From Paludibaculum fermentans (GTDB lineage Bacteria; Acidobacteriota; Terriglobia; Bryobacterales; Bryobacteraceae), in contig NZ_CP063849.1 in assembly GCF_015277775.1 (NCBI RefSeq), positions 2,480,001-2,544,000 of the forward strand: a DNA stretch of 64,000 nt, written 5' to 3'. Position numbers and translations under genes: made by a program. Shown one piece after another: positions 1-64,000 of the stretch. Numbering within the stretch: position 1 is the stretch's first letter; each line of letters starts with the position of its first letter. Under the pieces are notes generated by a model that worked only from the letters and a program-made list of their open reading frames with translations, did not search any database and was not told the origin of the DNA.

Positions 1-581
1 TTCGTGCGCTGGCCGGCCACGGAGATCGTCTGAGAGGCCCGGATGCCGCCTTGCCGTGCTCCGGCCTGCCCCTGGGTGGAGAAGCCGGTGGAGACGTTGG
101 GTGCGAGCGAGACCAGTTGGAGGTAGTTGCGCCCGTTCAGGGGCAGTTCGACGATCCGTTTGTTCTCGATGACGGTGCCGACCGTGGCGTTTTCGTTGAC
201 CATCAGCGGACTGGCGACCACTTCGACGGACTCGGATACCTGGCCCAGCGGCAGCTCGAAATCGAGGCGGGCATTCTGCTGGACCTGGATCTCGACCTGA
301 GTGCGGAGTAAAGTCTTGAACCCTGCCCGTTCGGCTCGCACCGTATAGATGCCGGGCGGGAGGGAGGGAAACGCATACCCGCCCGCCTCATTGGTGAGCG
401 CGGATCTTTGGGCATTGGTTCCCGTGTTGATCACGGTGATGATGGTCTCCGGAACGGCGGCTCCGCTGGTGTCCCGGACTTCACCGGCGATCGAACCCAG
501 TGTTTGTCCGAAAAGGCCCACGGTCCCAGATAGAAGGCACGCCGCCAGAAACAGGCGGCTACCCACTGAGCTTTGCAACAT
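1..581 (-). CDS. TonB-dependent receptor, N-terminal part (runs off window)
   Basis: This is the N-terminus of an outer-membrane TonB-dependent receptor, read leftward and cut by the window edge after about 193 codons. Residues 1-26 are a signal peptide ending near LFGQ. Residues ~27-115 are a carboxypeptidase-regulatory-like beta-sandwich (GSIAGEVRDTSGAAVPE, then the turn NEAGGYAFPSLPPGIYTV). The plug region begins at ELPLNGRNYLQLVSLAPN. The ATG at 581 has a purine-rich AGAGGGAG just upstream. This architecture is typical of the expanded receptor families of Acidobacteria, which take large ligands across the outer membrane with TonB energy. Its place at the end of a leftward run of glycan genes suggests an oligosaccharide ligand, but that is inference. 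The barrel lies outside the window. Confidence 0.85.
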   Translation of the reverse strand, partial: MLQSSVGSRLFLAACLLSGTVGLFGQTLGSIAGEVRDTSGAAVPETIITVINTGTNAQRSALTNEAGGYAFPSLPPGIYTVRAERAGFKTLLRTQVEIQVQQNARLDFELPLGQVSESVEVVASPLMVNENATVGTVIENKRIVELPLNGRNYLQLVSLAPNVSTGFSTQGQAGARQGGIRASQTISVAGQRT

Positions 582-750
582 GGCATCTCCCTCTGCAGCG
601 CAATCCAGTGCGCGAATTGAGTAGTGCGAAGGTAAGGGAATTGCAGGAGGGAGAGCAAGAGATCGCGGCTAGAGGTAACCGCTACCGCTGGTTAGCGACA
701 GAAGCCGTTTGGAATCAATGTGGTTACAAGCCGATGAGCAGTGGCTACAG

Positions 751-2280
751 TCACTTTTCGGGTGTTAATTCCAGCGCATTCACTACCGCATACTGGACGA
801 CTGGTTCGAAGGTGACGTCGATGCGGCCCTGGGCGTTGGGGACCAGTCCGTGGAACACCTTCTCGATACTGTGCCGTTCGCCGGCTTCCTTAAAGATCTC
901 GAAGCGATTGAGAAGGGTCACACCGCCACTGAGCACATTGAAGATCCGGCTGCCGGAGCCGCCCTTGCCGCGATTGTGGGGGCCGAAGTAGGTCTCGGCG
1001 AAGAGAAGCCGGAGCCGGTAGCGGCCGGGAGGAACCGGGAAGCGGTAGGTGAAGTTGCCATAGCGTTGCGAGAGGAACAGCTCGGGATCCTGCGTGCCGG
1101 TGACGGTTTCGCCATCGGAGATCTGCCGGCCGCCGGTGTAGTAGCGGTCCAACTCCCAGAGATTTCCTTCCTGGTCTGTGAAGTTTGCGTTCCGGGTGAA
1201 GATCCGGATGGGGAGGGGCCGGCCGGTATTATTTGGGATGACTTCGATGGCATTCAACCAGGCGCCGGAGAGAATGGGTTTGAAGTCCAGCGTGAGGAAG
1301 CCGTTCTCGGGAGAGACATTCGTGAAGACGCGGATGTCGGACGTGTTCGTGCCTCCCGCATCGGCTGCGATGTCGAAAGATGACAGCAGGGGCTGACCGT
1401 TCATCAGGACGTCGAAGATTCTACGATTCTCCACTCCGTCCCCAAGCTCCGTCGGAAGAAAGATGACTTCAGAAAAGTAGAGCCTCAGGTCGTACTTGCC
1501 CGCCGGGAGTGGGATGCGGTAAGAGAAGTTGCCGAAACGGAAGCTGCGGAAGTAGAGCTGATCTGGTGCCCAGCGGATGGTTCTCACGGGGACGCCCATC
1601 TCCTTGCCTCCAAATTGCCAATGGTTCTGCTCGCCGCCGGAGAAATACCGGTCGCCGGACCATTCCACGCCGAAGCGGTCCACTGACCGTTCAGTGGAAG
1701 CACCGGCCAGGATGCGGACCGGTCGAGGGATCCCGCCGCCCGGAAGGGGGTCGCGATCGGCGGAACCGCGGGCGGGTGTCGCGGGCGCGGCCGCCTGGCG
1801 CCGGTACGGCAGAAAAAGAATCACTGCCGTTGCGGCCAGGAGCACAGAAGCTGCAAGACAGGCGATGAGGATACGCGTTCTCGAGTGCTTCGCCGGGACG
1901 GCCGGGATGTCGTCGGAGCTAGGCTCCGGGTCAGTAACTGCGGGTTCGAATTCAGGTTGGTAGGTGCCGGCCGGAATCACGATGCGAAGGGGTTGAGACG
2001 CTCCCTCTTCCGCGTAATAGTTCCGCAGACGCTTGCGCAGGCGGGACACCTCGACCCGAACGACAGAGTCGCGTTTCTCGCCAAAGCTCTCGCTCCGGCC
2101 ATAGACCTCGGTCGCGATGCTGAACTCCTTGATCTCGTGAAACCGGCCTTCAAAGGTCTTTTCACAGAGATACTTCAGGAGTTTGGCAAGGGCGGGCGCC
2201 CGTGAGAACTCCTTGGAATCCAGAACTGCGTTGAGGGCAGCTCTTCGCTCTTCCAGCAGAATCGCCGCGTTGGATGTCAT
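751..2280 (-). CDS. Membrane-anchored HTH protein with two malectin domains
   Basis: This 509-residue protein has three visible parts. Residues ~8-110 form a winged-helix-like DNA-binding domain (FHEIKEFSIATEVYGR, then RVEVSRLRKRLRNYYAEEG, ending PAGTYQPEF). Residues ~136-158 form one hydrophobic membrane span (ILIACLAASVLLAATAVILF). Residues ~187-505 form two malectin-like beta-sandwiches, each with the pattern DRYxxGG, YRxPxPxGxYxLRLxFxE, FxVxxxG and a final NAxEV/L. Malectin domains bind carbohydrate. The order suggests a cytoplasmic DNA-binding head tethered to an external sugar-binding part, as in ToxR/CadC-type one-component regulators. That role is inferred. The ATG at 2280 was chosen because the DNA-binding domain starts just after it; an in-frame start at 2394 would add 38 low-complexity residues. 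Confidence 0.75.
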   Translation of the reverse strand: MTSNAAILLEERRAALNAVLDSKEFSRAPALAKLLKYLCEKTFEGRFHEIKEFSIATEVYGRSESFGEKRDSVVRVEVSRLRKRLRNYYAEEGASQPLRIVIPAGTYQPEFEPAVTDPEPSSDDIPAVPAKHSRTRILIACLAASVLLAATAVILFLPYRRQAAAPATPARGSADRDPLPGGGIPRPVRILAGASTERSVDRFGVEWSGDRYFSGGEQNHWQFGGKEMGVPVRTIRWAPDQLYFRSFRFGNFSYRIPLPAGKYDLRLYFSEVIFLPTELGDGVENRRIFDVLMNGQPLLSSFDIAADAGGTNTSDIRVFTNVSPENGFLTLDFKPILSGAWLNAIEVIPNNTGRPLPIRIFTRNANFTDQEGNLWELDRYYTGGRQISDGETVTGTQDPELFLSQRYGNFTYRFPVPPGRYRLRLLFAETYFGPHNRGKGGSGSRIFNVLSGGVTLLNRFEIFKEAGERHSIEKVFHGLVPNAQGRIDVTFEPVVQYAVVNALELTPEK

Positions 2281-2433
2281 AGCCCCGAATTTAGTCGAGA
2301 TTGTATCACCTAAATCGAGGAACCCCCACACGGGATATTCGACACATTGTCCGGGAGGGAATGGGCGGAGGTAGATGTAGAGGGTTCGAAGCACCGAGGG
2401 CCGGTGGATGCGGCCCTCGGCGCGTGGTTCCGG

Positions 2434-2595
2434 CTAGCCCAGCAGGATCTTGCGTACTTCGCCTTCGGGATCATCCACCATGCGGCAGTGGTTGTCGAAG
2501 ACCATTGTCTGGCCGCGGGCCGGATCGGTGGGTGTCCACGTCAGGCCGGGCTGACTGGGGTTACCCGTCCTGGCGAAGTTGGTCCTGGCAGTGGC
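2434..2595 (-). pseudogene. C-terminal remnant of a type-B carboxylesterase
   Basis: An open stretch of about 53 codons ending in TAG encodes TNFARTGNPSQPGLTWTPTD, then ARGQTMVFDNHCRMVDDP and EVRKILLG. This matches the last residues of type-B carboxylesterases (COesterase/PnbA family): the xFARTGxPN helix, the W-P-x-Y/T-x-P segment and the F-D-x-x-C-R-V-V-x-D-P end. It has no start codon. A stop at 2596-2598 closes the frame upstream, and the nucleophile-elbow and catalytic histidine regions are missing. It lies 17 bases past the stop of the esterase gene at 2613-3767, on the same strand. It appears to be the debris of a third esterase removed by deletion. Confidence 0.65.
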
Positions 2596-2612
2596 TCAGG
2601 GAGCCGATCTTC

Positions 2613-5732
<3,120 letters not shown>

Positions 5733-7337
5733 CTTCCCGTTCCCGCTGTAGCTGAAGCGGGCGGTGTCCTTGTCGAAATCACAGTGAACCCGAGGGTGAG
5801 CTGATCTGCCTGGCGCGAGGCGCCGACCCAGGAGTAAGGCAGGTTCAGGAGGGCCAGGCCCGCGGAATCGCCGTTTTTGAGACCCGCTGCGTCCAGTTCC
5901 GTTGTCGCGATGGATTCCGGGCCGATGGCCCGCTGCGTGAGGGTATTGCGCGCCAACCAGAAGTCCGGCGCTGGCAGCGAGTGCAGGCGCAGGAACCCTG
6001 GACGCTCAGTGAGCGACCACTTGGAGTCGTCGGGCAGATGGTTCCACTGCCAGAGAGGTTGGAGCTTGGGGCCGGCAAAAGCATCATTGCGATCGTAGGG
6101 AGCGGTGACGGGGCTGGTGCGTCCCGTATTGGGCTTCACCCAAAGCGAGGGTGTGCGGGTGAGATTGCCAGGCAGCCCGAAGTAGGGCCAACCGTCGACC
6201 CAGGTCACAGGCGACAGCGAGGTCAGGCGGCCCACGGCGTTGTGGTCCTGCATGGAGTAACCCCACCACTCGCCCGTGACGGTATCAATGATGCCGCCCT
6301 GGTGCAGGGTGAGACTGAGGTTCTCACTTGGATCAGGCGGGGTGACTTCGAACGGCGGCGTGGGCCGCCGGAAGTTCTTCGGCCGATAGCCCTGTCCAAT
6401 GCCGAGGCTCTCACTCTCGCTGATCGTCTTCACTTCCCAGGGGCCGGCGAGCGTCTCAGCCCGGGCGCACTTCATCGGCACGTGGGCGCCGGGGATGGCG
6501 CTCACGATGTAGTACTTGCCCTTGAGCTTGTAGAGGTGCGACCCCTCGCCCATGCCGAGGCTCTTGTCGATGAGGACGCGGTCGGTGCCCGGCACCAGGG
6601 CGGTGAGGTCCGCATTCAACTCAACGATGCGAATCGTCGAGGCCCCGTAAACGGCGTAGATCCGGCCATCGTCATCAAACAGAACAGAGAGGTCGTGCAG
6701 CCCCTGCTGGATGCGGTTGTGCTTCCACGGACCGCGAGGGTTAGAGGCGCGGAAAACCTGCAGCCCAAAGCGGTTCACGTTGGCAAAGATGTAGTACGTC
6801 CCGTCGTGGTAGCGGAAGCTGGGCGCCCAGATGCCCTGGCCGTAAATCTCTTTGGCGTCCTCAAGCCGAAAGTCCGGACCGAGATCGAGGCGGTCGAAGG
6901 CGTAGCCGATGATGCGCCAGTTCACCAGATCCTGAGAGTGCAGGATGGGCAAACCGGGCATGGTGTGCATCGTGGTGCCGGTGAGGTAATAGTCCGGGCC
7001 GACGCGAATCATGTCGGGATCGGAAAACTCGTCGTAGAACAGGGGATTCGAGTAAGTTCCGTTTCCGTTGTCGGCGGTCCAGGAGAGAGCTTTGGGCGGC
7101 TCGGCAGAGGCCGGGACAGCCGCGCAGAGCGCCGCGAGAATGACGTAAGTCGTCAGGCAGACAGCTTTGGAGGATAGAGTCGTCATGAGTCTCTTCAGCG
7201 GATAGGGGCCGGGATGGCCCGCCCAAACGGGACGATGGCAGCGACGATCCCGAAGATGGCCGAGCGAGAAATCATCTGAAATTCTCCGGACTTGCGTGGC
7301 TCCATTCCGGTTAGTTTTCGAAGCCCCGGCGACCGTG

Positions 7338-7355
7338 CCTGCACGCGCTTGCAGG
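7338..7355. promoter_or_regulatory. Candidate LacI-family operator 1
   Basis: CCTGCAcGCGCtTGCAGG is an 18-bp dyad with one mismatched pair and a central CG. This even symmetry around CG is the hallmark of LacI/GalR-family operators. It lies 152 bases before the GH43 start and about 205 bases before the TAXI gene. Confidence 0.45.
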
Positions 7356-7462
7356 AATGGACAGCAGCGAGTCTATCGCGGCGGGATTCGAGAGTCAAAC
7401 CTGACGCGAAGAAACACGGCCAGGCGACTTTGACTTCCAATGCCTGATGCAATAGAGTGCAG

Positions 7463-7476
7463 TGAAAGCGTTATCA
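7463..7476. promoter_or_regulatory. Candidate LacI-family operator 2
   Basis: TGAAAGCGTTATCA fits the general LacI-family/cre consensus TGWAANCGNTNWCA at every fixed position. It lies 85 bases before the TTG start of the TAXI gene. With the second dyad 108 bases away it suggests sugar-responsive control of the divergent promoters. No LacI-family gene lies in the window. Confidence 0.5.
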
Positions 7477-7560
7477 AGGACCCTCGCGAGCCGAGGGAAT
7501 CTCGCTCCGAGTTGAGGATCGCGAAGGGGGCCGGAAGCGCCCGCAAACAGAGGTGATCAC

Positions 7561-8610
7561 TTGGCCAGATTTGGACTAGTCATGCCGCGGCTGCCGGCAA
7601 TCCTGTTGGCGGCCGCGCTACTCGCTGCCGGGCAGACCGGGATCCAGGATAAGAGGCCTGTCTTTGGCGGCGCGTGCCGGCTGTGCCCGTGGGGCGCCAT
7701 GGCGGAGGTTGTCCAGGCGGCGATGAAGCCGTACGGCTACGACGTGCAAATCTGCTACAACTGCAATGCGGTGGACGCGCCGCGGATCGTCAGTGAGGCG
7801 CGGATGGCGCCGCCGTATAAGCCGGATCCCGCCGTGCCCGAGATTCTTGCCCCGCGCAATGTGCCGGGGCTTGGCGCCATCGACTTTGGCGCGGTCGCGA
7901 TCCAGTTCCTGCGAAACGCGTACAAGGGAACGGGGCCGTATTCCAAAGACAAGCCGCGTACCAACCTGCGGCTGATCGCGAACATCCAGGACCCCAGCTA
8001 TGTGCTGGTGGCCGCCAAGGCTGAAACCGGAATTGCGGACCTTGCGCAGATCAGGCAGAAGCGGTGGCCGGTGCGCATCCTGATCGCAGGCATTGGCGGC
8101 GATTCCACTCGCATTCTGGCGCATTTCGGCCTATCCAAACAGGCCATCGAGGAGGCCGGCGGGCGGGTTGGCAATACGGCGGAGGACCGTGAGAAGTTCG
8201 ACGTAGTCATTGGAGGCGGCGGTCCCATGACGACCGCGCCGGAGTGGAGAATCTGGACCGAGATCAGCCAGAAGTTCGATCTCACCTTCCTGCAATTGCC
8301 CGACGGTTTGCTGGCTGAACTTGCGGCGGCCGGCGAACAGGAGCGCGGCATGATCCCCGCCGGGCTCTATCGTGGGATCGACCGGCCCATGCCCAGCGTG
8401 GTGCGCACCGGCACAGTGATCTATGGCCGGGCTGACATGCCGGAGAGCTTCGCCTATGCCGTTGCGAAGGCGATGGACGAACAACAGCAACTGCTGCAAT
8501 GGCGGCACCTGAACTTCTCGTACAACGTGCACACGGTGTGGAAAGGCTATGAAGTTCCGCTGCATCCCGGGGCCGCCCGCTACTACCGGGAGAAGGGCTA
8601 CATGCAGTAG
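7561..8610 (+). CDS. TAXI-type periplasmic solute-binding protein
   Basis: This 349-residue exported protein resembles TAXI/TRAP-type solute-binding subunits: a signal peptide (~1-25), two-lobed Rossmann-like segments (RTNLRLIANIQDPSYVLVAA; WPVRILIAGIGGDSTRI) and a late YAVAKAMDE helix with Y-x-V-H-x-x-W. The N-terminus has two close CxxC pairs (CRLC and CYNC), which is unusual for the family. The start is TTG at 7561, because AGAGGTG lies at the right distance and the ATG at 7582 has no ribosome site. No TRAP permease genes are nearby, so the transport partner is unknown. It is the first gene of the rightward arm, 35 bases before the next gene, so co-transcription is likely. The ligand may be a sugar acid or a sugar, by context only. 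Confidence 0.7.
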   Translation: MARFGLVMPRLPAILLAAALLAAGQTGIQDKRPVFGGACRLCPWGAMAEVVQAAMKPYGYDVQICYNCNAVDAPRIVSEARMAPPYKPDPAVPEILAPRNVPGLGAIDFGAVAIQFLRNAYKGTGPYSKDKPRTNLRLIANIQDPSYVLVAAKAETGIADLAQIRQKRWPVRILIAGIGGDSTRILAHFGLSKQAIEEAGGRVGNTAEDREKFDVVIGGGGPMTTAPEWRIWTEISQKFDLTFLQLPDGLLAELAAAGEQERGMIPAGLYRGIDRPMPSVVRTGTVIYGRADMPESFAYAVAKAMDEQQQLLQWRHLNFSYNVHTVWKGYEVPLHPGAARYYREKGYMQ

Positions 8611-8645
8611 CCAGGCCGGCGGCAACAGGTGGTTCGAGGATTGAC

Positions 8646-11354
8646 ATGACGCCCAACTCATCCAGCAGACGGAAGTTTCTCCAGGCAGCCGGGCTTTCGG
8701 CCGCCGGAGCCGGTTTGGCGGCGCCCGGCTCGGGCGTCTCTATCGTAATCGACCCGGCTGACCCGATCGGCTCATCGGGACCGGCGCAATGGGCCGCAGG
8801 GGAACTGCAAGTCGCGCTGGAGCAGAGAGGGTTGGCCGTGCAGCGGTGCGCCCACCTGGCCGATGCGGGGGCAGCGAGTTTCTGCATTACCGTGGCCGGT
8901 GCCCAGGCTGCGCTGGCGCGGGCTGTATTGAATGAGGCGCGGGTACCGATTCCCTCCCTGCCGGAGGCGCTGGTGCTGGCATCGGGCAGTACGTCAGGGC
9001 GCAGCGTGGTGGCCGCATGCGGGACCGATGTGCGCGGCGCCGTCTTTGCCGTGCTGGAACTGGCGGATCGCGCGCGATACTCCAGTAATCCGGTGGAGGC
9101 GCTGGCGGTGTCCACGCCGGTGGCGGAGCGTCCGGCCAACCAGGTCCGCAGCGTCACCCGGCTCTTCACCAGCGATGTTGAGGATAAGCCCTGGTTCAAC
9201 GACCGGACGATGTGGGGCCCCTATCTCACGATGCTCGCCGGCCAGCGCTTCAATCGCTTCCACCTCGCCCTGGGTATCGGCTACGACTTTCTTCGCAAGG
9301 TCACGGACGCCTATTTCCTGTTCGCTTATCCGTTCCTGCTGGACGTCCCAGGCTATCGTGTACACGTCCCGCAGTTGCCGGTGCGGGAACGCGACAGCAA
9401 TCTGGAGATGTTGCGCTACATCAGCGAGCAGACGGTGGCTCGCGGGATGGAATTCCAGTTGGGGCTCTGGATGCACGGCTACGAATGGATCGACAGCCCG
9501 AATCCGAACTACACCATCGAGGGGCTGACCCACGAAACGCACGGGCCGTATTGCCGCGATGCCGTGCGGGCGCTGCTCAAGGCGTGCCCTGCCATTAGTG
9601 GCGTGACGTTCCGCGTCCACGGGGAAAGCGGGGTGGATGAAGGCAGCTATCAGTTCTGGAAGACGGTCTTCGAAGGTGTTTCCACGTGTGGGCGCACTGT
9701 TGAGATCGACATGCACTCCAAGGGCATGGACCAGACAATGCTGGATATCGCGGTCGGTTCCGGCATGCCTGTCAAGCTCTCTCCCAAATACTGGGGCGAG
9801 CACTTGGGGATGCCCTATCACCAGGCGGACATTCGCGAACTGGAACGGCCGAAACCAAACGCACAGACCAGCCGCCTGATGAAGCTCAGCGCCGGATCGC
9901 GCAGTTTTCTGCGGTATGGGTATGGCGACCTGCTCCGCGAAGACCGGAAGTGGGACGTAGTGCATCGCATCTGGCCGGGCACGCAGCGCCTGCTGCTGTG
10001 GGGCGATCCGGTGACCGCCGCCGCCTACGCCCGGGCTTTCCGCTTCTGCGGCAGCGCTGGTGTGGAGATCATGGAGCCGCTCTCGTTCAAGGGACGGCGC
10101 GGATCTGGTCTGCCGGGCGGACGTTGTGCCTATGCCGACACGTCTTTGAATCCCCGGTGGGACTGGGAGAAGTACGTCTACAGCCACCGTATCTGGGGCC
10201 GGCTGCTGTACAACCCGGATTCATCTCCGGAGGTCTGGCAGCGTTATCTGAAGGCGCAGTTCGGCGCCGGGTCGGCAGCGATGGAATCGGCGCTGGCTCA
10301 TGGAAGCCGCATTCTGCCCATCGTGACCACGGCTCACGCCGCGTCGGCGGGCAATAACACATACTGGCCAGAGGTGTATCTGAACCAATCGCTGGTGGAT
10401 GCCACACAGCCCGGACCCTACACGGACAGCCCGGCGCCCAGGGTCTTTGGCAATGTCAGCCCGCTGGACCCGCAACTTTTCTATCGAATCAAAGACTATG
10501 CGGACGATCTGCTGAAGGGCGAGGTGAGCGGGCAATACTCGCCTGTGGAAGTAGCGCAGTGGATTGAGGACTTCGCGGCGGAGGCGGCGAAGAGCGCCGC
10601 GCAGGCACAGGCGTTGTCGTCAGGAAAGGACCGGCCCGAGTACCGGCGTGCCGCCATTGATGTCGACCTCATGGTGGGCCTCGGGCGTTTCTTCGGCGCC
10701 AAGTTCCGGGCCGGCGTCCTGTACAGAATCTTCGAGCAGACTGGCGATCGAATCGCGTTGGAGCAATGCCTTCGGATGTACCGGGCAGCTCGCGCGGCGT
10801 TCGCGACGGTGGCCGAGCGCGGCAAGGGCGTCTATGTTCCGGACATCACGGTGGGCGAACTGCGTCAGTTGCGCGGCCACTGGATGGACCGGTTGCCCGC
10901 CATGGATGCCGACATTTCGGAGGTCGCCCGGAAATTGGAAGGAGCCCGGCCCGCGGAGGGTTCCCCATTGCTGGCGCAGGCGATTGCCCAGGCCACCGGA
11001 CGCCCGCGGCGTGACCTGGCACTGTGCATCCACACGCCCGGGGCGGTGTTCCGGGCGGGAGAACCGCTGGAAATCGCGCTGACGTCGGCCGCCCCAATGT
11101 CGTCGGTGCAAATATACTTCCGGCACGTGAACCAGGCGGAGCGCTGGGTGTCGGCGGCCATGGAGGTTCGCGAAAGCGTCTGGAGAGCGGCGATTCCCGC
11201 CGACTACACGAATTCACAGTACTGGCTTCAGTACTACTTTGAGGTGCGGCGGATGGGACGCAGCGCCGCGCTATATCCGGGGCTCGGGGCTGAGTTGAAC
11301 CAGCAACCGTATTTCACGGTGAAGCGAGGTGCCGAGACATCGAGGACAAAGTAG
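8646..11354 (+). CDS. Tat-exported glycoside-hydrolase-like protein
   Basis: This is a 902-residue protein with a Tat-type leader (SSRRKFLQAAGLSAAGAG). Residues ~30-150 look like the alpha/beta domain found before GH67 and GH20 catalytic domains (ends VRGAVFAVLELADRARY). Residues ~160-500 look like a TIM barrel (NRFHLALGIGYDFLRKV, GLWMHGYEW, GVTFRVHGESGVDEG, VKLSPKYWGEHLGMPYHQ). A helical region follows, and the last ~110 residues form a beta-sandwich. The E in RVHGESG is a candidate catalytic residue. I cannot place it in a numbered family with confidence; GH67/GH115-like alpha-glucuronidases are the nearest guess. Its place between a binding protein and GH54 enzymes supports a hemicellulose role. 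Confidence 0.65.
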   Translation: MTPNSSSRRKFLQAAGLSAAGAGLAAPGSGVSIVIDPADPIGSSGPAQWAAGELQVALEQRGLAVQRCAHLADAGAASFCITVAGAQAALARAVLNEARVPIPSLPEALVLASGSTSGRSVVAACGTDVRGAVFAVLELADRARYSSNPVEALAVSTPVAERPANQVRSVTRLFTSDVEDKPWFNDRTMWGPYLTMLAGQRFNRFHLALGIGYDFLRKVTDAYFLFAYPFLLDVPGYRVHVPQLPVRERDSNLEMLRYISEQTVARGMEFQLGLWMHGYEWIDSPNPNYTIEGLTHETHGPYCRDAVRALLKACPAISGVTFRVHGESGVDEGSYQFWKTVFEGVSTCGRTVEIDMHSKGMDQTMLDIAVGSGMPVKLSPKYWGEHLGMPYHQADIRELERPKPNAQTSRLMKLSAGSRSFLRYGYGDLLREDRKWDVVHRIWPGTQRLLLWGDPVTAAAYARAFRFCGSAGVEIMEPLSFKGRRGSGLPGGRCAYADTSLNPRWDWEKYVYSHRIWGRLLYNPDSSPEVWQRYLKAQFGAGSAAMESALAHGSRILPIVTTAHAASAGNNTYWPEVYLNQSLVDATQPGPYTDSPAPRVFGNVSPLDPQLFYRIKDYADDLLKGEVSGQYSPVEVAQWIEDFAAEAAKSAAQAQALSSGKDRPEYRRAAIDVDLMVGLGRFFGAKFRAGVLYRIFEQTGDRIALEQCLRMYRAARAAFATVAERGKGVYVPDITVGELRQLRGHWMDRLPAMDADISEVARKLEGARPAEGSPLLAQAIAQATGRPRRDLALCIHTPGAVFRAGEPLEIALTSAAPMSSVQIYFRHVNQAERWVSAAMEVRESVWRAAIPADYTNSQYWLQYYFEVRRMGRSAALYPGLGAELNQQPYFTVKRGAETSRTK

Positions 11355-11497
11355 AGATTCTTAGGGCGTTCGCGGGCTTGGGGCACACCGGACCAGGCTT
11401 CCCTGGATTTCCGTCAACCATCTGCACGGCATCACCGGGCTATAGGAGTTCGACAAGGCTTTATTTTGGCAGTTGGCCAAGGGCGATTAGGACAAAC

Positions 11498-14400
11498 ATG
11501 AGAATGAGAACCATACCTGTACAGATGTTCAACGTGGCGCTGACGCTGTGCGCCGCGTTGACGATGGCCACGGCGGCCGGCGCAGCACCGCCGCGTCCGC
11601 AAGGCCCGTGCGACGTCTACGCCGCCGCGGGCGCCCCCTGCGTGGCCGCCCACAGCAGTACGCGCGCGCTGTATGCCGCCTACAATGGACCGCTCTACCA
11701 GGTCCTGCGCCAGTCCGATGGCAAGACGTTGGACATCGGCGTGGTCCAACCCAGTGCGCTGCCGGTCACGGACGCGGGCGGCTATGCCAATGCGGCCGCG
11801 CAGGACGCCTTCTGCGCGAACACGCACTGCTGGGTCAGCATCCTCTATGACCAGTCGCCCAAGGGAAACCACCTGATCCAGGCGCCGCGCGGCGGCTTCA
11901 GCGGTCCGGCCATGGGCGGCTTCAACAACCTCCCGGTGGCGGATATGGCGCCGGTCACTCTGATGGGCCACAAGGTCTACGGCATCTTCATCGCGCCGGG
12001 CATGGGCATCCGTCTGAACGATGCGAAGGGCACTGCCGTGGACGACCAGGCGGAGGGACAGTACTGGGTGATCAACGGCCACCACTACAACTCCGGGTGC
12101 TGCTTTGATTACGGCAATGCCGAGACGGACAGCCGTGACGACGGCAACGGCACCATGGAGACCACCTACTACGGCAACGCCACGCCCTGGTACCGGGGCA
12201 CCGGCAACGGCCCCTGGATCATGACCGACCAGGAGAACAACCTGGTGGGCTGCGTGAATCCGGATGAATCCAAGCTCTGTACGAACCTGCCGAGCATCAC
12301 GTGGCGGTTTGTCACCGCGATCGCCAAAGGGGAGCCGCACCATTGGACGTCCATGGGCGGCGACGCGCAGCGGGGTCCGTTGTCAGTCATGTTCGACGGA
12401 CCGCGCATTGACGTCACTTACGACCCGATGCGCAAGCAGGGCGCCATCCTGCTGGGCAATGGCGGCGACAACAGCGTTGGCTCGCAGGGCACCTTCTACG
12501 AAGGCGCGATGACGGCCGCGGGCACATTCCCTTCAGACGCCACTGACCAATTGGTGCAGGCCAACGTAGTGGCCGCGAAATACGATGTGCAGCGGCTGAG
12601 CCTGGCGCCGGCGGCCGCCACAGCTACACCGCCCGGAGTTCAGACCTTCGCCCCGCGATCCTCACAGGACACCACCCTGACATTCACAAACACGACAGGA
12701 GCGCCGGCGACGGGCGTGAAGCTGAGTATCTCCGTGCCCAAACAGTGGACCGCCATGGCAGTTGGCTCCAAGACTGCGTCGGTGACGATTCCTGAGACAG
12801 TGGCCCCCGGCGCGAGCGTGAATGCGACCTTCAAGGTCACCTCAGGACCAGCGGCCCTCAACGGCGACCTGGTAGGCAATGCGTCCTGGACAGCCCCGGG
12901 CGGCACGAGGCATTCGGAGACAACGGTGGAGAAGGTGCGGAACGTCAATCCCGTCAAGATCAATGAGTTCCGCGTCAGTGCAGGCAATCCTTCCAATTCA
13001 ACGAACTCGTTTATCGAGCTTTACAATGCCGGGGCCAGCGCGGTGGACCTCTCCAACTGGAGCCTGACCCAGCACCAGACCCAGCAGGCGATCTTCTCAT
13101 CGGTGAAGATCCCCGCCGGGACAAAGCTCGCTCCGGGCGGCTTCTATCTGCTGGGACTCGCGAATTCGGGACTGGCGGTGCCCGCGCGCACCGGTGACAG
13201 CACCCTGTATGTCAGGAGCACAACCGGCATGTCGGCCGGCGGCACGATCGAGATCGACACGGGCTCCAAGCTGGAGACGCGCAAGATTGCGAGCGTGGGG
13301 ACGGCGGCGGGCAACAGCACAACATTGTGGCAGCCATTGCCCGACGGGATGGTAATCACGATCCCTGCCGGATCGACCAACGTACCCGTCACCAGCGTGT
13401 CGGGGTTCGAGGTCGGCCAGAAGATCGCTATCGGCTACGGCGCCACCTATCCCACCGTCGCAAGGGGCGTGGAGAAGTATGAAGTGGCCACCGTCACCGC
13501 CGTGGGCAAGCCGGGCACGCAGGCCTTCCTGGGCGTGGACGCGCCCGCCGGCGCGACCAACATCAAGGTGACCTCGGTTGCCAACATCTCGGCTGGAGAC
13601 AAGATCCGGCTCGACATCGACAGCGTAGGCCATGGAATCGAGACAGTTACAGTAACTCGTGTTGGCACCCAGGCCAGCCGTAGTGCGCTGACGGCGAATG
13701 TGGGCACTGGCGCGACCAACATCAAGGTCCGCAGCGTAAACGGCTTCACGGTGGGCGACAAGTTGACCGTCGGTACGCCCGCGAACCAGGAGACAGTGAC
13801 GATCAGCGCGATCGGCGCCAACGTCTACTTCACTCCCGCCCTCACCAGGCCGCACCTCAACCACGAGGAGGCGATCGCCCAGGGCACGGGCCTGGATCTA
13901 TCCGCTCCACTGCGCTTCCCCCATGCGGGTAACATGCCCTTCAGCGTCCGGGGCACGGGTATCACCTTCCAGCCTGCAACCGTCTTTGCGCACTCCAGCA
14001 ACGAACCGGTCCAGCCATTGGGCACGGGCATCACGCTCGACAAGCCTCTGGCCAAAGAGCACGATATCAACGCGCCCGTGCGGGACGCCGCGGTCACCAC
14101 TGCGGGGTATCAGGACACACCGGCCCCCAATCAATGGTTCGGCGGGCCGGCCCTCTCCCCCAGCGCCGGCAACATGGTGCTGCGCGATGCCGCCGGCCTG
14201 GTCGTCGACAGCCTCAACTACGGCCTGCCGGTCGATCCGTGGGCCTCTGAGGGCTATCATGGCATCTCTGGCTCAGGACAGGGCGGCTGCCTGGTGCCGG
14301 CACCTGGCTTTGCGCGCGGCGTCGGCCCGGCCGCGGCGGCGTCGGGGGCGACGAACCGGAGCGCGGGCCGCTTCCCGGACGGCGCCGATACCGACAGCAA

Positions 14401-14899
14401 CTGCACCGATTTCCTGCTGCAGCCAGCCACCACCCTGTCGGCCGCGTCGGCCGCCGGCTCAAACAACATCAAAGTGGCCAGCGTGGCAGACTTCAAAGCC
14501 GGCCAGACGGTTCTGATCGACGCCGGTGGCGAACTTGAGAATGCGGTGATCGAAACGGTCGGTACAGCCGGGGCAACAACAGCGGGGACGGCCACCAACC
14601 CGGGCGCAACCGTGATCCCGGTGAATGGCGTGATGGGCTTCACAGCCGGACAGACTATCCTGATCGACGACGGAGCAAACCGCGAAACGGCCGTCGTCGC
14701 GTCCGTCACATTCGGGTTCAGGAACTCCTCCATCACCGTGGCGGCGCCGCTGAAGTCCGCGCACGCCGCCGGGTCACCCGTCACCGGCACCGGCATCACG
14801 CTGGCCGCCCCGTTGACCAAAGCGCATTCCGGCGGGACCCAGGTGGCCAGAAGCCTGCCCACTCCAGGCGCGCCCAACCAATACGTCCGGTCGAAGTAG
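11498..14899 (+). CDS. GH54 alpha-L-arabinofuranosidase with interrupted lamin-tail domain
   Basis: This 1133-residue exported enzyme has a signal peptide (~1-29) and a GH54 catalytic domain (~35-370) starting GPCDVYAAAGAPCVAAHS. The nucleophile is Glu221 in GTMETTYYG, and the acid/base is Asp324 in GNGGDNSVGSQGTFYEG. Adjacent Cys201-Cys202 in SGCCFDYG match the vicinal disulfide known in the fungal enzyme. Then come a NEW3-like beta-sandwich (~375-480) and a lamin-tail domain beginning VKINEFRVSAG. Four copies of an ATNIKVxSVxGFxxGD repeat interrupt the lamin tail, which resumes at NQWFGGPALSPSAG. It is interrupted again by two more copies before the end PTPGAPNQY. GH54 hydrolyses terminal arabinose from arabinan and arabinoxylan. 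No CBM42 is present. ATG 11498 has AGGA upstream. Confidence 0.85.
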   Translation: MRMRTIPVQMFNVALTLCAALTMATAAGAAPPRPQGPCDVYAAAGAPCVAAHSSTRALYAAYNGPLYQVLRQSDGKTLDIGVVQPSALPVTDAGGYANAAAQDAFCANTHCWVSILYDQSPKGNHLIQAPRGGFSGPAMGGFNNLPVADMAPVTLMGHKVYGIFIAPGMGIRLNDAKGTAVDDQAEGQYWVINGHHYNSGCCFDYGNAETDSRDDGNGTMETTYYGNATPWYRGTGNGPWIMTDQENNLVGCVNPDESKLCTNLPSITWRFVTAIAKGEPHHWTSMGGDAQRGPLSVMFDGPRIDVTYDPMRKQGAILLGNGGDNSVGSQGTFYEGAMTAAGTFPSDATDQLVQANVVAAKYDVQRLSLAPAAATATPPGVQTFAPRSSQDTTLTFTNTTGAPATGVKLSISVPKQWTAMAVGSKTASVTIPETVAPGASVNATFKVTSGPAALNGDLVGNASWTAPGGTRHSETTVEKVRNVNPVKINEFRVSAGNPSNSTNSFIELYNAGASAVDLSNWSLTQHQTQQAIFSSVKIPAGTKLAPGGFYLLGLANSGLAVPARTGDSTLYVRSTTGMSAGGTIEIDTGSKLETRKIASVGTAAGNSTTLWQPLPDGMVITIPAGSTNVPVTSVSGFEVGQKIAIGYGATYPTVARGVEKYEVATVTAVGKPGTQAFLGVDAPAGATNIKVTSVANISAGDKIRLDIDSVGHGIETVTVTRVGTQASRSALTANVGTGATNIKVRSVNGFTVGDKLTVGTPANQETVTISAIGANVYFTPALTRPHLNHEEAIAQGTGLDLSAPLRFPHAGNMPFSVRGTGITFQPATVFAHSSNEPVQPLGTGITLDKPLAKEHDINAPVRDAAVTTAGYQDTPAPNQWFGGPALSPSAGNMVLRDAAGLVVDSLNYGLPVDPWASEGYHGISGSGQGGCLVPAPGFARGVGPAAAASGATNRSAGRFPDGADTDSNCTDFLLQPATTLSAASAAGSNNIKVASVADFKAGQTVLIDAGGELENAVIETVGTAGATTAGTATNPGATVIPVNGVMGFTAGQTILIDDGANRETAVVASVTFGFRNSSITVAAPLKSAHAAGSPVTGTGITLAAPLTKAHSGGTQVARSLPTPGAPNQYVRSK

Positions 14900-14946
14900 C
14901 GGGTGACAAAGAATGCATGAGAAGTCGATCGAGAGTTGAAACCGGT

Positions 14947-17900
14947 ATGAAGATCAGAATCCTCGCTGTGCTTTTACCTGCGCTGGCCCTGACGCTGGCA
15001 GGGGCCACTCCTCCGCGCCAAAAGGGCCCGTGTGACATCTATGGCGCGGCGGGCACTCCCTGCGTGGCCGCCCACAGCACCACGCGCGCGCTGTACGGCG
15101 CCTACAAAGGCCCGCTTTACCAGGTGAAACGCGCATCTGACGGCAAGACGCTGGACATTGGAGTTGTCCCTCCCACCGCATCGCCGGTACCGGACGCCGG
15201 TGGGGTCGCTGACGCAGCCGCGCAGGACGCGTTCTGCGCCAATACGCTTTGCGTCATCAACCGGATCTACGACCAGTCCGGCAAAGGCAACCACCTGCTG
15301 CAGTCGCCTCCGGGGCCTTTGTTTCCAGGCCCGGCGAAAGGTGGCTTCGATACTCAGCCGGTCGCGGACATGGCGCCCATCACCATCGGCGGCCATAAGG
15401 CCTACGGCGTCTACATCATGCCGGGCATGGGGTTCCGCAACAACGATGCCAGGGACCTTGCCATCAACGACGAGCCGGAGGGTATCTACTACGTCATCGA
15501 CGGCACGCATTACGACAGCGGCTGCTGCTTCGATTACGGCAACTCCTCCACAAACGGCCGCGCCGTGGGCACCGGCACCATGGAGACCACCTACTTCGGC
15601 ACCGCCACGGCCTGGGGCAGCGGCGCCGGTCCCGGCCCCTGGATCATGGCCGACCTGGAGGCCGGCCTCTTCTCCGGCTATAACGCGAAACAAAACTCAG
15701 GCGATCCGACCATCGATTCATGGCGGTTCGTGACAGCCGTCGTCGACGGCGGCGGCGGCAACCGGTGGGATCTTCGCGGAGGCAACGCACAGAAGGGTGG
15801 GTTGACGACCTTCTACAGCGGGATCCGCCCCGGTTCGCGAACCAACAATAGTTATTACCCGATGCACAAGCAGGGCGCCATCCTCCTGGGCGTTGGCGGA
15901 GACAACGGCAACGGCTCGGCCGGCACCTTCTACGAAGGAGTGATGACTACCGGCTATCCAACAGAAGCCACCACGGATGCTGTGCAGGCCAACATCGTGG
16001 CTGCGCGGTATGGCGTTCAACGTGTGAGGCTGTCGCGCGTCACGACATTTACTCCGGGATCGACGCAGAATGTCACCGCGACGTTCACGAATGTCTCCGA
16101 GGTGCCCGTGACGGGCGTCAAGCTAAGCCTCTCGGTCCCGGCAGGGTGGACCGCCCGTGTCTCCGGCAGCGTTTCGAAAACATTCGACGCGCCGGTGGCG
16201 CCGGGCGCCAGTGTGAGCGCGGCGTTCCAAGTCACCTCGCCGTCGAAGACCGGCGCCGGCTTCCTCACCGGCAAGGCTGAGTGGTCGATTCCAACGGCCG
16301 GCCGGAAGCAGTTCGACACGATCCCCACGAGAGTGCGGAATGTTCTGCCGGTAAAGATCAACGAGGTCCGCCTGGGTACCACCACCAACCCGACCGACCA
16401 GTTCATCGAGCTATACAACGCCGGCTCCAGTGCCGCCGACCTTTCGAACTGGACCCTGGTGAACACGCAGAGCCAGTGGGCGCCAGTCAGGCTGGCAACA
16501 ATCCCAGCAGGCACGAATCTCGCGAGCGGAGCCTACTATCTCCTGGGTCTCTCCGGTTCCGGACTGGCCGCGCCCGCCGCCCCGGGCGCGACGGCCGTTC
16601 ACGTGAGGAGCATCACCGGCCTGGCGCCAGGAGATAAGGTCGGCATCGACGGCGAAACGCGCACCGTCGCCAGTATTGGAACTGCCGCGGCGGCGTTGAC
16701 CACAGTGTTCGAGCCTGTGTCCACCGGCCCTTGGCTCACGATACCGGCCGGATCCACAAACCTGCCCGTAACGAACGCGGCCGGCTTCGCCGTGGGCGAA
16801 AAGCTCGGCATCGACATCGGCGGCAACTACGAACTGGCGACGGTCACAGCCGTTGGCAAGGCGGCCACGCAAACAACACTGGCAGCCGCCTCGGCGGCAG
16901 GCGCCACCAACATCAAAGTAGCCGCCAGCGAGAACATGACGCCCGGTGACACCTTGACGATCGGCACCGGAGTTCGCAAGGAGACGGCCACCGTGCAGAG
17001 CGCCGGAGCCAGCGGAGCCAGCGAGAAAGGCATCGACCTGGCCGCCCCGCTCAAGTTCGACCACATGTCCGGCGTTGACGTCTCGGACGTGGGGACAGGC
17101 ATCAGTTTCACCCCGGCCACCAGATTGCCGCACCTCAGCGGCGACGCAGTCCAGGCGCTGGGCAGCGGCCTGACGCTCGACCGCCCGCTCACCAGGAGCC
17201 ACGAATACGGCGCGGCCGTGGTGAATGCCCAGGCCGCGACGGCGGGCTACCAGGGTCCACCGGCGCCCAATCAATGGTTCGGGGGCACCCTCTCGGCCAA
17301 GGCCGGTTCCATCGCCCTCCTGGATGCTGCAGGCTCAGTGGTCGACGCAATGGTATACGGATCCCAGCAAAGCAGTTCCAGTGGCAATGGGACCATCACC
17401 AGCCCGGAACTGGCCACGATCGAGGGCGATCAGGGCAAGGGCGGCTGCATCGTGGTGGTGCCGGCCCCAGCCGGCGGAGCGGGTCGCAGCAGGGGCCGGT
17501 TCCCGAATGGCGCCGACGCCGATAGCAACTGCACCGATTTCCAGACCCAGGCCGCCGCTTTCCTGCCGCTAGGCGCGTCCGCAGGCGCGACCAACATCAA
17601 AACCGGCAACGTAACCGGCTTTGCCCCGGGCCAGAAGATCCTGATTGATACCGGGGCAAACCTCGAAACCGCGGTCATCGCGACCGTGGGCACGGCGGGG
17701 GCCTCCACCGTGCGAACCGACACCAGTGCGGGCGCTACCGTGCTTCCCGTAGCTGGCGGGATGGGTTTCAGCGCCGGACAAGCCATTACCATCGATAGCG
17801 GCGCAAAACAGGAGACGGCGGTGATCGTCTCCACCACTTTCGGGAGAGGGGGCGGCGCCATCACCGTCAGCGTGCCGCTCACGTTGGCGCACACTGCCGG

Positions 17901-18015
17901 AGCACAGGTTTCCGGCACCGGCATCAGCTTGACCGCTCCCTTGACCATGACGCATGCCGGCGGTACGCAGATCGTCAGCGGTGTGCCCACGCCGGGCGCG
18001 CCGAATCAGTTCTAG
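14947..18015 (+). CDS. GH54 alpha-L-arabinofuranosidase, tandem paralogue
   Basis: This 1022-residue paralogue of the preceding gene begins 47 bases after it. It has a signal peptide (MKIRILAVLLPALALTLAGA) and a GH54 domain from GPCDIYGAAGTPCVAAHS. The nucleophile Glu is in GTMETTYFG, the acid/base Asp is in GVGGDNGNGSAGTFYEG, and the vicinal Cys pair is in SGCCFDYG. It has the same NEW3-like domain and lamin-tail domain (VKINEVRLGTT ... FIELYNAG). The lamin tail is interrupted first by three and then by two repeats of the ATNIK type, one repeat fewer than its neighbour. It ends PTPGAPNQF. An upstream in-frame ATG at 14917 is possible; 14947 gives the cleaner signal peptide. The two probably act together on arabinan side chains. 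Confidence 0.85.
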   Translation: MKIRILAVLLPALALTLAGATPPRQKGPCDIYGAAGTPCVAAHSTTRALYGAYKGPLYQVKRASDGKTLDIGVVPPTASPVPDAGGVADAAAQDAFCANTLCVINRIYDQSGKGNHLLQSPPGPLFPGPAKGGFDTQPVADMAPITIGGHKAYGVYIMPGMGFRNNDARDLAINDEPEGIYYVIDGTHYDSGCCFDYGNSSTNGRAVGTGTMETTYFGTATAWGSGAGPGPWIMADLEAGLFSGYNAKQNSGDPTIDSWRFVTAVVDGGGGNRWDLRGGNAQKGGLTTFYSGIRPGSRTNNSYYPMHKQGAILLGVGGDNGNGSAGTFYEGVMTTGYPTEATTDAVQANIVAARYGVQRVRLSRVTTFTPGSTQNVTATFTNVSEVPVTGVKLSLSVPAGWTARVSGSVSKTFDAPVAPGASVSAAFQVTSPSKTGAGFLTGKAEWSIPTAGRKQFDTIPTRVRNVLPVKINEVRLGTTTNPTDQFIELYNAGSSAADLSNWTLVNTQSQWAPVRLATIPAGTNLASGAYYLLGLSGSGLAAPAAPGATAVHVRSITGLAPGDKVGIDGETRTVASIGTAAAALTTVFEPVSTGPWLTIPAGSTNLPVTNAAGFAVGEKLGIDIGGNYELATVTAVGKAATQTTLAAASAAGATNIKVAASENMTPGDTLTIGTGVRKETATVQSAGASGASEKGIDLAAPLKFDHMSGVDVSDVGTGISFTPATRLPHLSGDAVQALGSGLTLDRPLTRSHEYGAAVVNAQAATAGYQGPPAPNQWFGGTLSAKAGSIALLDAAGSVVDAMVYGSQQSSSSGNGTITSPELATIEGDQGKGGCIVVVPAPAGGAGRSRGRFPNGADADSNCTDFQTQAAAFLPLGASAGATNIKTGNVTGFAPGQKILIDTGANLETAVIATVGTAGASTVRTDTSAGATVLPVAGGMGFSAGQAITIDSGAKQETAVIVSTTFGRGGGAITVSVPLTLAHTAGAQVSGTGISLTAPLTMTHAGGTQIVSGVPTPGAPNQF

Positions 18016-18080
18016 ATCCTGATCGAGTGTTCAGGCTATCGTTGCTATCTCGAAGGTGCCTGCGGACCCAGGCAGATCCC

Positions 18081-18100
18081 GCTGCGCTGCAGCGCGCAGC
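18081..18100 (+). terminator. GC-rich hairpin after the GH54 pair
   Basis: GCTGCGC-N6-GCGCAGC is a perfect 7-bp stem 66 bases after the second GH54 stop. It has no run of T after it, so it may end transcription only with help, or protect the 3' end. Confidence 0.35.
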
Positions 18101-18228
18101 TACCCCATCGGTTCAATCTTTAGTGAGTGCCACGGGCGTGGTGGCAACAGGCTGGAACCCGCGGTTCATATTGCCGTGTGGATGAAGCGAACGCACGGCA
18201 CGCTGTCGATAAGTTGTTGATTTGATGG

Positions 18229-18300
18229 AGCGGGAGACGAGACTCGAACTCGCAACCAACAGCTTGGAAGGCTGTGACTCTACCCTTGAGTTACTCCCGC
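18229..18300 (-). tRNA. tRNA-Gly (anticodon UCC)
   Basis: On the minus strand the acceptor GCGGGAG pairs with CTCCCGC, the D stem ACTC with GAGT and the anticodon stem ACAGC with GCTGT around CTTCCAA. The T arm GCGAG/CTCGT holds TTCGAGT. The anticodon TCC reads GGA/GGG glycine codons. The discriminator is T, and CCA is encoded at 18226-18228. A TAGAAT box at 18329-18334 may be its -10 element. Confidence 0.95.
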
Positions 18301-18334
18301 TCAGGAGTGTACTGGCCGGTCCACTTCTATTCTA

Positions 18335-19768
18335 CTACTGAGAGCCTTTGCTCAGCAGCATCACTTTCGCCGTGTGGAAGATGATGTACATGTCCAGGGA
18401 CAGGCTCAGGTGCTTCAAATAGTAGAGGTCGTACTCCAGCTTGGTAATCGTGTCTTCCACCGTATCGCCATACTTGTGGTTGATCTGCGCCCAACCGGTA
18501 ATCCCGGGCAGTATCGCATGCCTCTGGTTGTAGAACGGGATCTTCTCGCTGAGGACTTTCACGAACTCCGGCCGTTCCGGCCTGGGGCCCACAATCGCCA
18601 TGTCACCACGGATCACGTTGAAGAACTGCGGCAGTTCATCCAGGCGCAGTTTGCGCAGCCAGTAGCCCAGCGGCGTCACACGCGGATCGTTCTTCTGCGC
18701 CCAGACGGCGCCGGTGCGCGCTTCCGCATCGATGTACATTGAGCGGAACTTGTAGACGAAGAATTCCTTGCCGTTGATCCCGACCCGCCGTTGGCTGTAG
18801 AGCGCCTTGCCCGGGGAAGTCACACGCACCAGCACCCAGACGATCGCCATCACCGGCAAGGCGATCAATAGCCCGATCAGGGAAATCACGGTCGAGTAAA
18901 GCCGCTGGATGGCCAGGTTGCGAGCATTGGGGCCGATCGAGTTCGAAAAGAGCAACTGGGATGGACGGAGAGCTTCCAGGGAAACGCGCCACAGCATCGT
19001 CTCATACAGATAGCTGGAATCTTCCACCGGAACACCGGCCACGCGCAGGTCGAGCAACTCTTGCAGCGGCATCCGGTCGCGCTGCTCCGGCAGGCCCACG
19101 ACGATCATGGAAGGCTTGTGTTCCTCGTAGATCGGGAGGAGATCGCAGACCTGACCCAAATACGGCACTTGCCGGGTGAACTCCTCCTCGGCCTGAACAT
19201 CCGAGAGGTAGCCCACACAGCTCATCCCAAACTGCGGCTTCTCGTGGATAGTTTTCACGATCGCCTTCACCAGATTGTTGGCACCCAGGAAGAGGATGCG
19301 CTGGCGGTTGTGGCTGCGTATAAAGAGCAGGTCGTAGGCGAAGCGCCACGCGGGCAATATCGCCAGGGCCAGGCCGCTGCCGACCATCATGTGCCAGCGG
19401 CCCAGCACCATGTCCTTGGAAACGTAGCTGGCCAAGGACTGCGCGAGAAAAGCCATGCCCAAGACCAGGCAGTACTGCTGGACGAGGCGAAGCCTGGAGA
19501 TCACCCGCAGTTCGGAGTAGAGATCGTTCAGGTACACGCCGAGGAGGACGCTGGCGACAACAAAAAGCACTCGCTCCATGCCGCCGTCGTAGAACAGGAA
19601 GATGTCCAGACTGTCGGGCCCGACCAGTGCATACGCGCCGATGTAGCAGGCAAACACTAACAAGGTCTCCGATAGGAGCAATCCAACGACGGAGGCTGGA
19701 ATGAAAACTTTGAAAATCCGGATCATCCGTGGGCTTTCACCTGTATCAGCAGATAGTAAGTCTACCAT
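18335..19768 (-). CDS. Exopolysaccharide polyprenyl-phosphate sugar transferase (EpsB/WcaJ type)
   Basis: This 477-residue inner-membrane protein has about four N-terminal membrane spans, a CoA-binding-like Rossmann segment (RQRILFLGANNLVKAIVKTI), one more span near residue 280, and a C-terminal bacterial sugar-transferase domain. The transferase domain shows YKFRSMYIDAEARTG, LRKLRLDELPQFFNVIRGD and VGPRPERPEF. Such enzymes move a sugar-1-phosphate to undecaprenyl phosphate, the first step of exopolysaccharide or O-antigen repeat synthesis. The length and order match the family linked to PEP-CTERM/XrtA exopolysaccharide clusters, but no other export genes are adjacent. The ATG at 19768 has AAGGG six bases upstream; a TTG at 19783 is less likely. 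Confidence 0.9.
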   Translation of the reverse strand: MVDLLSADTGESPRMIRIFKVFIPASVVGLLLSETLLVFACYIGAYALVGPDSLDIFLFYDGGMERVLFVVASVLLGVYLNDLYSELRVISRLRLVQQYCLVLGMAFLAQSLASYVSKDMVLGRWHMMVGSGLALAILPAWRFAYDLLFIRSHNRQRILFLGANNLVKAIVKTIHEKPQFGMSCVGYLSDVQAEEEFTRQVPYLGQVCDLLPIYEEHKPSMIVVGLPEQRDRMPLQELLDLRVAGVPVEDSSYLYETMLWRVSLEALRPSQLLFSNSIGPNARNLAIQRLYSTVISLIGLLIALPVMAIVWVLVRVTSPGKALYSQRRVGINGKEFFVYKFRSMYIDAEARTGAVWAQKNDPRVTPLGYWLRKLRLDELPQFFNVIRGDMAIVGPRPERPEFVKVLSEKIPFYNQRHAILPGITGWAQINHKYGDTVEDTITKLEYDLYYLKHLSLSLDMYIIFHTAKVMLLSKGSQ

Positions 19769-19869
19769 GTATGCCCTTGCCAAGAGATGTCACTTGGGTC
19801 TATAACCCGTTGGATCAAGGACCTTTTCAGTCCTGGTTTAAGTGCATGAAGAATCACGCCTCTTTGCGG

Positions 19870-19898
19870 TTGACGAGCTCAGTTGCGGGTGGTACTTT
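19870..19898 (+). promoter_or_regulatory. isc operon promoter
   Basis: TTGACG (19870-19875) and TACTTT (19893-19898) are separated by exactly 17 bases. The expected start site is near 19905, giving a leader of about 29 bases before iscR. Confidence 0.6.
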
Positions 19899-19905
19899 GG
19901 ATGTG

Positions 19906-19920
19906 GGACTGAATTAGTCC
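19906..19920. promoter_or_regulatory. iscR box: IscR type-1-like operator
   Basis: GGACTGAATTAGTCC contains GACT-RWWWY-AGTC, the core of the E. coli IscR type-1 site bound by the [2Fe-2S] form of IscR. It covers the expected transcription start, 14 bases before the iscR ATG, so it should let IscR repress its own operon. Confidence 0.6.
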
Positions 19921-19933
19921 GAGATACTCACCC

Positions 19934-20404
19934 ATGCTGAAGCTGACCAAGAAAGCGGACTACGGGCTGATCAGCCTGCGTCACCTGGCTGTACACGGCC
20001 GGAACCGCTCGGCCAGCGCCAAGGAACTGGCGGAAGCCTTCCGGATCCCCGTTCCGGTACTCTCAAAGGTACTTCAGAAGCTCGTCCGTGAGGGATTCCT
20101 CATCTCCGAACAGGGAACGAACGGCGGCTACCGTCTTTCCCGGGATCCTTCAACGATCACTGCCCTGGAAGTGATCCGGGCGATTGACGGTCCCATCATT
20201 TTAACCACGTGCTTCACAGAGCACGGGGAGTGCGATCTTTCCGATCAATGTACTGTGCGGGAACCACTTCGCCGAGTGCATGAAGGAATCCTTCGCCTGC
20301 TCGACAGCATCAGCATTACAGACCTGTCGGCTGACGAAGAACCGCCCCAATCGGCGCGTGCCGTCAAGACCGGGGTCCTCTCCCTGCCCGTACTGGCCAG
20401 TTAG
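19934..20404 (+). CDS. iscR: Rrf2-family iron-sulfur regulator IscR
   Basis: This 156-residue Rrf2-family regulator has an N-terminal winged helix ([19 protein letters not shown]; recognition region [18 protein letters not shown]) with the family wing [10 protein letters not shown]. Three cysteines, Cys93, Cys100 and Cys106 in [16 protein letters not shown], are at the place where IscR holds a [2Fe-2S] cluster. In the cluster-bound state IscR represses the isc genes, so the operon responds to cluster demand. It is the first gene of the isc operon, 20 bases before iscS. A type-1-like IscR box overlaps the promoter. Its Cys spacing (C-x6-C-x5-C) is slightly wider than the C-x5-C-x5-C of E. coli. 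Confidence 0.9.
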
Positions 20405-20424
20405 GAACTAAGGAAACGCTTTCG

Positions 20425-21642
20425 ATGCTCAAATTCCCGATTTACCTGGACAATCACGCTACCACCCCCATGGACCCCAAGGTCCTGGAGGCGATGATGC
20501 CATACTTCCTCGACAGCTTTGGCAACGCAGCCAGCCGCAACCACTCGTTTGGGTGGGTGGCCGAGGAGGCCGTGGAACATGCGCGCAAACAGCTGGCCGA
20601 TGTGATCGGGGCGAACTCGAAGGAGATCGTCTTCACCAGCGGGGCCACGGAATCGAACAATCTGGCCATCAAAGGCGTGGCGGAGATGTATGCCCAGAAG
20701 GGCAACCACATTATCACCGCGGCCACTGAGCATAAGGCGATCCTCGATACCTGTAAACGGCTGGAAAAGCACGGCGCGCGGGTGACTTACCTGCCCGTGC
20801 AGACGAACGGCCTTGTCGATCTGGACCAACTGCGTGAAGCCATCACGGACAAAACGATCCTGGTGAGCATCATGTACGGCAACAACGAGATCGGCACGAT
20901 CCAGGACATCCAGGCGATTGGCAAGATCTGCAAGGAAAAGGGCGTCCTTTTCCACACCGATGCCACCCAGGCTGTCGGCAAGATCCCGGTCAACGTCATC
21001 TCGGACAACATCGACCTGCTGTCGTTTACCGCGCACAAAATGTACGGACCCAAGGGTGTTGGCGCCCTGTACGTGCGCCGCAAGAGCCCGCGCGTCCAGC
21101 TCACCGCCCAGATGGATGGCGGCGGCCACGAACGCGGCATGCGCTCGGGCACGCTGAACGTTCCCGGAATTGTCGGCTTCGGGGCGGCAGCGGCGATCTG
21201 CAAGGATGTGATGGTGGAGGAGTCGGCCCGGCATGCGTTCCTGCGCGACAAGCTGAAGGACGTGCTGATGGCCGAACTCGACGAGACCTATATCAACGGC
21301 ACGATGGAGCACCGTCTGCCGCACAACCTGAACATCAGCTTCGCTTACGTCGAAGGCGAAAGCCTGCTGATGGGCATCAACGACATTGCGGTCTCCAGCG
21401 GTTCGGCCTGCACCTCAGCCACGCTCGAGCCCAGCTATGTGCTCAAAGCCCTGGGCGCTGGTGATGATTTAGCCCACTCCTCCATCCGCTTCGGCATCGG
21501 CCGGTTCACGACGGAAGAGGAAGTGGACTACACGGCGGCCAAGGTGATCGATGTGGTTCGCAAGCTGCGCGAACTGTCGCCTCTCTACGATATGGTCAAG
21601 GAAGGCATCGATCTCAGCAAAGTCGAATGGAGCGCCCATTAA
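20425..21642 (+). CDS. iscS: Cysteine desulfurase IscS
   Basis: This 405-residue PLP enzyme converts cysteine to alanine and passes persulfide sulfur to IscU and other acceptors. It starts [16 protein letters not shown]. His103 is in TEHKAIL, the PLP lysine is Lys205 in [12 protein letters not shown], and the persulfide Cys329 is on the mobile loop [17 protein letters not shown]. The length and the C-terminus fit group-I IscS (E. coli has 404 residues) rather than SufS. AAGGAAAC precedes the ATG. It stands between the regulator and the scaffold gene, as in proteobacterial isc operons. Confidence 0.95.
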
Positions 21643-21708
21643 TCGGCGCGCGGTTGTCACCAGACGGGGCAGTACAGAATCCAATAGGTAAGGGGCTTCG
21701 ATACTCAA

Positions 21709-22116
21709 ATGGCTTACAGCGATAAAGTTCTCGATCACTACAACAATCCGCGCAATGTGGGCAACCTCGACAAGAAGGACCCCAATGTCGGTACCGGTCT
21801 GGTCGGCGCGCCCGAATGCGGCGACGTCATGAAGCTCCAGATCAAGGTGAACCCGGAAACGGGCGTCATCGAAGATGCCAAGTTCAAGACCTTTGGCTGC
21901 GGCTCGGCCATCGCCAGTTCGTCGCTGGCCACCGAGATGCTCAAGGGCAAGACGGTCGACGAAGCTCTGCAGATCAAGAACACCTTGATTGTCAATGAGT
22001 TGAGCCTGCCGCCCGTGAAAATTCACTGTTCCGTGCTGGCTGAGGATGCCATCAAGGCAGCGATCACCGACTACAAGGCAAAGTCGGTCACCCCGGCCGC
22101 GGTCCAAACAGCGTAA
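21709..22116 (+). CDS. iscU: Iron-sulfur scaffold IscU
   Basis: This 135-residue scaffold is where [2Fe-2S] clusters are built. The three ligand cysteines are Cys37 (PECGDVM), Cys64 (TFGCGSAIASSS) and Cys107 (IHCSVLAEDAI). Asp39, whose change stabilises the cluster in other species, is present. The chaperone-recognition motif LPPVK (100-104) is intact and fits the hscB and hscA genes downstream. The start MAYSDKVLDHYNNPRNVG is typical. The gene follows iscS by 66 bases. Confidence 0.95.
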   Translation: MAYSDKVLDHYNNPRNVGNLDKKDPNVGTGLVGAPECGDVMKLQIKVNPETGVIEDAKFKTFGCGSAIASSSLATEMLKGKTVDEALQIKNTLIVNELSLPPVKIHCSVLAEDAIKAAITDYKAKSVTPAAVQTA

Positions 22117-22167
22117 TCTGAGGAGAGGGGCCCCGGTCACAGCGGCCGCCGGCCCCAAATTTCGCAA

Positions 22168-22506
22168 ATGGCAGTTTCTATGTCCGCGATTCAAGTTACT
22201 CCCAAAGCGGTTGAAAAGATTCGTAGCGCGTTCGCCAAGCAGAACGTGGATGGTGGTTTGCGCCTGGGCGTCCTGGGCGGCGGGTGCTCCGGCCTCAGCT
22301 ACCAGTTCAAGTTCGAGACGAAGCCCCGCCCCACCGACCAGGTCTTCGACTTCGATGGAGTGCAGGTCTTCGTCGACCCCAAGAGCATGGTGTTCCTCGA
22401 CGGCATGATCCTGGACTATAAGGAGTCGTTGATGCAGTCCGGCTTCGCCTTCGACAATCCCCATGCGACCAAGAGCTGTGGTTGCGGGTCGTCGTTCTCG
22501 GCGTAA
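22168..22506 (+). CDS. iscA: A-type iron-sulfur carrier IscA
   Basis: This 112-residue HesB/IscA-family carrier takes Fe-S clusters from IscU to target proteins or supplies iron. It has Cys40 in LGVLGGGCSGLSY and Cys104/Cys106 in KSCGCGSSF, the three cluster ligands. A second ATG at 22180 could be the real start and would remove four residues; neither has a strong ribosome site. Its TAA stop overlaps the ATG of hscB by one base, so the two are probably translated together. Confidence 0.92.
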   Translation: MAVSMSAIQVTPKAVEKIRSAFAKQNVDGGLRLGVLGGGCSGLSYQFKFETKPRPTDQVFDFDGVQVFVDPKSMVFLDGMILDYKESLMQSGFAFDNPHATKSCGCGSSFSA

Positions 22507-23147
22507 TGGACAACCATCACAACTGCTGGCACTGCGGCACGCCCGACGCCGGTTCGATCTTCTGCCGTTACTGCAATAGCCTGCAGGCGCCGGTGCCGAA
22601 TTACTTCGAGTTTTTCGGAATGCCGCTGAAGCTGTCCGTGGATCTGGCACGACTGCAGAAGCAGTTCTATTCCCTCAGCGGACTGCTGCACCCGGACCGC
22701 TATACACGCCGCAGCGAGCAGGAAAAACGCTACTCGCTCGAAGCCTCCTCCATCCTGAACGACGCCTACCGGGTGCTGCGCGATCCCATCCAACGCGCCG
22801 AGTACGTATTGAAGGAAGCCGGCTTCGACATCGGCGAGCAGCGCTCCAAGGATGTTCCGCCCGAACTACTGGAAGAGGTTTTCGAGCTGAACATGGCGCT
22901 GGACGAGCTGCGCATGGGCGACGACGAGGTTTTGCCCCAGCTCGACGAGTCCCGCAAACGGTTTCTGGACATTCTCGTTGAGATGGACGCAGGTCTTGAG
23001 GCGGAGTTCCAGAAGCACGATGTACAGGAAGGCGATGAAGCGCGCCGCGCCGTGCTCGCGGAGATCCGCATGACTCTGAACCGCCGGCGCTACATCAAGA
23101 ATCTCGTCAACGAAGTAGATAAGCTGCTGACGGCACGCAACGCCTGA
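22506..23147 (+). CDS. hscB: Co-chaperone HscB with N-terminal tetracysteine motif
   Basis: This 213-residue J-type co-chaperone brings IscU to HscA. The J domain (~30-100) contains the HPD motif at 62-64 (LLHPDRY), and the C-terminal three-helix HscB domain covers ~125-213. The first 25 residues add [17 protein letters not shown], with Cys7, Cys10, Cys20 and Cys23 as a probable zinc or rubredoxin-like knuckle. Such a tetracysteine extension is known from animal and plant HSC20 and is absent in E. coli HscB. The ATG at 22506 was chosen because it overlaps the iscA stop as TAATG and places the first CxxC directly after the start. Confidence 0.9.
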
Positions 23148-23190
23148 AGGCGGACTGCCGCGGCGACAGGCTGCGGGAACGGGCAATACC

Positions 23191-25041
23191 ATGAGCACTT
23201 TTCAAATCGACTTCTCCAACATCAACAGGAAGCGCATTGTCGGCATCGACCTGGGCACCACCAATTCTCTCGTGGCCTTCATGGACCTGACGGGCCCGCA
23301 GGTCATTCCAGGCGCCGACGGCAGTGTGCTCGTGCCCAGTATTGTCAGTCTGGCCGATGACGGTAGTTTCGTGGTGGGCGACGCCGCGCGGCAACTGCTG
23401 ATCGACCGGTCGGACCGTACCGTCTACTCCGTGAAGCGCCTGATGGGCCGAGGAGCCGCCGATGTTCAGGAAGAGACCAGCCTTTTCCCGTTCCGGATCG
23501 CTGAGGGCAGCGAGCAGGTCATCCGCCTCGCCCTGGGGGGCCGCCAGTTCACTCCGCCGGAGATTTCAGCCCAGGTGTTGCGGGAACTGAAGCAGCGCGC
23601 TGAGGCCTATCTCGGAGAAGAGGTGACGCAGGCGGTCATCACCGTCCCGGCCTACTTCAACGATGCGCAGCGGCAGGCGACCAAGGATGCCGGCCGCATC
23701 GCTGGCCTGGAAGTGCTGCGCCTGGTGAACGAACCCACGGCGGCGTCGCTGGCTTACGGGCTGGACAAGCGCAACGACGGCGTGGTGGCGGTCTATGATC
23801 TCGGCGGCGGCACGTTCGACATTTCGATCCTGCGCCTGCACGAAGGCATCTTCGAGGTGTTGGCCACGAACGGTGACACCCACCTGGGCGGCGACGATAT
23901 CGACAACCGCCTGCTGGCCATTGCCCTGGAAGAGATCGCCTCCGAGTGGGGCGAGGATATTTCACGGAATGGCGAAGCGGTGCAAACCGTGCGCCGCGCC
24001 GTCATCGAAGCCAAAGAGCGGCTGTCGTTCCTGCCGCTGACGGCGATCGATGTCGACTTCAAGGGCCGCAAGTATCAGCGCGAAATGACGCGCGAGATCT
24101 TCGAGCAGATCATCAAGGACATTGTGGACCGCACGTTGGGTCCGTGCCGCCAGGCGATGCGCGACGCCGGCCTGGAGCCTGAGGGCATCGACGAAGTGGT
24201 CATGGTGGGCGGCTCGACCCGCATCCCGCTGGTGCGCTCGGCGGTCTCGACGCTGTTCCGCGCCAAACCGCACACTGAACTGAATCCCGACGAAGTAGTC
24301 GCGTTGGGCGCCGCCGTGCAGGCTGCCATTCTCTCCGGAGACGTGCAGGACAAGCTGCTGCTCGACGTGACGCCTTTGTCCCTGGGCATCGAGACGATGG
24401 GCGGGGTCGTCAGCAAGCTCATCCATCGCAACTCGACCATTCCGGCCTCCGCCACCGAAGTGTTCACGACCTCAGTGGACGGCCAGCAGAACGTGCTCAT
24501 TCATGTGCTGCAGGGCGAACGCGAACTGGTAAAGGATTGCCGGTCGCTGGCGCGCTTCGACCTGAAGGGTATCGATCCCATGCCAGCGGGCATGGCCCGG
24601 ATCGAGGTACGGTTCCTCATCGACGCCAACGGCATCCTCAGCGTCAGCGCACGCGACCTGCGCAGCGGCACCGAGCAGAGCGTGGAAGTGAAGCCATCCT
24701 ACGGCCTCACCGACGAGCAGGTGGAAGCGATGATCCTCGAATCGTACGAGAAGGCGGAGGAAGACTTCGCTGCCCGGCAGGTACGAGAGGCTCGCGTGGA
24801 AGCGGACACCATCCTGTCGGCGGTGGACAAGGCCCGCGCCAGCGACGCCTGGATTGACCTGACCGACGAGGAACGGTCCGCCGTGGATCTGGCGCTCAAC
24901 GAACTGCAGATGGTGTATCACGGCGAGGATCACACCCTGATCCGCAACCGCATTGAGAACCTGGATGGCTCCACGCGCAAGCTGGCCGAGAACATGATGA
25001 ACACCGCCGTCCGCGCGGCGCTGAAGGGGACCAAGATCTAG
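23191..25041 (+). CDS. hscA: Hsp70-type chaperone HscA
   Basis: This 616-residue Hsp70 paralogue is specialised for Fe-S transfer. The nucleotide-binding domain spans ~15-385, with [13 protein letters not shown], the [14 protein letters not shown] phosphate loop and [13 protein letters not shown]. The substrate domain follows ([14 protein letters not shown]), then a helical lid to ~610. It ends without the acidic EEVD-like or long glycine-rich tail of DnaK, which fits HscA. With HscB it uses ATP to release clusters from IscU through the LPPVK motif. It is shorter than DnaK and lies in a complete isc operon, so hscA is preferred over dnaK. Confidence 0.93.
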
Positions 25042-25043
25042 CC

Positions 25044-25247
25044 ATGACCTGGACTGACTTCGAAGACATCGGAATCGCGCTGTTCGAACAGAACCCCGAA
25101 CTCGACCCGCTCACCGTTCGGTTTACAGACCTGCATAAAATGGTGACCAGCCTGGAAGGTTTCGACGACGACCCGGAGAAATCTAACGAGGCGAAACTCG
25201 AAGCGATTCAGATGGCGTGGCACGAAGAATATACGGACAATCAGTAG
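25044..25247 (+). CDS. iscX: IscX (YfhJ), IscS-binding regulator
   Basis: This 67-residue acidic protein matches IscX over its whole length: MTWTDFEDIGIALFEQNPEL, then FTDLHKMVTSLEGFDDDPE and the end AIQMAWHEEY. IscX binds IscS and iron and slows cluster assembly. The gene starts two bases after the hscA stop. The usual ferredoxin gene between hscA and iscX is absent. Confidence 0.93.
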   Translation: MTWTDFEDIGIALFEQNPELDPLTVRFTDLHKMVTSLEGFDDDPEKSNEAKLEAIQMAWHEEYTDNQ

Positions 25248-26038
25248 TTCTATTGAGTTGCACAGTCTGTGGTCTGTTCGCGCAGACGCCTGACCCTGCC
25301 CAACTCCTGGAAGAAATGCATGCCGCCGAACTCGCCAACCGGGTTCAGGCGGCTCGTTTCGTTTACACAGAAGACATCCGTTACAAGGAAACCCTACCTG
25401 AGGGCGGACTGCGCGGCTCGAACTGGGTGACCTACGAAGTCACTTTTCTCGAGGGCGAACCGTATAGCCGCCGGGTCGCCATTCAGGGCGAACCGCTCCC
25501 TGCTGCCCAGGCGGAGGCAGAGGAAAACCGTCTCCGGAAAGTGGAACTGTTCCGGCAGCAAACCCCTTTCGAGGAACGCCGGCGCCATTACTTCGCGGCC
25601 GAGGAGAACCGGTTCAAGATCGACACGGTGCTGGTGCTCCGCTACCACCAGGCCCGGTTTCTGGGGGAGCAACCCATCCAGGGCCGCGAGGCCTGGGTGG
25701 TGGAAACCCGGCCGCGGCGCAGCGCACCGAAGCCAAAGGGACGGGGCGAGAGCAGTCTCGTCATGCGGATCCGCTACTGGATTGATAAGCAGACCCACAT
25801 GCCTATCCATCTCGAGGCGGAATGGCTGCGCGACTTTGACGGCGCACCCAGGGGCGCTACCGTCGTGGTGGACAGAATCGCCGTGGATGGCGCCTGGCTG
25901 CAGCAGCATATCGTCGTGCGAGGACGCCGCAAGGCAGGCAAGGTCTATTTCACTTACGAGAACGACCAGCGCTATTCGAACTTCAAAAAGTTCCACGCGG
26001 ACGCCAAACTGCTGCTGGACGACCGCGAACCTCACTAA
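25217..26038 (+). CDS. Exported LolA-like protein of unknown function
   Basis: This 273-residue protein has an N-terminal hydrophobic stretch (VVLLSCTVCGLFA) that looks like a signal peptide. The body is rich in beta strands, with patterns like lipoprotein-sorting or outer-membrane LolA/DUF-type proteins (RYWIDKQTHMPIHLEAEWL; HIVVRGRRKAGKVYFTYEND). It uses a GTG start at 25217 that overlaps iscX by 31 bases, suggesting that it is read from the isc transcript by coupling. No catalytic motif is visible. Nothing ties it directly to iron-sulfur work. It may bind a lipid or a lipoprotein in the periplasm. Confidence 0.6.
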   Translation: MARRIYGQSVVLLSCTVCGLFAQTPDPAQLLEEMHAAELANRVQAARFVYTEDIRYKETLPEGGLRGSNWVTYEVTFLEGEPYSRRVAIQGEPLPAAQAEAEENRLRKVELFRQQTPFEERRRHYFAAEENRFKIDTVLVLRYHQARFLGEQPIQGREAWVVETRPRRSAPKPKGRGESSLVMRIRYWIDKQTHMPIHLEAEWLRDFDGAPRGATVVVDRIAVDGAWLQQHIVVRGRRKAGKVYFTYENDQRYSNFKKFHADAKLLLDDREPH

Positions 26039-26044
26039 GCCGAA

Positions 26045-26058
26045 CCGGCCTAAGCCGG
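26045..26058. terminator. Convergent hairpin between the LolA-like and NtrC-like genes
   Basis: CCGGC-CTAA-GCCGG is a short perfect stem in the 11-base gap between two convergent genes, overlapping the NtrC stop. It has no strong T-run, so its terminator role is tentative. Confidence 0.3.
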
Positions 26059-27477
26059 CTGGCTCTTCTTCGCAAGTGAACCGGACTCCGGTTCGGGCCG
26101 GCCGGTCCGGCCCAGAATCCGGTAAAGCGTGGCGCGCCCGATGCCCAGGATCTCCGCGGCCTTCGTGCGATTGCCTTGCACCCGGTCGAGCACTTCCTGC
26201 ACGTAGCGGCGCTCCACTTCTTCCAGCGGAACCAGGCCCTCGTCCGTCGAGAACGTGATGGCGCGGCTGCCTTCCAATTTGTAGCGCGAGATGGATTCCG
26301 GGAAATCCTCGACGTCGATGACGTTGCCCCGGCACATCATGGCGCAGTAATTCAGCGAATTCTCGAGTTCGCGCACATTGCCAGGCCACGGATAGCGCCA
26401 GGCCAGGGCCTTCGCCGCCCGGCTCAGCACCAGGCCAGGCTTGCCGAACTGGTCGCCGAATCTGGTCAGGAAGTGATGCACCAGCAGGCGCAAATCGTCC
26501 TGGCGGTCGACCAGCCGCGGCAACCGGAGTTCGACATGCGCCAGGCGATAGTACAGGTCTTCCCGGAAGAGCCGCTCGTCGACCATCGTGCGGAGATTGC
26601 GGTGCGTGGCGCAGATGATGCGGACATTCACCTTGCGCGGCGTGGGATCGCCGATCCGCTGAAATTGGCGGTTCTGCAGGAGGCGCAGCAATTTGGCCTG
26701 CACTGAGACAGGCACCTCCGCAATCTCGTCCAGGAAAAGGGTGCCTCCGTCCGCCGCTTCCACCAGTCCCTTCTTCGTGTCCACCGCTCCGGTGTAGGCC
26801 CCACGAATATGGCCAAACAACTCACTCTCAAAGAGGGTTTCGGGCAAAGCAGCGCAGTTGCAGACCATGAATGGCCCTTCGGACACGGGGCTCAGTTGAT
26901 GCAGGACCCGCGCCAATACCTCCTTACCCGTGCCGGTTTCACCGGTCACCAGTGCGGTGGAGTAGTGCGGTGCAATGCGCTGCATGCGGCTGAAAACTTC
27001 CATCATGGCCGGACTCATGCCCAGCAGGCCTTCACACTGTGAAATCTCGACGAGCTTCGATTCCAACTCGTGAGCCGCCGTGCGCCGCTGTTTCTGCTCC
27101 GTCCAGGCAATGATCTTCTGGCGCAGTTTGTCGATGGAGATCGGCTTGGTGAGGTAATCGAACGCGCCCCGCTGAATCGCCTCCACGGCTGATTCCGTGG
27201 AATAGTGCGCCGTGATCAGGATCACGTCGGTCTCCGGACTCAGTTGCTGAATCTGGTCCAGTAGTTCGAGGCCGCGCACATCCGGCATGATCAGGTCCAA
27301 CAGCACCAGGCCGGGCGGATGCGACTTGATGATCTCCAATGTCGCCGCGCCGGTCTCGGCGCCGGTGATCGTAACGTCCAAACCGGACAGCACCGCCTTC
27401 AGCAGCGCTATCGCCGCCGGGTCGTCATCGGCAACCAGGATCTCCCAACGATTGCCGTGGCCTGGTCTGGGATGCAT
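26050..27477 (-). CDS. NtrC-family sigma-54 response regulator
   Basis: This 475-residue regulator has a receiver domain (~12-125, acidic cluster VADDDP, phosphorylated Asp61 in LVLLDLIMPD, Lys in DYLTKPIS), a sigma-54 AAA+ domain (~150-385) and a Fis-type helix-turn-helix (~425-462, GNRTKAAEILGIGRATLYRI). The AAA+ domain has Walker A GETGTGKE, Walker B GGTLFLDEI and an arginine-finger region. The sigma-54 contact loop reads GAYTGA, a tolerated variant of GAFTGA. It would activate sigma-54 promoters after phosphorylation. Its ATG overlaps the stop of a small phosphoacceptor-domain gene upstream as TGATG, which is probably its partner. It lacks a full kinase nearby. Confidence 0.93.
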   Translation of the reverse strand: MHPRPGHGNRWEILVADDDPAAIALLKAVLSGLDVTITGAETGAATLEIIKSHPPGLVLLDLIMPDVRGLELLDQIQQLSPETDVILITAHYSTESAVEAIQRGAFDYLTKPISIDKLRQKIIAWTEQKQRRTAAHELESKLVEISQCEGLLGMSPAMMEVFSRMQRIAPHYSTALVTGETGTGKEVLARVLHQLSPVSEGPFMVCNCAALPETLFESELFGHIRGAYTGAVDTKKGLVEAADGGTLFLDEIAEVPVSVQAKLLRLLQNRQFQRIGDPTPRKVNVRIICATHRNLRTMVDERLFREDLYYRLAHVELRLPRLVDRQDDLRLLVHHFLTRFGDQFGKPGLVLSRAAKALAWRYPWPGNVRELENSLNYCAMMCRGNVIDVEDFPESISRYKLEGSRAITFSTDEGLVPLEEVERRYVQEVLDRVQGNRTKAAEILGIGRATLYRILGRTGRPEPESGSLAKKSQPA

Positions 27478-27758
27478 CAGGAGTTGCCTTCCGTCCTGCC
27501 ACTACCGGCGCTGACAGCCGTTGTCCCCTGGGCGCCGGCTTCCGGGGATCCACCGGCCCCGTTGGGTGCCGTGCCGATTTTCACCGCAATCGCAATCGCC
27601 CTCGAAACCCCGTCCCGGGCACGTGTCAGGTACTCTCCGGCCACAGAATCGGGAGCCCCCTCCAACTCCGCCGAAAGCAGCTCCAAAAAGCCGGAGGCGA
27701 TGTTCAACGGGCCGAGAATATCATGTCTCAGGCGGCAGGCCTCCTCCTCACCGTGCAT
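27477..27758 (-). CDS. Stand-alone HisKA-like phosphoacceptor (DHp) protein
   Basis: This 93-residue protein consists almost entirely of a kinase dimerisation/phosphoacceptor helix pair: RLRHDILGPLNIASGFLELL with His12 in the H-box, then a second helix (AGEYLTRARDGVSRAIAIAV). No ATP-binding domain follows; the last 30 residues are Gly/Ala/Ser-rich. The start ATG at 27758 has GAGGAG at good spacing, and the gene overlaps the NtrC-like gene by one base. An in-frame extension to 27980 lacks recognisable sequence. It could pass phosphate like an HPt protein, or be an inhibitor of kinase dimers. The function is inferred from the motif only. Confidence 0.6.
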   Translation of the reverse strand: MHGEEEACRLRHDILGPLNIASGFLELLSAELEGAPDSVAGEYLTRARDGVSRAIAIAVKIGTAPNGAGGSPEAGAQGTTAVSAGSGRTEGNS

Positions 27759-28054
27759 TGATTTCTCCTCGAACATTGCATCGAAAGTAAACCGCAGAAT
27801 AGCCCTGAGCGCAAGGGCATCCTGTGTGACAGCGTGGAATTCCGGTAATACCGTACACATTTCTCCAGCGACTCCCCGGACCATCCACCCCGGGCTCCAC
27901 AGCTCCAATACCGGCGAGAGCAGAGCCAGTTTCGGCGGTATAGGTGGGGCCGGAAAGAGGGAGACAGCCGGTCGTGCCAAATCCTGTCGCGAGCTCCAGT
28001 GGAGGCGCGTGGCGCGGAAGGGGAGTAGCGCATCCGTAGGGAGAAGGGTGCGGA

Positions 28055-28141
28055 CTATGCACGCAGCACCGCCCTCCGCAGCTGCAAATCATGGCGTTTG
28101 CCGGACCCCGAGGACGGCGATCCGTTCCAGGCTTCGCTCAT
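28055..28141 (-). CDS. Possible 28-codon leader peptide
   Basis: ATG at 28141 to TAG at 28055 gives MSEAWNGSPSSG, then SGKRHDLQLRRAVLRA. GGAGG (28148-28152) lies six bases before the ATG, which is an excellent ribosome site. The GGAGG is the 3' arm of a hairpin with CCTCC, so translation could be controlled by folding. The peptide matches nothing I recognise. It may be a regulatory peptide, or the first codons of a decayed element. Confidence 0.35.
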   Translation of the reverse strand: MSEAWNGSPSSGSGKRHDLQLRRAVLRA

Positions 28142-28147
28142 GTGTCT

Positions 28148-28200
28148 CCTCCCGCCGGAGGCTGTACTTCCTGGTACAGGGCTAACCTACCCGTTAGCCC
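28148..28200 (-). ncRNA. Structured RNA leader with three stem-loops
   Basis: Read on the minus strand, three stems follow each other almost without gaps. GGGCTAAC/GTTAGCCC has 8 bp and a 6-base loop, CTGTAC/GTACAG has 6 bp and a 6-base loop, and CCTCC/GGAGG has 5 bp and a 4-base loop. The last stem contains the ribosome site of the 28-codon ORF. Three perfect stems in 53 bases is unlikely by chance and suggests a cis-acting RNA. It does not fit any riboswitch consensus I know. A mobile-element RNA remnant is another possibility. Confidence 0.45.
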
Positions 28201-28325
28201 AGGCTTCACAGCGTCGCGGTGTCCTGCCGGTCGACCAGACCGCCTCCGGCCTTACCTGCCGGAAGTTCTTCTTCCCATGGCCCGGCCTCCGGAGGAATTC
28301 AATCCCACTCGGATCTCAGGCTCCA

Positions 28326-28342
28326 TACTAGAAATACTAGTA
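28326..28342. promoter_or_regulatory. TACTAG dyad
   Basis: TACTAG-AAATA-CTAGTA is a perfect 6-bp dyad with a 5-base centre. It is AT-rich in a GC-rich region and lies 185 bases before the 28-codon ORF. It may be a regulator site or a promoter element of the leftward transcript. Confidence 0.35.
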
Positions 28343-28746
28343 CCTGATCGACTGATTGGTGCGTTTTTCTTAGACCCACCTTGAAAATCATGCCAGAGGG
28401 CCAAGGTTTCATCAGGTTTTCCAAGGCGGGCGGTTCTCCGTTCTGATTCGTGACGGCATCGTCTCATTTCGAGGCGGCCGCCATCCGGAATGCATGGAGC
28501 CAAACGGGGTGAATGCAGAAAGATCAATGATTTGAGCTGGATGAGAGCGATTGGCCGCTCGCGTGCTCCATTCTCACCGGCGGGTTTCCGTACTTCTGGA
28601 AATCAGCGCCAGCCAGGCAGTTTGAGCAGGATGGCTGGTGAGCGGAAAGGCCGGCCGAAACCGAACGAAGGAAAGAGTTCCTGGGCAGAACGCTCCACTG
28701 CGCCGGGCTCGTCTCCAGGAAGCGGGCGGCCAAGGAGTTCAGACCA

Positions 28747-29934
28747 GTGTCCAGTCTTCCCTTCGTCGACCAAAGTGGCCCGCAGGCTTTTCCAGCGCCG
28801 GCGGGCCGCATGGCCGCGCCATCCGAGACGACCATGACAAACCCCGTCAACACCGAATTCGAAATCGCCGCGCTGGACCATATGGACCGCCTGTGCGCCA
28901 TCGGCCGAGACGCCAGCCGCCTGACCCATGACCTGAACAACCAGTTCACAACGATCCGGGGTTTTTGCGAGATCATCCTGGGCAACCTCCCGCACGATCA
29001 TCCGCTGTCTGACTTCGCGCAGGAGGTATCCCGTTCCTGTGGGCGCGCCCTGGAGACGCTGAGGAAGCTGCCCGTTTCCCCAGCGCCTCCAGCGGCGAAG
29101 CTGGATTCGTCGGCCCTGATTGCGACTTTGCTGGAGATCATCGCCCATGCGCCCGGCGAGTGGCCCCAGATTGAAACCAGCTTTCCTCAACACGAGATCG
29201 CGATCCGGGCTTCAAACGAAGAACTCACCTGCATACTGGATGAGTTGATGCGGTTGGCGTGTGCGAACTCGGCTCCTTCGGGAAGACTCACTATCACCGC
29301 GCAGACCTGCGAAGCAAAGGCGAAACTGCAATTCCTGCTGTCCAAGCCACGGCGGCAATGGAATTCCGGCAAGGACGGCCGAATCGCCCTGCTGATGTTG
29401 ACTGCCGGGCTGGACCGGCTGGGGGGCAGCCTGACCACGTCGTCCGTCACGGGTGGCGAGGCAGCGCTAAAGATCACGCTACCAACCTGTTACCGGCAAT
29501 CGGCGCAGCCGCCGAGCCGTCCATTCCCCAGGGCCGCCGCCAGCACGGCGCCCACTGAGGAGCCGTCCGTACTTGTTGTCGACGACGAGGCGCCGTTTCG
29601 GGCCCAGGTCCGCAACTACCTGACCGGCAAGGGTTACAAGGTCACTGAGGTGGCTAACGGCAATGAGGCAATGGTGCAGTTGGGACGTAGCCCCCACCAG
29701 CTTGTCTTATTGGACCTCTTCATGGCGGAGCCGGACGGATTCGAGACTTTGCGCCGCATCCGGATGGCCTATCCAGCACTGCCCGTGGTGGTGATGTCCG
29801 GTGCTGCCATGGAATACCTCCACGCCGCTACCCTGCTAGGCGCGGCGGAGGCGATTTCCAAGTCGGAAATCCCAGACAGGCTGGCCGGTATCGTGCGTGA
29901 CCTGACCGTACGGCAGGCCGCCGCAACCCGCTAA
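28747..29934 (+). CDS. Degenerate histidine kinase fused to a receiver domain
   Basis: This 395-residue protein begins with an H-box (RDASRLTHDLNNQFTTIRGF, His61). An ATP-binding-like domain (~120-250) follows that lacks the N-box Asn and the glycine motifs G1 and G2, although the strand pattern LDRLGGSLTTSS...ALKITLP is still visible. It ends in a receiver domain (~270-390) with VLVVDDEAPFR, Asp323 in LVLLDLFMAEPDG and Lys372. The ATP site looks inactive, so it may act as a phosphorelay member or scaffold. The start is GTG at 28747 because AAGGAG lies nine bases before it; ATGs at 28810 and 28834 have no ribosome site. It is divergent from the NtrC/DHp pair. Confidence 0.75.
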   Translation: MSSLPFVDQSGPQAFPAPAGRMAAPSETTMTNPVNTEFEIAALDHMDRLCAIGRDASRLTHDLNNQFTTIRGFCEIILGNLPHDHPLSDFAQEVSRSCGRALETLRKLPVSPAPPAAKLDSSALIATLLEIIAHAPGEWPQIETSFPQHEIAIRASNEELTCILDELMRLACANSAPSGRLTITAQTCEAKAKLQFLLSKPRRQWNSGKDGRIALLMLTAGLDRLGGSLTTSSVTGGEAALKITLPTCYRQSAQPPSRPFPRAAASTAPTEEPSVLVVDDEAPFRAQVRNYLTGKGYKVTEVANGNEAMVQLGRSPHQLVLLDLFMAEPDGFETLRRIRMAYPALPVVVMSGAAMEYLHAATLLGAAEAISKSEIPDRLAGIVRDLTVRQAAATR

Positions 29935-30038
29935 CACGTTGGCCCACTTCGTTATTTCTATCTCTTCCTCCGTGCTAAACTGAGAAGGATCCTCACCCTG
30001 CGCGGCATCAGCCCGTGGGTATCACCAGGACAAAACCA

Positions 30039-30239
30039 ATGGCAAAGCTCAAGCTGAAAACACACAAAGGCGCGTCCAAACGGTTCAAGAAGACCGGGAC
30101 CGGCAAGATCGTTCGCAATCATGCGTTCGCCCGCCACATCCTGACTTCCAAGTCCCGTTCGCGGAAGCGTAAGCTCGGTCAGTCTGTGGTCGCTGATGCG
30201 GCCGATCAGGCCAAACTGGCAGAGATGCTGCCCTACTAA
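30039..30239 (+). CDS. rpmI: Ribosomal protein bL35
   Basis: This 66-residue basic large-subunit protein has the family start [20 protein letters not shown] and the segment [24 protein letters not shown] precedes the ATG; an upstream in-frame start at 30015 is unlikely. It is followed by rplT, the usual pair. infC, which normally precedes it, is absent; an extended -10-like TGCTAAACT at 29973-29981 may be its own promoter. Confidence 0.95.
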
Positions 30240-30388
30240 GGGCGTAGGGCGAGCGCGCCGAGCGCGGGGCACGTGCCCGAGCCGCCGCCCGTCAGGCCCC
30301 GTAAGGAGCCTGTTCAACTCCGCCTCTTTTTGCGGCGGACCCAGTAGCCCAAGCCTTTCCGGCTGGGCATTTAAACAGGAGACGAAAC

Positions 30389-30745
30389 GTGCCAAGAGTT
30401 AAACGATCTACGAACCGCCGCGACGCGCGGCGGAAAACGCTGAAGCTGGCAAAAGGCTTCTTCCTCACTAAGAGCAAGCTGTACCGTGCCGCGCAGGAAG
30501 CCGTTGAGAAGGCCCTGCGGTATGGTTACGTCGGCCGCCGCCGCAAGAAGCGCGAGTACCGCGCGCTGTTCATCCTGCGTGTCAACGCCGGATGCCGCGC
30601 CAACGGCACGAGCTATTCGAAGTTCATCGGCGGGCTGAAGAAGGCCGGTATCGAGCTGAACCGCAAGATTCTGGCAGACTTGGCTTTGAATGAACCGAAG
30701 GCTTTCTCGGCGCTGGTCGAGAAGGCTAAGGCCGCCTTCGTTTAG
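30389..30745 (+). CDS. rplT: Ribosomal protein bL20
   Basis: This 118-residue protein binds 23S rRNA early in large-subunit assembly and often represses its own operon. The sequence [20 protein letters not shown], then [20 protein letters not shown] and [18 protein letters not shown], is typical over its whole length. The start is GTG with AGGAG upstream. The 149-base gap after rpmI is longer than usual and has inverted GC-rich pieces that could hold an L20 control structure, but I could not match a known fold. Confidence 0.95.
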
Positions 30746-30762
30746 AGTTCAGGAGACACCTC

Positions 30763-31059
30763 ATGCATCCCATCCGGGAAGAAGAAGACGACATCCTGGC
30801 GCGGCTCGAAACCCGCCTGGAGAACGTGACTGGCATCATCACCCGGCTGAAAGATCGTAATGCGGAGCTGGAAGCCCAGCTCCGCGAAGCCCTCTCCGCC
30901 CGGGAGGCAGCCGAAACAGCCGCTGCGGAAGCGCAGGAAGAGGCTGTTCGCATGCGTTCAGAAACCGAAGGATTGCGCAGCCGCCAGAAGCAGGCCGCGA
31001 CCCGGATCAAAACCCTGCTGTCCCAGGTCGAGCAGATGGATTTGCTCACCGAAGGCTGA
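30763..31059 (+). CDS. Small coiled-coil protein, ZapB-like
   Basis: This 98-residue protein is almost entirely a charged heptad coiled coil (RLKDRNAELEAQLREALSAR, then SRQKQAATRIKTLLSQVEQM). It sits between rplT and zapA with 15 bases before zapA, the place where many bacteria have a cell-division coiled-coil gene. It resembles ZapB in size and shape, and it probably joins ZapA at the FtsZ ring. Coiled coils resemble one another by composition, so the family name is tentative. Confidence 0.6.
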   Translation: MHPIREEEDDILARLETRLENVTGIITRLKDRNAELEAQLREALSAREAAETAAAEAQEEAVRMRSETEGLRSRQKQAATRIKTLLSQVEQMDLLTEG

Positions 31060-31074
31060 GAGGGGAGAAACTAA

Positions 31075-31371
31075 GTGGACGCGGGATCGAACGAGAAGAA
31101 GTTGGTGCGTGTCACCATTTTCCAGCAGCCTTACACGCTGCGCTCCTCCGGCGAATCCGGTGATACTGAAGCACTCGCCCACGCAGTGGACGACTTGATG
31201 AATCAGATCGCCACACGGAGCGCTGGAGCAGATCCGACCCGCGTCGCTGTTTTAGCCTGCCTGCACCTCGCCGATAAGGTCCGGCAGCGCGAGCAGGAAT
31301 ACAAGCTTCTGCGGACCCGCCTCGAAGAGCTGGATGAACGCCTCTCCGAGACGATGCAGATTGACGACTGA
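31075..31371 (+). CDS. zapA: Cell-division protein ZapA
   Basis: This 98-residue ZapA-family protein crosslinks FtsZ filaments at the division ring. The globular head has KKLVRVTIFQQPYTLRSSGE and the helix VDDLMNQIA, and the C-terminal coiled coil covers ~55-95 (LHLADKVRQREQEYKLLRTR). The start is GTG after GGGGAGAAACTAA. It follows the coiled-coil gene closely and is probably in the rpmI-rplT transcript. pheS and pheT, which usually lie between rplT and zapA, are missing. Confidence 0.85.
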   Translation: MDAGSNEKKLVRVTIFQQPYTLRSSGESGDTEALAHAVDDLMNQIATRSAGADPTRVAVLACLHLADKVRQREQEYKLLRTRLEELDERLSETMQIDD

Positions 31372-31441
31372 CCGCTGGTCCCGCCCGAATCTTCACCCTT
31401 CCACTACCCGCTCCTAAACACGCCTGCTGCACCTGCGCCCC

Positions 31442-31458
31442 GGGCGTGCCTGACGCCC
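31442..31458. terminator. Hairpin between convergent zapA and the giant exported protein gene
   Basis: GGGCGT-GCCTG-ACGCCC is a perfect 6-bp stem in the convergent spacer. No T-run follows on either strand, so a terminator role is only likely by position. Confidence 0.3.
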
Positions 31459-31571
31459 AGCCCTCGAATCGCACCTGCGTCACTTCCCTCCCCCAAAGCC
31501 AGGCAGAGTCAGTAAGCCGCGGAACGTCGCGAGCACATTGGCCCGCTGTGCAAGGCCCCGCGGGCGGGCGC

Positions 31572-34500
31572 CTATGGGATCGTCCACCCACCTCTCAACA
31601 CCCAGCCGGAATCGCGTCCCAGAGGATCGAACACCCGTTGGTAGAGATTCATGCCTCCGGCCATCGGGGGTTTGAACGTCACCGGTACCGTAACGACAAG
31701 CGCTCCGGACTGACCGCTGACCGTCGTTGCCGCGGTGTCAATGCTGCACGCGCTGCTATCCAGCGCATTGGAAGCGATCCCCGGCTTCACCGGCCCGAGG
31801 AAGAATCCGACGTCGCTCGAGTACATCCAAAGCCCCTGGCCCGCCCGGTCGTAGTGGACGAAGCAGAAGTTCTGGGCCGCGGCGTCCGGAGCCGTGGCGA
31901 CAAGAAACTGCGACCACCCTCCGGCAGTGCCCGCAAATCCATTTGGGTCGTTGTAGGTCAACCTGAAAGTCTGCCGGGTCCCGGCGCCGGAACCCGGCGC
32001 GGCCTGCATGGACCCCATGGCCGCCTTGGCGGCCGACCATGTGCCCATCTGCACCCAGTTGGAATCCTCCTGGCTCACACTGAACGAGCGCAGGTAGAGA
32101 TTCCGGGCTCCTGCCGCCTTGAAGACCACATTCGCCTTCATTGCCAGAGTGCCTGCGTTGCCGCTAATCGACGAAGTGGCTGTGTTCAAGGCACAGAAGG
32201 AGTTTTGCAGTGCAAAGCTCGCGGTGCCCGGTTTGACCGGTCCCTGGAAAAACCCGCCATCCCCATAGACCCAGAACCCATCGCCCTGCACGTCGTAGTG
32301 GACGAAACAGTACGGTTGGCCACCACCATCGGGAGCGACGGCAAACAGCAATTGCACCCACGCCAGCTTCCGGTAGTCCGAGGCGAAGGCGTAGGACGCC
32401 TGGAAGGACGCGAAATCGCCGCCGCCTGAGGATGGAGTCACCCCCAGGACTCTGGGCAGCGTGTCGACCACGGTGAAGGTGAGGCCCGCGGAGTCGCCGC
32501 CGCCAGGCGCGGGGTTGTTGACGGTGATCGTGTTGATGCTGGCGCCCAGCAGGTCGGAAGCGGGAATATCGACCTTCAGCTGCGTGGAACTGAGGCGGGT
32601 GGTGGAACGGTCGACTCCATTCCAGCGGACGGCGGCCCCGGCCTCGAAGTTGCTGCCATTCACGGTCACCGTCGTGCCGGAGGTCCAGGCAATGGTGCTG
32701 TAGTGCGACAGCGAGGTGAGCACCGGCACACGGTTCTCGATGGTGAAGTAGTGCGCGCCCGTTGTGCCTCCACCCGCGGGTGGCGTATAGACGTTCACGA
32801 CCGCCTTGCCGGCCAGAACGAGATCACTGGCCGGAATGTCGAATTTCACGTACTGCGAACTCATGTAGTAGGTCTTGCGGTCGGCTCCGTTCCAGCGAAC
32901 CACGCTGGACGGAACGAAGCCGGTGCCGGTGATGGCCACGGTAAGTCCAGGGCTGCCGGCCAGCACTGAGTATTTGCCGAGTGCAAAGAGCGTCGGGACT
33001 GGATTGGGCAGGCTGACCGTTGCGGTGCCTGACCGGCCCGGGTCCGCGATGGAGGTGGCCACCACCGTCACGGTGGAAGGACCTGCCTTGGCGGGTGCGG
33101 TGTAAAGTCCGGACGCACTGATGGTTCCGGCCGCTGCGGGCTGGATGGTCCACGAAACCGCGCCCGTGCCGCCCGTCACGACGGCCGTGAATTGCCGCGT
33201 CTGGCCCAACTCGAGACTCACGCTCGAGGGCGAAACCTGCACCTGGACCGCTGAGGGAGGGCCCTCGGTGAATTGAGTAATGAACCACGCATTGCGGCCG
33301 CCGAAGGCCCTTTGCGCGGCACCCACTGAGACGGGAAAGTCCAGCGAGGCAGCTACTCCGCCTAGATACAGGCGCCCGCCGGCATCCCGGACAATGGCCG
33401 AACCCACTTCGTCGTTCGAGCCTCCAAAGCAGCCGGAATAGAGGAAGTTGCCTCCGTTCGGCGACAACTTAGCCACGAAAACGTGGAAGGGCGAGGCACC
33501 GCCCAGCAGGTACTTCCCGGGCGCCGACGGATCAGCAGCGCCCGCGAAGATGGGACCGGGCACGGTTGCAGCCGCCCAGGTCGTGCCCCCATCCTTGGAT
33601 TCGATGACGTTGTTATAGTGTTGTCCCGTGATGGCATAAACAGAGCCACCCAACGGATGAGGGATGACCGCCAGCGCGCTCTCTGAGTAATCGGAGTAGA
33701 CATAGGTCCAACTCAGGCCCCGGTCGGTGCTCTTCTGAATGCCGCCATAGCCGGCGCCCCAGACCACCTGGGAATTCGTCGGGTCGAATTTTACGTCCAC
33801 CATTTGCGCATAAGGCATCTGGTTCGGCGAACCCCAGGACACGCCTCCGTTCGGGGACGCATACACACCCGAATCAGCGGCGGCGTAAAGCATGGAGGAG
33901 TTGGAAGGATCGATCAACAGGTCGGAGACAGCGCAATAGGGCCAGTAACAGGAGTAGTTGACGTTCAGGCTGCCCAAGCTCTGCCACGTTGAGCCAGAAT
34001 CCGTGCTGCGGACAACGGCGGGTTGAGAGGCGGAGTATCCGAACGCATAGCGGATCGACTGATTCTTGGGATCCGCCTTCATTCCGTTGAGGTTCGTGAG
34101 CGGTATGGATACCGGCGTCCACGACGCGCCCGCATCGGTGCTACGCCAGAAGTGGTTTGTCGAACCTGCCCATAGGATGGCCGGATTGACTGGATCCAGC
34201 AGTATCCGCTCGATCTCGACGCTGGCCGGACTGGGCAGGTACGCCCAATTCAGCCCACCGTTCGTGCTCTTCATCAACTGCCCTTGGAAGCCCGAGCTTG
34301 CGTAAATGACGAGAGGATTGAGCGGGTTCATCGCAAGCGACCGGATTCGTTCACTCCAGCCGTCGTTCGACCTGCGGTATAGGCCGCTCTGCTGAAGAAA
34401 GAATGCCGACGAGGAGCCAACCGTCAGCAGGGGCGAGCCCGTGCTGTCGCTGGTGGGAAACCCCTGGCCTTGGCTTCGTCCGGTAAGGTAAGCGTTCCCG

Positions 34501-36380
34501 CTCACATCCAGCGTGACACCCAGCGCCTCGTCCATCCCGTAACCGCCCAGGTAGGTGAGGTAGTCCAACGCCGTGCCGGCGGGGTTGACCTTCAGGGCGA
34601 ATCCGTCCATCAGCGCTCCGCCATGCGCCGGTTGAGCCGCTCCGCTACTGGCCGGCAGGTCCACCGCGCTGGTTCGGCCCACAACATAGGCCGCGCCCTG
34701 GCTGTCCACCGCAATCGACTGCCCTACGGAGTAGGCGGTGCCGAACATGGGGAGGTTCGCCACGGACTGGGGCACAACGATCGAATAGACCAGTTGCCCT
34801 TGCGGATTCAACTTCGCGACATATATGTGAGTACCGGTAGAGAAACCCGGAGGCGTGCCGGCGGTCCGTGGAAAACCCGCAGTGACCGCACCGCCCGTGA
34901 CATAGGCGTTCCCTTGCGCATCGACTGCCGCTGCAAGCGCTACGTCCTGCGCCTGAGTGCCGATGGCCGTGGAGTACACCAGCCCGCTCCCGTCCGGCTT
35001 TACCTTGAATACTTGCGACTGCATGTTGCCTTCGACGGCCACCACCGCTCCGGTCTGGTCCACGGCAATGCTGCTGAGCGGATTCATGCTGCCGGTCGCG
35101 AAGCTCCAGAGCATCCTGTCACCCTGCGGCGGCAGTTTGGCGATGTATCCTGTTCCGCCGACATAGATGTTCCCGCCCCCGTCCAGACTAAGGGCCTGCA
35201 CGTCCGCCCAGGCGATTGTGCAAAACACAACGGTGTCGCCAGTCGGGTTGATTTTGCAGACAAGCCCGCTGCCAGAGGTATTGCCGATTCGCTGAATGGG
35301 CCAGGCCAACTCCGGTGTCGCGATGGTTCCAGCCATGTACGAATACCCTTGTGAGTCGACCACCATCGGGTTGAACTCTTTCGACTGCACAGTGGTGAAC
35401 TGCCAATTGCCGGGATTCTGGGCGAAGTTCAGGTCTCCGAGCTGGAACTCGGAGCGGCCGATGAAAGTGCTGAAGCCGATCACCGGATCGACAACGAGTT
35501 CCTGCGCCCGGTCGTAATCGCCGAGCTCAAACCGGAAAGCACCGTCTGGTTTCCGAAAATAGCGGGCCTCCACCTTCGTCCGGCCCGCACCGGCCGATTC
35601 CTGATAGGCCTCCGGCAGCCGCTGGTGGATCGCCCCATCCGCCGTCTCGACTTCGATGTCGCCGTCCTTATTGATCACGGCCTGGTCCGTCCCATCGAAG
35701 CGAATCGAAACCGCACCCAGGTCAGCGCCAGGCCGCGCAACGAGGTCATACTCGAGTTCCCCCCGGGTGGCGTGCACAAGCACATCGATGCCCGGATACA
35801 CTTCGTGATACCGGACAGCAGCAAAATTCTCTACTCCGGATACCCAGGATTTAGGATCGGGCGTCGGCAGATAATTCAGCTTCGTCACCAGGGCCGTTTC
35901 ACCCGAAATCCGCGGGCCGGTCACCGAACCCTCGAATACGAGCGAGACCCGGCTGTGGGCGCCGACCATGCTGATCTGCTGATCCTGGAAGAGGATCGTC
36001 CTGCCATGCGAACGGGTGAGGAAGCGCACATCCTGCGCGGCCTGGCCTTGATTCCGCTCGAACATCACGGGGAGCGGCAAACCTCGACGCACCTGCGTAT
36101 TTCGAGACTGCACCGGCGGGACCGTCACAGTCCTTGCGCTGCGCCGCTGCCGGCCCACCTCCTGCCGCGCAGTTGGCAGACGCGAATCTCCGTGGTCCGA
36201 GGGACGCATTTCCTCTCGGCCTTTGGCCGCCGGCCTGGCACGACTTGCGATCTTTGCAGGAGCCGATCCAGGTTCCTGAGCCGGTTGCGGCCGGAACGAT
36301 ATCCGGAAAATCGAGAAAACAAGAAGCCCGAAGAGAGCCATCCGCAGTGCGGCTTTGTGACTAAGTGGAGATCCCTGCAA
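31572..36380 (-). CDS. Giant exported protein: SBBP/BNR propellers, Ig and IPT domains, tandem C-terminal domain
   Basis: This 1602-residue exported protein has a hydrophobic leader (~14-30). Residues ~100-290 are the domain that precedes SBBP propellers (MFERNQGQAAQDVRFLTRS). SBBP repeats cover ~300-650 (AAVDAQGNAYVTGG, IAVDSQGAAYVVGRTS) and BNR/sortilin-like repeats cover ~660-1010 (KSTNGGLNWAYLPS, RSTDAGASWTPV). A bacterial Ig-like domain (VSPSSVSLELGQTRQFTAVV) and two IPT/TIG domains follow. The last ~275 residues hold two copies of one domain with Q-x-x-FCFVHYDRAGQGLWMYS and GPVKPG. The same pair ends the protein at 56483-61357. The start is TTG at 36380, with AAGGG upstream; ATG at 36341 is the alternative. 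It is likely a surface or adhesion protein. Confidence 0.8.
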   Translation of the reverse strand: MQGSPLSHKAALRMALFGLLVFSIFRISFRPQPAQEPGSAPAKIASRARPAAKGREEMRPSDHGDSRLPTARQEVGRQRRSARTVTVPPVQSRNTQVRRGLPLPVMFERNQGQAAQDVRFLTRSHGRTILFQDQQISMVGAHSRVSLVFEGSVTGPRISGETALVTKLNYLPTPDPKSWVSGVENFAAVRYHEVYPGIDVLVHATRGELEYDLVARPGADLGAVSIRFDGTDQAVINKDGDIEVETADGAIHQRLPEAYQESAGAGRTKVEARYFRKPDGAFRFELGDYDRAQELVVDPVIGFSTFIGRSEFQLGDLNFAQNPGNWQFTTVQSKEFNPMVVDSQGYSYMAGTIATPELAWPIQRIGNTSGSGLVCKINPTGDTVVFCTIAWADVQALSLDGGGNIYVGGTGYIAKLPPQGDRMLWSFATGSMNPLSSIAVDQTGAVVAVEGNMQSQVFKVKPDGSGLVYSTAIGTQAQDVALAAAVDAQGNAYVTGGAVTAGFPRTAGTPPGFSTGTHIYVAKLNPQGQLVYSIVVPQSVANLPMFGTAYSVGQSIAVDSQGAAYVVGRTSAVDLPASSGAAQPAHGGALMDGFALKVNPAGTALDYLTYLGGYGMDEALGVTLDVSGNAYLTGRSQGQGFPTSDSTGSPLLTVGSSSAFFLQQSGLYRRSNDGWSERIRSLAMNPLNPLVIYASSGFQGQLMKSTNGGLNWAYLPSPASVEIERILLDPVNPAILWAGSTNHFWRSTDAGASWTPVSIPLTNLNGMKADPKNQSIRYAFGYSASQPAVVRSTDSGSTWQSLGSLNVNYSCYWPYCAVSDLLIDPSNSSMLYAAADSGVYASPNGGVSWGSPNQMPYAQMVDVKFDPTNSQVVWGAGYGGIQKSTDRGLSWTYVYSDYSESALAVIPHPLGGSVYAITGQHYNNVIESKDGGTTWAAATVPGPIFAGAADPSAPGKYLLGGASPFHVFVAKLSPNGGNFLYSGCFGGSNDEVGSAIVRDAGGRLYLGGVAASLDFPVSVGAAQRAFGGRNAWFITQFTEGPPSAVQVQVSPSSVSLELGQTRQFTAVVTGGTGAVSWTIQPAAAGTISASGLYTAPAKAGPSTVTVVATSIADPGRSGTATVSLPNPVPTLFALGKYSVLAGSPGLTVAITGTGFVPSSVVRWNGADRKTYYMSSQYVKFDIPASDLVLAGKAVVNVYTPPAGGGTTGAHYFTIENRVPVLTSLSHYSTIAWTSGTTVTVNGSNFEAGAAVRWNGVDRSTTRLSSTQLKVDIPASDLLGASINTITVNNPAPGGGDSAGLTFTVVDTLPRVLGVTPSSGGGDFASFQASYAFASDYRKLAWVQLLFAVAPDGGGQPYCFVHYDVQGDGFWVYGDGGFFQGPVKPGTASFALQNSFCALNTATSSISGNAGTLAMKANVVFKAAGARNLYLRSFSVSQEDSNWVQMGTWSAAKAAMGSMQAAPGSGAGTRQTFRLTYNDPNGFAGTAGGWSQFLVATAPDAAAQNFCFVHYDRAGQGLWMYSSDVGFFLGPVKPGIASNALDSSACSIDTAATTVSGQSGALVVTVPVTFKPPMAGGMNLYQRVFDPLGRDSGWVLRGGWTIP

Positions 36381-36767
36381 GTTCTACCCTTCCCATTCAC
36401 ACTACTACGTCGAGCGGCGGCGAACTCGATTACAAGCTTCGAATTCAAAATTGTTTCCGCGGCATTGCGGAAACCAGAAATAGTCGAATCGGCAATCAAA
36501 GCGGAATGCAGGCGACGGCGATGCTTGATTCTGCTGTGTGCGGGCCGCGTCCGGCCGGCAGGTTGCAAAATCACAGATTGCGAGGGAGGCTGTGAGGCTG
36601 GAAGCTGCAGACGAATCCAGCTGCTGGAAACGCGCTCAGTTGATCCGGCGGGGGCGAGAAAATATACCTGAGGCGACTGTATGCAACGGCCTGCGCGGGG
36701 GACCCGTCGCACTGCTACCGGCAAGGCTTGATTCGCGCGTCGAGTGCCTGCCGCCCGGTTTGAGGCG
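36381..36767. other. Upstream region of the giant exported protein gene
   Basis: These 387 bases lie between the EAL-HDOD stop and the start of the giant gene. They hold the dyad at 36453-36474 and no credible gene. Confidence 0.5.
36453..36474. promoter_or_regulatory. GTTTCCGC dyad
   Basis: GTTTCCGC-N6-GCGGAAAC has perfect 8-bp arms, 73 bases before the start of the 1602-residue protein gene. It is suited to a regulator dimer or an RNA hairpin. No similar site occurs before the second giant gene. Confidence 0.45.
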
Positions 36768-38009
36768 CTATCTCTGGAGTGCCGGTTCCTGCACTCCTGT
36801 GACCTCCGCCGTCCACTGCAGCGCTTGAATATACGCGTCGCTGGCGGCCTCTAGAGTGACCCCCAGTTGCTCGCAGAGGGGCTGCAGTTCCTCCGGGAGG
36901 CAAGATTCATAGGCCTCGACAAGTTGGAGCAACGTGCCCAGCGCGCTTTCGCCGCGGTGCAGGAGGGCGTCCGACAGTTCCTTGCTCAAGCCCAGTTGCT
37001 CCACCACCTCCGGCTTCGGCAAGCGCAGCACCGCATCCATGAGCGTGAACATCCCGGCCATGAACGCTTGCGCTGGAAAAATGAGTGGACCGGCATCTTT
37101 TGTCAGCAGTTCACACATGCGGGCCCGTGTCAGCGCGGACTCAGTGACTTCGGAACTGCCGCCCGGAGCCAGCGTTGGCAGCAGGGCGATGGTGATCCAG
37201 CGCCGGGTCTCGTCCTCGCCCAGCCTCATCAGGCATTGCCGCAGCCCAGTAATCGCATGGCGGGCGCCAAACCGGACCGAATTGGAGTACTGAATCAGGC
37301 GATAGCAAAGCCCGACGTCGCTTTCGATGATGGCTCTGACCTTGTTCAGACTGAAATCGCTGGAACCCAGTAACTGGAGGAGCTTTAGCTTGGCTTGCAG
37401 GTTGGACGTGAGGGAGCGTCCGCCAACTACCTTGGGACGATGCAGGAAGTAGCCTTGAAAGTAGTCGTACCCGGCGGCCAGAGCCATATCCCGCTCTTCC
37501 TCCGTTTCCACCTTCTCCGCCAGCAACCGCAAGTTTCGACGCTTGAGCGCTCGGGCCAGCTTCGCGGAATCGCCGTTCTCCAGGGCCCGAAGATCGACCT
37601 TCACCCAATCGATCACGTCCAGCAACGGCTCAGAGAACGCCTGCCCGATATAGTCGTCGAGAACAAGGAGGTAACCCCGGGCGCGCAGGGCCCGGCACAT
37701 GTCCAGCACCTCGCCATCCGGCACCACATCCTCCAGAATCTCAAGGCCGATCACGTCAGCAGGCAGGGAGTAGATCCTCTCATCCAGAAGCATGTTGCGC
37801 GGTACATTCACCAGAGCGCGCCGGCCGTTGAGCAGGGAGTCCAACCCAATATCGAGGAAGCCAGCCGAAAGGACCTGCCAACTGGCCAGTTCATCGTTCC
37901 GGAGAGAACACGTGGCGTCCGGTAGCGCACGAAACAGCAGTTCGTATGCAACGGGTCTATTATCCCGGTCGTAAATTGCCTGCCGCGCGACGTGAACTTC
38001 TTGAAACAT
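36768..38009 (-). CDS. EAL-HDOD signalling protein (YuxH type)
   Basis: This 413-residue protein has an N-terminal EAL-like domain (~5-210) and an HDOD domain (~215-400). It starts FQEVHVARQAIYDRDNRPVA, then YELLFR stands where active phosphodiesterases have EAL. Later motifs are VLDDYIGQAF and LLAEKVETEEE, and Q in YFQGYFLHRP is kept. The EAL signature is degenerate, so c-di-GMP hydrolysis is unlikely; such proteins usually bind the nucleotide or partners and affect motility or the cell cycle. The ATG at 38009 puts the family N-terminus at the start and has GGAAAG upstream; the open frame reaches 38129 but adds unrelated sequence. Confidence 0.85.
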   Translation of the reverse strand: MFQEVHVARQAIYDRDNRPVAYELLFRALPDATCSLRNDELASWQVLSAGFLDIGLDSLLNGRRALVNVPRNMLLDERIYSLPADVIGLEILEDVVPDGEVLDMCRALRARGYLLVLDDYIGQAFSEPLLDVIDWVKVDLRALENGDSAKLARALKRRNLRLLAEKVETEEERDMALAAGYDYFQGYFLHRPKVVGGRSLTSNLQAKLKLLQLLGSSDFSLNKVRAIIESDVGLCYRLIQYSNSVRFGARHAITGLRQCLMRLGEDETRRWITIALLPTLAPGGSSEVTESALTRARMCELLTKDAGPLIFPAQAFMAGMFTLMDAVLRLPKPEVVEQLGLSKELSDALLHRGESALGTLLQLVEAYESCLPEELQPLCEQLGVTLEAASDAYIQALQWTAEVTGVQEPALQR

Positions 38010-38235
38010 ACAAACGCTTTCCACCTGGAGTCGGGGACAACCCGACCGGCGAAGGACTGCCTCCACATGGGAGGCGACCTTGTCACTCATTGGTCGTATC
38101 GGCGTCAAGCTCCCCGCTCGATAGACCAATTTGAAGGCAGAGAATAAGAAGATCCTAAACTAACTATTCAATCAACAATCAAGCCGTCAGGCCGGGAAGA
38201 CGGCTGCTTGCCATTGGTACCGGAAGAAATCCGGG

Positions 38236-39573
38236 TTAGAACGAGACTCCGCGGGGGATCAGTCTGTTCTCGTAGGCCTGGCGCTCCAGGTCCTCGCGAA
38301 AGTCCGGGTGGGCGAGGCCGATCAGGGCTTTGGCCCGTTCTGCGACGGACTTGCCTTTCAGGTTCACCAGGCCGAATTCGGTGGCAACGTACATCATGTC
38401 GGTGCGGGGCGTGGTGACGATGTTGCCGGGGGTGAGGTCGAGGACGATGCGGCTGCGATGCTGGCCGTGCTGTTCATACGTGGAGGCCAGGCAGATGAAG
38501 GATTTACCTTCCGGGGAGGCGTAGGCTCCGTGCACAAATTGGAGTTGCCCCCCGGTGCCGCTGATGTGGCGGTGGCCATCCGATTCCGAGGCGGCCTGAC
38601 CTTGCAGGTCGATCTGGGTGGTGTTGTTGATGGCGACGGCCCGGGAGTTGCGCATGATCTGGCGCGGCGGGTTGGTGTAGTCGACAGGATGGCAGACGAG
38701 GTCCGGGTTGTGGTCGATGGCTTTGTACAAAGCGGCGGAGCCGAGGGCAAAGCTGTAGACGATTTTGCCGGGATCCAGGGTTTTGCGGGCGCCCGTGATC
38801 AGGCCGGCGCGATAGAGATCGACAATGCCGTCGGTGAGCATTTCGGTGTGCACGCCGAGGTCACGGACACCGCTTTCCTGGAGGAGCGAGCAGACGGCGT
38901 TCGGCATCCCCCCGATGCCGATTTGGAGGCAGGAGCCGTCTTCGATCTCGGCGGCGATCCTGTGCGCCACGGCGCGATCGATTTCGCTGGGTTGGGGGTT
39001 GACCAGTTCCGGCGTCGGCTGGAGGTCGCCTTCGACGATGTAGTCGACTTCGGAGACGTGCACGCCGTTTTGGTGGCCGCAGGCGTAGGGCAGAGTGGGG
39101 CTCACTTCGACGATGACCAGCCGGGCGCTTTCGATCGCCGCCCGGTGCCACATGTTGGAGGCACTGAAATTGAAGTAGCCGTCCTGGTCGATCGGGCAGG
39201 TCTTCAGGATGACGATATCAATCGGGGCGAGGAAGCGGCGGTAGTAGTCGGGGGCTTCGCCCACATGCTGGGGCGTATAGTGGCAGCGTCCCCGGTCGTG
39301 CTGGTGGCGGTCGTAGGCAGAAAAATGCCAGCTGAAGGAGTGGAAGTGGCGGCCCTCGGGATCGGTCTCCAGGACGGCGCGGGGGCGCATCGTGAGGCAG
39401 GAGCGTATTTTGACGTTCTCCAGGTCGTGGCGTCGGGCGGCCAAGGCATGGTCGAAGACGTCAGGTTGGCAGATGCCCACGCCGTAGTCGAGCCACATGC
39501 CGGAGCGGACGAGCGCTGCTGCTTCTTCGCTGGAAATGGTTCGCGCCGGTGCGGCGGACTGCCTGGTGATCAT
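38236..39573 (-). CDS. Acetyl-CoA hydrolase/transferase family CoA-transferase
   Basis: This 445-residue class-I-like CoA-transferase is of the 4-hydroxybutyrate/butyryl-CoA:acetate type. It has the family segments RSGMWLDYGVGICQPDVFD, then LQIGIGGMPNAVCSLL and GVHTEMLTDGIVDLY, the last holding the Glu expected to form the acyl-glutamyl intermediate, and INNTTQIDLQGQAASES. The end IGLAHPDFREDLERQA is typical. The enzyme moves CoA between short organic acids in the cytoplasm. Exact acids cannot be told. ATG 39573 has AAGG upstream and begins MITRQSAAPARTISSEE; an in-frame start at 39654 is unlikely. The gene is divergent from the alpha-galactosidase-like gene. Confidence 0.88.
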   Translation of the reverse strand: MITRQSAAPARTISSEEAAALVRSGMWLDYGVGICQPDVFDHALAARRHDLENVKIRSCLTMRPRAVLETDPEGRHFHSFSWHFSAYDRHQHDRGRCHYTPQHVGEAPDYYRRFLAPIDIVILKTCPIDQDGYFNFSASNMWHRAAIESARLVIVEVSPTLPYACGHQNGVHVSEVDYIVEGDLQPTPELVNPQPSEIDRAVAHRIAAEIEDGSCLQIGIGGMPNAVCSLLQESGVRDLGVHTEMLTDGIVDLYRAGLITGARKTLDPGKIVYSFALGSAALYKAIDHNPDLVCHPVDYTNPPRQIMRNSRAVAINNTTQIDLQGQAASESDGHRHISGTGGQLQFVHGAYASPEGKSFICLASTYEQHGQHRSRIVLDLTPGNIVTTPRTDMMYVATEFGLVNLKGKSVAERAKALIGLAHPDFREDLERQAYENRLIPRGVSF

Positions 39574-39947
39574 GGGAAATGCCTTTTTGAGATGGATGCC
39601 CGGGGGACGTGGCCGGCCAATGCACATTTTCACATGACGGGCCCAAGAAGCCATACCGGGGAGACCGTAAGGCGCAGGTGGTCAAGATGCCGCCCAACCC
39701 CACCCGGCCGGGCGGAAGCGCACCGGGGCCCGAAGGGCCGTCGGGCAAATCGGGATTCAAAGCCGCGCCCCGCTTCGCCGGCCCGTCTTCCCTTGCACCC
39801 AGCCCGGCCTGTACGATGTGGAAGTCAGGATGCCGGCGCGGCCCGCCATCCGCACTCTCCTGACGGCCCTCGCCCAGCCCCGCCCCGTCACTGTGTATCG
39901 CTCGGCAGGCGCCCGGCGATGATTCCGCAGGACAGGAGACCGAACCG
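39574..39947. other. Divergent spacer between CoA-transferase and melibiase-like genes
   Basis: No gene is supported in these 374 bases. GCCCGA-N7-TCGGGC at 39728-39746 is a 6-bp dyad near the middle. AGGAG lies nine bases before the ATG at 39948. Confidence 0.45.
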
Positions 39948-41627
39948 ATGCCAAAATCCGACTTGACCCGCCGCTCGCTGCTAGGAACTGCCGCTGCCGT
40001 CCCTATGGCCTCCGCCACCGGCCAGACCGCCTCGGCCGCCCCAGGCTTCGTCGACATCCTCCGCCCACCCGACAGCATTACCGCGCAGTTGGAGAAGGAG
40101 TTCGCACCGCTGACAAAAACCGGCCCCCGCTGGTCCGGGCGGGATATTTCCGTCGAAGCCGAGCCTCACGGCGGCGAGATCCCGATCTGCATCGAAGCGC
40201 CGCGAGCACCCCTCCTGCGGGTCCACCTTCGCTGGCGTGCCCGCGTCCCCGTCACCTGGCGGGTGCTCAACGAACAATGGGAGCGCAGTTACGGCGACCT
40301 GGAATGGCGCGGTCTGCTGGGCGAACGCATCCTGCCGTGGTACTTCCTGGCCTTCGACGGGCGGGCCACTCACGGTTATGGAGTGGCTACTGGCGGCAAC
40401 ACCTTCGCATTCTGGCAGGCCGATCCTGAGGGGATTTCGCTTTGGCTGGACGTGCGGAATGGCGGCGGCGCGGTCCAACTCGGCCAACGGATCCTGGAAG
40501 CCGCTGTCGTCCGGCTCCGCAAGGGCACCTCCGGCCAATCGGCGTTCGAAGCGGCCCGCCAGTTCTGCCGGGTGCTCTGTCCGAAGCCGCGTCTGGCGCC
40601 AGCCCCCACCTATGGTGCGAACAACTGGTATTACGCTTACGGGCAGAATTGCTCTGCCGCCGCCATCCTGCGCGATTCTGAAATCCTGAAGGAGCTCTCG
40701 CCGTCCGGCGGCAACCGGCCGTTCATGGTCATCGATGACGGCTGGCAGCCGACGAATACCGCCGGCCCCTGGGAGCGCGGGAACGCCGGATTCCCCGACA
40801 TGGCGAAACTGGCCGCGGACATGAAGAATCTCGGGGTGCGGCCCGGCATCTGGACCCGGCCTCTCTACACCACTGAGGCCATCCCGGAAAACGCCCGCCT
40901 TCGAGGATCCAGCAAAGGACACGGCTTCACGATCGACCCCACGGTCCCTGAAATGGCGGAGCTCATCCGGCAGGATACGCGCCGTGTCGCCTCCTGGGGG
41001 TACGAGTTGATCAAACACGACTACAGCAGCTACGATCTCACCGGACGCTGGGGTTTCGCCATGGGCGCCGAGCTGACCGACGCCGGGTGGCATTTCGCCG
41101 ATCGCAGCAGGACAAACGCCGAAGTGGTGCTCGCCTTCTACCGGTCGCTTCGCGAGGCGGCCGGCAGTGCCCTGTTGATCGGCTGCAATACGTTTGGACA
41201 CTTGGGCGCCGGGTTGTTCGAAATTCAGCGGATCGGCGACGACACCAGCGGCCGCGACTTCCACCGCACCCGCCGCATGGGCGTGAATACCCTCGCGTTC
41301 CGGGCGACGCAGCAGGACACTTTCTTCGGCGCCGATGCCGACTGCGTGCCCATCACTCCGGAGGTACCTTGGGCTCTGACGGCCCGCTGGCTCGACCTGG
41401 TCGCCCGCAGCGGAACGCCCCTGTTCGTCTCAGCCGATCCCCGAACTCTCACCCCGGAAGTAAAGATTGCCGTCAAAGCGGCGCTCGCATCGGCGGCCCG
41501 GAAGCAGCCCCTCGCTGAGCCGCTCGACTGGATGGAAACGACGACACCCGGTCGCTGGCGTATTCAGGGCAAGGTCGTCGAGTATGACTGGTATGGGCCG
41601 GAGGGTGGGACACCGTTTCCGAGGTGA
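39948..41627 (+). CDS. Tat-exported alpha-galactosidase-like enzyme (melibiase clan)
   Basis: This 559-residue protein has a Tat-type leader (TRRSLLGTAAAVPMA). Residues ~60-200 form a beta-sandwich, and a TIM barrel follows (PAPTYGANNWYYAYG, RPFMVIDDGWQP, LGVRPGIWTRPL). The likely nucleophile is Asp in GYELIKHDYSSYDLTG, and the acid/base is Asp in RIGDDTSGRDFHRT, which fits GH27/GH36/GH31-related clan GH-D. A galactosidase activity is likely but not certain, since the pocket residues differ from classic GH27. It could work with the GH36 enzyme encoded at 50044-52212. Confidence 0.75.
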   Translation: MPKSDLTRRSLLGTAAAVPMASATGQTASAAPGFVDILRPPDSITAQLEKEFAPLTKTGPRWSGRDISVEAEPHGGEIPICIEAPRAPLLRVHLRWRARVPVTWRVLNEQWERSYGDLEWRGLLGERILPWYFLAFDGRATHGYGVATGGNTFAFWQADPEGISLWLDVRNGGGAVQLGQRILEAAVVRLRKGTSGQSAFEAARQFCRVLCPKPRLAPAPTYGANNWYYAYGQNCSAAAILRDSEILKELSPSGGNRPFMVIDDGWQPTNTAGPWERGNAGFPDMAKLAADMKNLGVRPGIWTRPLYTTEAIPENARLRGSSKGHGFTIDPTVPEMAELIRQDTRRVASWGYELIKHDYSSYDLTGRWGFAMGAELTDAGWHFADRSRTNAEVVLAFYRSLREAAGSALLIGCNTFGHLGAGLFEIQRIGDDTSGRDFHRTRRMGVNTLAFRATQQDTFFGADADCVPITPEVPWALTARWLDLVARSGTPLFVSADPRTLTPEVKIAVKAALASAARKQPLAEPLDWMETTTPGRWRIQGKVVEYDWYGPEGGTPFPR

Positions 41628-41750
41628 GCAGCGATATGCCTCAACAATTAGCTTAGATCTTCGGAGGCAATCCACTGCAAAATAGCGACTTCTACCCAGG
41701 GCCAGGAAACTCAAGCGGTCCACAGCTATGCTCTCGGTGCCGCCGGCCTG

Positions 41751-44180
41751 CTAGAAAAGCCGCTCCTGCCGTTTGAGCGTGCCGAAGCTGCCGATGTTTG
41801 CGATCACAAAGGCCACACGGAACTGATTCTCGTTTCGCGAGCCGATGTTAAACCGCCTGAATTGACCACTAAACGCGCAACAGCTCGTGTTGTACGTGAG
41901 TTGCGTATTCGCGTACTGCATCGTGGCAGTCTTGTAATCGTAGATCGCCAGGAAGCCGGCATTCCAGCCTCTGCGGTTCTCCTGGCCCAAGCCGATCATG
42001 CCTCGCAGCTGATTCGACGGTGGAGAGAGCAGTTGACCCGAGGGAGCATCCGCGCAGAACTGATCCCGCTGACTGGGATCCACCGCAACCAGCGGCACGC
42101 AGGAAACCTTGTTGTGTCCCAGCGACACGAAGTAGTTGTCGACGCGGGCGTCGGCGGTAATGCTGCTGTTGGTGATCTTGCCGCGCAAGGGATCGTAGTC
42201 GTCGCGCCACTCCACGCTGAAGCCAGGACGCGGTTGAATGCGCATCGACGAGACGATCGGCGAGTAATGGCGGATCTGGTCCAGAAACGCGTAGGGGGTC
42301 AGGTCCGTTGAGGTAAGGAAGACGTTCCGCTGGCCGGGAATCAACGCGCCGCCAAAGTCCGGGTCCAGATACCGCTTCTGCCGCAGTTCCCAACTGAAGA
42401 AGTCCAGCACCTCGCCGGATTTCGTCTTTGCCCACAACCGGTTAGCCAGTGAAACCTCAACCTCTGTCGTATTGGCCAGCAGATCCATTTCATCAAATCG
42501 GATGATGCGGTTGAAGTCCTTCACACCGGAGACGGTGCGGAATGAAGCCCGAGGCTCAATCGAGTGTTTCACCTTGGAGCCGATCCACTTAGGCGCATCA
42601 AAGACCCGCTCGAGCGTGGGCAGGATCAGGTCCGCCGAAAACTCCCGCGTAAAGCGGTTGAGGTCATTGCCCGTCACCTCCTTGCCACTCTGCTGCTCGG
42701 CTGCGGTTCGAAAGGAAGCTCCGTAGTAGGTCTCGCGGATCGAGAAGGCTGGGATCAGGTGGATGTCTTTCCAATGCAGGGCCGTCATGATGCGCGGCTG
42801 CGCATCGAACCGCTGCACTGACTGCCTGGTTTGGAACAGAGGCTGCGTGCGCCGTACCAGTCCCGCGCTGGTGTCCCAGGAGATCCAGAGGGGCAGCACC
42901 TTCGTATTGATCTGCTTCTCCCGGCTGTCGAACTCCAACTGGGGCAACTTCTGCACCAGAATGGTGTCACCAGGCGCTAGGCTCTGGAAGTTCTGCTGGC
43001 GCGTGAAGACCAGATTCAAGTGGTAGGTCGACCAGTCCTTCTTGACAAAACCAACACTATTTACTTCAGATACGACCGCCTCGTTAAAGCTCTCTGTGAA
43101 GGCCTGCCGGAATGTCAGGCTACTCAAGTAGTTGAAAACGCCACGGGCGTAGAAACCGTTCGGGAGGAGAGCCTTGCCGGTCACCGAGATGATGTAGCCA
43201 CCCTGCTTCACGCGGGTCCCATCATCCTGCAGCAGCCCGCGATCTCTTACACCGTAAACGTATGCATTGAAATCGGAATTCTCTGTCGGCTTACCGCGGA
43301 AGTCGACCGTATTGGCCAAGCCCCGCTGGGTGAAGTACTGTGGGCGGTAGGTGAGGTCGTAGCTGCGGTTGATCGCCCAGAAGTACCCTAACCCGAACAT
43401 CAGCCCGCGCCGGTTGCTGTTGCCGACGTTGGGCGTCAGGAAACCGCTGCGCCGGGCATTGCTGGAAAGATCCTTATAGAAGACGGGCGCGTAGAGCAGC
43501 GGGATCTGCTTCAGGCGCAGCCAACTCTTGTAGGCCAAGGCACGTTCGTTGGGGATCAGGTCGATGGTCGGCGCCCGCAGAGTCCACCAGGCATTCGGCA
43601 TCTCGCAATTCGTGATGAGGGCGTCGTGAAGGACATAGCGATCCTTGAACTTTTCCGCCCAATCACCTTCAAATAAAAAGGGATTCCCGGTGGTCAGGAT
43701 GCCTGGACGCTGGTCGATCTTGCCGTACGCCGAGCCGTGGACCTTATAGAACGTCCCAGAGCTTTCCTTGAAGCTGAAGTCGATGCGATCGGCCCACAAC
43801 TGCTCGCCGCTGAGGAAGTTCGTGAAGTGGACGTGGCCGCGCGCCTCAGCGATGCCCAGGTCCTCGTTGTAGTCGATCTCGTCCGCCACCAGCAGGTAGT
43901 CGCTCGACTCCACCTCAGCGTTTTCACGCAGATGGGTGACTTCCCCTTCCTTCTCCTGACGGATGCCGCGCATCACGACGATGCCAGGGGGAGGAGGATC
44001 CTTGCGAGGCAACTTTGGGATCTCGACCTTGGCGGGCGGGGCGGCTTGCTGCGAGCCGGGTCCTGGACCGAGAATGGGCGACCGGTAAACCTGCCCCCAA
44101 CCCAAGCTGGACAGCAGAGAGAAAGCCGCTCCCGCGAGCACCAATTTAGGGAGGGAAGCCATTTCCCTCAATGGACGCAT
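41751..44180 (-). CDS. lptD: LPS-assembly protein LptD
   Basis: This 809-residue outer-membrane barrel puts lipopolysaccharide into the outer leaflet with LptE. It has a signal peptide (~7-30), an OstA/LptA-like jellyroll (~80-190: NAEVESSDYLLVADEIDYNE, then ADRIDFSFKESSG) and a long barrel with alternating aromatic strands ending FRVAFVIANIGSFGTLKRQ. A proline-rich linker (KLPRKDPPPPGIVVM) precedes the jellyroll. The length fits the family. The start at 44180 begins MRPLREMASLPK; ATG 44162 is also possible, and an open frame to 44318 adds an arginine-rich stretch that is not signal-like. No lpt partner genes are adjacent. Confidence 0.85.
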   Translation of the reverse strand: MRPLREMASLPKLVLAGAAFSLLSSLGWGQVYRSPILGPGPGSQQAAPPAKVEIPKLPRKDPPPPGIVVMRGIRQEKEGEVTHLRENAEVESSDYLLVADEIDYNEDLGIAEARGHVHFTNFLSGEQLWADRIDFSFKESSGTFYKVHGSAYGKIDQRPGILTTGNPFLFEGDWAEKFKDRYVLHDALITNCEMPNAWWTLRAPTIDLIPNERALAYKSWLRLKQIPLLYAPVFYKDLSSNARRSGFLTPNVGNSNRRGLMFGLGYFWAINRSYDLTYRPQYFTQRGLANTVDFRGKPTENSDFNAYVYGVRDRGLLQDDGTRVKQGGYIISVTGKALLPNGFYARGVFNYLSSLTFRQAFTESFNEAVVSEVNSVGFVKKDWSTYHLNLVFTRQQNFQSLAPGDTILVQKLPQLEFDSREKQINTKVLPLWISWDTSAGLVRRTQPLFQTRQSVQRFDAQPRIMTALHWKDIHLIPAFSIRETYYGASFRTAAEQQSGKEVTGNDLNRFTREFSADLILPTLERVFDAPKWIGSKVKHSIEPRASFRTVSGVKDFNRIIRFDEMDLLANTTEVEVSLANRLWAKTKSGEVLDFFSWELRQKRYLDPDFGGALIPGQRNVFLTSTDLTPYAFLDQIRHYSPIVSSMRIQPRPGFSVEWRDDYDPLRGKITNSSITADARVDNYFVSLGHNKVSCVPLVAVDPSQRDQFCADAPSGQLLSPPSNQLRGMIGLGQENRRGWNAGFLAIYDYKTATMQYANTQLTYNTSCCAFSGQFRRFNIGSRNENQFRVAFVIANIGSFGTLKRQERLF

Positions 44181-44431
44181 AGGAATGATGTTCCAGTACA
44201 ACTTGATCAGGAGTGTCGAAATATAGTGACAAACTAAGGTACTTATGTTACTTAAGAAAAGACAGTACCGTCGGGCGCGTGCCTCGAACCGCCTGCGGCG
44301 CAAATACAAGAGGCTCAAGGCTCAACCCTAGCATGGCAAAAAGGGGACCCGCAAGACGGGATCTCCGGACGACTCGGGAAGCTGAAGCCAATAACGAACC
44401 GTCCTGATTGCAGGCGGCGGAGGACGTGCAC

Positions 44432-45316
44432 GTGCGTTGCAGATACTGCGGAGCCGAGAACCATTCCCATCAAATGCGTTGCGCCAAGTGCCAGCGGCGC
44501 ATGGACGAAGGAAACGGATACTATCCCATTGTTGACGGTGCGGCCGCACCAGAGCTCGAGTACTATCCCGAGACAGTGCCGGCCGAAGCGCCGCAGCGGC
44601 TGACGACAGTCCATTCCAATCCAACCGTAGCCCGGACCGGTGGCCGGCCCGTACAACCGCCTCTTTTCCCGTACCGTGAACCGCGTAAGGTTGTTGGCCT
44701 GGAAGATTACTCCGCCGGTCAACCGGCGGCCCCGCGCCAGCGCACCGGCACCACACAGAGGACTGTGGCCAGGAAACAGTCGGCGGGCCAGACGGCATTC
44801 GACTTCGAATCGCCCGCTCCGCCCAGCAAGCCGTTCAGCCGCGAGATGAATCGCCGCACCGATTATCCGGTGGCGCCCGTCTCCCTGCGGGGCATGGCAG
44901 CCCTCTTCGATGCCGGCCTGGTGCTCGGCATGATGGGTTTGTTCCTGCTTACCGTGCGCCTGTCGCTGGGCATGATTCCCACCGGCACCGCCTTCTATTT
45001 CTGCTACGGATTCGCCACTATCCTCATCGCCGGCGTCTACAAACTGCTCTTCTGCATGTTCGGCCAGGTGACCCTGGGTCTGCAGGGCGCGCACCTGCAG
45101 GTGGTCAGCTTCGACGGACACCGGCCCACGGTCACACAGCGCTTTGTACGCATGTTCTCCGGGTGGATCAGCCTGGCCAGCGTCGGCATGGGTGTTCTAT
45201 GGTCCCTGGCCGATCGCGAATCGCTCACTTGGCACGACCACATTTCGCAGACGTTTTTAACCCACTACGACCCTGAGGGCGAAGACGAAGTCGAAATAGC
45301 CGGGCAGTACCGCTAG
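44432..45316 (+). CDS. RDD-family membrane protein with zinc ribbon
   Basis: This 294-residue protein begins with a short zinc ribbon (CRYCGAENHSHQMRCAKC, two CxxC pairs). A Pro/Gln-rich linker (~20-150) and an RDD domain (~155-285) follow, with the R of VSLRGMAALFDAGLVLG, about two membrane helices and a conserved GLQGAHLQVV. RDD proteins are membrane proteins of uncertain transport role. GTG at 44432 was chosen because GGAGGA lies seven bases before it and the zinc ribbon starts at residue 2; longer forms start at TTG 44408. It is divergent from lptD. Confidence 0.75.
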   Translation: MRCRYCGAENHSHQMRCAKCQRRMDEGNGYYPIVDGAAAPELEYYPETVPAEAPQRLTTVHSNPTVARTGGRPVQPPLFPYREPRKVVGLEDYSAGQPAAPRQRTGTTQRTVARKQSAGQTAFDFESPAPPSKPFSREMNRRTDYPVAPVSLRGMAALFDAGLVLGMMGLFLLTVRLSLGMIPTGTAFYFCYGFATILIAGVYKLLFCMFGQVTLGLQGAHLQVVSFDGHRPTVTQRFVRMFSGWISLASVGMGVLWSLADRESLTWHDHISQTFLTHYDPEGEDEVEIAGQYR

Positions 45317-45449
45317 TCCGACGCCGGGATCTCAGCCGCAAATTCTCACGTCAATTTGAATCTGCTTGCCGCCGCAGTCAGCATCACTGCGGCGGGTTGC
45401 CATCCACCCGCTGGATGCGGAAGTTGGACCCGTGCCATGCTGGTAAGGC

Positions 45450-46715
45450 ATGCTCACGAGACGTCGCCTCTTCTGTGCAGCCCTGGCATCGTCGGCGTTC
45501 GCCGCTCCTGCCAAAGCGATTATTCTGCGTTCCAGCTGGCAGACCGTCAACATTGGCGACATCACCCATACGCCCGGTGTGTTGAGGCTGCTGGACCAGC
45601 ATCTACCCGAGGCCACGGTCTACCTTTGGCCCAGTTCCATCGATCGCAGCGTCGAGCCGATGCTGCGCCGCGCCTTCCCGAAACTGAAGATCGCCAAGGG
45701 TGGTATCGGCGAAAACGGTGAACCCGATACACCGGAGCTGAAGGAGGCCTTCGCCGCTACCTCCCTCTTCATCCATGGCTCCGCGGCCGGCGTCTCCGCG
45801 CAGAACCACATGCATGCGTGGCATTCGACGACCCGGGGGCCGTACGGCTGCTTCGGCGTGACCGTGACTCTCTCCAGCGAGGCCGCCAGCACGGCCATGG
45901 ATCCAAAGCTCAAGGCGCTGCTCGATGGCGCAGCCTTCGTCTTCACGCGCGAGACCAAGTCGCTCGAGAACCTCAAGTCATCGGGTGTTTCCGCAAAAAC
46001 GATGGGCTTTGCGCCGGACGGAACCTTCAGCTTCGACCTGCGCAACGACCCGGCAGGCGACGCCTTCGTGAAAACCAACGGCCTGGAACCCGGACGGTTC
46101 ATCGCCGTCATTCCGCGCCTGCGCCTGACGCCCTACCACCTCATCCGCAAAACCAACTACACCGAAGCCGAGATCCAGCGCCGCACCGGCATCAACGACC
46201 GCCACAAGGAAGAGGACCACGCGAAACTGCGCGAGGCCATCATCGCCTATGTCCGCAAAACCGGCGGCAAGGCACTGCTCTGTCCGGAAATGACGTACGA
46301 GATCGACATCATCGATCCGTTGCTCTACGACCCGCTGCCGGCGGATGTAAAGGCGAACATCGTACGCCGCAAGACGTTCTGGCTGCCCGACGAGGCCGCC
46401 TCCATCTATCGCCACGCGGCTGCCGTGGTCAGCAGCGAGTGCCACTCCCCCATCATCGCGGCGGCGCAGGGTACACCCTGCATGTACATTCACCAGCCCG
46501 AAGATGGGATCAAAGGCCAGATGTGGAAAGACATCGGCCTGGGCGATTGGTATTTCGATGTCGAGCAGGCCACGGGTGCGGCCATTGCGGAACGTCTACT
46601 GACCCTCACCGGCCGACCCGAAGCAGCCCGGCGCAAGGTGAAGACGGCCGTCGAATTCGCCAGGGAGAAACAGCGGGCCGGCATGCAGGTCGTCCGCCAA
46701 ACCTGGCTGGGTTGA
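45450..46715 (+). CDS. Exported polysaccharide pyruvyl-transferase-like protein
   Basis: This 421-residue protein of the polysaccharide pyruvyl transferase fold (PS_pyruv_trans) has the N-terminal motif TVNIGDITHTPGVLRLLD, the loop LFIHGSAAGVS and, near the end, VVSSECHSPIIAAAQGTPCM, which has the Ser/Cys-His arrangement of the family. Unusually, the first 23 residues (TRRRLFCAALASSAFAAPAKA) look like a Tat or Sec leader, while known members work in the cytoplasm. It could add pyruvate to an exported polymer, or belong to a diverged branch. No ribosome site of good strength precedes the ATG. Confidence 0.7.
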   Translation: MLTRRRLFCAALASSAFAAPAKAIILRSSWQTVNIGDITHTPGVLRLLDQHLPEATVYLWPSSIDRSVEPMLRRAFPKLKIAKGGIGENGEPDTPELKEAFAATSLFIHGSAAGVSAQNHMHAWHSTTRGPYGCFGVTVTLSSEAASTAMDPKLKALLDGAAFVFTRETKSLENLKSSGVSAKTMGFAPDGTFSFDLRNDPAGDAFVKTNGLEPGRFIAVIPRLRLTPYHLIRKTNYTEAEIQRRTGINDRHKEEDHAKLREAIIAYVRKTGGKALLCPEMTYEIDIIDPLLYDPLPADVKANIVRRKTFWLPDEAASIYRHAAAVVSSECHSPIIAAAQGTPCMYIHQPEDGIKGQMWKDIGLGDWYFDVEQATGAAIAERLLTLTGRPEAARRKVKTAVEFAREKQRAGMQVVRQTWLG

Positions 46716-46834
46716 GTCCGCGGCAAGACACGGCCGTCCCGAATCCGGACACCACGGCACGTCTCATCTACGGCTAAGCCATTGATTCCAAATTGTCCTC
46801 GGGATGGCCCTCAGGCTGATCACCGGTAACGAGC

Positions 46835-49282
46835 ATGTGGAACGATCTGCGCATCGCCGTCCGGAACTTGCGGAAGACGCCGGGCTTCGCCTTTGCCGTC
46901 ATAGCCACCCTCGGATTGGGCATCGCCCTGAACACGACCATCTTCAGCGTGGTGAATGCCGTCTGGCTGCGGCCGCTCCCCTTCGCCCAGCCCGGGCAGC
47001 TCTGCCTGGTCCAGACCCGGATTCCGGCGCTGATTCAGGCGCCGATCCCGTTCTCCGCTCCGGACGTGGGTGAGTTTGAACGTCATACCAATGCCTTCCA
47101 GCAAGTGGGCGCCTTCGGCACACAAACGGGCGACCTGGCCGGCGGCGGTGAGCCCGTCCGGGTGAAGAGCACACGCATCACCTGGAGCCTGTTCCCCATG
47201 CTCGGTGTGTCTCCGGCGCTCGGCCATAACATCTCGAAGGACGACGACCTGCGGCGCGTCAGGACCCTCATCCTCAGCAATGCGCTCTGGCAGCGCCAGT
47301 TCGGCGGCGATCCGGCCATCGTCGGCAAAACCGTAAGGCTCGACCGCGAAACCTACACCGTGGCGGGCGTGATGCCCAAGGGCTTCCAGTTTCCCGAGCA
47401 GACGCTCAGCGGCAGCGGACCCGCCGACCTCTGGCTACCCATGTCTTGGAGCGCGGAGGACCTCTCCCGTATCGGCGACAACTTCGACTACAGCGTAATC
47501 GCCCGCTTGAAGCCGGGGGTGACCATTGAACAGGCGCGGCAGGATTCAGACCGCGTGGCCGAGCAGATCCGGCAGACCTATCCCCAGGACTTGGCCAAGG
47601 GGATCAAACTTATGGCCGCTGTCACCCCCCTGACAGAGGAGATTATCGGCCGCACCAAACCGCTGTTGGGCGTACTGATGGGCGCTGTCGCGCTGCTGCT
47701 GCTGGTGGGCTGCGCGAACATCTCGAACCTGATGCTGATCCGGAGCCTGGGCCGCCAGCGCGAAGTCGCGGTGCGCCAGTCGCTGGGAGCAACACGCGGC
47801 CGCGTCATGAGTCAGTTCCTGTCAGAGAGCCTCGTGCTGGGGGTAGGCGGTGGCATCGCGGGCCTGCTGGCCGCCCAGTTCGGCCTGGAAGCGCTGGTGA
47901 GCCTGGCGCCGGCAGACCTGCCGCGCAAAGCCGAAATCAACATGGACCCCATGGTCCTGCTGTTCACGCTCGGTGTCTCGCTCATCGCCACGCTCGCCTT
48001 TGGGCTCGCCCCGGCCATGGCATCCAGCCATACGGACCTGATGGTCTCGCTGCGGGCCGGCAGCTCCGGCAGCATGGGCTCCCGCGGCCGCTCCCGCCTC
48101 GGCAACTGGTTCGCGGTCGCCCAGGTCGCGCTGGCCATGATCCTGCTCGTCGGCGCGGGCCTTCTCATGCGGACCTTCTTCACCCTGAAGGGCTCCAATC
48201 CCGGCTTCCGCAGCGACCATATCATCACCGCGTCTCTGGCCCTGCCCGGCGTCCGGTATGCGAAACCGTCCGATGTCGAATCGTTTCAGCGGCGGCTGAT
48301 GGAGGATCTCTCCACTCAACCCGGGGTACGCAACGTCGGACTCTCCAGCAACCTGCCCCTCGAAGGCACCTGGCGCCGCATCTTTGCCGTCGAGGGCGAG
48401 CAGAGCCTGACACCAGGCCGTGAACCCGTCTGCACCCACTTCCTGGTCGCTGGAGCCTATTTCCAGGCGCTGGGGATCCCCTTGAAGCAGGGCCGCTACT
48501 TCGGGCTCGAGGATCGCCCGGACACGGAAGGCGCTGTCATCGTCAGCGAGAGCTTCGCCCGCCGATTCCTGCCGGGCGGATCGCCGGTTGGCAAGCGCTT
48601 GAAATGGGGCACTCCGGCCTCCGATGAAAAATGGATGAAAGTCATCGGTGTGGTCGGCGACGTGAAGGTGCGCGGTCTCGACCAGGAACCCGACGCCCAG
48701 GCATACAGCTGGTGGCGGCAGGCGGTCGGAGCAGGACCCATGCGCAACTACGCCGTGGCGGTATCCACCAGCGAAGACCCCTCACAGGCGGCGAACATGC
48801 TGCGAACCTCCATGCGGCGCCTGGATAGCGAGATCGCCGTGGCCAACCTGCTCACGATGGAGCAGCGTGTCTCCAGCCAATTGAACTCTCGCCGCTTCAA
48901 CATGTATCTCTTCGGAGTCTTTGCCGTGGCAGCCACCCTGCTGGCCGGCATCGGCGTCTTCGGCGTCATGGCACACCTGGTCTCGCAACGCACGCAGGAG
49001 TTCGGCGTCAGGAAGGCGCTGGGCGCCAACGGCTCCGATATCTTCCGCATGGTGTATGGCCGCGGCTTCGTCCTCGTCGGCCTCGGCCTGGCTGCGGGAC
49101 TGGCCGGCTCCCTCGTCCTCGCCCGCGGCATGCAGAGCATGATCTACGGAGTCAGCCCGAACGATCCGCTCACCCTCGGGGCAGTGTGCCTGCTCCTCGC
49201 CGCGTCGGCTGCCCTGGCGTGCGGTGGACCCGCGTTGCGCGCCTTCCGGGTGGAACCGCTGAAAGCGCTCCGCTGGGAATAG
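46835..49282 (+). CDS. MacB-like orphan permease (ADOP family)
   Basis: This 815-residue protein has two copies of the MacB_PCD-FtsX unit: N-terminal span and periplasmic domain (~1-250), FtsX spans (~270-410), then a second half with an N-terminal span at ~425, periplasmic part and FtsX spans (~690-810). It starts MWNDLRIAVRNLRKTPGFAF, has DLWLPM in the periplasmic part, and ends PLKALRWE, all marks of the acidobacterial duplicated orphan permease family. No ATPase gene is adjacent. Such permeases probably power export of small molecules or peptides together with ABC ATPases encoded elsewhere. Confidence 0.85.
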   Translation: MWNDLRIAVRNLRKTPGFAFAVIATLGLGIALNTTIFSVVNAVWLRPLPFAQPGQLCLVQTRIPALIQAPIPFSAPDVGEFERHTNAFQQVGAFGTQTGDLAGGGEPVRVKSTRITWSLFPMLGVSPALGHNISKDDDLRRVRTLILSNALWQRQFGGDPAIVGKTVRLDRETYTVAGVMPKGFQFPEQTLSGSGPADLWLPMSWSAEDLSRIGDNFDYSVIARLKPGVTIEQARQDSDRVAEQIRQTYPQDLAKGIKLMAAVTPLTEEIIGRTKPLLGVLMGAVALLLLVGCANISNLMLIRSLGRQREVAVRQSLGATRGRVMSQFLSESLVLGVGGGIAGLLAAQFGLEALVSLAPADLPRKAEINMDPMVLLFTLGVSLIATLAFGLAPAMASSHTDLMVSLRAGSSGSMGSRGRSRLGNWFAVAQVALAMILLVGAGLLMRTFFTLKGSNPGFRSDHIITASLALPGVRYAKPSDVESFQRRLMEDLSTQPGVRNVGLSSNLPLEGTWRRIFAVEGEQSLTPGREPVCTHFLVAGAYFQALGIPLKQGRYFGLEDRPDTEGAVIVSESFARRFLPGGSPVGKRLKWGTPASDEKWMKVIGVVGDVKVRGLDQEPDAQAYSWWRQAVGAGPMRNYAVAVSTSEDPSQAANMLRTSMRRLDSEIAVANLLTMEQRVSSQLNSRRFNMYLFGVFAVAATLLAGIGVFGVMAHLVSQRTQEFGVRKALGANGSDIFRMVYGRGFVLVGLGLAAGLAGSLVLARGMQSMIYGVSPNDPLTLGAVCLLLAASAALACGGPALRAFRVEPLKALRWE

Positions 49283-49364
49283 ATCGTCGAAGCCTCGGTC
49301 TCTTGTAGAGCATCTCTACAGAGGCGTGCGGAGCTGAAGCGCGCACGCCCAAGGAGAGACACGA

Positions 49365-49793
49365 ATGGCCATTATTCGCAAAGGTGAGGCGCACTGGTCC
49401 GGATCCCTGATGGAAGGCTCCGGCCGCGTGAAGGGTGCCAGTGGAGCCGTGGATGCCCCCTACAGCGTGAAGTCGCGGACCGCCGACGGTCCGGGCACCA
49501 ATCCGGAGGAACTGATCGCCGCCGCGCATGCCGGCTGCTACAGCATGATGCTCTCCGCGCTGCTCAGCGGTGCAGGCAAGCCCCCGGCTTCCATCGACAC
49601 CGTGGCCGCGGTGCACATGGAACTGCTCAACCCCGGCATTAAGATCGCCAAGATCGTCCTCACGACCACGGCTTCCGTACCTGGTCTCACGGCCGAGGAG
49701 TTTGCCGAGGTGGCCGATAACGCCAAGAAGAACTGTCCTGTGTCCGTAGCGCTCTCCGCCGTGCCGATCGAGCTGTCGGCCACCCTCGTCTAG
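49365..49793 (+). CDS. osmC: OsmC-type organic hydroperoxide reductase
   Basis: This 142-residue OsmC protein reduces organic peroxides with two cysteines: the peroxidatic one in AAAHAGCYSMML and the second in AKKNCPVSVALS. The segment GPGTNPEELIAAAHA is the family signature, and it matches E. coli OsmC from end to end (Ohr differs here). AAGGAG lies eight bases before the ATG. Two hairpins follow it in the convergent gap. Confidence 0.9.
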   Translation: MAIIRKGEAHWSGSLMEGSGRVKGASGAVDAPYSVKSRTADGPGTNPEELIAAAHAGCYSMMLSALLSGAGKPPASIDTVAAVHMELLNPGIKIAKIVLTTTASVPGLTAEEFAEVADNAKKNCPVSVALSAVPIELSATLV

Positions 49794-49827
49794 CGCGAAC
49801 CCCTATCTGGACTGGAATCCGGTGGAG

Positions 49828-49860
49828 CCGGCAGCCCTCTCGCGACTGTGGCTCTGCCGG
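49828..49860 (+). terminator. Hairpin after osmC
   Basis: CCGGCAG and CTGCCGG form a perfect 7-bp stem with a 19-base loop, 35 bases after the osmC stop. A second GC-rich stem (GCGGCC-TG-GGCCGC, 49982-49995) lies closer to the convergent GH36 gene. Neither has a T-run. The rest of 49794-50043 shows no gene. Confidence 0.35.
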
Positions 49861-50043
49861 GATACGCGGGGAAGCTCAACGGCCTGCCCCGGCGGGCTCC
49901 CCGGCGATGGTGCGGCTCCTGCCGGAAGTCGCGGGCAAGGCCCAAATTAGCGCGCTGCGGGGCTGGAACCCCAGACGGGGCGCGGCCTGGGCCGCTTACC
50001 CCGTCAGAGAAACGACCGGCGGGAGGGAGAGAGCTACCGGCCG

Positions 50044-52212
50044 TTAAATCCGCTCGATCAGGACTGAAGTGGCTGCGTAATCACCCCCCAGGCGCAGCTC
50101 TAGACCTCGATGCATCAGGCTGGCGCCGCTCAACTCCACGGGCCGGCCATCCAATACTGTCACCCTGTACACAGCCTTCTCATCGAGCCCCTGCAGGTGC
50201 AGGATCGGCACCGGCCGGCCGTATTGCTGCGAATGCAGAGTCGCGAACACCACAGACTGCTTCCCATCCTCGGCAACATACTGGCTCGACTGGAAACCCG
50301 ACGGATCACGCGGCGAGGCCAGGCGGTAGAGCTTCCCGGTCTGCACCGTCGTCCGCACCTGCTTGTAGTAGGCGACCATCTTCTTCGCCAGGGCGAAATC
50401 CTCCGCCTTCCAGTGGTTCAGGTTGTTGCCGATGCCCAGTGAACCCTGCATCGCCACCAGGAACCGGAACGCGAGCGGAGTCGACCGCCCGTTGAAGTTC
50501 GGCACATCGGTCACCCAGGCCATCATTGCCTTCGGCGTGTAGGCCTGCGTGTAGCCTTCCTGGATCTTCAGCCTGTCCAGCGCGTCCGTGTTGTCCGAAG
50601 TCCACACCTGGTCCACCCGTCGCAGAATGCCCAGGTCGATACGCCCGCCGCCGCCGGAGCACGACTCGATCTCCAGCCCCGGATGCTTCTTCCGCAGCCG
50701 GTCGATGATCTCGTACACGTTCCGTGTGTACTGCAGCCACATCTTCTTCTGCTCGGCGGGGGCCACCTCGGGCCAGCCGGGTTCCGACGCATTGCGGTTC
50801 ATGTCCCACTTGAGGAACGCGATCTCATTCTCGCTGACGAGCTTGTCCAGCACCGTGAAGATATGCTCCTTCGCATCGTCGCGGGCCATGTTCAGAATCA
50901 GTTGATTCCGGGCCTCGCTCCGCGGCCGGTCCGGGAAGTGCATCGCCCAGTCGGGATGCGCGCGGTACAGGTCGCTGTTGGGGTTCACCATCTCCGGTTC
51001 GACCCACAGGCCGAAGTCCATCCCCAGCGACTTTACATTCGCGATCAGTCCCTTCAGGCCATTCGGGAACTTCTTCGGATTGACGGTCCAGTCGCCCAGG
51101 CCCGCGTGGTCGTCGTTGCGCGCGCCAAACCAGCCGTCGTCCATCACGAAGCGCTCCACACCCAGCGACGCTGCCTTTTTCGCCAGTTCCGTCTGGCCCT
51201 GCTCGTTCACATCGAATGTCGTCGCTTCCCATGAGTTGTACAGAATCGGCCGCGCCTTTGACGTCAATCCGCCCGGCAGGATGTACTCCCGCTGGAAGCG
51301 ATGGAAGGCGCGCGAAGCCTCGCCGAAACCCTGATCGGTGAAGCCCAGGTAGAACGGCGGCGTCTCCAGCGACTCGCCCGGCTTCAGCGTGTGCGCGAAG
51401 TCGAAGGTATTCAGCCCGCCCGTCACGCGCACCTGCTGATGCGGAGTCTGTTCCACCGCGAGCCGCCAGTTGCCTGACCAGCCCAACGCTCCAAACCAGA
51501 CCGGACCGTGCGTCTCGCTCACCGGCTCCGGACCGTCGATGGCAAACCACGGATTCGCCTGATGGCTCGTATTGCCGCGACGGCTCTCCAGTACTTTCAC
51601 GCCCGGGTTGATGGCCTCGTGCACCATCTGTGTTTCACCCGCCCAACGGCCGTAAAGATAGGTCAGCCGGTAGCCCTCACCTTGCGGGAGATGCAACGTA
51701 CCGGACTGCGCCGATTCCAGCGTCAGCACATTCGGCGTCTTGTTCGTGATGACCGTATGCTTCTCGACGATGCCCTGCGGATACACGTGATAGAACAACG
51801 ACACCTGCAGGTCATACCCCAGATCCTTCGCCCGGATCTCCAGCGTGTCCCCCTTGATCTCGTGCGACACATACTTGAGCACTGTGTCGCGCACGCCATT
51901 CTGCAGGGTGACTTTGAGACCCGGCTCGACGAACAGACCCGCGCCGTAGCCCGGATACTCTTGTGGCGTGGTCGTCGATGTCCGGTCGAACGAAGCCCAC
52001 TCGGGCATGGTCCGCGCTCCTGGCAGATCCTGGTCGCGCCACAGGCGCTGACCGAAATACAGAGGCTGGATCTCGCCGCGCTCATTGAGCCCGAGGACAT
52101 AGGTATTGGGGCCCGCGTCGAGCACAAATACCCTCTTCTCGGCCAGGAATCGGATGGAATCCGCGCCAAACGCGGGCGCGAGCAGGAAAGCGCAAAGGAT
52201 GAGTGGTCGCAT
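50044..52212 (-). CDS. Alpha-galactosidase, GH36
   Basis: This 722-residue exported alpha-galactosidase has the N-terminal supersandwich (~25-310), a TIM barrel (~315-630) and a C-terminal beta domain. Motifs include MDDGWFGARNDDHAGLGDW, LWVEPEMVNPNSDLYRAHPD, the nucleophile Asp in FLKWDMNR and the acid/base Asp in WTSDNTDALDRL. It removes alpha-1,6-galactose from raffinose-type sugars or galactomannan. The leader MRPLILCAFLLAPAFGA directs it to the periplasm. ATG 52212 was preferred to 52269 because of this leader. It lies 78 bases after the FG-GAP gene and may share its transcript. Confidence 0.92.
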   Translation of the reverse strand: MRPLILCAFLLAPAFGADSIRFLAEKRVFVLDAGPNTYVLGLNERGEIQPLYFGQRLWRDQDLPGARTMPEWASFDRTSTTTPQEYPGYGAGLFVEPGLKVTLQNGVRDTVLKYVSHEIKGDTLEIRAKDLGYDLQVSLFYHVYPQGIVEKHTVITNKTPNVLTLESAQSGTLHLPQGEGYRLTYLYGRWAGETQMVHEAINPGVKVLESRRGNTSHQANPWFAIDGPEPVSETHGPVWFGALGWSGNWRLAVEQTPHQQVRVTGGLNTFDFAHTLKPGESLETPPFYLGFTDQGFGEASRAFHRFQREYILPGGLTSKARPILYNSWEATTFDVNEQGQTELAKKAASLGVERFVMDDGWFGARNDDHAGLGDWTVNPKKFPNGLKGLIANVKSLGMDFGLWVEPEMVNPNSDLYRAHPDWAMHFPDRPRSEARNQLILNMARDDAKEHIFTVLDKLVSENEIAFLKWDMNRNASEPGWPEVAPAEQKKMWLQYTRNVYEIIDRLRKKHPGLEIESCSGGGGRIDLGILRRVDQVWTSDNTDALDRLKIQEGYTQAYTPKAMMAWVTDVPNFNGRSTPLAFRFLVAMQGSLGIGNNLNHWKAEDFALAKKMVAYYKQVRTTVQTGKLYRLASPRDPSGFQSSQYVAEDGKQSVVFATLHSQQYGRPVPILHLQGLDEKAVYRVTVLDGRPVELSGASLMHRGLELRLGGDYAATSVLIERI

Positions 52213-52290
52213 GGTCGTCGGCAGAGATAGCATATCGGATTCCGGGCTCTGAATCCGAGCCCGGATCAACGCCCCAGGCGGAGGGTTGGC

Positions 52291-53403
52291 CTACTTCCTG
52301 GGAGCCACGCTCTTGAAGAGGAACAGGCCGGACTTGCCGCCTGTCGCGAAATCGGGCCGGCCATCGCCGTTGATATCGGCCACTGCGATCTGCATGCCCC
52401 CGCCCGTCCGCGTCGAATAGTCGATTACGTGCCGGACAAACATCGGCTCGCCCTTGTCGTCCTTGGAGTTCTCATACCAGTACACGCCCAGGGGTTCGCG
52501 CTCGCCCGGATCCTTGCCGTTGTGCGCCATATACCGCTTCCCGGTCAACAGGTCCAGGCGGCCGTCCTTGTTCATATCCACCAACACGGTGGCATGCCCC
52601 TGCGACCAGGAGTCGTCGATCAGGTGCTTGATCCACTTACCGTCGCCCCCCTGCTCCAGCCAGAAGATGCCGTAGTTGTGCGCCATCGAGGTGACGATGT
52701 CCGCCCGGCCGTCGCCGTTCACGTCCGTCACATGCAAAAAGCCCGTATCCCCGAGATCGAAGTCAGCGTGATAAATCCAAGGCTGATTCCGCGGATCCGC
52801 GGGAGCCTCAAACCACCCCTTCGGCGTCACGATATCGTTCCGTTTGTCCCCATTCACATCACCCAGGCCGATCCCATGCCCGTAGCTCTTCGGGCTCACC
52901 ACGTGCGCCTGCCACGCTCCGCCCTTGAATTCATACCAGGTCAGGGGAGCATTTCCGTTGCCGAACTGCGGCAGAATTTCCAGGGCCTTGCCGTCGCTGT
53001 CCGCGTCCACCAGGAACGCGAACTCGACGTTGTACTTCGTCTCGATGTCCTGGCGCTTCCATTCGCCGGTAGCCGTTCCCGGATTCTTCCACCATGAGAC
53101 ATTCTTCGAGAACCAGCCCACGCTGACGACATCCAGCTTCCCGTCGCCATCGTAGTCGGCCACCAGGTCAGAGAAGTCGTCGACGTAGTTATTGAGAAAG
53201 GGCAGTGTCCGGAACCGGTGCGGAGTCCAGTTCGGCGCCTCGTACCAGAACTCACCCGCGACGATATCGAGCCGCTTGTCTCCATTGATATCGGCAAACG
53301 CGGCGGGCTCCGCCGCACCCCCGTCAATCATCGATTTGTCGAAGGTAAGCTCAGGGGGACGAGTGACAAAGAAGAAGGCGAGAAGGGCAAGTCGGGAGAT
53401 CAT
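52291..53403 (-). CDS. Exported FG-GAP/VCBS repeat protein
   Basis: This 370-residue protein with a short leader (MISRLALLAFFFV) is built of seven or so FG-GAP/VCBS blades with the calcium-loop pattern D-x-N/D-G-D-x-x-x-D: FADINGDKRLDIVAGEF, ADYDGDGKLDVVS, GDVNGDKRNDIVTP, TDVNGDGRADIVTS, VDMNKDGRLDLLTGK and ADINGDGRPDFATGG. Such propellers bind partners or ligands and appear in exported enzymes. It is upstream of the GH36 gene on the same strand. No catalytic domain is attached. Confidence 0.85.
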   Translation of the reverse strand: MISRLALLAFFFVTRPPELTFDKSMIDGGAAEPAAFADINGDKRLDIVAGEFWYEAPNWTPHRFRTLPFLNNYVDDFSDLVADYDGDGKLDVVSVGWFSKNVSWWKNPGTATGEWKRQDIETKYNVEFAFLVDADSDGKALEILPQFGNGNAPLTWYEFKGGAWQAHVVSPKSYGHGIGLGDVNGDKRNDIVTPKGWFEAPADPRNQPWIYHADFDLGDTGFLHVTDVNGDGRADIVTSMAHNYGIFWLEQGGDGKWIKHLIDDSWSQGHATVLVDMNKDGRLDLLTGKRYMAHNGKDPGEREPLGVYWYENSKDDKGEPMFVRHVIDYSTRTGGGMQIAVADINGDGRPDFATGGKSGLFLFKSVAPRK

Positions 53404-53578
53404 TGGAATCAGCCAGAATGTATCACACCGCGATGCCGGGCAGCAGCCGTGTCAGCCATCCTGTCGCCGGGTGATTCCTGCTGGTGTCCGGCCCCCCAGT
53501 ATTCCGCCCCGCCTTACCCGGGCTGCTAGAATCGCCGCAGAGCAGTCCCAACCCTTTGACTAGAGGAGATTCACTGCC

Positions 53579-54121
53579 TTGCACAAGCTCTCCAGAATCC
53601 TGGAAGGCTGGGACGGCTACCAGACCAGCCTGCTGCGCGCCGCCGCGCCGCTCACCAGGGATCAGCTCAACTGGAGGCCCGCACCGGACCGCCGCACCGC
53701 GGGCGAACTCCTCCGGCACATCTGCATGGGCCGCATCACCTGGCTCGACCGGATGAAGGCCCCGGGCATCGAATCCGTTGCCGCGCGCGTTCCGCAATGG
53801 CAGTACGGCGAAGACGGCACGCGTTCAGTCGCCGAGGAGGCTGCAGCCTCCGATGACCCGGCCGCGCTCAACGATTGGCTCGCGCTGTCCTGGCAACCCA
53901 TCCACCGCCTGCTGGAGGAATGGACCGTCGACGACCTCTTTGAGACTCAGGTGATATTCGACTACGTGGTCTCGCGCCAGTGGATGATCTGGCGGATCCT
54001 GTCGCACGACACCCACCACGGCGGCCAATTGGCGACCCTGCTGGCCCTGCAGGGCATCGCAGCCCCGGACCTGCGGGAACAGGGCGGCCACATCATCATC
54101 CCGCCCAGAAAATCCGCTTAA
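53579..54121 (+). CDS. DinB-family protein
   Basis: This 180-residue four-helix DinB-like protein has the metal-binding histidine pattern: His in LLRHICMGRITWLDRM and the pair in SHDTHHGGQLATLL. The middle part is rich in Trp and Arg. DinB-like proteins are metal-dependent enzymes, often thiol transferases or damage-inducible proteins of unknown substrate. The start is TTG at 53579, with GAGGAG ten bases upstream. Confidence 0.75.
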   Translation: MHKLSRILEGWDGYQTSLLRAAAPLTRDQLNWRPAPDRRTAGELLRHICMGRITWLDRMKAPGIESVAARVPQWQYGEDGTRSVAEEAAASDDPAALNDWLALSWQPIHRLLEEWTVDDLFETQVIFDYVVSRQWMIWRILSHDTHHGGQLATLLALQGIAAPDLREQGGHIIIPPRKSA

Positions 54122-54133
54122 GTTCCGCCGCCC

Positions 54134-54733
54134 TCACTTCTTGCGCTGCGGATAAATCGTTTCCCCTCTCTTCAGCATCTCCACAAACACCGCGATCTTC
54201 CTCCGCCGGCCGGCCTCGGTCTTCATGTGATGCACGCGAAAGGCCAGCGCAAAGCGATTCTGCTCGCTCAACCGCGACAGCATCTCCTTGGCCCGTGGCT
54301 CGGCCTCTATTGCGGCCTGCAGGTCGTCAGGGATCTTCATCTCCTGGCCGCTCCCATACGCGCGATCCCATCGCCCGTCCTGCTTCGCCGCCTCCACGGC
54401 CCGCAGCCCGTACTCCGTCATACGCCCTTCCTTCACCAGCCGCGCGACGTTGTCGACATTGATCTGGCTCCAGATGCTCTTCTTCCCGCGCGGTGTGTAG
54501 CGCTGCAGAAAGCTATTCTCGTCGAACCCCTTCCGCACCGCGTCGATCCAGCCCCAGCACAGCACTACGTCGATCGCCTCCTTGGCATTGATCGACTTCA
54601 ACCCCGACCCCACCTTGTGCATCTTGATCCAGACCTCGTCGGCCCGCTCGTGGTTCTTCCCCAGCCATCGGTAGAAACTCTCAGGGTCCGGAAACTCGCG
54701 GACTTTTTCCGGATCGACATAAATTGCAGCCAT
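54134..54733 (-). CDS. YdeI/OmpD-associated family protein
   Basis: This 199-residue protein has the YdeI-like pattern: FYRWLGKNHERADEVWIKMH, DVVLCWGWIDAVRKGF, RYTPRGKKSIWSQIN and a C-terminal R-R-K-x-A-x-F-V segment. The family is widespread and linked to envelope stress and bacteriocin resistance in some bacteria, with no known biochemical activity. It is divergent from the dehydrogenase gene, with a 50-base gap, and convergent with the DinB gene. Confidence 0.8.
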   Translation of the reverse strand: MAAIYVDPEKVREFPDPESFYRWLGKNHERADEVWIKMHKVGSGLKSINAKEAIDVVLCWGWIDAVRKGFDENSFLQRYTPRGKKSIWSQINVDNVARLVKEGRMTEYGLRAVEAAKQDGRWDRAYGSGQEMKIPDDLQAAIEAEPRAKEMLSRLSEQNRFALAFRVHHMKTEAGRRRKIAVFVEMLKRGETIYPQRKK

Positions 54734-54783
54734 TTGCCAGATCCTACCATCCGCCCGTCAAAATATGTGCTAAAACAAACCCC

Positions 54784-55851
54784 ATGCCGGTAAAGAACTT
54801 CACTCGCAGGACGTTTGTCGCCGCCGCCGGCTCCGCCCCGGCCCTGGCAGCCGAGAATCAGGTCGCGCCCAAGCCCGCCGGCGGCCCGATCAAAATCGTC
54901 ACCATGTACAAGTTCGAGCCCGAGGAGGTCCGCAGGATCCAGGCCGCGACCCCTGCCGCCATCGAACTCGTCATCGCCGGCAACCGCCAGCAATACCGCA
55001 CCCTCCTGCGCGAAGCCGACGTCGTCTACGGCGAAATCGCCGGTGCCGAACTCGACTACGCCCCAAAGCTGAAATGGGTCCAATCCGGCGGCGCCGGCAT
55101 GGAAGGCATGGCACCCGAACTCAAAACCCACCCGGCGGTCGTCACCAATTACGCGCGGATCTTCGCCCCCGGCATCAGTGAAACCGGCATCGGCATGCTG
55201 CTGTGCCTCACCCGCGGCATCACCACCCATTACATGCCGCAGTTCGCCAAACGCCAGATGAAGCCCGTCGGCAACCCCAAATCGGCCGATCATACGGAAC
55301 TCGTCGGCCGCACCATGGCCATCGTCGGCATGGGCGGCATCGGCTCTTTCATGGCCCGCCGCGCCCACTACGGCTTCGACATGAAGATCATCGCCACCGA
55401 CGCCAGGCCGATCCCCAAGCCCGAATACGTCGACGAGCTCCACTCGCCCGACTACTTCCCTGATCTCGTCCCTCGCGCCGACGTCCTGGTGGCCGCTGCC
55501 CCGCTCACCCCCACCACTGAGCGCATGTTCAACGAGTCTGTCTTCCGTTCAATGAAGAAGACCGCCTACTTCCTGGCGCTTTCCCGGGGTCGCCTCTTCG
55601 ATGACATGGCGCTGGTGAAGGCCTTGAAGCAAGGCTGGATCGCGGGTGCCGGCCTCGACGTCTTTCCGCAGGAACCGCCGCCCAGCGAGCATCCCATCTT
55701 CGACCTGCCCAACGTCGTCATGACGGCGCACACCTCCGGCTGGAGCCCGGATCGTCAGGTGCGCCTCATCGACTTCTTCGCCGAGAACGTCCGCCGCTAT
55801 GCCGCCGGCCTGCCGTTGGTCAACGTGGTGGACAAGCAAGCCGGCTACTGA
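54784..55851 (+). CDS. Tat-exported D-2-hydroxyacid dehydrogenase-like protein
   Basis: This 355-residue protein of the D-isomer 2-hydroxyacid dehydrogenase family has a Rossmann nucleotide-binding loop GMGGIGSFMARR, an Arg in ALSRGRL, a Glu in FPQEPPPSEHP and a His in TAHTSGWS, matching the Arg-Glu-His catalytic set. The N-terminus TRRTFVAAAGSAPALAAE looks like a Tat leader, which is odd because NAD enzymes of this kind normally stay in the cytoplasm. Perhaps it binds NAD(P) before export. ATG 54784 was chosen; the open frame from 54724 adds a sequence without a leader. Confidence 0.75.
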   Translation: MPVKNFTRRTFVAAAGSAPALAAENQVAPKPAGGPIKIVTMYKFEPEEVRRIQAATPAAIELVIAGNRQQYRTLLREADVVYGEIAGAELDYAPKLKWVQSGGAGMEGMAPELKTHPAVVTNYARIFAPGISETGIGMLLCLTRGITTHYMPQFAKRQMKPVGNPKSADHTELVGRTMAIVGMGGIGSFMARRAHYGFDMKIIATDARPIPKPEYVDELHSPDYFPDLVPRADVLVAAAPLTPTTERMFNESVFRSMKKTAYFLALSRGRLFDDMALVKALKQGWIAGAGLDVFPQEPPPSEHPIFDLPNVVMTAHTSGWSPDRQVRLIDFFAENVRRYAAGLPLVNVVDKQAGY

Positions 55852-55899
55852 CGGCAGCTATTTTCGATCAGGGGGGCCCGCCGGCCCGTGCAAAGCCTG

Positions 55900-56319
55900 C
55901 TAATACACCCGGTCCAGAGCCTGCACTGGGATCCGGACACGAAACAACGCCTGGCCGTCCGCGCCCAGCAGGTCGAAACTGCCTCCGATACTGGGAGGCC
56001 CTGACTGCCCGCCCAGGAAGGTTGACGACCGCTCATGCACCGCCCCCTCCTTGCCCAGCCCCTTCCAACTGCCCAACTCCAGCGTGGTAGGAGGAGTCAC
56101 CCGGAAATGCAGTTGCACCGCGATCTGGGCCGCGCCATCACCATACAAGGCCGCTACATCGAGCCGGTCCCCATTGCGCGTGCCCTTCACCGATGTGAGC
56201 TGGAACCGCGTGACGTTTTGCCCGCCGCCGACATCTTCCACCGGCTTGCCTGCCTGTTTCGAGCAGCCGGAAAGTACCAGGGCGCCCGCCACCGCAAGGA
56301 CCATCGAAACCCAATGCAT
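55900..56319 (-). CDS. Small lipoprotein of unknown function
   Basis: This 139-residue predicted lipoprotein has a leader and lipobox LVLSGC (Cys19). The mature part is beta-rich and Gly-rich (TSVKGTRNGDRLDVAALYG; QLHFRVTPPTTLELGSWKG). I do not recognise a family. It lies downstream of the giant gene at 56483-61357 on the same strand, 163 bases away. Confidence 0.65.
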   Translation of the reverse strand: MHWVSMVLAVAGALVLSGCSKQAGKPVEDVGGGQNVTRFQLTSVKGTRNGDRLDVAALYGDGAAQIAVQLHFRVTPPTTLELGSWKGLGKEGAVHERSSTFLGGQSGPPSIGGSFDLLGADGQALFRVRIPVQALDRVY

Positions 56320-56482
56320 CTCACCAGTCTACGTCCCGGCCGCCCGTGAGGCGCTCCCACAACAGGAATATTCGGATGCCGCCAATGAAAACAACGCGGA
56401 GGCCGGACTTCCGGCCCCGCGTTGAGTCTCAATCACCCGCACCCGCTCCGTCCTTAATGCCGGACGTGCGGTGCACGGCCGC

Positions 56483-59400
56483 CTATGGGATCGTCCACGT
56501 ACCTGTCTGCACCATCCCGGTGTCCCGGTTCAGCACATCCAAGGTCCGCTGGAACATCATCTTCGCCCCCGACATCGGAGCCTTCATCGTGACCGGCGTA
56601 GTCACCACCAGATTCCCATTCGTATTCTGGACAGTGGTCCCGCCCGTGTTGATGGAACATGCGCTGCTGTTCAATGCATTGGAGGCCACGCCCGGCGTAA
56701 CCGGGCCGAGGAAGAAGCCCACGTCGCTGGAGTACATCCACAACCCGTTGCCCCCGCGGTCGTAATGGAGGAAGCAGAAAGGCTGTCCCCCGCCATCCGT
56801 CGCGGCCGCGATCAGGAACTGCACCCAGCCGAACGCGCTGCCCGCAAATCCCGGAGGATCCGGATAAGTCAGAGTGAACGTCTGCGAGGAACCGGTGCCG
56901 GAGTTGGGCCCCACGGTCATGGTCCCCAGTGTCGCGGCCAACGATGTCCAAGTGCCTCGCTGCACCCAGCCCGAGTCGATACCGGACCGGTCCAGCGTGC
57001 GCATGTAGATGTTACGGACGCTCGCCTGTTTGAATACCAGGTTCGCGTTCACCGTTAGGGTCGGGCCGGCGCCCACCACCGTGGAAGCGGAAGTATTCAG
57101 GGCGCACAGCGAGTTCTGAAGTCCGTTCGACAACGTACCCGGAGTCACGGGACCGACGAAGAATCCGCCGTCGCCGTACAGCCACAAGCCATTCCCTGCC
57201 ACATCGTAGTGCACGAAGCAGAACGACTGGCCGCCGCCGTCGGGGCTCACCGCGAACAACATCTGGACCCACGCCAGGTTGTGATAGTCGTCGGCCACCG
57301 CGAACAGGCCGGTAAAGGTCTGCGTGTTGCCGCTTCCACTGCCGGGCGTCACCGTGACCGGGGTGGGTCCGGTGATGATCAGCGTGGCATCGCTCGCCTG
57401 TCCGTCCTGGAGTCCGCCGCCCGTCACGCTGACCTGGTTGGTCACCAACGCCGGGGCGGCCCCCGACACGTTGACAGTCACTGTGATTGCCGGGTAGCTC
57501 GCTCCGGAGGCCAGCGAGTTACTCCGCGTGCAGGTGTTTCCGCCCGCCGGGCAGGTCCAGCCATTGCCCGCCATGGAAACCAGCGTCATGCCTGCCGGCA
57601 CCGCTTCCGTCACTGACACCGTGCCACTGGTCGCCGCGCCTCCTCCCGGATTGGTAACCGTTACCGAATAGGTGGCATTCTGCTGGCCCTGGGCAAAAAC
57701 CCCACTATGGGTCTTGGCTACACTCCAGGTGGGACTTTGCACGGTGAGCGTGACGGGCACGGTCACGGCCGACGTCCCCCCGTTGAACACAGCCTGGCCC
57801 GTATGGACCCCCGCCGGCACCGCAATGCCGCCAGGAGCGCCGGCCACGTTGAACGTGATCAGCCGTGGCGTCGCGCAACAGTTCCCCGACGGTGTAATCG
57901 ACAACCAGGAGCCGCCGTTGCCCGACGAGCCCAAAGCGGAGAATCCAAGCGCCGTACCGTTCGAGTTCACCGTGGCCGTCTGCGACAGCGGGTTGGCCCC
58001 TCCAAACGGCATCGTGAAGTTGAGCCCGCTCATCTGGGTGAAAATATTCGTCCCCAATTGAACAGCCACCGGCACCGTCACACTGCTGGTGCCGCTCTCA
58101 AACAGCAGTTGGCCGTTAAACTGCCCGGCGACCAGCCCGAGATTCGGCAGGTTCCCCGGAACAATACTGACAGTGACGGTCGAGGGCGCCGTGCCGCTGC
58201 CGGCCGAAACTTGCAGCCAGGCTCCGTTGTCGAACGTCATCGGAGTAACCGTCCAGTTCAAAGGCCCGGTGCCCATCCTGCGAATCGTCAACTGCTGGCT
58301 GGCCGGGCTCCCCGCAGTGGCAGCCGAGAAGTACATCTGGCCCTGCACGTTGTCGAAGAACGGCTGGTTACCCGGCGAAACGGTCAGCGTCACGGGCACA
58401 ACCATGGCGGTCGTCCCGCTGTCCAGGATGACCTCTCCCGTATAAGTGCCCGCCGCCAGGCCCACCGGAGCGGCGATCGAAACGGTGAGCACTCGAGGAG
58501 TGGCACAACAATTGCCCGTCGGAGAGACGGTCATCCAGTTGCCGCCATTGCCGGTGGCGCCGGCCACGCTGAACCCGAGCGCGGCCCCGATACTCGTCGT
58601 CGTGACGATCTGCGGTAGCGGGTTCGCCCCGCCTTGCGGCATCGTGAAATGCAGCCCGTTCACCTGGGCAAATCCATTGCCGCCCACCACCACGCTGATG
58701 GGCACGGTGACGCTGCTGGCGCCCGAAAGGAAAAGCACCTGCCCCGTGAAGACACCCGCCACCAGCCCCTGATTCGGCAGATTCTGGGTGACGATGCCGA
58801 TACTCACCTTGGAAGGCGCGGTGCCGCTGGCCGCTGAAACGGTCAGCCAGTTGTTGCCATCAAAAGTGCTGGTCAGGGCCGTCCAGTTCAAGGTCCCAGT
58901 CCCGCGATTGCGAAGCTGTACCGTCTGCGCCGCCGGATTGCCGGCGTGCGTCGCCAGGGAATAGCTCAACAGCCCCGGAACATTGTCGAAGAACGGCTGG
59001 TTGGCCGGCGAAACCGTGAGGGTCACCGGAACAGTCTGTGAGGTCTGGCCGCTGTAGAACGAGACTTGGGCCGTATAGGTCCCGGCGGGCATGCCCACGG
59101 GCGCGGCGACGGTCAACTTGATCGGCCGCGGCGTGGCGCAGCAGTTTCCAGTCGGCGTGACCGTCAGCCACGCGCCGCCGCTGCCCGTCGCGGAGGCCAC
59201 ACTGAAGCCAATCGGTGAGGCCGTGTGGGTGGCGGTCACAATTTGGGGCAGCGGATTCGCACCTCCCTGCTGCATGGTGAAATGAACTCCGCTGAGCTGG
59301 CCAAAGACATTGGCCCCCACCTGGACGCTCACCGGAACGGTCACCGTACTGCCGCCGCCCATGTCGAAGCGTAGCTGTCCGGTGAAGACTCCGGCCACCA

Positions 59401-61357
59401 GTCCTCCGTTCGGCAGGTTGCCCGGGACAATTCCCACCGTGACAAGCGAGGGCGCGGTCCCGCTCGTATTCGCCACTGTCAGCCAACTGCCTCCATCGAA
59501 CGTACTCGCCGTGACGCTCCAGTTCAGGGTCCCTGTCCCTCTGTTGCGAACCTGGAACACCTGCGGCGAAGGCGCGCTGCCGGCCGGAGTCATGGTGAAG
59601 CTCAATTGGCCGGGCACGTTATCGAAGAAGGTAGTGGCCGCCGCCGCGACCGTGAGCGTCACAGGCACCGTGACGGACGTGGCGCCGCTATAGGCGACAA
59701 TTTGCGCCGTGTACGTGCCCGCCGGCATCGTGGGCGGCGCATTCACAGTGGCCACCAACGCCCTCGGCGTCACGCAACAGTTCCCGGAAGGCGTAACGGA
59801 CAGCCAACTGCCTCCGGTCGCCGTGGAGTAAGCGACACTGAATCCGGTAGCCGCCCCAAGGCTGGCAATGGTGACATTCTGGGGCAGCGGGTTTGGACCG
59901 GCTTGCAGCATGGTGAAGCTGAGGCCGTTCACCTGCTCGAAACCCTGGCCCACCGCTACTGTGATTGGAACCGTCACGCTGCTACCCGTTGTCAGGAACA
60001 ACAGGTTCGCCGTGTAAACACCCCCGGTCAGCGTGCCGTTAGGTAGATTCGCGGGTACGATGCCGATGGAGATCTCGGAGGGCGCCGTACCGCTGAGGTT
60101 CGAAACCGTCAGCCAGTTTCCTCCATCATGTGTCACCGGCGTGACCGTCCAGTTCAGCGTACTCGGCCCTCCATTGCGGATCTGCACCAGTTGATTCGGC
60201 GGAGGATTGGCGGCGGAGGTCGGCAGCGAGAAACTCAGCTGGCCGGCCATGTTGTCAAGGAACGGAGCATTCGTCGGCGCGATCGTCAGGGTCACGGGAA
60301 TGACCATCATCTGCGACCCGTTGTCCGCCAGAACCTGGCCGAAGTAAGTCCCCGCCGCCAGGGACACGAGCGGTTGCACGCTGATCGTCAGCGCGCGCGG
60401 TGAGGTGCAGCAGTTCCCGGCCGGGCTGACACTCAGCCATGTTCCACCATTGGAACCGCTCGTCGCCGACGTACTGAAATTGAAAGCGGCCCCCAGGCTG
60501 GAGATGGTCACGGTTTGAGGCAATGGGTCGTTACCCGCATAGGGCTTGGTGAAACTCAGCGCATTCACCTGCGCCATGGCGTTCGGAGAGATGGTAAGTG
60601 CAATAGGAACACTGATGACACTGGCCCCTCCGGCGGTCTGGAACAGCAATTGCCCGCTGTACGTACCAGCCGTACTGCCGCCGTTGGGCAGGTTGGCGGT
60701 GTTGATGCCCACTGTGACCAGGGAGGGAGCCGTGCCCGACGTCGCTGACACGGTCAGCCAGTTCCCGGCGTTCGAAGTGGTGGTGCTCAGGGTCCAGTTC
60801 AGACTCCCAACGCCGCCGTTCCGGATCTGGACGACCTGCGAGGGCGGGTGTCCGCCAGGCAACATGGAGAAACTCACCTGGCCCGGAGTATTGTCGAAAA
60901 ACGTGCCCGAAACCGGCGCGACCACAAGCGTCACGGGTACCGTCAACGAAAGGGCTCCGGACGTAAAGACGACTTGCCCCGAGTAGGTGCCCACCGCCAT
61001 CGCTGGACTGGTCGTCACAATGACGCGCACGCCGCGCGGAGTGACGCAGCAGTTGCCCGAGGGCGACGCCGTCAGCCAGTTCCCGCCGGAGGATGTCGAT
61101 GCCGCCACACTGAAGCCGAAATTGGTGGCAGTCGTGCTCGCCACCGCCAGCACCTGTGGCAGCGGGTCGTCCGCGCCAAACGCTTTGGTGAAATGCAGTG
61201 GATCGATGTGGGCAAACTGCTGCGCCAGCAACCCGCCGGGCAGGGCCATCGCAAAAATCAGCAGGACAATCGCCCGCAGGCAGGCATTAATGATGCGGGA
61301 CGCGCTCGAGACGCGTTCGCGGGACGGTTCTTCAACACGAGTGGCCGTTGGCCGCAT
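56483..61357 (-). CDS. Giant exported BACON-like repeat protein with DUF11 and tandem C-terminal domain
   Basis: This 1624-residue exported protein has a leader near residues 25-47 (AIVLLIFAMALPGGLLAQQ). The body alternates two beta-sandwich modules, six of type A and five of type B. Type A has the adjacent-cysteine motif GNCC-x-x-PR and ends GTYxGQVxxxSG-x-x-VPVTL. Type B starts FFDNxPGQLSFS, has WLTVSxxSGTAPS and then NLPNGGLVAGxFTGQLLF. They are similar to BACON domains, which bind glycan or protein partners. A DUF11-like domain (NATYSVTVTNPGGGAATSG) follows, then two copies of the FCFxHYDxxGxGLWxY domain shared with the gene at 31572. ATG 61357 has GGAGGG at good spacing; the open frame to 61789 has no leader. 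Confidence 0.8.
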   Translation of the reverse strand: MRPTATRVEEPSRERVSSASRIINACLRAIVLLIFAMALPGGLLAQQFAHIDPLHFTKAFGADDPLPQVLAVASTTATNFGFSVAASTSSGGNWLTASPSGNCCVTPRGVRVIVTTSPAMAVGTYSGQVVFTSGALSLTVPVTLVVAPVSGTFFDNTPGQVSFSMLPGGHPPSQVVQIRNGGVGSLNWTLSTTTSNAGNWLTVSATSGTAPSLVTVGINTANLPNGGSTAGTYSGQLLFQTAGGASVISVPIALTISPNAMAQVNALSFTKPYAGNDPLPQTVTISSLGAAFNFSTSATSGSNGGTWLSVSPAGNCCTSPRALTISVQPLVSLAAGTYFGQVLADNGSQMMVIPVTLTIAPTNAPFLDNMAGQLSFSLPTSAANPPPNQLVQIRNGGPSTLNWTVTPVTHDGGNWLTVSNLSGTAPSEISIGIVPANLPNGTLTGGVYTANLLFLTTGSSVTVPITVAVGQGFEQVNGLSFTMLQAGPNPLPQNVTIASLGAATGFSVAYSTATGGSWLSVTPSGNCCVTPRALVATVNAPPTMPAGTYTAQIVAYSGATSVTVPVTLTVAAAATTFFDNVPGQLSFTMTPAGSAPSPQVFQVRNRGTGTLNWSVTASTFDGGSWLTVANTSGTAPSLVTVGIVPGNLPNGGLVAGVFTGQLRFDMGGGSTVTVPVSVQVGANVFGQLSGVHFTMQQGGANPLPQIVTATHTASPIGFSVASATGSGGAWLTVTPTGNCCATPRPIKLTVAAPVGMPAGTYTAQVSFYSGQTSQTVPVTLTVSPANQPFFDNVPGLLSYSLATHAGNPAAQTVQLRNRGTGTLNWTALTSTFDGNNWLTVSAASGTAPSKVSIGIVTQNLPNQGLVAGVFTGQVLFLSGASSVTVPISVVVGGNGFAQVNGLHFTMPQGGANPLPQIVTTTSIGAALGFSVAGATGNGGNWMTVSPTGNCCATPRVLTVSIAAPVGLAAGTYTGEVILDSGTTAMVVPVTLTVSPGNQPFFDNVQGQMYFSAATAGSPASQQLTIRRMGTGPLNWTVTPMTFDNGAWLQVSAGSGTAPSTVTVSIVPGNLPNLGLVAGQFNGQLLFESGTSSVTVPVAVQLGTNIFTQMSGLNFTMPFGGANPLSQTATVNSNGTALGFSALGSSGNGGSWLSITPSGNCCATPRLITFNVAGAPGGIAVPAGVHTGQAVFNGGTSAVTVPVTLTVQSPTWSVAKTHSGVFAQGQQNATYSVTVTNPGGGAATSGTVSVTEAVPAGMTLVSMAGNGWTCPAGGNTCTRSNSLASGASYPAITVTVNVSGAAPALVTNQVSVTGGGLQDGQASDATLIITGPTPVTVTPGSGSGNTQTFTGLFAVADDYHNLAWVQMLFAVSPDGGGQSFCFVHYDVAGNGLWLYGDGGFFVGPVTPGTLSNGLQNSLCALNTSASTVVGAGPTLTVNANLVFKQASVRNIYMRTLDRSGIDSGWVQRGTWTSLAATLGTMTVGPNSGTGSSQTFTLTYPDPPGFAGSAFGWVQFLIAAATDGGGQPFCFLHYDRGGNGLWMYSSDVGFFLGPVTPGVASNALNSSACSINTGGTTVQNTNGNLVVTTPVTMKAPMSGAKMMFQRTLDVLNRDTGMVQTGTWTIP
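57850..61190 (-). repeat. Alternating A/B module array, period ~634 bp
   Basis: The six adjacent-cysteine motifs of the A modules occur near plus-strand positions 57875, 58503, 59137, 59772, 60407 and 61041, about 628-635 bases apart. The unit encodes one A and one B module (~210 residues). The steady spacing indicates duplication of whole A+B units. Confidence 0.75.
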
Positions 61358-61383
61358 GATCCCTCCAAGGCTCTGCAACTGCA

Positions 61384-61409
61384 TGTGCCACCCCTTCGCC
61401 GGTGGCACA
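61384..61409. promoter_or_regulatory. 9-bp dyad/hairpin in the leader of the giant gene
   Basis: TGTGCCACC-N8-GGTGGCACA is a perfect 9-bp inverted repeat 27 bases before the ATG at 61357. As RNA it would make a strong stem just before the ribosome site, and as DNA it would fit a regulator dimer. Confidence 0.5.
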
Positions 61410-61745
61410 ATTGTGGTTTCTTCCCAGGTAGCGCCCGTGTGCGCCCGTCGGCTCTGCCGCCAGCAGGGCTTTACAGGATTCTGCTCAGCGGACTCCTCCG
61501 TCCAGGCACTCATGGCAACACCCATCCGCTGCGGCAAGCGCGAAATCTGGTCATGTTCAGCGAGCATCTGCCTCGAACCTCCCCCTCTGATCCATCTCGA
61601 AACGCCGCGATACTCCACGGCCCCATTGGTCGCACCGTGAATCGCAAACCAGGCAGCCCATCCCGGCCCACAACGAACAGACCCGCGAACGCAAATGAGT
61701 CCCGCATGGCCCAGCAGTCCGCCAAAGCGGACCAACCCGCAAATT

Positions 61746-61795
61746 GAGCCGCGAACGTGAGTGAGCGGATAGCCACCGAAAGGTTCCACTCAGGC
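61746..61795 (+). repeat. Dispersed direct repeat, copy 1
   Basis: GAGCCGCGAACGTGAGTGAG begins a ~50-base segment matched at 63903-63956 at most positions and in the same orientation. It continues with CGGATAGCCACCG and TTCCACTCAG. The two copies bracket the oxidase gene. Confidence 0.6.
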
Positions 61796-62354
61796 AGTAC
61801 TGCGACCCTTCGCCAGCGCGTCTTTGTTACGGGCAACTGTTGAGGCCTGAACCAACTCGCGACCCGCCGCAATCACCAGCCAGCACCAGAAACAATCCAC
61901 AGGAACGGGACCACCGATGAAGCGGCACTCCTTCGTGCGCGGCCGTCCCTCCGTCTCACCCCTCACCGCGCATTGCGAAGAAACGCGCCAAAACCCGTCA
62001 TAGGTCATGAATATTTCGACAGCCCCCGGACAGGCTAAGCTGGAGGGCCCGTCCACCGGACTCTTGGCGCCGCCATCAAAAGGCGAGGAAAGGCGGACGA
62101 GAATCGCCGCCGTTGCGCACGGGTCAGCCGAACGACACAGGCCATTGTCGAATCGAACTCCTGCGCGAAGACGAAAAGATTGTGGGTGTGGACGCTGAAT
62201 AATGAGTAGCCTGGCAACGGGTCACGCCGAGAGCCAACACCGGTGCTCATCCGGGCCACAATGCACGTATGCGGCACGACATCGCCGTCCCGGCGAATGC
62301 GTGCCTAGATGCCCTGCCCCCGCTCCACCCATTCCCTCCCGCCCCCATCTCCCA

Positions 62355-62360
62355 TATACT
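62355..62360 (+). promoter_or_regulatory. Possible -10 box of the oxidase gene
   Basis: TATACT lies 40 bases before the ATG at 62400. No good -35 box accompanies it. Confidence 0.3.
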
Positions 62361-62399
62361 TGACTAACTCGTAACCTTAGACCGCCCCAAGGAGCGCCC

Positions 62400-63785
62400 A
62401 TGCCCACTGCAGTAGTCAACTACGACGGCAGCATCACCGCCTCCCCCGCCCAGCTTGTCTTCCCCGAATCCGTCGCCGACATCCAGGCCATCCTGCGCGA
62501 CCCGGCCCGCTACCCCAGTCCCGTCCGCGCCGTGGGCAGCTACCACTCCCTCACCCCCTGCGCCTCCTCCGACGGCACCATGATCAACATGGCCCGCATG
62601 AACCGCGTCCTCAATATCGACGCGGCCGCCGGCACCATCACCGCCCAGGCAGGCATCCAGTTCATCAACGCGTCCAGGGAACTCCGCAAGCACGATCTCC
62701 AGTTCATGACCAACATCGAGATCGGCAACATGACCCTCGGTTCAGCCGCCTGCTGCCACACGAAGGACGCCCTCGACGGCATCGAGTTCGGCCAGGTCAA
62801 CTCCTACCTCACCAGCGTCAAATGGGTCACCCCCACCGGCGATCTCGCCGAAGCTTCAGAGGAAACGAGTCCCGGCCTCCTCCGCATGCTGCGCGGCAGC
62901 TATGGCTTGGCCGGAGTGGTCTACGAGGTCACCTTCCGCATCAAACCCATTGAGGCTATCCATCTCACTTACCTGCCCCGCCCGGTCGACGAGCTCACCC
63001 AGGAGGAAGTCGACCAACTCATGGACACCTCCGAAGGCCTCATCTGCTGGACCGTCGGCCGAACCGCCGTCTTCCAGCAGCGCACCCGCGTCGAGGACAG
63101 GAACATCTTCGGTGGACTCCTGGCCGCCTTCCGCCGCCGCCTCTGGAACCACAGCGGCGCCTACGCCGGACACCTGCTCGAATCCTTCGTCCACAACCCG
63201 GAGGCGCGCGACAACCTCCAACAGGGCCTGTTCCAACTCGATGAGTTCATGTACGGCACCCTCCGCCTCTTCGGCGGCATCACCATCCTTGCGCCCGACA
63301 AGACCATCGACTACAGCAAGACGAAAACCTCGGCCAAATATGCCTTCACCTTCTGGGCCTTCCCGCGCGCCCGCTGGCTTTCGGTACTGCGCGACTACCT
63401 CGACTTCGCCGATCAGCACCATAAGGTCACCGGCTTCCGCTGCAACATGCCGCTGGGCGCCTACCACATCCGCCGCGACACGCATTCAGTCCTCTCCTAC
63501 AGCCACGACGAGGAAATCTTCTCCATCGACCCGATTCACGCTCCGGTCGACCTGCCCGCCTGGCAGAACTTCCTGCGGGCCTTCAACGAATTCTCCTTCC
63601 AGCGCGGCGGCATCCCCCTCTTGAACCAGAGTCCCTTCGTCGAGCGCCGGCACGTGGAGGCAGCCTACGGCCAGCGTTGGCACGAACTCTCAGACTGGGT
63701 AGCCCAGCAGGACCCCACCGGCCGAATGCTGAACCCCTACTTCGCCGCCCTGCTCTCCAAGTCCGCCGCCCAGGCGCAATCCTGA
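62400..63785 (+). CDS. FAD-linked oxidase (VAO family, aldonolactone-oxidase-like)
   Basis: This 461-residue oxidoreductase has an N-terminal FAD-binding domain (~10-185, with SPVRAVGSYHSLTPCASSDG and the glycine-rich end GSYGLAGVVYEVTFRI) and a C-terminal substrate domain. The end DPTGRMLNPYFAALL resembles D-arabinono- and L-gulono-lactone oxidases, which oxidise sugar lactones with FAD and oxygen. There is no leader, so it is cytoplasmic. AAGGAGC lies six bases before the ATG. The substrate is unknown; another VAO-type oxidase role is possible. It is flanked by the two copies of a direct repeat. Confidence 0.82.
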   Translation: MPTAVVNYDGSITASPAQLVFPESVADIQAILRDPARYPSPVRAVGSYHSLTPCASSDGTMINMARMNRVLNIDAAAGTITAQAGIQFINASRELRKHDLQFMTNIEIGNMTLGSAACCHTKDALDGIEFGQVNSYLTSVKWVTPTGDLAEASEETSPGLLRMLRGSYGLAGVVYEVTFRIKPIEAIHLTYLPRPVDELTQEEVDQLMDTSEGLICWTVGRTAVFQQRTRVEDRNIFGGLLAAFRRRLWNHSGAYAGHLLESFVHNPEARDNLQQGLFQLDEFMYGTLRLFGGITILAPDKTIDYSKTKTSAKYAFTFWAFPRARWLSVLRDYLDFADQHHKVTGFRCNMPLGAYHIRRDTHSVLSYSHDEEIFSIDPIHAPVDLPAWQNFLRAFNEFSFQRGGIPLLNQSPFVERRHVEAAYGQRWHELSDWVAQQDPTGRMLNPYFAALLSKSAAQAQS

Positions 63786-63902
63786 CTGGCGCCACAACCA
63801 AAGAACTAGAGATAGAGGAGACACACCCCGATCGCGACGAGCCAGGCCCTAATGCGTATCCAGCACGGACCGTAAGGCACCCAGACGGGACGCCCCGAAA
63901 CG

Positions 63903-63956
63903 GAGCCGCAAACGTCAGTGATCGGATAGCTCACCCAACGGCTCCACTCAAAACAG
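63903..63956 (+). repeat. Dispersed direct repeat, copy 2
   Basis: GAGCCGCAAACGTCAGTGAT, then CGGATAGCTCACCC and CTCCACTCA, match the copy at 61746-61795 in the same orientation. The rest of 63786-64000 shows no gene. Confidence 0.6.
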
Positions 63957-64000
63957 CCAGGCGCCCCAGCGCCCTCCGCCCGCCAAATTGTAAGGAACCG

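Follow-up and report, generated by a model that had tools for sequence, protein, structure and literature searches.

Putatively nested small beta-barrels in the lamin-tail domains of two adjacent GH54 proteins

Two adjacent GH54 genes and their lamin-tail domains

The window, i.e., the whole 64,000-nucleotide stretch of Paludibaculum fermentans DNA analysed here, belongs to a genome of 9.53 Mb and carries two GH54 open reading frames side by side on the plus strand (Table 1). Their products, P0001 and P0002, are 49% identical over 1117 aligned columns, and Pfam assigns a GH54, a NEW3 (NPCBM_assoc) and a lamin-tail domain (LTD) to each. The GH54 profile PF09206 matched P0001 at 418.2 bits and P0002 at 460.2 bits, covering profile positions 1-314 of 315, and the solved Aspergillus-type AbfB structure 6sxt matched P0002 at 3.9e-117. 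By the match of their catalytic domains, both proteins are putative secreted arabinofuranosidases of family GH54. Further upstream, two putative esterases, a GH43 protein and a malectin-domain protein are encoded on the minus strand; together with the GH54 pair, these neighbours make the locus look hemicellulolytic. The combination of GH54, LTD, NPCBM_assoc and internal repeats (RPT1) has already been published (PMC8155123), where a RICIN domain is also listed; in the accessible part of that paper a split LTD, a barrel fold and nesting are not described.

Table 1. Features of the two GH54 genes, in positions of the window
Feature	Position	Strand	Remarks
P0001 (P1-type)	11501..14896	+	GH54 + NEW3 + split LTD; insertions hold 4 and 2 putative barrels
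P0001 LTD segment 1 (VKINEF ... LLGLANSG)	12953..13171	+	Pfam LTD profile 5-74 in the intact protein
P0001 insertion 1	13166..14110	+	NNNNCCCC, four N followed by four C parts; putative nesting a[b[c[d d']c']b']a'
P0001 innermost barrel d d' (N + C contiguous)	13688..13855	+	absent from L009-L012
P0001 LTD segment 2 (NQWFGG ... LNYG)	14129..14224	+	insertion 1 excised: joined with segment 1, LTD match 5-108/109
P0001 LTD tail DTDSNCTDF	14387..14413	+	
P0001 insertion 2	14414..14857	+	NNCC, read as e[f f']e'
P0001 LTD tail end PTPGAPNQ	14858..14881	+	cf. SPTPGLAN ending the uninterrupted LTD L001 of the same genome
P0002 (P2-type)	14947..18012	+	GH54 + NEW3 + split LTD; insertions hold 3 and 2 putative barrels
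P0002 LTD segment 1 (VKINEV ... LLGLSGSG)	16351..16563	+	Pfam match
P0002 insertion 1	16558..17250	+	NNNCCC; putative nesting a[b[c c']b']a'
P0002 LTD segment 2 (NQWFGG ... MVYG)	17269..17361	+	insertion 1 excised: LTD match 7-108/109
P0002 LTD tail DADSNCTDF	17515..17541	+	
P0002 insertion 2	17542..17985	+	NNCC, read as e[f f']e'; modelled alone, pLDDT 93.0
P0002 LTD tail end PTPGAPNQ	17986..18009	+	

A preliminary description of this DNA held that one LTD is broken twice, at the same two places in both paralogues, by arrays of short repeats in 4+2 and 3+2 copies. The coordinates of both insertions confirm the shared places, and the copy numbers agree with our counts of N-type parts (see below). 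When insertion 1 was excised, the LTD match of P0001 reached almost the whole of the profile at 54.4 bits, and that of P0002 reached 56.4 bits (PF00932; cut-off 34.3 bits). For P0002 the gain is one of coverage, since the intact segment already attains 54.9 bits by running into the insert, and hence the score gain alone says little for this protein. The near equality of the intact and excised P0002 scores would also suit an LTD that simply stops at FYLLGL, the later LTD-like pieces being unrelated to it and nothing being interrupted. Such a reading is hardly credible in view of the extended coverage of both excised forms, and of three further observations: control excisions moved by 40 residues lowered the score by more than 20 bits (to 28.5 bits for P0001 and 32.8 bits for P0002); the natural homologues L055 and L042, excised in the same manner, also extended (48.5 and 54.3 bits, to profile positions 103 and 108); and L001, an uninterrupted LTD of the same genome, passes through both sites with an identical order of pieces. 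A motif search over nine loci matched L001/L005 alone, which are one protein. These results support the interruption of a single LTD by insertion 1, as judged from the sequences. Because L001 runs through both sites to SPTPGLAN, insertion 2 is placed in the LTD tail (PTPGxxN), between DxDSNCTDF and PTPGAPN and just past the Pfam LTD model. The claim of a doubly broken domain thus stands for insertion 1, but insertion 2 lies outside the LTD core.

Order of half-domains in the insertions

The arrays consist of genuine protein repeats, but the repeat counted originally is the first part of a domain. The complete unit appears to be a barrel of ∼70 residues, in which strands 1-4 make up the N part, marked by GFxxGDxIxI, and strands 5-6 the C part (GTGITLxxPLxxAHxxGxxV). 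Where unrelated proteins carry a single barrel, the two parts are contiguous and span 68-80 residues (boundaries set by hand). N and C profiles built from eight such single barrels revealed N..N followed by C..C in the GH54 insertions, and matched every GH54 homologue among those listed. The profiles were later retrained on 43 homologues of the GH54 family itself (L033 and L041 left out). Of 74 stretches extracted, 73 had N matches, and the remaining one (L038_i2) came from a gene without insertion 2. The N..N C..C order was broken in 0/73 insertions, and N and C counts were equal in 62/73. The 11 unequal cases were NNNCC in insertion 1 of L042, L043, L045, L046, L052, L056 and L130 and in insertion 2 of L010 (one N at 5 bits), NNC in insertion 2 of L037 and L130, and NNNNNCCCC in insertion 1 of L128.

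Since the trailing C parts follow the N parts in mostly equal number, the arrays look nested rather than tandem. We propose that each array would be a stack of small beta-barrels, one inserted in another, with every inner barrel held in the loop that links strands 4 and 5 of its outer neighbour. The stack would have three or four levels in insertion 1 and two in insertion 2; the LTD would be interrupted by the outermost barrel of the former, and the outermost barrel of the latter would sit in the LTD tail. A nested stack is the probable explanation of the GH54-LTD arrays, as indicated by the order and counts of the parts, the restoration of the LTD, the pattern of gain and loss, and the predicted fold. 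It is likely that the N and C parts are paired in the nested order in three dimensions.

The pattern of loss was examined in the 43 homologues. In L048 the first N and the last C are both gone, and insertion 1 measures 188 residues, whereas its length is 225-329 residues in the 42 other rows. The first N scored 0-16 bits, and the last C was undetected, in L042, L043, L045, L046, L047, L052 and L056; apart from these and L048, the first N scored 28-61 bits. In L051 and L053 both are weak but kept. L130 departs from this pattern, with a good first N (39.9 bits) yet an undetected last C. The first-N and last-C scores were correlated (Spearman 0.66, n = 43; a last-C score of 0 was entered for L128 and L132, which lack the marker motif, although the profile detected a C part). 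Since the ten Bacteroidales P2 rows form one clade, the joint loss represents a single event or a few, so that the correlation makes the rows look more independent than they are. As for gain, the fourth barrel of P0001, L013, L014, L015, L018 and L019 is a contiguous N+C piece within the innermost loop, at the point where L009-L012 have a short loop. L128 and L132 have four C parts and a weak fourth N. Covariation between parts was analysed by MI-APC over the 43 rows. The nested partner ranked highest for all five N parts, with small margins (7.7 vs 7.6 for b, and 29.2 vs 28.2 for e). It was not the best partner for a and b without the ten Bacteroidales, for c and e in the P1 rows alone, or for a, b and e in the P2 rows without the Bacteroidales clade. 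As a proof of pairing, MI-APC was set aside: its outcome is suggestive and unstable across subsets.

P0002 residues 358-1022 were modelled with AlphaFold2 at a pLDDT of 83.3 and a pTM of 0.70 (25 sequences), with strands predicted on either side of insertion 1, and insertion 2 of P0002 alone at a pLDDT of 93.0 and a pTM of 0.81 (14 sequences); in the latter model the N and C parts form strands. The best PDB match of the longer model was a phage JBD30 baseplate chain (9.3e-7), which is no global fit, as the TM-scores were 0.12 and 0.13. With insertion 2, Foldseek returned the phage depolymerase 7vul_B as the sole PDB match below 0.001 (E 9.3e-4), followed by other tailspike and tail proteins, including tail-tube and distal tail proteins (E 0.005-0.3), and by F/V-ATPase barrels (E 0.2-0.4). 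K1 lyase structures were among the matches, and nine viral models were found at E <0.001. In its predicted fold the repeat thus resembles the RIFT barrel, the small six-stranded domain known from phage tail proteins, tailspikes and ATPases.

At the sequence level, the phage tail assembly family PHROG 1082 matched 9/14 insertion-2 sequences (best 6.2e-7), the P0002 copy not being among them. Pfam scans of the insertion sequences gave no model at its shown cut-off: against insertion 1 of P0002, the K1-lyase Rider domain PF24149 scored 13.9 bits (E 0.071; cut-off 27) and the SPP1 Dit C-terminal domain PF22768 scored 14 bits (E 0.059; cut-off 25). NCBIfam gave no match. Among solved structures no convincing sequence relative of the insertions was found, the best being an ankyrin chimera (E 0.25) and SPP1 Dit (0.54). 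A direct phage source of insertion 2 was considered and rejected; the P0002 copy had no match in 50,697 phage records, and the 7 pattern matches seen in viral contigs all failed confirmation.

Distribution and history of the two insertions

Homologues were found in 11/61 genomes of the relatives set, the own genome counted. A scan of named genomes yielded 36 loci, 8 of which (L057-L064) are partial or other LTD proteins. The records behind the full-length homologues are labelled Acidobacteriota, Bacteroidota, Alphaproteobacteria, Micromonospora and Verrucomicrobiales, mostly metagenome-assembled genomes (MAGs) with labels as given. Left out of the counts were L057-L064, L033 (on the contig of L007), and the cut or broken L041, L044, L049, L050 and L054. 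L050, on a Bacteroidales MAG contig, has fragments resembling P1 and P2 scattered across a number of shorter frames, as could arise from sequencing errors or decay.

A tree of the 43 rows was built from GH54, NEW3 and the first LTD part, with the insertions excluded and no outgroup. The 18 P1-type rows form one clade (100/100). A search of other genomes for LTDs with both insertions, proposed in the preliminary description, found insertion 1 in 43/43 homologues, but insertion 2 was absent in 12/43; the two insertions therefore differ in history. Insertion 2 is present in 18/18 P1 rows and absent from 12/25 P2 rows, namely L055, L038 and ten gut Bacteroidales; the P0002 orthologue L008 was scored as carrying it, though the gene ends inside it. 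On the tree, its presence and absence require a minimum of 3 changes. P1 and P2 genes lie side by side, as in the window, in G061, G062 and G069, and in G068 and G069 the P1 gene has insertion 2 and the P2 gene lacks it. Because both insertions occur in both paralogue clades, the simplest reading of the unrooted tree is that they arose before P1 and P2 diverged, with three losses of insertion 2 in P2; gains would be a possible alternative. The earlier proposal that the insertions predate the duplication is upheld on this reading, and copy number does still change, as it differs among homologues.

Several individual loci deserve a note. The P0002 orthologue L008 (G006, minus strand) is a 929-residue frame that ends inside insertion 2, and the remainder of the insertion was not found when the three frames of the downstream stretch were inspected by eye. 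At L125, L126 and L129, P1 and P2 are adjacent in MAGs with other labels, which fits both transfer of the pair and mis-binning. L038, the Micromonospora homologue without insertion 2, has a C-terminal region with two similar short repeats beyond the LTD tail.

The barrel in other proteins and readings of the arrays

Matches to an alignment of the barrel (A6) were detected in 30/347 genomes of the phylum of the window, and in 23/346, 6/299, 10/240 and 7/296 genomes of the G065, G066, G071 and G061 phyla, respectively; these sets are drawn samples, each centred on a known GH54 carrier. The N6/C6 profiles were built on 7/11 A6 rows, and loci L202-L255 were judged by match lists, with four examined further. 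Among the frames checked for N/C order, stacks were seen in L144-L147 and L178/L196. L144, L145 and L178/L196 are GH54 genes, the L147 stack lies at the contig position of a Terriglobus homologue, and L146 is a 190-residue fragment. Among the genomes with multiple matches found later, a GH54 motif is present in G1159; for G786 the stretch examined shows the LTD motif alone.

In 20 barrel proteins analysed with Pfam, the barrel or stack lies within or interrupts one domain in 7, lies between domains in 4, and was unplaced in 9. The seven domains concerned are Peptidase_S8 (L143), Bac_rhamnosid_N (L179), Molybdopterin (L176 and L187), Molydop_binding (L175), Phage_tube_2 (L183) and LTD (L145); where the second stretch lies in L179 and L175 was deduced from the count of two. 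The proteins with a barrel between domains are L174, L142, L185 and L186. In L143, residues 562-630 form a single barrel in the subtilase domain, just ahead of the GTSSATP motif. L174-L176 and L187, from the G065 phylum, are molybdopterin-oxidoreductase-like and carry one or two barrels at differing places. L142, L185 and L186 are CEMIP-like (G8 plus CEMIP beta-helix), and a barrel-like stretch separates the two domains.

The arrays could also be ordinary tandem repeats, i.e., a row of four-stranded N units with a separate array of C hairpins or a domain-swapped sheet. Strands 1-2 and 5-6 are alike in sequence (TLAA..AGA..V and ITLxxPLxxAHxxGAxV), so that hairpins could swap partners, and swapped secondary structure is reported for some of the HABAS domains that are inserted recursively in RNA polymerase (PMC11515920, accessible part). 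Against an un-nested row stand the contiguous N+C units of single barrels in other proteins, the equal counts in most insertions, the joint decay of the first N and last C, and the gain of a barrel as one N+C piece in the innermost loop, and we regard it as rather improbable. Mobile DNA offers a different origin of the copies. Palindromic elements insert in frame in Rickettsia genes, and an element of this kind would account for the same barrel inside unrelated proteins and for an insertion 2 that is present in some homologues and absent in others. However, the four insertions share no near-identical DNA: a single weak pair of 35 nt at 74% identity was found (minimum length 24), and the repeat copies are therefore old. 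Furthermore, the strong matches in the 61 related genomes lie in GH54 genes, other frames giving three weak matches, the insertions are common to several phyla, and the searches made detected no recent near-identical copies with flanking duplications at several loci of one genome. Placement by a mobile element is thus very improbable, and the nested stack remains our preferred reading.

The pilus adhesin RrgA is a precedent for a nested stalk. In the literature searched, the relevant precedent for nested or recursive domain insertion is the self-insertion of HABAS domains in the RNA polymerase beta' subunit (Si3; PMC11515920). The proposed likeness is one of architecture: in the part of that paper available, HABAS is a four-stranded open sheet, domain-swapped in places, whereas the GH54 insertions have a predicted closed barrel in a secreted glycosidase and a regular N..N C..C order. 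Six-stranded barrel insertion domains occur in the tailspike beta-helices of LKA1gp49 (PMC5701251) and RcGTA TspA (PMC13420450), and the former is reported to resemble the insertion domain of the P22 coat and the N-terminal domain of the V-ATPase (PMC5701251). As far as the available parts of these papers go, those barrels, like the GH54 ones, are small and interrupt another domain; they are single and sit in a beta-helix, whereas the GH54 barrels are read as nested, and the sequence likeness is weak. LKA1gp49 (4ru4) is one of the structures that Foldseek matched to insertion 2 (E 0.093). The literature searched, with subscription journals largely outside it and papers in part accessible, held no description of nested barrels in these GH54 enzymes.

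If nested, the stack would act as a stiff arm whose length is set by copy number, stiffer than a tandem string because two passes of the chain join each level to the next. This arm would keep the enzyme close to the cell surface or to insoluble hemicellulose, or would bind polysaccharide; such a role is conceivable, and we put it forward tentatively. The chances are about even for a broader proposal, in which a self-inserting barrel of phage-tail type readily enters loops of unrelated enzymes and has inserted into itself in GH54-LTD proteins of several phyla to up to four levels, giving a two-chain arm. On this proposal the arm would grow when a barrel is added in the innermost loop, and would shrink when the outermost barrel or all of insertion 2 is lost. 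A barrel that enters first an LTD and later itself, to a depth of up to four levels, would be an unusual mode of protein growth and would add a regular case to the HABAS precedent. Ordinary repeat counting would misread these proteins, the order of half-domains would record the order of insertion, and the growth and loss of a multi-level architecture could be read from sequence. The finding also draws attention to a small insertable barrel that is carried by enzymes of several families. In L148, L151 and L152, which carry a type IV pilin N-terminal methylation motif, the barrel profile matches the globular part.
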